Origin: Promethearchaeota archaeon
GTDB lineage: Archaea > Asgardarchaeota > Lokiarchaeia > Sigyniarchaeales > SOKP01
Length of the DNA stretch: 36,578 nt
Assembly (NCBI GenBank): GCA_019894715.1
Contig: JAGXOA010000006.1
Coordinates: 1 to 36,578, forward strand
Direction: 5' to 3'
The notes under the pieces were generated by a model. It was not told where the DNA came from. It did no database searches and saw only the letters and a list, made by a program, of their open reading frames with translations. The position numbers were made by a program, and so were the translations under genes. Positions 1 to 36,578 of the stretch are shown here, one piece after another (the stretch's first letter is position 1; every line of letters begins with the position of its first letter).

Positions 1-179
1 TGAGAAGAATAAGTAATATAATGTCGTTTCTCCATTGAAGTTCTTTTGTTTTGTTGGCAATTTTCTATTCGCTCAGCTAACGCAAAATTATATAAGAGAC
101 GGCATTTCTCAGATAATATCCACAGTAAGTGTTCTTGTTTTTTCGAAGGATTTATCCTGATCTTTTGCGTGAGCTTCAT
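1..179 (-). CDS. tnpB: TnpB-like RNA-guided nuclease, N-terminal fragment cut by the window edge
   Basis: The minus strand from the ATG at 177-179 stays open to base 1 (59 complete codons, no stop), so the gene continues outside the window. The translation starts MKLTQKIRINPSKKQEHLL and continues through a CRLLYNFALAERIE stretch. This is the usual beginning of IS200/IS605 TnpB proteins: a short basic strand, a Pro-x-x-x-Gln helix, then the Tyr-Asn-x-Ala-Leu helix-turn-helix segment. TnpB is the ancestor of Cas12 and cuts DNA guided by an RNA from the element's right end. The catalytic RuvC part is not in the window, so activity cannot be judged. GC content here is visibly higher than in neighbouring genes, as expected for a mobile gene. 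A matching terminal hairpin lies upstream at 249-290. Confidence 0.85.
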   Translation of the reverse strand, partial: MKLTQKIRINPSKKQEHLLWILSEKCRLLYNFALAERIENCQQNKRTSMEKRHYITYSS

Positions 180-248
180 TATTATAATAAGAGAATATGA
201 ATAGAGAAAAAGAGGGAGAGTGTGGCGGTTTACCTGTTTTTTTACCAT

Positions 249-290
249 GCTCAATTCATCCCCTTCCTAAAGGGAGGGGTCTTCTTGAGC
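249..290 (-). mobile_element. IS200/IS605-type left-end hairpin of the edge element
   Basis: This 42-bp segment is bounded by GCTCAA and TTGAGC and contains a GC-rich imperfect stem around a TAAA/TTTA loop. In tnpB orientation it lies 70 bp upstream of the start codon, where the left end of an IS605-type element is expected. TnpA (Y1) transposases recognise such subterminal hairpins as single-stranded DNA. The right edge of the window (36464-36505) carries a homologous 42-bp copy in the opposite orientation. Both contain the CCTTTAGG-like core and GATGAATTGAGC. Confidence 0.7.
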
Positions 291-344
291 AATAATAATA
301 AAAAAAGAAAAAATCATAATTTCATAAGAAGTTTGGAATTATTA

Positions 345-1001
345 TTATTGTGTATCTAAAGCTTTTTTCTTGAATAATCGCTTTTTAAGCTTTACAAGTC
401 CAGTGTCTTCATTATATTCAACAACATCTATATTTGCTAATTCATGAACAGCTCTTAAAACCATCGCTCCAGAAATACCTGTAGAATTTTTAAGGTCATC
501 TCTAGACATCTCTTCTTTTCCACCATGTAAATTTATCAATATTCGATAATGTGGTTGACCTTGCCAAATTTCTTTTATTAATAATTTAGTTATGGATAAT
601 AATGCTCTTATTCTTTCAAAATTAAATTCAGCTTCTTCTTGATCTTCTACAAGTTTAGATAATTGTTTTAATTCTACTTTTAGGTTTTGATATTCATCTA
701 ATAACTTCATTTGTTCAGCAGTTAAATCTCCTATTTTTTGATCTCTCTCTTTTTTTTCTTTTTCTAATTGTGCTGTAGCGTGCTCAAGATTTGTTTTATC
801 TTGTTCTAAACTTAATTTTTCTTTTAATAATTTTTTTTTTTCTCTTTCAAGTAGTATTGTTTCATTGCTTAACTGTTCTTTATCATTTTCTAATTTCATA
901 AATGATTGTTTGGCAGTTATTAATGAATTTTTAATGCTATCAATATCTTTGATTGTTTCATCTATTTCGTCAATAACATTTTTATCTAACATAGATTCCA
1001 T
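345..1001 (-). CDS. Coiled-coil protein with C-terminal winged helix (putative regulator)
   Basis: The 218-residue product has two parts. Residues about 10-130 are a long highly charged heptad-rich coiled coil (Lys/Glu/Leu, with 'LEREKKKLLKEK'-type runs). Residues about 145-210 look like a winged helix-turn-helix: a helix-rich start, then 'SRDDLKNSTGISGAMVLRAVHEL' as helices 2-3 and a beta wing ending LVKLKKRLF. By analogy the wing domain binds DNA and the coiled coil dimerises or bridges, but no specific family was recognised. The start is the ATG of MESML; an internal ATG (MLDKN, codon 4) is an equal alternative. An A/T-rich stretch just upstream suggests a short-leader transcript. It lies downstream of the RFC operon, same strand, but 130 bp away with a hairpin between, so co-transcription is uncertain. 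Confidence 0.75.
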   Translation of the reverse strand: MESMLDKNVIDEIDETIKDIDSIKNSLITAKQSFMKLENDKEQLSNETILLEREKKKLLKEKLSLEQDKTNLEHATAQLEKEKKERDQKIGDLTAEQMKLLDEYQNLKVELKQLSKLVEDQEEAEFNFERIRALLSITKLLIKEIWQGQPHYRILINLHGGKEEMSRDDLKNSTGISGAMVLRAVHELANIDVVEYNEDTGLVKLKKRLFKKKALDTQ

Positions 1002-1081
1002 GATATAGTTAAAATTATATAATTTATAATAATTGCCATTTTCTATAATTGATAAAATATAATAAATTTACCCACATTAAA

Positions 1082-1115
1082 GCAGAAAGTCACGTCCTTT
1101 AGGACATGGATAAAT
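1082..1115. repeat. Solitary IS605-like terminal hairpin between genes
   Basis: An imperfect palindrome with a CGTCC-TTTA-GGACATG core is followed by GGATAAATGC. It resembles the left-end hairpins at 249-290, 5511-5540 and 16530-16560, which share CCTTTAGG and GGATGAAT. It is probably a decayed solo end of an IS200/IS605-type element. It could instead act as a weak transcription terminator or pause signal 3' of rfcL. No associated transposase or right end is nearby. Confidence 0.4.
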
Positions 1116-1132
1116 GCTTTTAAAATAATTAT

Positions 1133-2518
1133 TTATTTTTTTGATGTTTGAGTTTTTTTTAATAGATTTTTTTCTTTTGCATTTAAATCTAACCAATCAC
1201 TTAAATTTTTTAAATTTCTACGAGATGATTCTGTAATTATTTTCAAGAATGGAAGAAAATCTCTAAATATTTCAGATTGGGATATTGGATATTTCTCTTG
1301 AATTTTTTCTATTAAACTTTTCTCCGCTGTGTTTAATGAAAATGAACTAGATGTGCTATATCTGGGAAAATTTACTGTTCTATATCCTTTTGATATATTC
1401 CCTTTTCTTGTAAGGGCAACTCCACCGGCAAACAAGTCATAAAAATAGGGTAATAAAGACCATTGCATATTTTTTTTAATTCTTCCAAAAATTTCATCCG
1501 CAATTGATAAATATTCAAAAGCCGTTGAAAGATCTTCCTTATTTTGGATAAATGTAGGAAGATTTTCATTTATCCATTTATAGAGAAAATTATAATCAAC
1601 ATCGGATTTATTTGTTAGGGTACGTGCTTCATTTAAAGTATTCACGGATTGAAATAAATCTCTCACAATACTAAATATTTCTTTGGTTGTATCTCTATGA
1701 AGGCTCATTATAATTTTCTTTCTTTCATCTGGAGATTCATTGGATATTTGACTCAACGCTTGGAGATCATTTAGTATTCCTCTTAGATCTCCTTCATTTT
1801 TATTTATTATGAGTTCTAGGTCCTCTTGAATTATATTTTCAACATTTTCTTTTTTTAGTATTCTATTGATAATTTTATAAACTTCATCTTTTGAAAGAGG
1901 ATTGACTTCATATCGTGGTATAGAATTATATAATGATTGTAAATTAAGTTTATACTCGTTAGCACATAATATTATAGGGAATTGTGTGTTCTTAGATAAA
2001 TCTATTATGGTAGGCACTGCTCCTCTATCTTTAGTACCATATATCCCATCTACTTCATCAATTAAGATAATCTTCTTTTTTGTTTCTGAAATAAAATCCA
2101 TTATTCCCTTTGATTTTGCAGTTTCTTTTAATTTTGATTCTAAGGCATCACGTGTTCTAGTATCTGAGGCATTTGTCTCAATAACCTCCATGTTCAAATC
2201 ATTTGCAAGAGCATATACTATTGATGTTTTACCAATACCTGGTTGACCTTCCAATAAGATAGCGGCTTTTTCTTGAGGTAATTCTATTTTTTTTTTTTTT
2301 TCCTTTTCTAAACAGTTTCTATTAAATGTTCTTATCTCTTGATTTTTTTTATTTATCATTTCTTTTTGATTGAAAAAATTATTAATGAATTTAGGTAGTT
2401 CCTCTACTAAACTCACTTTATGGCGATTTAATTTAGCAGTTGGAATTGCCATATCTTTAATACTCTTAGGTCTATACTTCTCAACCCAAGGGATATCATA
2501 AATCTTCTTTTTAGCCAT
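1133..2518 (-). CDS. rfcL: Replication factor C large subunit (clamp loader)
   Basis: This is the archaeal clamp-loader large subunit, which opens PCNA and loads it onto primed DNA using ATP with the small subunits. It has the N-terminal RFC box WVEKYRPKS (residues 11-19), Walker A GQPGIGKTS (91-99), the ETNASDTRTR segment (114-123), Walker B ILIDEVDG (151-158) and the sensor-1 CANE motif, followed by the helical collar. A charged insert of about 40 residues (roughly 50-85) separates the RFC box from the P-loop. Archaeal RFC-L normally has the P-loop around residue 45-50. The C-terminus ends in KKTQTSKK with no obvious PIP box (Q-x-x-hydrophobic-x-x-aromatic), which many archaeal RFC-L have. 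It is the last gene of a leftward operon, 7 bp after the degenerate small subunit. Confidence 0.95.
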   Translation of the reverse strand: MAKKKIYDIPWVEKYRPKSIKDMAIPTAKLNRHKVSLVEELPKFINNFFNQKEMINKKNQEIRTFNRNCLEKEKKKKIELPQEKAAILLEGQPGIGKTSIVYALANDLNMEVIETNASDTRTRDALESKLKETAKSKGIMDFISETKKKIILIDEVDGIYGTKDRGAVPTIIDLSKNTQFPIILCANEYKLNLQSLYNSIPRYEVNPLSKDEVYKIINRILKKENVENIIQEDLELIINKNEGDLRGILNDLQALSQISNESPDERKKIIMSLHRDTTKEIFSIVRDLFQSVNTLNEARTLTNKSDVDYNFLYKWINENLPTFIQNKEDLSTAFEYLSIADEIFGRIKKNMQWSLLPYFYDLFAGGVALTRKGNISKGYRTVNFPRYSTSSSFSLNTAEKSLIEKIQEKYPISQSEIFRDFLPFLKIITESSRRNLKNLSDWLDLNAKEKNLLKKTQTSKK

Positions 2519-2525
2519 ATTTGTT

Positions 2526-3572
2526 TCACATCATTTCTCCAAAAGTATTAAATTTTGATATGAGGGAAGATATTTGAATGTCTGAATCTCTTCCATCAAG
2601 TGCTCGAAAATCAGCATCTCCAATTATATTTATTAGTTTACATTTTTCATACCGAGAGAGAGGTAATTTAATAATAACTTCTAAAATTTTCTGATAAAAT
2701 TGATTTGCATTATATTTGTAATTGGATAAAACATTTCTAAACAATTCTCTGGTTTTTTTAAAATCACCCTTAAAACTTGTCAGAACTATTTTGTTCATCT
2801 CCTCAATTTTAAATTTTTTAGAACTCTCAAATAAAACATTTGTATCAATTTTATTACCCATTAAACTACTTATTTGCAGTAAGTCAATTGCTTTAGAAAT
2901 TTTTCCCTCAGAAATTCTATAAATTGATTTTATCACTTCTTTATCTAATTCGAGAGACTCTTGTTCAGATATTTTAATTATCAAGTTCTCAAATTTATTA
3001 TATTTTAATTGGGGAATTAGGAATAGTTGACACCGAGAAATTATTGGATCAATAATTCCTGAGATTTTTGTTGTTAGTAATATCATTCTGCAATTACTTC
3101 CATAGATCTCCATTAGTCTTCTAAATCCTTGTTGATTTGATCCTAAAGTTTCAAAGTTCTTAACAATTAATATTTTAAAAGGTATATCTCCAAGTACTTT
3201 TAATTGAACAAATGGTTTGATTTTTACTTGGATAAATGCAGGAGTTGTTATACGTTTTCCCGCCATACTTCCAATTTTACTAGTAGAGACATAAGCTTCT
3301 GACTTAGCTTTGGTTCTTTCTTCTTGTGTTAATGGAACATCAGCATACACTAATTTAAAATTAACATTAAAATAGTTACCTAAAAATTCCTTAGAAAATA
3401 TTCTTGCTATAGTTGTTTTTCCAATTCCTTCAGAACCTATGAATAATAAATGAGGAAAATTCTTGCTTTTTATAAATTCTTTTAATTGCGAAATTAATGG
3501 TTTCCTGCCATATATATCACTTAAAGATTTTGGTAAATATTTAAGACGCCAGATTGGGTTATCTTCTATCAT
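2526..3572 (-). CDS. RFC small-subunit paralogue with degenerate Walker B
   Basis: The 348-residue product aligns by eye with RFC small subunits: an N-terminal 'WRLKYLPKSLSDIYG' RFC box, P-loop GSEGIGKTT (46-54), the ISRC arginine-finger box (residues 178-181) and a C-terminal helical collar. The Walker B DEAD-type motif is lost: the expected ILDEAD reads LIVKNFE (135-141). It may therefore bind ATP without hydrolysing it while still donating an Arg finger to a neighbouring subunit. This parallels the eukaryotic Rfc5/RFC3 position, where the ATPase is degenerate and the SRC motif is kept. A segment at residues 80-125 (Ala/Ser/Thr/Lys rich, then FIQVKIKPF) is longer than in the canonical neighbour. 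It sits between rfcS and rfcL with 20-bp and 7-bp gaps, so all three are probably co-transcribed and form one complex. Confidence 0.85.
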   Translation of the reverse strand: MIEDNPIWRLKYLPKSLSDIYGRKPLISQLKEFIKSKNFPHLLFIGSEGIGKTTIARIFSKEFLGNYFNVNFKLVYADVPLTQEERTKAKSEAYVSTSKIGSMAGKRITTPAFIQVKIKPFVQLKVLGDIPFKILIVKNFETLGSNQQGFRRLMEIYGSNCRMILLTTKISGIIDPIISRCQLFLIPQLKYNKFENLIIKISEQESLELDKEVIKSIYRISEGKISKAIDLLQISSLMGNKIDTNVLFESSKKFKIEEMNKIVLTSFKGDFKKTRELFRNVLSNYKYNANQFYQKILEVIIKLPLSRYEKCKLINIIGDADFRALDGRDSDIQISSLISKFNTFGEMM

Positions 3573-3592
3573 AATAATTCTAATCTAAAACT

Positions 3593-4591
3593 TTAATTTT
3601 TATTCTGTTTATTTATTCTTAAGAATATTTCTGACAATAATGCAATGAGCTGTATATTCTCATCTGCTCCTTGAGAGATGCGATAATCAATTTCTCCAAA
3701 AAAAATTTTTAATTTTAGGATATTTTTTTTCTCAACATTATCAATACTTAGAATTATCCTATTTAATTGTCTGATGAAATTTCTGCTGTCAATATTCTTA
3801 ATTGAATTAAAAATCATTTTAACTTCCTTATAATTTCCCTTTAATAGAGAAATAACTAATTTTTCCATTATGGGTTTTTCTACAAAACCAGAAATCTTTA
3901 AAATCTCATTAATATCTAAATCTTTCAATAAATGAAGGGCCACTGACATTTGCAGTGTATTAATAGCTTTTCTAAGATCTCCTGCAGATATAAAATATAA
4001 CATTTCAAAAAATTCCTTCTCTTTTTCTTTTGGAACTTCTATTTTTTCTTGTTTTGATATAAATTTCAATCGTTCAACTATCTTTTCTTCAGAAAGTTTT
4101 AGAAATCTAAAAACGGCACAGCGGGAAATTATAGGATCAATTATTTCATTAATATAATTACACATCAATATAAATTTAACATTTGGAGGAGATCCTTCTA
4201 TTATCCTTCTCAATGTTTGTTGTACTGTTTTAGGGATATTATCGGCCTCATCTAAAATTACTAATTTAACTTCATTTTCACTTAAGATCATATTTTGATT
4301 TACAAAATTATTTAATTCATTTCTAACAAAATCCATTCTTACTGTATCAGATGCATTTAACTCTAAAACATTCCGATAATATTTATCTCCTTTAAGAAGT
4401 TTATTGGCTATAATTAAAGCTGTACTTGTTTTTCCTGTTCCTGCAGGACCTGAAAAGATCATATGAGGCATATCAAAACGATTTTTAACAAACTCGGTTA
4501 AGTTAGTTGTGGATATATCTTGGCTTACAATCTCATCAAATTCTTTTGGGCGATACTTCTCAACCCAAGGTGTTTCTAAATCAGTGCTCAT
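3593..4591 (-). CDS. rfcS: Replication factor C small subunit
   Basis: This is a canonical archaeal RFC small subunit (332 residues), the ATPase that forms most of the clamp-loader pentamer. Visible motifs are the RFC box WVEKYRPKEFDEIV (9-22), Walker A GPAGTGKTS (48-56), ELNASDTVR (77-85), Walker B VILDEAD (111-117), sensor 1 MCNY (143-146) and the SRC box (156-158), followed by the helical collar. All catalytic residues are present, unlike in the paralogue downstream. The ATG start follows a short leader and a TATA box at 4630-4638. It is the first gene of the three-gene leftward RFC operon. Confidence 0.95.
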   Translation of the reverse strand: MSTDLETPWVEKYRPKEFDEIVSQDISTTNLTEFVKNRFDMPHMIFSGPAGTGKTSTALIIANKLLKGDKYYRNVLELNASDTVRMDFVRNELNNFVNQNMILSENEVKLVILDEADNIPKTVQQTLRRIIEGSPPNVKFILMCNYINEIIDPIISRCAVFRFLKLSEEKIVERLKFISKQEKIEVPKEKEKEFFEMLYFISAGDLRKAINTLQMSVALHLLKDLDINEILKISGFVEKPIMEKLVISLLKGNYKEVKMIFNSIKNIDSRNFIRQLNRIILSIDNVEKKNILKLKIFFGEIDYRISQGADENIQLIALLSEIFLRINKQNKN

Positions 4592-4629
4592 TGTTGTACT
4601 AATAATAATTTTTATTTTTGCTTATTCTA

Positions 4630-4638
4630 TATTTATAA
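4630..4638 (-). promoter_or_regulatory. TATA box of the RFC operon
   Basis: On the minus strand TTATAAATA is centred about 43 bp upstream of the rfcS ATG. With initiation about 25 bp downstream of an archaeal TATA box, the leader would be about 15-20 nt. No other strong TATA element lies closer. Confidence 0.5.
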
Positions 4639-4792
4639 GCGTATAATTTAAATTTTTTTTGATAAGGATTAATGGAATAATAAGATTTTAAAATAATTTT
4701 GATATATAAAAATGAAATAAAAAGATTGGTAACTAAAATAGAAATTTGTGATTTTTATAATAATTACTAGATTTTTATAAATAGTTGTAAGG

Positions 4793-4813
4793 TCTCTTAT
4801 CTTTTTTAAGAGA
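4793..4813. other. 7-bp perfect inverted repeat in the 292-bp gap between rfcS and the GNAT gene
   Basis: TCTCTTA (4793-4799) and TAAGAGA (4807-4813) form a perfect 7-bp stem with a 7-nt loop. It lies downstream of the leftward GNAT gene and upstream of the RFC promoter, so it may mark the end of the GNAT transcript. The rest of the 4592-4884 gap is featureless A/T-rich DNA on both strands. Confidence 0.3.
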
Positions 4814-4884
4814 ATATATTATATTAAAAAAGTGTTACTATCTATAATCTGAAGAATTATCCTTTTTTTTATTCTTCTTTAAAA

Positions 4885-5346
4885 TTAGGATAAGTCTAAT
4901 TTATGAACCTCATAATCTTTCTTAAAATTCATTTGTTTATAAAGAGCAGATGCTTTAGTAGCTTGTTCTCGAATGTTAACTTTTACTTTTTCCACTTTTA
5001 TTTTCTTTAAGTGTTCTAAAGCTTTTTCTAATAATATTTTGCCAACACCCTTACCTCGATATTCTTTCTTTAAGTAAAAGTGTTTAATATATCCTTCTGA
5101 TTTACCAAATGGATCAACTCTAAGTTCAGCAATAAGCATTCCTATAACTTTATCTGTATTCTCATCTAATGCAATTAAAATTCCATGTCTTTGTAAAGGA
5201 TCATATAATCTTCGACGGATTCCCCAATCAAATCTTTTAGCCTCAAATTGACTATCTAAACTCTCAACCAATAGTTTTGTTAAATCTCTTAAAGAATCAA
5301 TTTGCTCTGGTGAAGCTATCTCCACTTTAATCTTAATTTCACTCAT
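4885..5346 (-). CDS. GNAT-family N-acetyltransferase
   Basis: The 153-residue single-domain protein has the GNAT fold order. Conserved strands 'ENTDKVIGMLIAELRVDP' and 'GYIKHFYLKKEYRG' precede the acetyl-CoA pyrophosphate-binding motif A RGKGVGKILLEKA (R/Q-x-x-G-x-G/A). Near the end are the 'VKVNIREQATKASALYKQMNFK' strand and the motif B Ala-x-x-Leu-Tyr-x-x-x-x-Phe that closes GNAT domains. It should transfer an acetyl group from acetyl-CoA to an amine, but the substrate cannot be read from the sequence and a RimI-like protein acetylase is only one option. It is monocistronic on the minus strand, with a possible TATA box at about 5379-5389 (33-43 bp upstream). Confidence 0.9.
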   Translation of the reverse strand: MSEIKIKVEIASPEQIDSLRDLTKLLVESLDSQFEAKRFDWGIRRRLYDPLQRHGILIALDENTDKVIGMLIAELRVDPFGKSEGYIKHFYLKKEYRGKGVGKILLEKALEHLKKIKVEKVKVNIREQATKASALYKQMNFKKDYEVHKLDLS

Positions 5347-5500
5347 GATAGAACAATCTGATTTTTTATATTCTTTTTTTATATTTATGTTAGTCTTTAC
5401 GCAGTATTAAACTTTCTTTTGAACAATAAAGTAATTTTATAAATATTATTCTAATTATAATCAAAATCATTTTTTTAAAAAGGATTTTTCTTTTATCATA

Positions 5501-5772
5501 TAAACAAAAGAAAACCCATTCCTTTAAGGATGGGATGAATTTTGTCATAAAATGAAAAAAAAATCACTAATCTATCTCACACCTTATTTTTAAATAGAGG
5601 AAAAACTCTATATTAAATTTTGATGATAAATTAGATAACCGATAATTCATCATCATACTACCGTAGGGACTACGGGATGTCAAGCGTTTGGAGAAACTGT
5701 AAGACTCAAGTAATCCATTGAGCTCGTTTCGATGAATTACGAATCCAACACCTTTAGGTGATGGTAGTTCAA
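5501..5772 (+). mobile_element. Non-autonomous IS200/IS605-like element, copy 1 (terminal hairpin plus omega-RNA-like end, no tnpA/tnpB)
   Basis: This 272-bp unit recurs at 16520-16793 in the same orientation, with substitutions and a few small indels. It opens with TAAACAAAAGAAAACCC and a CCCAT-TCCTTTAAGG-ATGGG terminal hairpin. A conserved ATAGAG/CTCTAT hairpin follows (5594-5599 with 5606-5611). It ends with a region typical of the right end and guide-RNA scaffold of IS1341/IS605 tnpB elements: a GGGACTACGGG segment, then GAATTACGAATCC, a CACC-TTTAGGTG stem, and the terminal GGTAGTTCAA. No transposase is encoded. Such palindrome-ended elements (PATE-type MITEs) are mobilised in trans. It lies between the GNAT and zinc-ribbon genes, ending 10 bp from the latter's stop codon. 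An 80-codon minus-strand open frame across it is antisense and not called a gene. Confidence 0.75.
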
Positions 5773-5781
5773 TAATCTCTA

Positions 5782-6066
5782 TTAAGGTCTCGCTGAGGTC
5801 CCATCCCATGCCTTCACTTCTGGATTGACGTTATTACATACTGGACAAGATAGGGAAACTTCCCATGTCTCTAAGGCCGGATGAACGCGTGTATAGAGAT
5901 TACCACATTGCTGACATACAAGAAATTTAGCTCCGCATGAACTGCACATCTTTAATTGTCCTTTTTCAACAAAGAAAAAAGTACGACGCATCCATTCATC
6001 ATGAACAGCAGAGAAATTATCGCCTCCGCACTCACTACAATGTTTTCCATCGAATTTTTCTGCCAT
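5782..6066 (-). CDS. Small protein with two zinc ribbons
   Basis: The 94-residue protein has eight cysteines in four CxxC knuckles: C10/C13, C41/C44, C51/C54 and C74/C77. They fit two interleaved or consecutive zinc ribbons, with a basic/aromatic stretch (WMRRTFFFVE) between the first two knuckles. Proteins of this kind are usually nucleic-acid or protein-binding adaptors, but no specific family was recognised. The start is well supported: GGTGAT (6070-6075) lies 3 nt before the ATG and a TATA-like AAATTTATAAAT lies at 6105-6116. The C-terminal GTSARP ends just 10 bp from the right end of the IS605-like element, so insertion may have replaced the original last residues. Confidence 0.75.
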   Translation of the reverse strand: MAEKFDGKHCSECGGDNFSAVHDEWMRRTFFFVEKGQLKMCSSCGAKFLVCQQCGNLYTRVHPALETWEVSLSCPVCNNVNPEVKAWDGTSARP

Positions 6067-6304
6067 TATATCACCATTTTAAATTGTAAATTTTCTGGTT
6101 TTTAAAATTTATAAATCTATTATATAATTATAATTATTAAAAGATTTGATATATTTAATTTTGATTTTTTAGAAAAATATAGAATGATAATTCTATTTAA
6201 ATAATTAAATAAATTAGATATTTTTAAAATTTCATATAGAACATTTTTGAAAAAAAGGAAATAAAGAAAAATAATCCTATAAAATTAAAATCACTGGAAA
6301 AAAA

Positions 6305-6625
6305 TTACATTTTTAATTTTTTAGTTTTTGATGTACCTATTTCAGGATTTATATCTTCGAGTTCTTTTATGACTTGAACTACTTTGTCATCTGTCAATGC
6401 TTCACTAAATCTGATCAACATTTCATAATCTTTAATAAAAAGTCCTTTTCTCTTCATAGGATTTCCATCTGATTTTAATGGGTTTATTTCAAGAAATAAT
6501 AATGCGGGCTTCGTTTTACTAGCAGGTACTTTAACAACAAAAACTCCTGGTATAGGCGTTTCCATTTTTTCCCAGTCTTTAGCATTAGTTAAATGTTCTT
6601 TTAGTTGGGATTGAATATCACTCAT
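6305..6625 (-). CDS. Conserved-looking small protein of unknown function
   Basis: The 106-residue product was not recognised. It has an acidic/amphipathic N-terminal helix (residues 1-20) and a beta-rich middle (PGVFVVKVPASKTKPALLFL, then EINPLKSDGNP). A basic turn (MKRKGLFI) leads to a long helix (DYEMLIRFSEAL...VVQVIKELEDI) and a Lys-rich tail. The strands-then-helix layout is loosely like PC4-type ssDNA-binding coactivators, but this is a weak resemblance only. Codon composition and a clear ATG support a real gene. It is transcribed alone, with about 240 bp of A/T-rich DNA on its 3' side in which I see nothing. Confidence 0.65.
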   Translation of the reverse strand: MSDIQSQLKEHLTNAKDWEKMETPIPGVFVVKVPASKTKPALLFLEINPLKSDGNPMKRKGLFIKDYEMLIRFSEALTDDKVVQVIKELEDINPEIGTSKTKKLKM

Positions 6626-6660
6626 AATTTTTACACTTTTTTTTTTTTCTTTTCTATATT

Positions 6661-6690
6661 TTGTTACATGTAAGATGTATATTGTTACAT
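6661..6690 (-). promoter_or_regulatory. Two direct TTGTTACAT repeats, 21 bp apart, upstream of the 106-residue gene
   Basis: TTGTTACAT occurs at 6661-6669 and 6682-6690, exactly two helical turns apart, 36-65 bp upstream of the minus-strand start at 6625. The position and phasing suit a regulator binding site at the promoter. This is an inference from spacing only. Confidence 0.3.
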
Positions 6691-6863
6691 ATATAGTTAA
6701 TTGATTATCTAATTAAATAAAAATATACATGTTTTTTTAAAGAATAAATAAGGAATGAGGAAATAATTATCCATATATTAGATATATTTAACATAAAGTA
6801 TAATTAAAATTAAAATATTTATTATGTCGGATTTCTTACGGTTATCTTCCACTGAATACTTAA

Positions 6864-6919
6864 ATATCACCGTGGTATATATAATTATATCATAATTACA
6901 TCTAATATAGTGGTGATAT
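6864..6919 (+). promoter_or_regulatory. Inverted repeat and ribosome binding site before the CopG-like gene
   Basis: ATATCACC (6864-6871) and its exact complement GGTGATAT (6912-6919) flank the A/T-rich promoter of the ribbon-helix-helix gene. Ribbon-helix-helix repressors bind such half-sites and commonly repress their own genes, so autoregulation is plausible. The downstream arm is also the ribosome binding site (GGTGAT, 2 nt before the ATG), so half of the inverted repeat may exist for that reason alone. Confidence 0.4.
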
Positions 6920-7147
6920 ATGAAATTAATCTCAGTTAATTTACCAGAATCATATCTTGAAGTATTGGAAATTTTAGTAGCAGAGGGAAAATTCCCAAAT
7001 CGATCTGAAGCAATTCGGGTTGGGATAAGAGATCTTATTAAAACAGAATATATAATTGAAGAGAAAATCAAAAAGAACTATAGCAAATATTTCGAGCCAG
7101 AAATTAAAGATACTCAAGTAGAAAATATCATTGCTGAAGAAAATTGA
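6920..7147 (+). CDS. CopG/ribbon-helix-helix transcriptional regulator
   Basis: This 75-residue protein begins with a classical ribbon-helix-helix DNA-binding domain. The strand is KLISVNLPESYLEVLE, helix 1 runs to LVAEGKFPNRSEAIRV, and helix 2 is GIRDLIKTEY. The Pro-Asn-Arg-Ser-Glu-Ala-Ile-Arg turn is diagnostic. The C-terminal 30 residues are charged and probably disordered, without the NikR metal domain. It would bind DNA as a dimer. The start is fixed by GGTGAT just upstream. No toxin-like partner lies next to it, so it is more likely a stand-alone regulator than an antitoxin. It is convergent with the long repeat protein, whose stop is 50 bp away. Confidence 0.9.
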   Translation: MKLISVNLPESYLEVLEILVAEGKFPNRSEAIRVGIRDLIKTEYIIEEKIKKNYSKYFEPEIKDTQVENIIAEEN

Positions 7148-7196
7148 TGAAGTTATTTTAAAATTTCCTCCAAAATATTTTTTTCTAATTTATCTT

Positions 7197-10100
7197 TTAC
7201 CTTTTTTTTAATTCTTCAATTCTTTTACGTCTATCAGCTCGACTTTGAGCGATTTTTAACTTTAGATTGTCTAATTCTTTTATTTCTTTTGTTTCTTCGG
7301 AAATCTCATTCTTTTCATTGCCAATTTTATTTCTATAATTATTAATTGTATTGTTAATGTTAACTAAAATCTCATTCTCAATATTAATTTTTTCTAGATT
7401 ATATTTAGCTTCATTTAATTCAGATACGGCTTTCATAAACTTTTTCTGTATTATTGATTTTTGAGCACGATCGAGAGCTTCATAGCTTTTTTTAAATTCT
7501 TTAGTTTCCATAAAATTAGAATTATAAAGAACAATTAGAGGGACTTGAGCTTCCTCTTTAAGACTTTCTATAATGGTATTGATTTTATCAATTTTCCCTA
7601 TTTTATTCATGTTCTTTAATTTTTCAAGTTTTTCTGATAATTTTAAAACAACTTCATTATATCGATAATTTTTAATGAGAATATTTGCTATTTCTAACTC
7701 ATCAGGAAGGGATTCTTGTCCTTTTGCTAATATTTTTCTTCTTTCTTCCACTTTGATTCGTTTCAGTTCTTTTTTTTGTTCTTCAGCGATATTTAATATT
7801 TGTCTTAATTCTTCCTCTTCCTTTTCTTTTTTTTTCTGATATTTTTCTAGCCTTAGTGCTTGTTCTCTTTTTTTGTTCAGATCAAATAACAAATCTTGAT
7901 TAATATGAGCAACTTCCCTATCCCAATTAATTCTAGTAAATAATTTTCTGGCTTCTAAATAATTTTTATACGCATCATCAAATTTCTTCAATTTAATTAG
8001 TTTTGTCCCTATCTTTAGTAAATTATAAGCATTTTTGGAAATATCTTCTTCCTTTATTTTCAATTCTTGAATTAATTTCCTTTCTTTTTCTTTCTGGATA
8101 TTTTCAATTTTAGTAGTTTCGTTGATTTTTTTAATTTCTTCTTCTAGACTTTTTTCTAACCTTGATTGATTTGATTTTATCCTTTCCATTTCTTTTTGTT
8201 CTTTTTCATAGCTTAATTTCTTATTTTTTATCAATTCTATTGAATCTCTAATTAAATTTATACCTGATTTCCAATTTAGATTTTTAAATATATCTTGACT
8301 CTTTTCATATAAATCTAAAGCGTTATTAAAATTGTTTTGATCTATTTCTTCTTTTGCCTTATCCATGAGATCAAAAGCTTTCTTTTTTTGAATTTCAAAT
8401 TGTTCTTTTTGAAGTTTTTCATTTCTTTGTAGGTCATTATCTTTTTTTATTAGTTCTTCTTTTTCTCTTTTGGATTTCTCGACTAAAAATTTCTCATCTA
8501 ATATAGCTTGGTTAGTTTTTTCTATTTTTTGTTGTTCATCTTTTCTTAGTTTTTTATCTTCTTCTAATTTTTTTCTATAAAAATCAATTGAATTATCTAA
8601 TTTTTTAGCTTCTCTTATCCAACCTTTATCTTCAAATCTTATTTTTGCTTCTCTATAGTTATTTATGACCTCTTCATAAGGACATTCCAAATTAAGAATT
8701 CCTTCTTTAAATATATTTTTGGTATATTTTTTAGAAATATTCTCTGCTTTATTCAATATTTCATATATATCATCAAATATCTCTTGTTCTTTTTTCTTTT
8801 TATTTTCTATTTCTGTGAGAATAATTTTTCTTTCTTTTTCTAATTCTTCTGAGGATTTTCTACTTGGAGTGTATTGCATAATTGGTTTTTCTTTCTTTTT
8901 TTTTTCTAAAGATCTAATTTTATCATCTTTCTTCTTCTTATCTAAATAATATTGAACTGTATTATCTATATGATTTGCTTCATTTATCCATCCTATTTCT
9001 AATAAAATCACCTTTCCCTCTCTATATTGTTCAATCACTTTATCATATGGACTTTCAAAATCAGATAATCTAGCTTTTAATTTTAATTCATAAGTTCTCG
9101 CTTGTTTTTCTGCATCATCTATAATAGACATCGCTTTATCTAATCTTTCTTCTTTTTCTAATTCAATTTGTTTTAAATCCTCAAGTTGTTTATCATATAA
9201 TGGTTTTTTTTTTACTATCTTTGTTCGATGCATATTTTCAATTTCTTTATGACGTTTTAATTTGTCTACTTCAATCTCTCTTAGTTTTTGGACTTTTTCT
9301 ATTTTTTGTTTATAGATATTTATTTGATTCAAATAAATAGTAGCTTGGTCTAACCATCCTTTATCTAAAAGATTTTTACGAATTTTTCGATAGATCTTTA
9401 TTACTTCAGGATATATTGGTTTAGCTTTAAAATCTCCTTTTTTTAGCTTATTATCATACTCTCTAGCTAAATTTTCTGCTTGATTGACCATTTTTATTAT
9501 TTCGTTTTGAAATTGCTCATCAATTTCCTTTTGTTTAATATTTTTTGAAATTTTGGGTTGTGACTCTTGGATTAAATTATCATTAAACCTATGACTCTTT
9601 TCTAATTTTTCTTTTTGTTTTCGCTTTCTATTTTCAATATCCCTTAATTTAAAATCTTTTTCGAGTTTATTTTTATATAATTTTATTTGATCAGCATAAA
9701 TTAATGATTCTTCATTCCATCCATATTCATGAAGCTTATCTCTAATATTTCTATAAATATTAATTATCTCTTGATATGGGCATCCAATGTTGAAATTTCC
9801 TTTCTTTAATTGAGTTCCATAATCTCTTGCCATTCTTTCGGCTTTATCAACTTGTTTATCTATGTTTTCTTCAAATTCTTTATCTTCTAGTTCTTTTATT
9901 AGTTTTATTCCTTTACTTTTAGATGCTAAATTATCATCTGCTGCTTGAATAGAAACTTTAGGAAGGAAATTAATTTTTTTTTTATCTTGAGCTTTTTTTT
10001 CTTCTATTTCCTTTATTTTTTTATGTTTTTCAAGCTTTTCTTTATATATTCTAATTTGGTTGTTATAAATCGTTATTTGATTATTCCAACCTCTTTTTAT

Positions 10101-10319
10101 CAGAGCTTTTTTAATATCATCATAAATATCAATTATCTCAAGATATGGATTTTCTTCCAAAAAATTACCTTCTTTAAGAGCTTTTTTAAAACCAATTTCA
10201 TATTCTCTTACTATTTTATCAGCATTATTTACTAAATCAGTAATTTCTTCTTGAAATTCCTCATCATCTAATTTTTGAATTTCTAATCCTTTATTCTTTT
10301 CCTCATTCATCTTTCTCAT
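7197..10319 (-). CDS. 1040-residue protein of seven ~120-residue helical repeats joined by coiled coils
   Basis: The product is almost entirely helical and very rich in Lys, Glu and Ile. A unit recurs seven times: an 'AExxAREY..KLKKGDF' helix, 'PYxEVIxIYRxIRxxL', a Gly/Asn-Trp turn, then 'xxAxxYxxQIxxYKxKLEK' and a charged coiled-coil linker. The marker tryptophans fall at residues 78, 201, 322, 444, 567, 683 and 799, a spacing of 123, 121, 122, 123, 116 and 116. The first five units read Gly-Trp and the last two Asn-Trp, with a more TPR-like sequence (NNALDLYEKS, DDAYKNYLEA). Residues 800-1040 are more degenerate. The unit resembles a three-helix or TPR/MIT-like bundle; I do not recognise a named family. 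A scaffold or cytoskeleton-like role is an inference. There is no signal peptide or membrane segment. ATG codon 1 or 4 could be the start. Confidence 0.85.
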   Translation of the reverse strand: MRKMNEEKNKGLEIQKLDDEEFQEEITDLVNNADKIVREYEIGFKKALKEGNFLEENPYLEIIDIYDDIKKALIKRGWNNQITIYNNQIRIYKEKLEKHKKIKEIEEKKAQDKKKINFLPKVSIQAADDNLASKSKGIKLIKELEDKEFEENIDKQVDKAERMARDYGTQLKKGNFNIGCPYQEIINIYRNIRDKLHEYGWNEESLIYADQIKLYKNKLEKDFKLRDIENRKRKQKEKLEKSHRFNDNLIQESQPKISKNIKQKEIDEQFQNEIIKMVNQAENLAREYDNKLKKGDFKAKPIYPEVIKIYRKIRKNLLDKGWLDQATIYLNQINIYKQKIEKVQKLREIEVDKLKRHKEIENMHRTKIVKKKPLYDKQLEDLKQIELEKEERLDKAMSIIDDAEKQARTYELKLKARLSDFESPYDKVIEQYREGKVILLEIGWINEANHIDNTVQYYLDKKKKDDKIRSLEKKKKEKPIMQYTPSRKSSEELEKERKIILTEIENKKKKEQEIFDDIYEILNKAENISKKYTKNIFKEGILNLECPYEEVINNYREAKIRFEDKGWIREAKKLDNSIDFYRKKLEEDKKLRKDEQQKIEKTNQAILDEKFLVEKSKREKEELIKKDNDLQRNEKLQKEQFEIQKKKAFDLMDKAKEEIDQNNFNNALDLYEKSQDIFKNLNWKSGINLIRDSIELIKNKKLSYEKEQKEMERIKSNQSRLEKSLEEEIKKINETTKIENIQKEKERKLIQELKIKEEDISKNAYNLLKIGTKLIKLKKFDDAYKNYLEARKLFTRINWDREVAHINQDLLFDLNKKREQALRLEKYQKKKEKEEEELRQILNIAEEQKKELKRIKVEERRKILAKGQESLPDELEIANILIKNYRYNEVVLKLSEKLEKLKNMNKIGKIDKINTIIESLKEEAQVPLIVLYNSNFMETKEFKKSYEALDRAQKSIIQKKFMKAVSELNEAKYNLEKINIENEILVNINNTINNYRNKIGNEKNEISEETKEIKELDNLKLKIAQSRADRRKRIEELKKR

Positions 10320-10452
10320 CTCAAAGAGGGAAAACTAATAATCAATATTGATAAATTGAAATAAATTATCCTAGGATAATAAAGTTAAGTTAAATATTAA
10401 AATTCATTTTTGTTGATTTTTTTTTCAATTTCTGAGTAAAGATTATGATGTA

Positions 10453-10845
10453 CTATTCATGGAGTTTTACAAAGCGATTAAGATAATCATCACAAATTCT
10501 ACCCCCTTCATTTGTTAAACTCCATTTATTTTCCGATTTCTTGACGAGATCTAAAGGAATTAAATTTTCAAGTATTTCTTTTAATTCATTTTCCGATTTT
10601 CTTATGTCAAAATCATTTTTTAAGCTGTATAGGATATCATTTAAAGGAACAGATTCTCCTAGTTCATCTTCCATTATACCTAGGGCGGAGATAATTTGTT
10701 GTTCATTTTCCATTACTTCACTCATTTCATTAGAGACTTCTTCTAATAACCATGGATGTTCTTTCAACATGGTTTTTATTTTTTCTTCATCCCCACTTCT
10801 AAAAATATCATCAAAATCTTCTCGAATTTTCTTTTTTTTTACCAT
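10453..10845 (-). CDS. Small protein with C-terminal winged helix
   Basis: The 130-residue product begins with a basic patch (MVKKKKIREDF), followed by helices with a 'HPWLLEEVSNEMSEVMENEQQIISALG' segment. The C-terminal half (about 65-130) has the helix-helix-wing pattern of a winged helix: 'LNDILYSLKNDFDIRKSENELKEILENLIPLDLVKKSENKWSLTNEG'. The hydrophobic spacing and the 'LxLTxEG' strand near the end are typical of archaeal wHTH domains. It could be a transcription regulator or a protein-interaction wHTH. It is 133 bp upstream of the repeat protein on the same strand and divergent from the UPF0182 gene. Confidence 0.7.
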   Translation of the reverse strand: MVKKKKIREDFDDIFRSGDEEKIKTMLKEHPWLLEEVSNEMSEVMENEQQIISALGIMEDELGESVPLNDILYSLKNDFDIRKSENELKEILENLIPLDLVKKSENKWSLTNEGGRICDDYLNRFVKLHE

Positions 10846-11024
10846 ATGCTCTCACATTTATTATGAACTTTGATTGAATTATGAAGAATTTTTTACATTA
10901 CTTATAATATTTTGTAATAAATCATTTTATCTTAACTTTAAAATATAACAATGATTAATATATTTAGAATTTACATTTTATCAATTATTAATAAAAAAAA
11001 AAACGAGAGATTTAATGATTTTTT

Positions 11025-14000
11025 ATGGTATTCGAAAGATTTAGACAATCACGATTATCAAACTCTAGACGAGATGATGATCTAATTGAGATTGATACCC
11101 CACCAGAGAAAGGGAGATTTAAATATCGACCATTTAAAAAGAGACCTAAACTAAGAAAATACTATATAATTGCTATAATTGCTGCAATTATTCTTGTAAT
11201 ACTAACTATTTTTTGGTGGTGGCCAGCTTGGTATGCGGGTATTAATCTTAATTCTCAATTGTACAACAATAAAGCTGGAGGACTTAATTTCATGGAACAT
11301 AGATTTCTTAATTATTGGTCAAATTTTTTCTTTTTTAATAAATCTGCTCTAATTGGAGCACTTATTGGGTCAATAATTATGAGTTTCCCTCCAGATAGAA
11401 TATTATTAACTGCAATTGGTACAAAATTAAGATTTGGGAAACCTTCTAGGAAAAAGGCTCTATTATTTTGGTGGACTGCTGGATTTGCTATGTTTTATGG
11501 ACTTGGGTTCTTAATTGATATGTCAGGTCAGTTTTCATGGAATATGTACTTAGTTGAGAGTGGAGAAATAGATTTTAATCCATTTACTCTTATTTTTGAT
11601 GCTTTTAATGTTTTAATGAACTCTAATAATATTGATATCAGTAGCATATACATATATCAAAGTCTTTATGTCCCAATTATTAATTTTATTATAGGTGTTC
11701 TGATGTTCAGAGCTTCTCTGAAAATCTTACAAAATATCTATATTCGAAGAAATGATTATCAAGTGTTAATGAGCTCTTTATTTATTGTATCACTTTTATT
11801 TGGTTTGATATTTTTCAATATTCCAATGTTACCACTTGATGGAATTCAGATAACTCAAATTTGGACATTTATTATTGGATTCTTTAGTTTAATGGCACTA
11901 AGTCTTATTCTTTTCATATATGGAAAAATAAAATTATCAGAAAACCCAAGAAATTATATCTTATTTGGTAAAGAAAGAAGAAAAGTAATAATTATGTCTA
12001 TAATAACATTATTTGTCATAATTATCCCTCTTTTCATTAGTATTGGACCAACTATTAATTTGAGTAATGCATCTGTATATGAACGAGAGAAATGGGTAAA
12101 AAAAATTAACCGTCAAATCGAATGGACTCATTTATGTGCGGGATTAGATATTTTTGAAGAACGACCTATTCAAAACTTTACTGATTCGACAAATGCTACA
12201 AATGACGATTTAATGATAAAGCAAATTAGACAATATGATCAGACTTACGCTGTAAAAACACTATCTGCAAAAATTGGTACAACATATGAAGGTTTAGCTG
12301 ACTCTGATATAGTTTACATAAATGGGACGGAATATTGGGTTGCACCAAAAACTATAAGAATTGCTCAATTCTCTGGAGATCCTGTCGCGATACATACAGA
12401 ACTTTATGATCATGTAGAAGGAATTATGGCTATTGATACCTTTAATGGGACATTAGTTAATATTACTAATACATTTAACATTTCTGAAAGTTATCCTATC
12501 TTTTTTGGAGAATCTGAAAGTAGTAAATTTCTAATAGAACAAGGGCTTTCTACTTATGGGCGATTAGGTGCTTACGATTCTGATATTCTACTAGATACAG
12601 ATTGGAGCGGTGGTATCGAGAAAAATGTTCATGTATATAATGGAACTCCTGATGGAACTCTTTCTGGTTTGGAAGGATTTTGGTATACCACTGGAATGGG
12701 TCTTTGGGGATATTCTTCTAAAACAGAATATAATTTTCTAATAAATAGAAATGTAAAGAAAAGAGTAGGAAATATATTATTACCCAATATGAAAATAGAT
12801 AGCGATCCATATATGGTATTTGATCAAATGGGAAAAATGTATTATGCTGTTTCAATCTATACTTCAATAGAAATAGGATCATATTCAGCCACTCCAATAT
12901 ATAGATTTTTAGGTGTGTGTTTAGTTGATGTGGAAAATGGATTGCTTGAATTTTATGGAAATCCTGCTTTAGAAGCTTCATCAGCAGATCCAACATTTCC
13001 GCTTTGGCAACTATACGTATCAAGGTACAATTGGCAAATCGCACCAAATTGGTTACTTGAACAGATGAGATATCCTGAAGATCTTTTTGAATTACAATTG
13101 GAAGCAAATTATATATACCATGTACGAGATCTAAAGAGTTGGAAAAGAGGAGATGATTTTCAAGAACGTCCAGAAGATGGAGATCTTTTTTATATTGAAA
13201 CTATTCTTGGAGATGGAATTGTTGAGTTTGTAGGATTAGATATTGTTGAATATAGAGGTCTAGATGCAAGAACTCTAGCTGGTATGTATGTTATGCGACA
13301 TGGTACAAACTTAGGAGAGGCTATATTCTATCATACAAGGGATTTAGGTGCAAATCAGTTAATTGGACCTCAAACTGCGAGAGATAGTTATATTTCTGAA
13401 GCTTCACAAGATATTACTTTAATACAAGATCCTAGTAGTGGGAATATACTCATCTATCCTTTATTAAATTCAATATATTATTATATCCCCACTTATAGTA
13501 ATGTAGGGGGAATACAAAATCTTAATTTAGCGGGATTTGTTGAAGGATTTTCAAGAGATGTTGGATATGGTGAAGGTGCAAATGAAGCTTATGAAGATTT
13601 AGGAAAATTCCCTCCAACTGCATTTACACTAACTTCAAATGCAGTTAACCCTGATCGCGATGGTAAACTTACATTATCATGGACAGAATCGGAATATACT
13701 GATTCATATTTTCTATATCAAAATGATACTCTAGTCGAAGAGATTGATTCTTCAGAATTATCATATTTTATATCTAATTTGAGCGATGGTTATTATAATT
13801 ATCAATTAGAAGCAGAAAATGAATATGGGACAATAACCTCAAACAATCATCTTGTAAACGTAAGTTTAATTCCAATCAGTTATGATTTCTTTATGGATGA
13901 TTCATTGGGCCTTCCTAATGACTTAGCTCAAATAAGAGTAGAGATCGAGAATTTTAATAGTGATTATTTGGCTGGACCTGTAGAAAATATAAGTGTAATT

Positions 14001-14282
14001 CTAAAATTATATACTACCCATGATGATCTTGATCTTACATTACATGGACTTGATGATTATTCAATTAATAGTTCTCTACTAATACTTCCAGATTATTATG
14101 AAATTAATTATACTCTTATAAATAATACAAATTTGCTTTCTGGAAGAGGAATAATCCTAAATGGTTGGTTAAATAGCACAAGATCTGATATAGTTATTCA
14201 TTATGTCTGGATATTACTTATCCAAGATATAGAATTGTATGTTTCTGATGTTGGAGATATTATAGTATCTTCTGAGATTTAA
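11025..14282 (+). CDS. UPF0182-family membrane protein with C-terminal FN3 domain
   Basis: This 1085-residue protein has a basic cytosolic N-terminus, then about seven transmembrane helices before residue 350 and a large extracellular part. That is the UPF0182 (PF03699) architecture. Family-like stretches include 'YWVAPKTIRIAQFSGDP' (about 430-450), 'LEQMRYPEDLFELQ' (about 680), and the block from 'GMYVMRHGTNLGEAIFY' through 'GPQTARDSYISE' to 'GNILIYPLLNSIYYYIP' (about 750-830). The last block corresponds to the conserved GPxQ-x-ARI and GNLLVIP region of the family. Residues about 862-950 look like a fibronectin type III domain (PPTAF, LSWTES, YFLYQNDT, YQLEAENEYG), followed by another beta-rich domain. 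N-x-S/T sites are many. The molecular function of UPF0182 is unknown. A 17-T tract follows the stop codon. Confidence 0.85.
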   Translation: MVFERFRQSRLSNSRRDDDLIEIDTPPEKGRFKYRPFKKRPKLRKYYIIAIIAAIILVILTIFWWWPAWYAGINLNSQLYNNKAGGLNFMEHRFLNYWSNFFFFNKSALIGALIGSIIMSFPPDRILLTAIGTKLRFGKPSRKKALLFWWTAGFAMFYGLGFLIDMSGQFSWNMYLVESGEIDFNPFTLIFDAFNVLMNSNNIDISSIYIYQSLYVPIINFIIGVLMFRASLKILQNIYIRRNDYQVLMSSLFIVSLLFGLIFFNIPMLPLDGIQITQIWTFIIGFFSLMALSLILFIYGKIKLSENPRNYILFGKERRKVIIMSIITLFVIIIPLFISIGPTINLSNASVYEREKWVKKINRQIEWTHLCAGLDIFEERPIQNFTDSTNATNDDLMIKQIRQYDQTYAVKTLSAKIGTTYEGLADSDIVYINGTEYWVAPKTIRIAQFSGDPVAIHTELYDHVEGIMAIDTFNGTLVNITNTFNISESYPIFFGESESSKFLIEQGLSTYGRLGAYDSDILLDTDWSGGIEKNVHVYNGTPDGTLSGLEGFWYTTGMGLWGYSSKTEYNFLINRNVKKRVGNILLPNMKIDSDPYMVFDQMGKMYYAVSIYTSIEIGSYSATPIYRFLGVCLVDVENGLLEFYGNPALEASSADPTFPLWQLYVSRYNWQIAPNWLLEQMRYPEDLFELQLEANYIYHVRDLKSWKRGDDFQERPEDGDLFYIETILGDGIVEFVGLDIVEYRGLDARTLAGMYVMRHGTNLGEAIFYHTRDLGANQLIGPQTARDSYISEASQDITLIQDPSSGNILIYPLLNSIYYYIPTYSNVGGIQNLNLAGFVEGFSRDVGYGEGANEAYEDLGKFPPTAFTLTSNAVNPDRDGKLTLSWTESEYTDSYFLYQNDTLVEEIDSSELSYFISNLSDGYYNYQLEAENEYGTITSNNHLVNVSLIPISYDFFMDDSLGLPNDLAQIRVEIENFNSDYLAGPVENISVILKLYTTHDDLDLTLHGLDDYSINSSLLILPDYYEINYTLINNTNLLSGRGIILNGWLNSTRSDIVIHYVWILLIQDIELYVSDVGDIIVSSEI

Positions 14283-14292
14283 TATTAACCTA

Positions 14293-14309
14293 TTTTTTTT
14301 TTTTTTTTT
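14293..14309 (+). terminator. Poly-T terminator after the UPF0182 gene
   Basis: A run of 17 T on the coding strand starts 11 bp after the TAA stop. Archaeal RNA polymerase terminates at such oligo-T tracts without needing a hairpin. The next gene starts 135 bp further on and so probably has its own promoter. Confidence 0.6.
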
Positions 14310-14444
14310 AAAATAGATAGAAGATCCAATTTTAGATAGAATTTATCACTTTTTAAAAAAAGATTTATAATCTATTTATTTTGTTAATATCAAATTAAAC
14401 TTTTTATACAATAATTCAATTAAAATTTAAACAAGATAAATACC

Positions 14445-15581
14445 ATGAAAAAAACTGCTATTTTTTTAATATTTATTTTAGTCGTCGGAAGTATTATTGG
14501 TACTATATCATATTTTATCTTTTTTTATAATCCAAATCCACAAAGTACTACTAAATATGTTCGAATTTATGTAAATAGTACAATTTATGGAAGTTTACAA
14601 ACTGAAATTAACCAATATGATCAAGATGTTAAAAATCAAGGATATTTAACATCTATTATAAGCTGGTCTGATACAAATGTTTCTAATCTTAGAGGAGATC
14701 TTATAAATTCTTATAATACTAGTCTTGTTGGAGCAGTTTTAATTGGGGAAATGCCTTATGCTCTCTATGATGATGAGTCTATAGGAGATACTGAACTTGC
14801 ATATCCATGTGATCTTCTCCTTATGGATTTAGATGGAATGATAGGAGATATGTCAGGTGATGGCGATTTTGATATGCATGTCAATGGAACTGGTGATATC
14901 TTTCCAGAAATATGGATAGGAAGAATAAATCCAGAATGTCTAAATAATCTTGCCGTTTCATATATTCAAACATATAAAGATTACTTTTCCAGAAATCATG
15001 CTTATAGGACAGGAAATCTTACGCGTCCTGATAATGCTTTACTTTATATTGATGATGATTGGGCACATTTACAATCTGCAATGCTCAATGACTTCAATAC
15101 GTCAGGATATTCTTCTATAACTAATATATATAATTCCACAATTACAACAGATATAGACTATGAAACAAATCAATTAACAAATTCTTCTTATGAATGGGTT
15201 CATGTTATGGTTCACTCTTTCTCATGGCAACAACAATGGGGGCCAGCAGGTGATGGAACTCAAGGTATAACAAATAACACAGATATAAATTCTATTGTTA
15301 CTCAACCATTATTTTATAATCTTTTTTCATGTTCTGCATGCGATATTGGATATACAAATAATTTGGGGACGCAATATCTTTTCTCAAATAACACACTTGC
15401 AGTCATTGGTTCAACCAAAACAGGTGGAATGTGGATGATTAGCTACTTCTATACGCCTCTTAACCAAGGTAAAACAATAGGTGAAGCATTTCGATTATGG
15501 TGGTGGAATGGATTACATGGGCCTTCTGATATAGATTCTAAAGGAATGATTATTCTTGGCGATCCCCTTTTGACAAAATAA
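14445..15581 (+). CDS. Membrane-anchored C25 (gingipain)-like cysteine peptidase
   Basis: The 378-residue product starts with a signal/anchor (KK then 20 hydrophobic residues to about residue 27), so the rest is extracellular. The body fits a caspase-fold (clan CD) peptidase of the C25 type. It has a strand ending in 'VGAVLIGEMPYA', an acidic 'LLMDLDGMIGDMSGDGDFD' segment, 'PEIWIGRI', and then the probable catalytic dyad. The dyad is His257 in 'HVMVHSFSWQQQW' and Cys296 in 'LFSCSACDIG' (Cys299 also nearby). After it come 'LAVIGSTKTGGMW', 'PLNQGKTIGEAF' and 'GMIILGDPLL', the usual C-terminal motifs of C25-like domains. The His-Cys spacing (39) is close to that of gingipains. It follows the UPF0182 gene on the same strand, so both may act at the cell surface. 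Substrate unknown. Confidence 0.8.
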   Translation: MKKTAIFLIFILVVGSIIGTISYFIFFYNPNPQSTTKYVRIYVNSTIYGSLQTEINQYDQDVKNQGYLTSIISWSDTNVSNLRGDLINSYNTSLVGAVLIGEMPYALYDDESIGDTELAYPCDLLLMDLDGMIGDMSGDGDFDMHVNGTGDIFPEIWIGRINPECLNNLAVSYIQTYKDYFSRNHAYRTGNLTRPDNALLYIDDDWAHLQSAMLNDFNTSGYSSITNIYNSTITTDIDYETNQLTNSSYEWVHVMVHSFSWQQQWGPAGDGTQGITNNTDINSIVTQPLFYNLFSCSACDIGYTNNLGTQYLFSNNTLAVIGSTKTGGMWMISYFYTPLNQGKTIGEAFRLWWWNGLHGPSDIDSKGMIILGDPLLTK

Positions 15582-15586
15582 AATAC

Positions 15587-15621
15587 TTTTTTTTTTTTAA
15601 TTTTCTTTGAATGAAAGAAAA
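15587..15621. terminator. Terminator region between convergent genes (poly-T plus 8-bp hairpin)
   Basis: A 12-T tract (15587-15598) follows the C25-like gene by 5 bp. A perfect 8-bp inverted repeat follows: TTTTCTTT (15601-15608), a GAATG loop, AAAGAAAA (15614-15621). The region lies between the convergent peptidase and proteasome genes and could serve both directions. Confidence 0.5.
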
Positions 15622-15653
15622 GAAAGAGTTGTATCTAAATAGTTAATAATTAA

Positions 15654-16376
15654 TCATTCAGACTTGTTTAAGAATTGTTCAATTTCATCTTTTGAAGCGA
15701 TTGTGAATTTTTTATCCTTAGATTTAATATAGGAAAGCCTAATATTTTCTTTTGTTGATTCATCATCATTTGCTTCCTTAACAGAATTTAGAGCCAATTG
15801 AACTAGATCTTCAAAACTTAAATCTTCACTATAGTTTGTCCTTAAGTACTCACGAGCGGTAGCTTCACCATTACCCATTGCATAAGCCTTAAATGAACGA
15901 TATATTCCACTTGGAGATGTAGTATAAATTTGAGTCCCTACAGAATCTATTCCTATAAAGAATAATGCACATCCCCATGGTCTTATTCCACCATATTGTG
16001 TATATTGTTGCATTACATCTGCAATTGTTTTTACTAACATATTAAGACGTACTGGTTCATCATAGGTTAGTCTAAAAGATTGTCCTTGAACTCGAGCATA
16101 ATCTACTAATGCACGAGAATCAGCATGGAGTCCTGAAATTGCTACACCAATATGCTCATCAACTTGAAATATTTTATCAATTTCGTCAGCATCCATTAAT
16201 GTTGAAGGAATTTTTATTTGAGCAGCTAAACATACATCTTCTTTAGACTTTACAGCAACCGCTAATGTTCCTCGTCGAACTGCTTCTAAAGCATATTCAA
16301 CTTGATAAAGGCGACCTTCTGGACTAAATACAGTTAGTGCCCTATCATATTTTATTTGTCCGCCACCACCAAACAT
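15654..16376 (-). CDS. psmA: Proteasome alpha subunit
   Basis: The 240-residue protein is a full-length archaeal 20S proteasome alpha subunit, forming the outer heptameric rings that gate entry to the proteolytic chamber. It has the alpha-type N-terminal helix and gate segment 'YDRALTVFSPEGRLYQVEYA' (residues 10-29) followed by 'LEAVRRGTLAVAVKSKEDV'. Later come 'GLHADSRALVDYAR', 'RPWGCALFFIGID', 'YTTSPSGIYRSFKAYAMGNG', and a charged C-terminal helix. The Thr nucleophile of beta subunits is absent, as expected. No beta subunit or PAN gene is in the window. Transcription is leftward, convergent with the C25-like gene. A TATA-like TTATATTA lies about 30-40 bp upstream of the ATG. Confidence 0.97.
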   Translation of the reverse strand: MFGGGGQIKYDRALTVFSPEGRLYQVEYALEAVRRGTLAVAVKSKEDVCLAAQIKIPSTLMDADEIDKIFQVDEHIGVAISGLHADSRALVDYARVQGQSFRLTYDEPVRLNMLVKTIADVMQQYTQYGGIRPWGCALFFIGIDSVGTQIYTTSPSGIYRSFKAYAMGNGEATAREYLRTNYSEDLSFEDLVQLALNSVKEANDDESTKENIRLSYIKSKDKKFTIASKDEIEQFLNKSE

Positions 16377-16519
16377 AGCTAAATCAACTATTTATAGTAA
16401 ATGTAATTATATTATTTGATTGATTATTATAATCTAATATTATTTACAAATTTAAAGTCTAATTTTAATTTAATGTTTATGTATTAAACAATCCTTGAAA
16501 TAAACTCAATTTGTTTATC

Positions 16520-16793
16520 TAAACAAAAGAAAACCCATTCTTTTAGGGATGGGATGAATTTTGTTAAAAAAAATATTGCAAAAATCACTAATAGATATCA
16601 CACCCTATTTTTAAATAGAGAAAAAACTCTATATTTAGTATTGATGATAAATTAGATAACCAATAATTCATCATCATGCTACCATAGGGATTACGGGACG
16701 TCAAGCGTTTGGAGAAACTGTAAGACTCAATTAATCCATTGAACTCATTTCGATGAATTACGAATCCAACACCTTTAAGTGATGGTAGTTCAA
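16520..16793 (+). mobile_element. Non-autonomous IS200/IS605-like element, copy 2
   Basis: This is the second copy of the unit at 5501-5772, same orientation, 274 bp. It starts TAAACAAAAGAAAACCC, has the terminal hairpin (CCCAT-TCTTTTAGGG-ATGGG), keeps the ATAGAG/CTCTAT stem with a changed loop, and ends GATGGTAGTTCAA. Differences from copy 1 are substitutions plus small indels near 16555-16575. The sequence directly after the terminal TTCAA differs from copy 1, as expected for an element boundary. In omega-RNA terms this flank would be the guide. It occupies most of the 514-bp gap between psmA and the GTPase gene. The rest of that gap (16377-16519, 16794-16891) shows only A/T-rich DNA. Confidence 0.75.
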
Positions 16794-16891
16794 GAATATA
16801 TCTGAATAAATAGGATTAGAAATTATAAAATGTGCATTAATTTTTATCAATTCTAGGTTTATTTATAGCTAAAAAGAGATTGGTCGTAGTT

Positions 16892-17437
16892 TTATATTTT
16901 ATTAAAATCCTTTAAAATACCAAGAGTTATATCTCTAAAAATTTGCTCAACATTATTTCCCTCTTTTGCACTTGTTTCATAATATGAAATTGCCTGTATT
17001 TCATTTTTCAGTGCTTCTCCATCTTGAATTCCATTTTCTCTATGATTTTCATCAGCTAAATCTAATTTATTTCCAACAATAACACTAGATTTTCTACCAA
17101 TTACTTTTTCAACTTCATCTAGCCAACTTGCCATACTAGCAAATGAAGAACGTCTAGTTAGATCATATACATATATAATTCCTGTTGCACCACGATAAAA
17201 AGGAGGACGTACAAAACTAAAATGTTTTTGTCCCGCTAAGTCCCATAATTGTAATTTGATTTCATAGTTAGGATACTCTGGCAAGAATACACTTTTGGTG
17301 GAAAAGTTGGATCCAATTGTCATTATATAATTATCTTTAAAAGCATCTTCACAATAACGTAATACTAAAGATGTCTTGCCAACGCCACCATCTCCTACTA
17401 TACAAATTTTATAAATAAATGACTTTTTTTCTGACAT
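16892..17437 (-). CDS. Rab/Ras-like small GTPase
   Basis: The 181-residue protein is a complete Ras-superfamily G domain: G1 GDGGVGKTS (15-23), switch I Thr40 in 'YIMTIGSNF', G3 WDLAGQ (65-70), G4 NKLD (123-126) and G5 ETSAKE (154-159). The WDLAGQ and 'FRPPFYRGATGIIYVYDLTRRSSF'-like middle are Rab-like rather than Arf-like. It should switch between GDP and GTP states; Asgard archaea encode many such eukaryote-like GTPases. There is no C-terminal cysteine (ends LKDFNKI), so membrane attachment by prenylation as in eukaryotic Rabs is not possible. No GAP or GEF-like gene is adjacent. It is transcribed leftward, alone. Confidence 0.95.
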   Translation of the reverse strand: MSEKKSFIYKICIVGDGGVGKTSLVLRYCEDAFKDNYIMTIGSNFSTKSVFLPEYPNYEIKLQLWDLAGQKHFSFVRPPFYRGATGIIYVYDLTRRSSFASMASWLDEVEKVIGRKSSVIVGNKLDLADENHRENGIQDGEALKNEIQAISYYETSAKEGNNVEQIFRDITLGILKDFNKI

Positions 17438-17714
17438 GATACACAGTGTTCCTCAATAGTGCAATAATCGTTTTAATAATATTATAAAATTAACCTAATT
17501 AAAGTTTAATGAAATCATAATGCAATTTTATAATAATGAAGATATTCCTACTATTTAACTATAAACAATTAATAAATTATTTTAAATAAAAACTAGGTGG
17601 AAATTAGGATTATTAGGATTTTTTTTTATTTTTATTTCCAATCACCTCTCCCTCTGAATAATATATATCACACAGATAATCATATAAATCTTCTATTTAA
17701 AGAAAAGAAAAATA

Positions 17715-18545
17715 TTGAATGTTTTTAAAAGAGGATTTCAGAAAACTGTCGGCGTAATGCATTTTTATTTTTTTCCTACATTAGATCATATAATGCAATT
17801 TGATTCTGGATTTAAGGTACATAAGAATAATAATCATTATCCTCCTATTCCAACAGGAAATATAGCTATAGATCAACTTTTAAAAGGTGGTTATTGTAGA
17901 GATCTAGTTTACTTATTATATGGCGATGAAGTAATAGTAACAAATACATTATTTACTACTTCAGTTATTGTTCAGAAATCTTCCTCGAATGGGGGGCTAG
18001 GTGAGGGTATTAGAGTTGCTTTTGTTGATGGTATGAATCGATTTAATCCCTATAATATAAGCAAATTTGCGGTGTCAAACAAATTATCTCCTCGAAAAGT
18101 CTTAGAAAATATAATTATTGCCCGAGCTTTTACTTGGGATCAAATGGTAGAGCTTTTAGAGAATCAACTTACTAAACTTGAAGATGTAAAAGTTGTTTTA
18201 ATATCTGGAATCACAAATCTTCTTCAAAATTATGAAAAGCAAACATTTGAAGATTTGCTAAGAATAATTGGAGGAATTAAAAAAATACTTTCAAAAACGA
18301 ATCCCTTGATTATAATAACTGCACCACTGCATAAATCTTCTTTTTTTAGACCAAAAGGTGGAAAAATCCTTTCTCATTTTGGAAATGTGTTGGTATTAGT
18401 GAATAATGAGGAACGATACGTGGAATATACTCTTATACAACATCCTTTTTTGCCAGAAAATCGAATAATAAAATGGAAACCTCGTATAGCAAAGAGAAAT
18501 CTTGCCAAAAGTTCAAAAAATACAACATTAAATACCTGGATATAA
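17715..18545 (+). CDS. RadA/RecA-fold protein with inactivated ATPase site
   Basis: The product follows RadA/Rad51 organisation: 'IPTGNIAIDQLLKGGY' (45-60, cf. ISTGSKSLDELLGGG) and 'VAFVDGMNRFNPYNISKFA' (101-119). Next come 'KVLENIIIARAFTWDQMVELL', a Walker B-like strand 'KVVLISGITNLL' (159-170) and 'PLIIITAPLH'. The P-loop GxxxxGKT reads GDEVIVTNT (70-78), with no Gly-Lys, and the Walker B Asp is replaced. It therefore should not hydrolyse ATP and is probably a structural or ssDNA-binding paralogue. The listed start is a TTG; ATG at 17757 (codon 15) or 17793 are real alternatives and may be preferable. It is convergent with the inactivated PolB gene, only 7 bp apart, which suggests a functional link. 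Confidence 0.8.
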   Translation: MNVFKRGFQKTVGVMHFYFFPTLDHIMQFDSGFKVHKNNNHYPPIPTGNIAIDQLLKGGYCRDLVYLLYGDEVIVTNTLFTTSVIVQKSSSNGGLGEGIRVAFVDGMNRFNPYNISKFAVSNKLSPRKVLENIIIARAFTWDQMVELLENQLTKLEDVKVVLISGITNLLQNYEKQTFEDLLRIIGGIKKILSKTNPLIIITAPLHKSSFFRPKGGKILSHFGNVLVLVNNEERYVEYTLIQHPFLPENRIIKWKPRIAKRNLAKSSKNTTLNTWI

Positions 18546-18552
18546 TAACATT

Positions 18553-20958
18553 CTATTTATCCACATATTCTCTTAAATTTCTTTGTATGAATTTTTGATT
18601 ATAGTTTAGATTTAGTAGTTCTTCAAGTTCAGGAAATTTAAATGGAAAAATATTTTCAAAGGCTCTTTTGAGTAGCTCTATGTACTTTTTTTTATCATAT
18701 TGATGATTTTTTTCATTATATAGGTCTGAAAGAATTACTTTCTTTTCTGGAAAATCAGAATCTGCTTCTGCATTGAGAATAATATAGTTTACATTTTTAC
18801 CAGCTGATGCTATAACTCCCGATCGTTCTAATTGTTTTGATGCAACTGCTTGATATGAATTCACTTTATATTCTGAGGGTTTCCTCGAGATTTTTTGCTT
18901 TATTGATAATTCATTTTTAGATACATTCCCTGATAAAATACGATTGGCATATTCATAAAGAATTTTTTTTGCTTTAGGAATACTTTCCATGAAATCATTT
19001 ATTGAAGTAATCGATTGAAAAACATCTATAAATGCATATTGAGCATTTTTAATTATCATTGGTATATCTCTTCGTCTTACTTCAATCCCTCTTACTTTTG
19101 ATTCACCATTACTTTTAATACCCCAATAATGACTAAGTGCAGGAACATTAGCTTCTGCTCTAGATGGAAGAAATACGATTATATTATATCTTCCCTCCCA
19201 GTTCATTGGAATATTTGTGTGATCAGTGATTTCATCAGCGATCTTCTTAGTTATAATTTCAAATTCTTCTGGAGAACGATTTTTTCTATCTTTTAGCCAT
19301 ATTGAATCAACAATACCATGAATAATTTGACATCCATGTTTTTGAGCAATTTCTGCTGCACGAAGTAAAAATTCACGAGCAAATGCACAGACGGTTTGAT
19401 GTGCTTCAATTTTTCCAAATCGAGCATTTTTAAAACCTAAATATCCAAAACTTACGACAAGTACCCATTTTAATGCTTTATCTATAAATTCATATCTAAT
19501 GTCATCATGGACTTTATTATATTCTTTATATTTAAGACGTTTTTCTAATGGCAATCTTATAGATTTTGAAATAATACCTTGTCTTTTTGTACAGATATGA
19601 AAATTCAATCCTGGTACTTTTATACTTGTACCATCATTTTTACAACATTTACAATTAATTGTTTCAGAAGATATATTATAGGTTGCCATTAATGAAGGAT
19701 ACATTGAAGAAAAGTCAAGTTCAACCACTTGATCAAAAACACCAATTTTAGGTTCAAAAATATGTCCTCCTCGATCACTATAAAGTAATTCTATACTATT
19801 TTTAAAACTTTCAGGATTCTTCTTAAAAGGGGGAATAAGATGATCAAGTTCATATGAATTATAAAATTGGATTGATTGTAAAGCCCCTCCTATTGTTATT
19901 CTACATAATCTCTGTATTGGAACTCGTGAAATACGGGCTACTTCAATTAATCCAGGAATATTTCCATCACTAAAATGTAAACTAGCATAAGATGTAGTAT
20001 CTAAATGAAATCGACCATTAAAGTATACTTGAGTATTTGAACGCCGAAAAATAATACCATATGACATATAATGATCTGAATTACTGGACAAGTTAAAGAT
20101 ACAATTTTTTAGTGGTGTTTTATCTCTTGAAAAATATACATCATTCGATACTTGGTTTATAGATGCCCTAGCAGCTAAATATGGAAAAATAAATTCATCA
20201 CCTTTTTGAGTTAAAATTATATCAGGATTAATTTTTTCTACAATTTCACTAACTTTTTTTAGTGTTTCTGCTTCATCACCTTCATCAATAAGTATCTTTT
20301 TTCCTTTATGTCCATCAGCTCGAGGAATATTATTTTCATCATTATCAATCAAGCTGACTTCAATATATTCAAGAATATCATTATAATATGGATGAATATC
20401 TTTGTGTCGTATTTTAACACTAAGCCATATAGCTTTAAGAGGTGGGAGATTATAGAATAGTTCTTCATTATTGTCCTTCAATTCCAAAGAAACCAGTTCT
20501 ATTAATTCCTTTTTGTTCTTATTATTTTTCTTGATCTTTACTTTAAAGCTACAATAAGACACTGGAAATAAATTATTGACATAAAAATACATTTGGGCAA
20601 TTGGAAGATCTGTATTATAGAGTGTAAATAAATTAATTCTATTTATCTCTTTTATTGTTTTTTTAAAAAATGATGGTTTTACTACTGAAATTTCAAAAAC
20701 CTTTGATTTCTCATTATCCTCAAGATTCACATATTTCTCACATAATTTTGCAGTCTCAATATATGGATGTCCTTCAAGAATGTATTTTAATCTTTCAAAA
20801 TTATTATCTACTCCTTTATTTGGAACAGCATAAAACTCTGGAAGAAAATCATCATGGATTTTTATAATATTGCCTTTATATTTTACCCAAAGAATTACTC
20901 CGTTGTCATACGTTGAAACATCAAGAAGCCATCCATCAAATTGTTTTTGAGCGTACAA
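18553..20958 (-). CDS. polB2: Inactivated family B DNA polymerase (PolB2-like)
   Basis: The 801-residue protein has a family B polymerase layout. Motif A 'ELDFSSMYPS' keeps Asp415. Motif B, K-x3-N-S-x-Y-G, reads KWVLVVSFG followed by YLGFKNARFG. Motif C, normally G-D-T-D-S, reads HGIVDSIWL, so the first catalytic Asp is lost and only Asp551 remains. Exo II reads EFIFPYL (Asp replaced by Ile), and no DxE Exo I is visible. The FGYLG..NARFG and GIVDS signatures match the archaeal PolB2 lineage described as catalytically inactivated by Rogozin and colleagues. Later work on crenarchaeal Dpo2 links it to DNA-damage tolerance, so residual activity is possible. The start TTG directly follows the TAA of the upstream gene in the same frame, with AAGGA as ribosome binding site 9 nt before. 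Confidence 0.9.
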   Translation of the reverse strand: MYAQKQFDGWLLDVSTYDNGVILWVKYKGNIIKIHDDFLPEFYAVPNKGVDNNFERLKYILEGHPYIETAKLCEKYVNLEDNEKSKVFEISVVKPSFFKKTIKEINRINLFTLYNTDLPIAQMYFYVNNLFPVSYCSFKVKIKKNNKNKKELIELVSLELKDNNEELFYNLPPLKAIWLSVKIRHKDIHPYYNDILEYIEVSLIDNDENNIPRADGHKGKKILIDEGDEAETLKKVSEIVEKINPDIILTQKGDEFIFPYLAARASINQVSNDVYFSRDKTPLKNCIFNLSSNSDHYMSYGIIFRRSNTQVYFNGRFHLDTTSYASLHFSDGNIPGLIEVARISRVPIQRLCRITIGGALQSIQFYNSYELDHLIPPFKKNPESFKNSIELLYSDRGGHIFEPKIGVFDQVVELDFSSMYPSLMATYNISSETINCKCCKNDGTSIKVPGLNFHICTKRQGIISKSIRLPLEKRLKYKEYNKVHDDIRYEFIDKALKWVLVVSFGYLGFKNARFGKIEAHQTVCAFAREFLLRAAEIAQKHGCQIIHGIVDSIWLKDRKNRSPEEFEIITKKIADEITDHTNIPMNWEGRYNIIVFLPSRAEANVPALSHYWGIKSNGESKVRGIEVRRRDIPMIIKNAQYAFIDVFQSITSINDFMESIPKAKKILYEYANRILSGNVSKNELSIKQKISRKPSEYKVNSYQAVASKQLERSGVIASAGKNVNYIILNAEADSDFPEKKVILSDLYNEKNHQYDKKKYIELLKRAFENIFPFKFPELEELLNLNYNQKFIQRNLREYVDK

Positions 20959-21231
20959 TTACTTATCTTTCCTTGTTATATCTTCTAATTCTTTAACCCT
21001 TTTCATTAATTGTTCGATTTTCTTATTTTGCTCAAGTGCAAAACACATAAAAAAAACTTCTGAGAGCATTGGACGTGCACTAAAACTACCCGCATCTGCA
21101 TGAATTCGGACAAAATTCATTAGTTTATCAAAAACTTTTTGATCTTCTGGTCTGAGGGCTCTTTTGAAATCTTTCCAAGTCTCAATTTCATGTTCTAAAG
21201 CTGGTCGAAAAGAAGGTATAGTTCTTCCCAT
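20959..21231 (-). CDS. Small PolB2-associated helical protein
   Basis: The 90-residue product begins MGRTIPSFRPALEHEIETW, then 'KDFKRALRPEDQKVFDKLMNFVRIHADAG' and 'RPMLSEVFFMCFALEQNKKIEQLMKRV', all predicted helical, ending in a short coiled coil. I recall similar archaeal proteins starting MGRT-x-P-(S/T)-(F/Y)-R next to PolB2-like genes (possibly named DUF8156), but cannot verify this here. The stop TAA is immediately followed by the polymerase start TTG, so translation is tightly coupled and one operon is near certain. A TATA-like element on the minus strand at 21250-21260 predicts an almost leaderless transcript. A GATATTAA box sits 1 nt before the ATG. A role as polymerase accessory or DNA-binding subunit is an inference from context. 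Confidence 0.85.
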   Translation of the reverse strand: MGRTIPSFRPALEHEIETWKDFKRALRPEDQKVFDKLMNFVRIHADAGSFSARPMLSEVFFMCFALEQNKKIEQLMKRVKELEDITRKDK

Positions 21232-21232
21232 A

Positions 21233-21400
21233 TTAATATCTTGTTAAATAGTATAAAATAAGATAAAAAAAAGAATACCTAGCAAATTTTCTGAATCTTT
21301 GAATTCACTAAAAAATTGATTTTGTATTATTTAATTAATATCGAGATATTAATAAATCAATACCCTCTTTGAAAATAAATATTTTAGCCTTCGATATTAA
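21233..21400. promoter_or_regulatory. Shared operator region with GATATTAA boxes between divergent genes
   Basis: The octamer GATATTAA/TTAATATC occurs four times in this 172-bp divergent intergenic region. TTAATATC at 21233-21240 lies 1 nt before the leftward ATG. TTAATATC (21335-21342) and GATATTAA (21345-21352) form a palindrome with a 2-nt centre and arms extendable to 9 bp. GATATTAA at 21393-21400 lies 3 nt before the rightward ATG at 21404. Boxes placed directly at both start codons, plus a palindrome between them, suggest one regulator controlling both transcripts. TATA-like elements lie at 21250-21260 (leftward) and about 21374-21386 (rightward). Confidence 0.5.
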
Positions 21401-21403
21401 ATT

Positions 21404-21568
21404 ATGTCAAAATCAGAGATTTCATATTATGATTGGAAATTAACCTTCAAAAAAAAGGTAGATAATTGTATAGATCTTCATAAAAACAGGAAATTTCAGA
21501 ATTCTATAGGTATTTCTGATGATGAATTCACAGAATATCTAAAAAAATGGAAGAAAAAAAATCTCTAG
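21404..21568 (+). CDS. 54-residue basic protein, divergent from the PolB2 operon
   Basis: ATG at 21404 opens a 54-codon frame ending TAG at 21566-21568. The product starts MSKSEISYYDWKLTFKKKVD, continues 'CIDLHKNRKFQNSIGISDDEF' and ends in a Lys/Trp-rich helix. The composition looks coding, with mixed aromatic and charged residues and an amphipathic C-terminal helix. A TATA-like AATAAATATTTTA about 26 bp before the ATG predicts a leaderless transcript. It shares the GATATTAA box with the divergent PolB2 operon. Its stop is 10 bp from the stop of the convergent histidine kinase gene. Function unknown; a small regulator or accessory factor of the module is possible. Confidence 0.6.
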   Translation: MSKSEISYYDWKLTFKKKVDNCIDLHKNRKFQNSIGISDDEFTEYLKKWKKKNL

Positions 21569-21578
21569 TATCTTTTTT

Positions 21579-23429
21579 TTAATCTATAGGTAATTTTATA
21601 GTAAATGAACTACCCTTATCTCTACCTTTTGATTTAACTTGAATTGCACCATTATGCATTTTTATTATTTCTTTTGAGATATACAATCCTAAACCAGAAC
21701 CTCTAATATCAAGATATTCTAAATCAACACCATATCGTTCTAATTTTCCAAATTGTGTAAATAATCTATTTATCTCTTCCTTAGTTAAACCTATACCCGT
21801 ATCTGTAAATAATATCTCTAAGAATTCAATATTTTTCTTTATGGATATAAGAATTCTTCCTTCAGGAGGTGTATTTTTTATTGCATTTGAAAGGAGATTT
21901 ATAATAACTTGTTCTATTCTGATAATATCAATATCTATTTCAATTATTTCTGGAATCTCCAAGTCAAGATAAAGATTTCGTTCTTTAATAAGATATTTCA
22001 GCTCATTTGTAATCTTTATAACTAAATTACTAATATTGCATTTTTCTTTATCTAATTTAATTTTATTATAATCAATACGACTGATGTCAAGTAAATCATT
22101 AATTAGTCGTTCCAATCTCTTCTCATTAGAATTTATCATATATAATAGCTCTAAAGGTTCTTTATCAAGTTTATCTCCAAAAACCTCCAGAAGATATTCT
22201 GAAGCACTACTTATAGCCATAATTGGTGTTATTAATTCGTGAGACGCCCTGGAAATAAGATCTTTTCTAATTTTATCAATTTCTTTTAATCTATTATACT
22301 CTTCTTTTATTAGACTCTCTGTTTTTTTACGGTCAGAAATATCTCTTATAAAAATAACAACCTGTTTTTTTGTAAAGTATAGAATTCTGGCTTCAAAAAA
22401 ACGAATTTCATTATTTATTAGCAATTGATATTCAATGATTTGCTGTTCTTTTGTTTCTATCGTTTTTTTTATGGCCCTCACTGTATGTTTTGCAATAACT
22501 TCTGGAAAAGTTTTTGAGATTTTATTATTTAAGAATTCACTTGGTAATAAGAAGAGTCTTTCTGTGTCTCCTTTATAATCTATTATCGTTGTATCTTTTT
22601 TCACCAAAAAAAATAAATCTGGAATAACTTCAAAAATTTTTTTAAATTTAATTTCGGATTCTCTTAACTCTTTCTCGGTTTTTTTTTGATCAGTCTTATC
22701 TATAAATCTTACAATAGTTTTAATACCATTATCATTTTTAATAACTTTTGCATTTAGTTCCACATATCTAGTCTCTCCTTTTTTATTTATAAGACTAAAT
22801 TCATAATTAGCAGGGATTTTTTTTCCTGCTTGTTGTTGTTTGTATAAACCACCTAATCTTTCTCTATTTTCTTTTGAAATAAAATTCCTAAAATCTTCAT
22901 TTATTATTTCCTCTGGTGGTTCTCCCAAAATTTCTGTAGTTCTATTGTTTGCATATACTATATGATAATTATCATTAATTACAATAATTCCTGTTCTGGA
23001 ATCCTCAACTATTGATTTAAAAATTTGATTGTTTTCTATATATTGATTTTCAATTTTCTTTTTCTCTGTTATATCTTGAATTTGAACTAATAGGTAAATT
23101 TTATTTTCTTTTTTAAAATTAAATGGTGTAATTATAAAATTAAAAAATATATTGTCTTCAATATAATTCATAACTTGATTTCTTTTGAGAATTTCCGTCA
23201 ACCTAATTAAAAATTCGAAATGTTTTTCTTCTCTCTCTTTATATTTTAATATTTCTTTTTTGGGTATTCCCAACTGTTGAAATAGATTAAATGATCTTAT
23301 ATCGTGGATAAAAGTAGTTCCAAACATTTTTAAATAAGAATTATTTGCCAAAATTAAACCTCCTTCAACAGTAAATATGGCAAATCCAATTGGAGAGTTT
23401 TCAAAAATATATTCAAATAATTCTTTTAT
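21579..23429 (-). CDS. Multi-PAS sensor histidine kinase (start ambiguous)
   Basis: The protein reads PAS, PAS, PAS, HisKA, HATPase_c. It senses a signal through PAS domains and autophosphorylates on His; no membrane segment is seen, so it is cytosolic. With the extended start it has 616 residues: H-box SHELITP with His397, N-box 'INLLSNAIKN' (Asn515), G1 'DTGIGL', F-box 'LFTQFG' and G2 'GSGLGLY' are all intact. The first canonical start (TTG, 23351) lies inside the first PAS domain. The upstream in-frame codons give 'KELFEYIFENSPIGFAIF', a normal PAS beginning. I therefore place the start at ATA (23427-23429). Alternatively it is the ATG at 23434-23436, which would be in frame if one A were absent from the run at 23424-23427. 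No response regulator gene is adjacent. Confidence 0.85.
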   Translation of the reverse strand: MKELFEYIFENSPIGFAIFTVEGGLILANNSYLKMFGTTFIHDIRSFNLFQQLGIPKKEILKYKEREEKHFEFLIRLTEILKRNQVMNYIEDNIFFNFIITPFNFKKENKIYLLVQIQDITEKKKIENQYIENNQIFKSIVEDSRTGIIVINDNYHIVYANNRTTEILGEPPEEIINEDFRNFISKENRERLGGLYKQQQAGKKIPANYEFSLINKKGETRYVELNAKVIKNDNGIKTIVRFIDKTDQKKTEKELRESEIKFKKIFEVIPDLFFLVKKDTTIIDYKGDTERLFLLPSEFLNNKISKTFPEVIAKHTVRAIKKTIETKEQQIIEYQLLINNEIRFFEARILYFTKKQVVIFIRDISDRKKTESLIKEEYNRLKEIDKIRKDLISRASHELITPIMAISSASEYLLEVFGDKLDKEPLELLYMINSNEKRLERLINDLLDISRIDYNKIKLDKEKCNISNLVIKITNELKYLIKERNLYLDLEIPEIIEIDIDIIRIEQVIINLLSNAIKNTPPEGRILISIKKNIEFLEILFTDTGIGLTKEEINRLFTQFGKLERYGVDLEYLDIRGSGLGLYISKEIIKMHNGAIQVKSKGRDKGSSFTIKLPID

Positions 23430-23647
23430 CTTTCATCAACTTTTTAGTTAGTATATTAATTTTTTAAGAGATAAGAGCTCAAATCTGTAAATAACATCAA
23501 TTTAATAGTTTAATTCCCTCGATTTATTAATGATGACAGATATCAACCATTATAGGAAAAATACACACAATTTTCTTAAAAGATATAATCTTCTTTTCTA
23601 TTATTATTATTTTAATTCCTTTTTTTATCTTTTTTCTTTTAGAAAAT

Positions 23648-26600
23648 CTAAATATAATTTAAGAAAAATTGGAAATAAAATAAAACAACAGTAGTAATTA
23701 ATACAATTATGAAAAAGATAGTTGAATAAAAGCGCCATTTTATTGAGATCTTCTCCCTCTTCTCTTTATAATATATATATGGTAGGAATATTGCCCCTAA
23801 TATTGTAAAGGATAAGAGAATAACAATTAAATAATATTCTGCTTCAATATAACTAAGAATTATTCCTAATATTGATACCCAAGAACTACTTAAGTAAATA
23901 ATACGATATTTTAAGATTTTACCTGGGTTTTGTTCTGAGACATTTCTTGCCATATTATAATATATGAGAAAGATTATTAATCCTATACTTATTATGAATG
24001 AGTATACCCAATATTGTTCTACATATATTCCTAAAAGTAAAAATATTACAGTTCCTATTAGAAAAGAAAAGATTGACCATATAAAAGACCAATTACGCTT
24101 CAGAAAAGAAATAATATTCTTATAAAGATTTACAATCTTAATTTTAATTAAAATTATGAATTCTTTAATTTTATCAATAAAATTATTAAAAAGGTCCTTT
24201 AATTGTTCCATAAGAAATATAAATGGAAATAGAAGTATTGAAAAAATAATAAATGAAAAACTTGAAATAAATGGAAAATAATCGAAATAATATGTAGCTT
24301 GAAAGATTGTGGTACCTATAAATATAGAGATTAATAACCAGAATAGGAAGGTAGATTTTAGAGATTTTTGTGTAAAAACCTTGAAAAAAATCGCATAAAG
24401 TAATAGTAGAATAACCAAGGAAAAATTAATATTGAAATAGATATTAAAAACAATATATTCTGGACTTAAATAAATCTCAAAAAGAATAGCCAAATCTATA
24501 CAAATGAGATTTATGAGAACAAATATTAAAATACGATTTATTTGTTCTATTTTATCATTTTTGTAATTTTTAATGATTTTAATTGCGTTTAAAAGAATAA
24601 TAATGATTATTAATGAAAAAATTATTAAATTAAGATCTAAGATTGGATCTAGAGTCAAATAAAATAATGGAAAAGTCATTATATCCAATGATAGAATTTT
24701 ATAGAGGATAAACATAAAATGGTTTCTATTTGTCTTAAAATAATTCCAATTGGTTAATAAAAATAATAAGAACATCGATTCTAAATTAATAATTAAAATG
24801 AAGATTGGGATTCTTATCATTAAAGATTGAACAAGAACAATTGGAATTGAAATAAATATAAAAGAATTTGAAGTAATCATTATTAATACCCATGATATTA
24901 CCTTTATATATTCCTTCACTCCTTCTAAAAAGTTGAATGTTATATCATCAATAAATGAGATGGAAAAGACTATTATTCCAATAATAAAAATTTGATAGAA
25001 GATATCCATATATCCAATTAGATCTTGAACAAAAACAATAAGTGAGATATATAAACATATACCTAATATTATCTTTATTTTTTTATACCAATTCTCAATG
25101 CTAGATAATTTAAATTTACTTTTAATGTCTTTATCTTTAAATTTTAATGTTCTAAACATTAAATATAAATAATTTGTTATAAATTGGACAATAACTAAAA
25201 ACATAAATGATAATTTAAAATGGACCAATGAAAAAACAAAATACCTATTTAGAGAAATGATTAAAGTGATTGAAAATAAATTAATTAATGGTATTAGTAA
25301 TAATAATATAAATCTATTATTAATTTTTTTAAATAACATCATATCCATCAATATAACTAAAATATATGTACCCAGTGAAATAGAAAGACTCGTATAGATA
25401 TCTAAATATCCAACTAAAGCTGAAAAAAGTAATAGATTCACATAAAAATAAAAAATATTAGATAATAGGGATAGAATTACGTTTGTAAATTTACTATAAC
25501 GAGATTTTAGATTAAAAATATTAATATAATTTATTGATACATAGGTAAGAATAAGATTTAGGAAAATCAAAAGATTTACCAAGAACAAAGATAATTCCCC
25601 ATAAATCAAAATATAATTTAAAATATTAAGCGTGAGAAATATTTGGAAAATTATGTACGATATAGACATAACAATTTCTATTTTTTTCTCTTTCAAAATA
25701 TTGATTAGATAAGTAAAGAATAGTAAAATTACAGCATAATAAAAGATAAAAAGAATATAATAACTAAAATTCAGATATTCCAATTCAACTAGAATATCAA
25801 GTGTACTTTCTGATAAAAAGCTAGAAACTATACCAGTTATTAATATATAGCTCAAAAATATTATGTTATTTTGAAATTTTTTAATTAATCTTATATCCTC
25901 TGGTAATAATTTTTCAGAGATAGTCAAAGAGAGAATATTTAACCCAAGCAATGAAAGTAAAAATACTAAGCATAGGGATAAGATTTCTAAAGTAGAAAAG
26001 GTTATTAATAAAGTAAAAATCATTATAGAAATTGAATTAATAGATACAAACAAAGATAATAATGCAATTTTCTTATTTTTATCTCCTGAAAAGAATTTCA
26101 TACCATAATTATTCAATAAGAGTTCTATAAATAGAATTCCATTAGATATAATGAGAAGTATAAGAGTTGTATAAATAATGGGAAAATTAAAATCCATTAT
26201 AAAATATGATACTAAACCAGATATTGAAAAAGGTATAATTGAATAGAATAATCCCCCAAAATTCTTCAAAATCCATTGGGATCCTTTTATTCCAAGAGTT
26301 TCTCCATTTATTCTCAGATAATATAAGACAAATAGATTCAAAATTGGATAGAGTGTAAAGAATGTTAATATTTGAAAATGCAAAATATTAAAACAGAATA
26401 CTGAAACTAGTAGAGAAATATAAAGAGAATCAAAAACAAAACATAATAGATGAATTTTTTTAACTTTTCTTATATTTTCAACATATTTATAGATAGGGCC
26501 ATTAGCTTTTTCTTTCTCTCTTTTTGAGAAGTTATAAAAAAGAGATATCAATATTTGGAGGGATATAAGGTATGCTAACAGAAAAAGAAATATTGTGAAG

Positions 26601-29600
26601 ATTCCGAAAATTTCAATAAAATTATAACTAGCAAGGATTAAGAAAGATAAAGGAATAGGATATAGGTAGATTAAAAGATATTTTATATTATACATAATTT
26701 TTTGAATAAAGACAAAAACAACTAAACAAGAAACCGCAATTATAAGGAAAATATTCTCTGGAATAAATAAATATAATATGGATGCAGATAGAAATGATAA
26801 ACTTAAACTTAAGAATATCCATAAAAATGTAAAATCTATAGATCTAAAGATATAATTAAAACGTTGAAAAATTATTAATGAAATTGAACAAATTGTTAAT
26901 GCTACCGCAATTGATAATATTTCCAAATTAGGAATTAAACTTAAATAGACATAGGTCAAAGAGGATAAGTTAGAAATCATTAAAATTGAAATTAAACTTC
27001 TTATAATTTTTTGATTGAGCTTAAAGTACTTTGAGCTGAGTAATGTTCCCGAAATGAAAATAGATGCTAAATTAAACGATATTATTAGGTTGTTAATTAT
27101 ATTGTAGAATATAAAAAATATTAGAAGGAATATTCCTAAAAAGATAATTGAATATGAAATTATTAGGACTGAGAAATAATTCTTTACTTTTGGAAAAAGT
27201 GAATAAATAATTAAAAATAATCCAAATGTGATAATATCAATTGAAACAACTAACTCTATATTGAGATTCATTGAGATTAGTAATACTGTTAAGAAACTTA
27301 TATTTAGAATCATTAATGATAACCAAAGCAGAGAAAGTAATTTCCAATATCTTTTTCTTAATAATATTGGTGCTAAAAGGAAGATAGAAGCAAGTCCAAA
27401 AAACAAACTTGAAAGTATCAGATTTTCTTTAAATAAATTCTGACTTGCCCAAAAAGTTAATGCAAGAGATTCACCCCAAACAGCTATTAAAATTTTAGTG
27501 AAATGTTTCCTCATCACTGAAAAAAGTGCTGGAAGATAAATTAGTGAACAGATAATGACTGTTATAATAATGGATCCTTCTATTTCAAATAATCCAAAGA
27601 AATTTACTGCCTCAGTAAATATATCTACACCAATAAAATTCCTATAAATTAGATAAAAATTAATTAGAGGTACAATTAACCATATTTTCCAACCTATTTT
27701 CCATATTGTCCAAGAGATCTTCCAATTATAGATTCCAATTGATATATAAAATAGGAGGACCATGATATTCAAGAGAATTATAATCATAATCAAATCACCA
27801 CCAAAAAATCCAAAATAGGATATCAATAGGGTGTAAATAAAAATAGGAATAAAAAGAGATATTATGATTAGAGTCAAAGTATATGTAATTTTTCTAAGTT
27901 GTTCAGGTAGGTTATTATTTAATAAAATAAATCCAATTGATGTAATGCATGAAGTTAATGTAAATGTTAAAATAATATTATAGATTAGATAATTTGGATC
28001 AGTAAATAGAAAAGAATATGAGATCCAACTAGTGATATTAAAGAAAAGTAAAATAAACCAAGGTTTAATGAACAATTTATACCGTTCATCCTCATCAAGA
28101 TAAAAATCTACAAAAATAAGAAAGAGCAAAACCATAGTGCAAATTGTTATATCATATATCAATAGAATTCTTGTAAAGCTTAATATGTAAAAGAATAAAC
28201 TACCCGTTGTAAATACAAAAAATAAGTATTTTTCAATTAAGCTCTGTTTTTTATAGTTTAAACCCATTGAAACAATCAAAATCAGATTAAAATTCATTAG
28301 ATAGATTATCATAAATAATCCTAAAGGAAACTCCAATAAAAGTTCTAAAACGCTTACACTTTCCAATACTTGAATTATCTTTAAGAAACCAACAATGCTA
28401 AGAGTAATGTATATAAAAGCTCTCTCTCTTAATCTATTTAATCTCTCTAATGATATTAGAGTATATAATATTATAAATCCAAAAATGAAATACTCAATAT
28501 TATTATAGAAGATACTGAAACAAATCAGTACGATTTCAATGAAAAAAATAAAGTATCTCTTTAAAAAATCAATTTCCCTTATTGTATTTTTTTTTTTAAT
28601 ATATAAATAGTTTATAAGGATTATACTGAATAAGTACAATAAAATTCCAATAATATCTTGAGATAATGCAATCCAATATATTTCTGAAAAAATAATATCT
28701 ATAATCAAAATCAAAAATAAAGGTGAAAATCTTTTTACCCAATCGTGGAGGTTATCCATTCTTGAATCTATACTGAAATTGATAACCAAAGGATGCAATA
28801 AAATGAAAAATAAAGTTATTAAAAGAATAAAATTAAAAATCTCAAGATTTACTAGGGTTTTAGGGATAAAATTAGAATACATCACTGAAGAACTAAGAAT
28901 AAGTGATGATTCTATTAACATTGCATAAAAATAAATTATTTTTAATAAATTTTTTATAAGATTTGTTCTATCAGACAGGGAGGGTTTTTCAATAAAATTA
29001 TAATATTCACTTAGATTTTTGATTAATTTAATACAATAAGTGCTAATCAAAAGAAATGATAAAAATATTGCATTTACAACTAGAACACCTATTATATAAG
29101 AATCAAACAAAAGTTCCAATTCAATATAATTAAATATGATAATTAAAAAAGATAAGCTTATCAAGAACCAACTAATAATGAGAGTTATTTTGATGTATGA
29201 TACTATAATTGATCGTAAATTCAGTTTATCGCTTGTAAATTCTGCAAATTTTAAAATTAAAAATAATAACAATAAAGAAAAAATAAAAATGTATATGATC
29301 TCGATTGTATTATTAATAGTTGCTAATTCAAGCTGTATAAACGTTGGAATTAATATAATTGAACATATTAAGAGAAATATATCCATAAGAATGAATTTTT
29401 GAATGAGATCTTTATTAAAGATCGCTTTCTTGTGCGAGAATAAAAGAAGTAAATATAAATAAAAGAGAGCAGTAGTCAATGGAAATATAATTTTTATATA
29501 ATGCCCTGGAATTATGTAAGACAAATAATAAAATATTGTAGTACCTGCTAAAATAAAACCTATGATTATTTGAATTTTTAAAAGAATTAATGATAATTTT

Positions 29601-32600
29601 TCTGATGTTCTTTTCTTTGATATGGAATAAAATATGAAAAGTACTGCAAAAAGAATATACAAGCTAAAATTTATTGTATTTATAAATCCAATAGAATCCT
29701 TGATTTCTAATTCTAATCCTATAAATATTGGTATTGATACAGTAAGACCAATTATGAGCAACATATCCAAAAAAGTAGATATTTGGACAAGTTTTTTATT
29801 AAAAAACTCTTTTTTATAAGTGAATATTAGAAGTATGTACAAATATGAGAGAGTCATAAGCAAAGATGCTATAATTTTTATGTATTGTCCTGGAATAATA
29901 GCATATAAATAATAAAATATTGTAGTACCTGCTAAAATAAAACCTATGATTATTTGAATTTTTAAAAGAATTAAAGATAATTTTTCTGGTGTTCTTTTCT
30001 TTGATATAAAATAAAATATGAAAAGTACTGCAAAAAGAATATACAAGCTAAAATTTATTGTATTTATGAATCCAATAGAATCCTTGATTTCTAATTCTAA
30101 TCCTATAAATGTTGGTATTGATACAGTGAGACCAATTATGAGCAACATATCCAAAAAAATAGATATTTGGACGAGTTTTTTATTGAAAAACTCTTTTTTA
30201 TATGTGAATAATAGAAGTATGTACAAGTATGAGAGTGTTATAAGCAAAGATGCTATAATTTTTATGTATTGCCCTGGAATAATAGTATATAAATAATAAA
30301 ATATCATTGTTCCAGCTAAAACATACCCGATAATTACTTGAAATTTTATTAATGAAGATAGCTTTTTTTCTGATTTCTTTTTTTTTGCTATTAAAATATA
30401 GATAAAAAGAACTCCAAGAAGAATATACAGCGTTGAATTAATAATATTAAAAATATCAACGTAAATTTCTAATTTAATTAGTTCGATACATATTATTGTA
30501 GGAATTAAAACGAAAAAAAGAGACAATATTAAATTATTATATTTTAAGAGCCGTTTGTTAAATATGGTTCCTATATTTTTTGAGATGAGATATTGGATAA
30601 AGAAATTAAAAAACACACAGAATAATATAAAGGGAATAATATAAGCAAAAGTAGAATTTAAAGTTAACAATAAAGAATAATAGAACATTATGAATGTCAG
30701 ATATAGAATGATTATAGAATTTATAAAAATCTTATATTTCTCCAGTACAGATTGATAATATCGATTTAAAATCGTGATTATTGCCCCTAACACTAATATA
30801 GAGACAAATATTGAAATATTCAAATCCAAATTTAAAATAACATAGGATAGGAGAAAAGAAATTATAGATATTTCAAAACTTATTGAAAATAAGGTTATTT
30901 TTATAAATTTACCATATCGTTCTTCTGAAATTTTATTTATTTTTTCCCCATATTTTAAAAGATATTGTATAGAACATGAAAAAATAAAAGTATGTACTAA
31001 AATAACTAATGTTATCAGCAAAGAATCAAAATTTTCAATAATAATTACAGGAATACAAGATGTAATTGCTGAAGTTATAACAATTAATGGAAGAAGAATC
31101 CAAAGACTACGATAAATAATTCCTGATATGTTTTTTATAACCTTTAAAATAGAATTAAAATATAAAAAAAATATAAAAATAACAATAAAAATTATCGCTG
31201 AAAATAATGAAAAGGAAAGAAAATAATTTGGATCAATATTTTTGAAGGCTCTAAAATCTAAAAATAAAATAAACACTAGATCTAATAAGAGAAAATTTGT
31301 AATAATCGCTGATTTTATTATTTTTGATGATTTTTCTTTAAAGAATGTTGAATTTAATCTATATAATGATATCAATAAAGTGAATAAGAAAAATATCAGA
31401 AAAATAAGAATTCGTGTTATTAATAATTCATTTGGATTTAGTATTTGTAGTACATCTTCAGTAATTACTGCGGGATAAATAGAATATGAGATTAAAAAGA
31501 ATGTTATTACTGAAAGGATATTTTGCCAGAGAACCACTTTCTCGTCTAAAAAGAGGTTAATTCGTTTAAATAATTCTAAGGAAAAATAGATTGATATAGT
31601 AAAGATCAGAAATTTAATAACAAGTAGAACGGAGTTTGGAATTATAAAAAAACTAATGTAACCTAAAGAGACAATAGTTAATATAAAATATAGGACCTCT
31701 ATATTTTTCTTTTGAATATATCCATAATCATGTTCTTTATAGATAAGGATATAAAATAGAGGTATAAAGATAAAATTAAGATAATTTAAATTACCTATAT
31801 AGAAAATCAATATTAATGTTAGTAGTAGTATGAATGTTAGTATAGCATTAAAGTTTTGATACTTTAATATTGTCTTATCTTTTATTTCATCTTTTACTAA
31901 TAGCTGAACTTCTTCCAAGGATCTAAATTTATTCTTATAATACAAATAGGTTATAATTCTGACTTTTAGATATAGAATAAAAATCAAAAAAAATGTAATT
32001 ATAAGAGGAATAAGATCAGTATAGGAAATATAACTCTGTAATGAAATAAAATATATATTTAAACCAAGTGTTATAACAAGCAGAATGAAAAATTCACTTT
32101 GAAGTGAATTTGTTATTTTTTTATCATAATTTAGAATAATTCTCTTTAATTGATTTTCTCCTAATTTTGTATCTTCTTTGAAAATTTTTCTTTCTTCTCT
32201 TGTGTAAATCATTGTTATTATAAAAAAAACACAATTGAGAATAGAAATAACTCCAGAAGATATATAAATAGCATTATAGTTAAGAGCAAAAAAGATGATA
32301 TTTGAAATATAATTGATTAATATTATGTATTTATAGACTTCTTTAATGGAATATTTTTTTTTAATATTAATGAATGATTTTATTTCTGAATTATAATATA
32401 AAATTGGCATTTTCCTTAAATAAAAGAAAATAATAGGATAAATACAAAATAAATAAATTAGAGGGATTAATTGGAATTCTAATGAAGAAAAATTTATTAT
32501 AGAAAATGCTACTGAAACAATCATAGATATTAGAGGAGTTATGAAAATTATAGTAATCCTCGTTGAAATATTTATTTTTTCTGTTCCAAAAAATGGATTT

Positions 32601-32824
32601 TTTCGATACTTATCATAGGATCTAAAGAATATAAACTGAGAAATAAAGAAGAAGAGGAATGATAGTGATAATACATAGGAAAAATTATTAAAGAAATTAT
32701 AACATAGAAAATATGAAATTGCCATAATAATTGATGGTAAAATTAAAAGATAAACACAAAACCACCAAAATTTCCAAACTATTTCTGTTGCTCTCTCTAT
32801 TTTTTGATCTGATTTACTATCCAT
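23648..32824 (-). CDS. Giant polytopic membrane protein (3058 residues)
   Basis: A single uninterrupted 9.2-kb frame encodes a protein that is almost entirely hydrophobic helices separated by short, often Lys-rich loops. By eye there are on the order of 100 transmembrane segments. The N-terminus (MDSKSDQKIERATEIVWKFW) and a few cytosolic loops (for example 'RREKEKANGPIYKYVENIRKVKK', near two thirds) are the only polar stretches. No catalytic, transporter or glycosyltransferase motif was recognised. Internal copies of a ~128-residue unit ('IIPGQYIKIIASLL' to 'ILAGTTIFYYL') are visible in the first third of the protein. The total length is close to 24 such units, so the whole protein may derive from repeated four-helix units. 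Large DUF2339-type membrane proteins are a loose analogy only. Function unknown. The ATG has no ribosome binding site. Codon composition matches its neighbours. Confidence 0.85.
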   Translation of the reverse strand: MDSKSDQKIERATEIVWKFWWFCVYLLILPSIIMAISYFLCYNFFNNFSYVLSLSFLFFFISQFIFFRSYDKYRKNPFFGTEKINISTRITIIFITPLISMIVSVAFSIINFSSLEFQLIPLIYLFCIYPIIFFYLRKMPILYYNSEIKSFINIKKKYSIKEVYKYIILINYISNIIFFALNYNAIYISSGVISILNCVFFIITMIYTREERKIFKEDTKLGENQLKRIILNYDKKITNSLQSEFFILLVITLGLNIYFISLQSYISYTDLIPLIITFFLIFILYLKVRIITYLYYKNKFRSLEEVQLLVKDEIKDKTILKYQNFNAILTFILLLTLILIFYIGNLNYLNFIFIPLFYILIYKEHDYGYIQKKNIEVLYFILTIVSLGYISFFIIPNSVLLVIKFLIFTISIYFSLELFKRINLFLDEKVVLWQNILSVITFFLISYSIYPAVITEDVLQILNPNELLITRILIFLIFFLFTLLISLYRLNSTFFKEKSSKIIKSAIITNFLLLDLVFILFLDFRAFKNIDPNYFLSFSLFSAIIFIVIFIFFLYFNSILKVIKNISGIIYRSLWILLPLIVITSAITSCIPVIIIENFDSLLITLVILVHTFIFSCSIQYLLKYGEKINKISEERYGKFIKITLFSISFEISIISFLLSYVILNLDLNISIFVSILVLGAIITILNRYYQSVLEKYKIFINSIIILYLTFIMFYYSLLLTLNSTFAYIIPFILFCVFFNFFIQYLISKNIGTIFNKRLLKYNNLILSLFFVLIPTIICIELIKLEIYVDIFNIINSTLYILLGVLFIYILIAKKKKSEKKLSSLIKFQVIIGYVLAGTMIFYYLYTIIPGQYIKIIASLLITLSYLYILLLFTYKKEFFNKKLVQISIFLDMLLIIGLTVSIPTFIGLELEIKDSIGFINTINFSLYILFAVLFIFYFISKKRTPEKLSLILLKIQIIIGFILAGTTIFYYLYAIIPGQYIKIIASLLMTLSYLYILLIFTYKKEFFNKKLVQISTFLDMLLIIGLTVSIPIFIGLELEIKDSIGFINTINFSLYILFAVLFIFYSISKKRTSEKLSLILLKIQIIIGFILAGTTIFYYLSYIIPGHYIKIIFPLTTALFYLYLLLLFSHKKAIFNKDLIQKFILMDIFLLICSIILIPTFIQLELATINNTIEIIYIFIFSLLLLFLILKFAEFTSDKLNLRSIIVSYIKITLIISWFLISLSFLIIIFNYIELELLFDSYIIGVLVVNAIFLSFLLISTYCIKLIKNLSEYYNFIEKPSLSDRTNLIKNLLKIIYFYAMLIESSLILSSSVMYSNFIPKTLVNLEIFNFILLITLFFILLHPLVINFSIDSRMDNLHDWVKRFSPLFLILIIDIIFSEIYWIALSQDIIGILLYLFSIILINYLYIKKKNTIREIDFLKRYFIFFIEIVLICFSIFYNNIEYFIFGFIILYTLISLERLNRLRERAFIYITLSIVGFLKIIQVLESVSVLELLLEFPLGLFMIIYLMNFNLILIVSMGLNYKKQSLIEKYLFFVFTTGSLFFYILSFTRILLIYDITICTMVLLFLIFVDFYLDEDERYKLFIKPWFILLFFNITSWISYSFLFTDPNYLIYNIILTFTLTSCITSIGFILLNNNLPEQLRKITYTLTLIIISLFIPIFIYTLLISYFGFFGGDLIMIIILLNIMVLLFYISIGIYNWKISWTIWKIGWKIWLIVPLINFYLIYRNFIGVDIFTEAVNFFGLFEIEGSIIITVIICSLIYLPALFSVMRKHFTKILIAVWGESLALTFWASQNLFKENLILSSLFFGLASIFLLAPILLRKRYWKLLSLLWLSLMILNISFLTVLLISMNLNIELVVSIDIITFGLFLIIYSLFPKVKNYFSVLIISYSIIFLGIFLLIFFIFYNIINNLIISFNLASIFISGTLLSSKYFKLNQKIIRSLISILMISNLSSLTYVYLSLIPNLEILSIAVALTICSISLIIFQRFNYIFRSIDFTFLWIFLSLSLSFLSASILYLFIPENIFLIIAVSCLVVFVFIQKIMYNIKYLLIYLYPIPLSFLILASYNFIEIFGIFTIFLFLLAYLISLQILISLFYNFSKREKEKANGPIYKYVENIRKVKKIHLLCFVFDSLYISLLVSVFCFNILHFQILTFFTLYPILNLFVLYYLRINGETLGIKGSQWILKNFGGLFYSIIPFSISGLVSYFIMDFNFPIIYTTLILLIISNGILFIELLLNNYGMKFFSGDKNKKIALLSLFVSINSISIMIFTLLITFSTLEILSLCLVFLLSLLGLNILSLTISEKLLPEDIRLIKKFQNNIIFLSYILITGIVSSFLSESTLDILVELEYLNFSYYILFIFYYAVILLFFTYLINILKEKKIEIVMSISYIIFQIFLTLNILNYILIYGELSLFLVNLLIFLNLILTYVSINYINIFNLKSRYSKFTNVILSLLSNIFYFYVNLLLFSALVGYLDIYTSLSISLGTYILVILMDMMLFKKINNRFILLLLIPLINLFSITLIISLNRYFVFSLVHFKLSFMFLVIVQFITNYLYLMFRTLKFKDKDIKSKFKLSSIENWYKKIKIILGICLYISLIVFVQDLIGYMDIFYQIFIIGIIVFSISFIDDITFNFLEGVKEYIKVISWVLIMITSNSFIFISIPIVLVQSLMIRIPIFILIINLESMFLLFLLTNWNYFKTNRNHFMFILYKILSLDIMTFPLFYLTLDPILDLNLIIFSLIIIIILLNAIKIIKNYKNDKIEQINRILIFVLINLICIDLAILFEIYLSPEYIVFNIYFNINFSLVILLLLYAIFFKVFTQKSLKSTFLFWLLISIFIGTTIFQATYYFDYFPFISSFSFIIFSILLFPFIFLMEQLKDLFNNFIDKIKEFIILIKIKIVNLYKNIISFLKRNWSFIWSIFSFLIGTVIFLLLGIYVEQYWVYSFIISIGLIIFLIYYNMARNVSEQNPGKILKYRIIYLSSSWVSILGIILSYIEAEYYLIVILLSFTILGAIFLPYIYYKEKREKISIKWRFYSTIFFIIVLITTVVLFYFQFFLNYI
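29523..30290 (-). repeat. Two near-identical 384-bp tandem repeats inside the giant membrane gene
   Basis: Units 29523-29906 and 29907-30290 are nearly identical at the DNA level with a period of exactly 384 bp (128 codons), so the frame is kept. A third, clearly diverged unit follows at about 30291-30674, and a weaker one precedes at about 29139-29522; both are recognisable at protein level. The high identity of the central pair points to recent duplication or gene conversion within the gene. Confidence 0.85.
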
Positions 32825-33102
32825 TGAATATCGCTCTTTGTTTAATAAATAAACTTATGACTATGCATAAAAAATTACTATAATAAATGTATCTGGAAAA
32901 AAAAATATAATTGATATTCAAAAAGTTAGAACGTCTAAATATAACATTACTTTTTATGTTAGTTCTATGAATAAATCTCAAAAAATACATTGACATATAT
33001 AACTTTCTAAAAATACAATATATATTATTTTCATTTTTGTATTTATAATATTTACGCCAATATTTTTGATGAGTTATTGAAATCATAATCATGATTTGTA
33101 TT

Positions 33103-33213
33103 TTTTCTCTATTAAAGTTTTATGAGATAATTTTGAATATATAATAGATAAGATTAAAAATATTCAATATAAAACAATCACGACTAAAATTATACAAAAA
33201 TAAGAAAAAAAAA
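33103..33213 (-). repeat. ~110-bp upstream repeat, copy A (in the 392-bp gap before the giant gene)
   Basis: This stretch matches 33911-34011 in the same orientation. A core of about 27 bp that includes CACGACTAAAATTATA is identical. The similarity then extends, with indels, to the GAGAAAAAATA region. On the minus strand the core is followed by a TTTTATAT TATA-like element. Copy A lies between the stop of the zinc-ribbon membrane gene and the start of the giant gene. The rest of 32825-33102 is A/T-rich; an open frame there (32817-33092) has no protein-like character. Confidence 0.6.
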
Positions 33214-33216
33214 GAT

Positions 33217-33819
33217 TTAGATTTTATTACCACAATAAGAGCAGTATTTCATATTTGAATTTATTTCTTGCCCACAATCTCCACAGAAGTTTGGTTGTTT
33301 TCCCCCTTCTTTTATAATTGAATCCTTTACACTATGTAAGAGATTTCCATTCATATCAAGTTTTCTTTTGATCCTTATAAGATCATTCAAATATTTCCTA
33401 TCATTCCGTGGCTTTATTTGGGCAACGATTAGAATTATGAATCCTATTATAATGTAAGGGAAATAAAGTGTGAGAGGATAATAATAGTAATAGTATGAAT
33501 TCGATGCATACAATAGTATCAATGCTATAATAGCTATTAAAAATAAGACTATACTGGAATATAGCAATAAATCACTATTTTTACTCTTTAAGTTATATGT
33601 TCTTTTTGTAGTTATATTTTCCAAATATCTAATCCTAACTTTATAGCCTGATGCTTTCTGTCCAAAAATATTTACTTGATCTGAAGGGTCTCCGAAGATA
33701 ATTCTCTTTGTAGCGAAACAATAATAAAGTTGATTATGAGAATCCTCAACATAAAACTTCGTTTTTCTTGGATTTGCATAATCTTTAATCGATCCTTCAA
33801 TGTTAATAATTCTAGTTAT
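33217..33819 (-). CDS. Membrane protein with beta-rich N-domain and C-terminal zinc ribbon (non-canonical start)
   Basis: The canonical frame begins at TTG 33624, but protein-like coding continues upstream in frame for another 65 codons: 'INIEGSIKDYANPRKT', 'FYVEDSHNQLYYCFATKRII', 'GDPSDQVNIFGQKASGYKVRIRYLEN'. That part looks like a small beta domain. No ATG, GTG or TTG lies between the in-frame TAA (33823-33825) and 33624, so the start may be ATA at 33817-33819, with GGTG 6 nt before it. Two transmembrane helices follow (LLLYSSIVLFLIAIIALILL and YFPYIIIGFIILIVA), then a cytosolic linker and a C-terminal zinc ribbon CGDC-x12-CSYC. Such membrane zinc ribbons are common, poorly understood accessory proteins. 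It is upstream of the giant membrane gene on the same strand and may work with it. Confidence 0.7.
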   Translation of the reverse strand: MTRIINIEGSIKDYANPRKTKFYVEDSHNQLYYCFATKRIIFGDPSDQVNIFGQKASGYKVRIRYLENITTKRTYNLKSKNSDLLLYSSIVLFLIAIIALILLYASNSYYYYYYPLTLYFPYIIIGFIILIVAQIKPRNDRKYLNDLIRIKRKLDMNGNLLHSVKDSIIKEGGKQPNFCGDCGQEINSNMKYCSYCGNKI

Positions 33820-33910
33820 TTTTTACACCTTTTTTTTTTTATAATTATAATTTCTATGTCATTATATAAGATATGTTAAATCTATTCTAATTTTTACATA
33901 TATTTTTTCT

Positions 33911-34011
33911 CTTTTAAAGATATATGGAAAAACTTTGAATATATAGATAAAATAAAAAAAATACTATATAAAACAATCACGACTAAAATTATATAAAAAT
34001 AGAAAAAAAAA
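33911..34011 (-). repeat. ~110-bp upstream repeat, copy B (335-bp gap before the zinc-ribbon membrane gene)
   Basis: This is the partner of 33103-33213. On the minus strand it lies about 90 bp upstream of the probable start of the zinc-ribbon membrane gene and contains the conserved core plus TTTTATATA, a good archaeal TATA box. Two leftward genes therefore appear to share a duplicated promoter region. The rest of 33820-34154 is A/T-rich with poly-T tracts and no coding signal. Confidence 0.6.
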
Positions 34012-34154
34012 TCAAACCTTTATTTTTTGCTTTCTATTATTAAAACATTACAACATAATACTTGTTTTTTTTTTCCATAAATTTAAATTAAAACTTAGAT
34101 TCTGTGAAATTAACATTTTTTTCGTGATAATGAACTATTTCAGGGGAATTTTAA

Positions 34155-35132
34155 ATGATAGGTATTTATTTATTTAATTTGTCTTTAGATTTTAAGCAAG
34201 TATTCGAAAATTGTAAATCTTGGGGGATAAAATGGATTCTTACATTGCCACATATTTATAATCAAAATAATTTTCAAAATACTGCAAAAAAATATGGGAT
34301 CAAAATTTGTATAATATTCTCAATTTACCATGATAAAGAATATCTTGAGAAAAATCCTGATGATTATGCTATAACAAGCAGTGGAAGAAAAGCAATTCAT
34401 GATTGGTTACATTTTGCCTGTCAAACAAGCACAAAATATATTGAGATAAAAAAAAAACACCTGGAAGAACTTTTAAAACAATCCCAACCTGATATGATTG
34501 CAATTGATTTTATCCGATTTTATGTATTTTGGGAAGAAGTATATCCTGATGATTTATTTGAAGAAATCGAGGATGGATGTTATTGTACAAGGTGTATTAA
34601 TCAATTCCAACATAGTTATGGTATTAAAATTGAAAATAAAAATCCTCAATGGATAAAGAAAAACTATCTAGAACAATGGACAAATTGGAAATGCTCTGTT
34701 ATCGAAGAAATTGTTAAAATTTTTACAACTATTATCAGAAATCATTCTCATAATCTACCAATAATGATAAAAACGGTTCCTTGGAAAAATGATGATTATA
34801 ATGGAGCTATTCAGTCTATTGCAGGTCAGAATATTTTAAAATTAAAAGATTATATAGATATAATCAGTCCGATGACTTATTCCCATATGATAAAAAGGAA
34901 GCCTAATTATATCCACGATATCACTGAAGAATTAAATGAAATGTCTAGTAAAAAAGTCATTCCATGTATTCAAATTGAAAAAACTTACTTAGACGATGAT
35001 ATTTCTATTCAAGAATTTGAAGAAATGCTGAAATATGGTGTTAAAAAACCATCTCACGGAATCCTCTTATTTCATTATCAATATTTAGAAAAAGATGAAA
35101 AAAAAAGGAATCTAGTGAAAAATCTCGTTTAA
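34155..35132 (+). CDS. Glycoside-hydrolase-like TIM-barrel protein (GHL10-type)
   Basis: The 325-residue protein has alternating strand/helix segments typical of a (beta/alpha)8 barrel: 'IKWILTLPHIY', 'GIKICIIFSIYHD', 'PDMIAIDFIRFYVFWEE', 'IMIKTVPW', 'YIDIISPMTYSHM', 'KKVIPCIQIEKTY' and 'GILLFHYQYL'. The Asp after the fourth strand and the CYCTRCINQF motif after it are reminiscent of GHL10-like putative glycosyl hydrolases, where C-x-C-x-x-C follows the 'D-x-x-R' strand. There is no signal peptide, so it would act in the cytosol. Substrate unknown; catalytic activity is inferred from fold only. AGGGG at 34142-34146, 8 nt before the ATG, supports the start. It is convergent with the aminotransferase gene. 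Confidence 0.7.
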   Translation: MIGIYLFNLSLDFKQVFENCKSWGIKWILTLPHIYNQNNFQNTAKKYGIKICIIFSIYHDKEYLEKNPDDYAITSSGRKAIHDWLHFACQTSTKYIEIKKKHLEELLKQSQPDMIAIDFIRFYVFWEEVYPDDLFEEIEDGCYCTRCINQFQHSYGIKIENKNPQWIKKNYLEQWTNWKCSVIEEIVKIFTTIIRNHSHNLPIMIKTVPWKNDDYNGAIQSIAGQNILKLKDYIDIISPMTYSHMIKRKPNYIHDITEELNEMSSKKVIPCIQIEKTYLDDDISIQEFEEMLKYGVKKPSHGILLFHYQYLEKDEKKRNLVKNLV

Positions 35133-35180
35133 GATTAAAAGGGGATTGTTTAAACTTAAAGAAAACTATGATAAATCTAA

Positions 35181-36353
35181 TTATAATACTTTTTCAATTC
35201 TCTGTAATGCTTCTTCAATTCTTTCAATAGATTGAGTAAGAGCAAATCTAATATAACCTTCTCCATATTTTCCAAATCCAATTCCTGGAGTAATTATAAC
35301 GCCAACATTAATTAATTTCTTGGTAAATTCCATACTATTTTTAATATCATCAGGAACTTCTGTCCATATGTAAAATGTTGCTTTAGGTTTTTCTGTTTTC
35401 CATCCTAATTTATTTAATCCATTTACTAAAACATCTCTCCTTTTTTCATAAATCTTTACAAAGCTTTTAACAAATTCTGGTTTTTTCTCGGATTTATACT
35501 CTTCTAATCCTCTAGTTACCGCCTTTTGAATAAAAATTGGGCATCCAGAATCTATTTGGGATTTAATTTTTCTAAGTCCTTGAATAATATATTCATTTCC
35601 TGCAACCCATCCACATCTAAATCCTGTCATACAAAACAATTTTGAAGCACTATTTATTTCTATATGGTTTGTACTAAATTCTAATAAGGTTGGGGCTATA
35701 TAATCATCAAAAGTAAACTCAGAATATGGATTATCATAAACAATAATAAAGTTATAGTCTTCTGAATAATCAACGACTTTTTTAAGAAAATCTTTAGAAG
35801 CAATAGCACCTGTTGGATTATTTGGGTAATTAAGATACATTAATTTTGCTTTTTTTAGAATATCCGTTTCTATAATTTCTAAATCTGGGAGAAAGTCATT
35901 TTCCTTTTTTAAGGGCATTATATAAGGTTTACCATCGCATAATTTTGTTGCTCCATTTTCATAAACAGGATATCCCGGATTTGGACAGAGAACAATATCT
36001 CCAGAATTAATAAACGCTCTTGCTATATTTGCTACTCCTTCTTTACCGCCGCATACATTTGTTATTTCTGTCTCTGCATTAAAATCCAAATTGTATCTTA
36101 TTTTATACCACCTTGCCACACCTTCTCTAAAAAAACCCTCCCCCATACTTGAGGAATAATTTTGATTTTCAGGGATTTTAGATTGGGAAATCATTTCATT
36201 AAGAATGAAATCTGGTGTAGATAAATCAGGATCTCCTATTCCTAAAGGAATTAAATCAAGACCTTCTTTTCTTTTTTTTTTTTTTAATTCCTCAATTTCA
36301 GCAAAAATATATTTTGGTAATCTACCAATTCTATCCGCATAATCAATCTGAAT
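35181..36353 (-). CDS. dapL: Class I/II aminotransferase, LL-diaminopimelate aminotransferase-like
   Basis: This is a PLP-dependent aminotransferase. Numbered in the extended 390-residue protein, it has 'YLNYPNNPTGA' (about 173-183), 'YDNPYSE' (206-212) and the PLP Lys238 in 'SASKLFCMTGFRCGW'. Near the C-terminus are 'ATFYIWTEVP' and 'GEGYIRFALT'. The first ATG (36194) would delete the conserved N-terminus. In-frame codons upstream encode 'IDYADRIGRLPKYIFAEIEE' and then 'LIPLGIGDPDLSTPDF', exactly the N-terminal block of DapL-type enzymes. No ATG/GTG/TTG is in that frame. I place the start at ATT 36351-36353, with AGGGTG 7 nt before it. A GTG at 36361-36363 would fit if one A of AAAG were absent. 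It would make LL-diaminopimelate or a related amino acid; the exact substrate is uncertain. Confidence 0.85.
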   Translation of the reverse strand: MQIDYADRIGRLPKYIFAEIEELKKKKRKEGLDLIPLGIGDPDLSTPDFILNEMISQSKIPENQNYSSSMGEGFFREGVARWYKIRYNLDFNAETEITNVCGGKEGVANIARAFINSGDIVLCPNPGYPVYENGATKLCDGKPYIMPLKKENDFLPDLEIIETDILKKAKLMYLNYPNNPTGAIASKDFLKKVVDYSEDYNFIIVYDNPYSEFTFDDYIAPTLLEFSTNHIEINSASKLFCMTGFRCGWVAGNEYIIQGLRKIKSQIDSGCPIFIQKAVTRGLEEYKSEKKPEFVKSFVKIYEKRRDVLVNGLNKLGWKTEKPKATFYIWTEVPDDIKNSMEFTKKLINVGVIITPGIGFGKYGEGYIRFALTQSIERIEEALQRIEKVL

Positions 36354-36463
36354 CTTTAAGCACCCTAATAATTGTGATTTTTAAATAAGTAATATCTAAA
36401 ATAAGTAAAGAGATATAAAATTTATTATGTAAACATTGAAAGTCTCTATTCTTTATCATTTTT

Positions 36464-36505
36464 GCTCAAGAATACACCCTCCTTTAGGGGGGTGATGAAT
36501 TGAGC
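36464..36505 (+). mobile_element. IS200/IS605-type left-end hairpin at the right edge
   Basis: This 42-bp GCTCAA...TTGAGC segment has a CACCCTCC-TTTA-GGGGGGTG stem and is homologous to 249-290, in the opposite orientation. It should be the left end of a plus-strand tnpB element whose body lies beyond the window. Confidence 0.65.
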
Positions 36506-36568
36506 TAAAGACTCAGAAAACTGTTATTCCCTCGTTTTTTTAATAGATTCTCTTCTATTCTTCTAATA

Positions 36569-36578
36569 ATGTTGCTAA
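36569..36578 (+). CDS. tnpB: Probable first codons of a second tnpB, cut by the window edge
   Basis: An ATG at 36569 is followed by TTGCTAA and the window ends. It lies 64 bp after the terminal hairpin, comparable with the 70-bp hairpin-to-ATG distance of the left-edge tnpB. The intervening CCCTC, TCTATTC and CTAATAATG stretches resemble that leader. Only three codons are visible, so this is an inference from position. Confidence 0.35.

Follow-up and report, generated by a model that had tools for sequence, protein, structure and literature searches.

What does a single protein chain of 3058 residues do when nearly all of it lies in the membrane, and how does it come to be kept? The question is raised by one gene in the window, the whole stretch of 36,578 nucleotides analysed here, from a Promethearchaeota archaeon of the class Lokiarchaeia (contig JAGXOA010000006.1). 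An earlier note, made from the letters of this DNA, had rightly placed the gene at 23648-32824 with 3058 residues, leaving out its strand: the frame opens with an ATG at 32824 and runs along the minus strand down to 23648. The note had further counted about 100 membrane segments and no soluble domain. This is close to what we find: a strict, conservative hydropathy count returns 90 non-overlapping segments of 19 residues, and a hydropathy period of 32 residues leads to about 95 helices (hence a range of about 90-96). Loops between helices are mostly shorter than 40 residues, stretches free of segments never exceed 60, and a hydropathy scan over the whole 3058 residues found no soluble domain. 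Almost half of the residues (47%) are isoleucine, leucine or phenylalanine, and loops rich in Lys/Arg alternate along the chain with loops poor in them. What had escaped the earlier note is the architecture, a tandem array of hairpins. The coordinates of the features discussed below are collected in Table 1.

Table 1. Features of the giant gene and of its upstream region (window positions; residue numbers are those of the giant protein).
Feature	Position	Strand	Remarks
Giant all-transmembrane gene	23648..32824	minus	3058 aa, ~90-96 TM helices, ~48 tandem two-helix hairpins
C-terminal arm, residues 2106-3058	23651..26509	minus	Holds expansion zone 2 (active in relatives) and conserved C-terminus
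Conserved core, residues 1535-2105	26510..28222	minus	Best conserved part of the family
Trp-rich heart of core, residues 1697-1834	27323..27736	minus	Invariant residues; hairpin rhythm broken (predicted)
Three tandem 384-bp (128-aa, 4-TM) repeats	29320..30453	minus	Inside expansion zone 1
Hydrophilic linker, residues ~296-320	31865..31939	minus	Site of g2 split and G001 stop
N-terminal 8-TM module, residues 1-305	31910..32824	minus	Conserved WW, FDKYR, R89; separate ~313-aa gene in most g2 genomes
Leader copy 1, upstream of giant gene	33028..33212	minus	185 bp; two-copy direct repeat
Zinc-ribbon membrane protein, upstream neighbour	33217..33624	minus	135 aa from TTG; frame open for 201 aa
Leader copy 2, upstream of zinc-ribbon gene	33830..34011	minus	76% identical to copy 1

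In an alignment of 36 relatives the hydropathy period of 32 residues is accompanied by a charge period of 64, and the chain is therefore read as a tandem array of about 48 two-helix hairpins. An artefact of membrane rhythm was considered and rejected. Self-alignment, which the earlier note had proposed, was performed profile against profile: about 2450-2580 columns are paired at a shift of about one hairpin with a score of 552, as opposed to at most 53 when columns are permuted within classes of hydropathy, or of hydropathy combined with inside/outside location, and at most 35 when the giant is compared (hhalign) with MFS, LivH/M and DUF2339-like profiles. The hairpins are therefore alike beyond the rhythm imposed by the membrane. 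Homologous hairpins of 64 residues are found along the whole chain, which is how the present analysis defines such an array. HMMs of single hairpins, used against sequences, are too weak to detect the other hairpins, so that the repeat claim rests on the profile-profile alignment, on the periodicity and on recent duplications. Self-BLAST of the whole protein returns zero off-diagonal matches, probably by culling of contained hits. In the AlphaFold model of residues 1-640, hairpins follow each other regularly (pLDDT 81).

Recent internal duplications were detected by a chunked self-search of the giant proteins. They display shifts of 121-136, 176-184, 240-276 and 360-384 residues, that is, of 2, 3, 4 and 6 hairpins, the copies being as much as 96% identical, and this search saw none with a shift of a single hairpin. 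The window's own example is the set of three 384-bp repeats at 29320-30453. They occupy two zones that flank the conserved core, at residues about 550-1170 and about 2000-2930 (each protein in its own numbering), and these zones are gapped and poorly conserved in the family alignment. A very recent case, in the genome as assembled, is the 250-residue (8-TM) duplication at residues ~2221-2725 of the giant at locus L083 (genome G015), 94-96% identical. Together, the comparisons show an array that evidently lengthens and shortens by duplicating whole blocks of hairpins, its core and its two ends remaining fixed.

A frame of this size might still be due to chance, or be in decay. Both explanations are rejected by the existence of long, intact homologues and by the way these have diverged. 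Of 228 genomes of the phylum searched with a profile of the core, 59 have giant homologues, of 2500-4300 residues, every one in the window's own order; the named records among them are Lokiarchaeota/Lokiarchaeia MAGs. When each half of the protein is used as a query, homologues are retrieved from 55 and 49 of 147 relatives, in which the frames reach about 2500-3340 residues on contigs of sufficient length. Frames in family f2 span 3500-4297 residues, that of 4297 sitting on a single-contig genome, and the overall length across relatives goes from about 2540 to 4297 residues. Copies that look truncated in two genomes (G039 and G037) do not reflect mutations, their ends coinciding with scaffold gaps (runs of N). 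The dN/dS ratio is 0.18-0.32 over the whole length of the gene (seven pairs, 2500-3300 codons), as compared with 0.12 in the neighbouring DNA polymerase gene, and the long frame is therefore maintained by purifying selection. The earlier note, which had taken the intact 9.2-kb frame as a sign of selection, is borne out, and the absence of homologues combined with frameshifts that it had envisaged is the opposite of what genomes of the order contain. In the tree of the core most genera that have several rows make one branch, which fits vertical descent of the gene. The core profile has no match in genus g4 (five of five sampled genomes) nor in genus g7 (one of one), and the giant is therefore not essential to all.

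These data bear on a non-adaptive account, where hairpin duplications would accumulate as a ratchet, tolerated in AT-rich DNA that codes for hydrophobic residues, the core alone being functional. Recent duplications in several lineages and the poor conservation of gapped expansion zones are what a ratchet would produce. However, conservation extends to both ends and to the C-terminal arm (E3021, W3030 and R3031 at the C-terminus), the whole-gene dN/dS stays well below 1, and intact frames have lasted across the entire order. We consider this account very improbable.

The chain has a natural joint. In the sister genome G001, which belongs to the same genus as the window, an in-frame TAA interrupts the giant in a hydrophilic linker. 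In most genomes of genus g2 the first ~313 residues are a gene of their own, whose end either shares a few bases with the next gene or directly adjoins it; in several of these genomes AGGAGG or AGGTT, resembling a ribosome-binding site, stands ahead of the start of the second gene. The split and the stop fall in one and the same linker, and the N-terminal module of eight helices is therefore separable.

Is anything of this kind already known? The earlier note had recognised nothing in the protein, and this stands: against Pfam and NCBIfam no family rises above its curated cut-off, PDB sequences yield no significant match, and no description of the protein was found in the literature searched. 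Foldseek comparison of partial models with PDB folds gives nothing with E below 0.2, TM-scores being mostly below 0.25. Among the best neighbours of both models, none of them significant, soluble alpha-solenoids predominate; this at least agrees with a tandem arrangement of the modelled hairpins. DUF2339 (PF10101), a family with many transmembrane helices in one chain and a function that is unknown, had been named as the identity that would bring the giant back to familiar ground. It is rejected: the giant has no Pfam match, its own genome has no hit, and the 79 genomes of the order contain a single sub-threshold hit, to a different protein of 975 residues whose comparison with the giant profile scores 24 (hhalign), at null level. 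This many-helix membrane protein (L145, G001:C198:4661-6241) is unrelated to the giant. Membership among MFS or LivH/M-type permeases fares no better, with hhalign scores of 27 and 35, again at null level. A distant relative could emerge from a more sensitive HHsearch. As judged from these comparisons the novelty would lie in the architecture of the protein and in its lack of relatives in Pfam, NCBIfam and PDB, rather than in a demonstrated function.

Analogies are nevertheless instructive. In Piezo, tandem 4-TM units build a curved blade. As the giant is, Piezo is a large single chain dominated by helices, and recent duplications in the giant are also often 4-TM blocks. Each Piezo subunit has 38 transmembrane helices (PMC13372986). 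By contrast, the giant has about 95, its unit has two helices, it lacks a soluble cap and it is archaeal; no similarity to Piezo appears in Pfam, in PDB sequences or in the fold search of partial models. The soluble alpha-solenoids (TPR, HEAT) share with it tandem antiparallel helix pairs, but the helices of the giant are transmembrane and its sequence is unrelated. Finally, Asgard archaea have the aloposon proteins Otus and Ephialtes, giants of 3000-6000 residues; their genes stand in tandem as pairs, in Heimdallarchaeum, on mobile elements located at tRNA genes, and the same source notes many unrelated giant genes across Asgard archaea (PMC8813620). Very large size in Asgard archaea is the common trait. 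The accessible part of that account does not describe Otus and Ephialtes as membrane proteins (PMC8813620), whereas the present giant is a membrane protein encoded by a single chromosomal gene whose genera are mostly single branches of the tree. An aloposon tandem pair is not what the loci display, as each of 41 loci carries a single giant gene, and in family f1 its chromosomal neighbours are conserved.

Two rival readings place the activity in the core. Conservation in the family alignment is strongest from about residue 1500 to 2100. Its invariant, tryptophan-rich heart comprises W1708, W1715, P1719, N1722, G1750, P1765, W1783, W1792, P1819, W1827 and W1834, followed by P1878, G1897, P2056 and Y2085. 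The AlphaFold model of residues 1490-2580 (pLDDT 69, lower across the Trp-rich stretch; pTM 0.53) suggests, with moderate to low confidence, that the hairpin rhythm is interrupted in this stretch by a long helix, a small beta hairpin and short helices at the interface. This best conserved part could be catalytic, in lipid or glycan modification for example, with the array as its scaffold, and the interfacial helices and beta hairpin of the model would suit a membrane enzyme. Yet there is no family match, and the core has no cluster of invariant His, Asp, Glu or Cys, its invariant set being limited to F, W, P, N, G, S and Y. Even with a GH4 glycosidase gene upstream of the giant in 25 of 41 loci, an enzyme is improbable.

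The same core, from about residue 1640 to 2090, might instead work with the N-terminal module as a transporter, a channel or a conduit for lipids or glycans, the arrays gathering substrate or sensing tension. The invariant W/P/G/N set where the hairpin rhythm breaks and the acidic residues conserved inside C-terminal helices (D2626, E2682) are compatible with translocation, as are the neighbours: in family f1 the giant usually comes after GH4 and an aminotransferase gene, often also an MFS gene, and in g8 it lies near an amino-acid-type ABC transporter. However, no transporter family or fold was matched, and these neighbours are conserved neither outside f1 nor in the window, while gaps of 100-480 nt speak against a single operon. 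GH4 is absent from the window and the context differs outside f1; shared ancestry therefore explains the gene order as well as shared function does. A transporter or conduit is rather unlikely, if a serious candidate.

The reading that we favour, with a confidence that stays somewhat below even, is that of an intramembrane alpha-solenoid, a structural scaffold. Length varies more than 1.5-fold by whole hairpins, while the ends and core are held, and this argues for a scaffold whose arms act by their extent and not by a precise geometry; a range of about 2540-4297 residues is easier to reconcile with a spacer or scaffold than with a pump of fixed geometry. The two periods, the self-alignment, the whole-hairpin duplications, the modelled hairpins, the non-significant resemblance to soluble alpha-solenoid folds, the prevalence of W, P, G and N among conserved residues, the dN/dS values and the gene neighbours in g6 and f4 (see below) were all counted in its favour. 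The hairpins, 64 residues each with positive loops on one side, would line up next to one another as an elongated raft, probably curved, which would set the local shape or stiffness of the membrane. The Trp-rich core would anchor the protein at the interface, and cytosolic loops would dock soluble zinc-ribbon or WD40 partners. Such a device would work as the Piezo blade does, repeated 4-TM units bending the membrane, without kinship to Piezo. Several points weigh against it: solenoid packing remains a prediction, not established given the confidence of the core model and the lack of a PDB fold match with E below 0.2; the acidic residues D2626 and E2682 could serve transport; and g4 and g7 show no match to the core. 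The complete picture, that of a solenoid of about 95-110 membrane helices, growing and shrinking by hairpin blocks, which shapes or stiffens Lokiarchaeia membranes with cytosolic zinc-ribbon or WD40 partners, is doubtful as a whole.

Were the scaffold real, no known protein architecture would be its counterpart, and it would belong to the archaea that stand nearest to eukaryotes. More than twice the helices of Piezo are in any case present in one chain, conserved across an order under purifying selection. The family also provides a natural length series (2500-4300 residues) of membrane repeat proteins, a direct record of growth in whole-hairpin steps. Should the giant shape membranes, it would bear on the organisation of the cell envelope in Asgard archaea, a group with members that form protrusions. 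With its core defined and its N-terminal module separable in nature, scaffold, conduit and sensor can be tested against one another.

The sensor is the alternative that draws on the other neighbours. A giant sensing or signalling platform would pass a membrane signal to soluble partners, a histidine kinase in g1 and g3, zinc-ribbon/WD40 proteins in f4. A PAS-histidine kinase gene with the orientation of the giant lies downstream of it in the window as well as in G001, and three g3 loci have related genes. In f4, zinc-ribbon/WD40 genes follow the giant by 15-66 nt in both of the two loci where that side is sequenced. But between the kinase gene and the giant lie gaps of 113-318 nt or else another gene, kinases are common genes, and no partner is common to all lineages; we give this platform little credence. 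For the scaffold too, neighbours that differ between lineages make the inference of partners weak.

The earlier note had proposed a membrane system formed with the neighbouring zinc-ribbon protein. As an obligate partner this protein is not supported: its orthologue adjoins the giant only in G001 (55% identity), and there are 34 zinc-ribbon matches in the genome. What survives of the proposal is that other zinc-ribbon proteins adjoin the giant elsewhere, and that a leader is shared in the window's genus. In g6 a zinc-ribbon/coiled-coil gene adjoins the giant in four of four loci (gap -26 to +28 nt). Together with f4 this makes three lineages and three architectures (membrane protein in g1, coiled coil in g6, WD40 in f4), which are not orthologous. 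The zinc-ribbon-type motif occurs in 8 of 58 same-strand genes longer than 100 residues within 900 nt of the giant, versus 28 of 284 other genes, many of these 28 being of ferredoxin-type or other kinds; the enrichment is therefore not strong. Recurrence beside the giant is a possible link, suggestive only.

Several genes near the giant deserve mention in their own right. The zinc-ribbon and WD40 beta-propeller genes of f4 (L087:14258-16006, L088:4057-6102) have near them a small conserved protein, GTPase-like by eye and without a Pfam hit. The 3932-residue giant of the f2 genome G078 is preceded on its own strand by an SPFH/band-7 (flotillin-like) gene (L130:16966-18189), and in G006 two adjacent, related frames of ~960-1010 residues each lie near the giant (L098:3898-9872).

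The duplicated leader is present in its two copies in the window and nowhere else in the genome, and parts of it are present at both corresponding places in G001. An RNA element was considered for it and rejected, as Rfam gives no match in the window. Its position hints at a joint regulation of the zinc-ribbon gene and the giant in the window's genus. A frame of 91 residues (32817-33092, minus strand) overlaps the start of the giant gene, and a similar frame, of 123 residues, exists in G001; either a small gene or a conserved leader could account for it.
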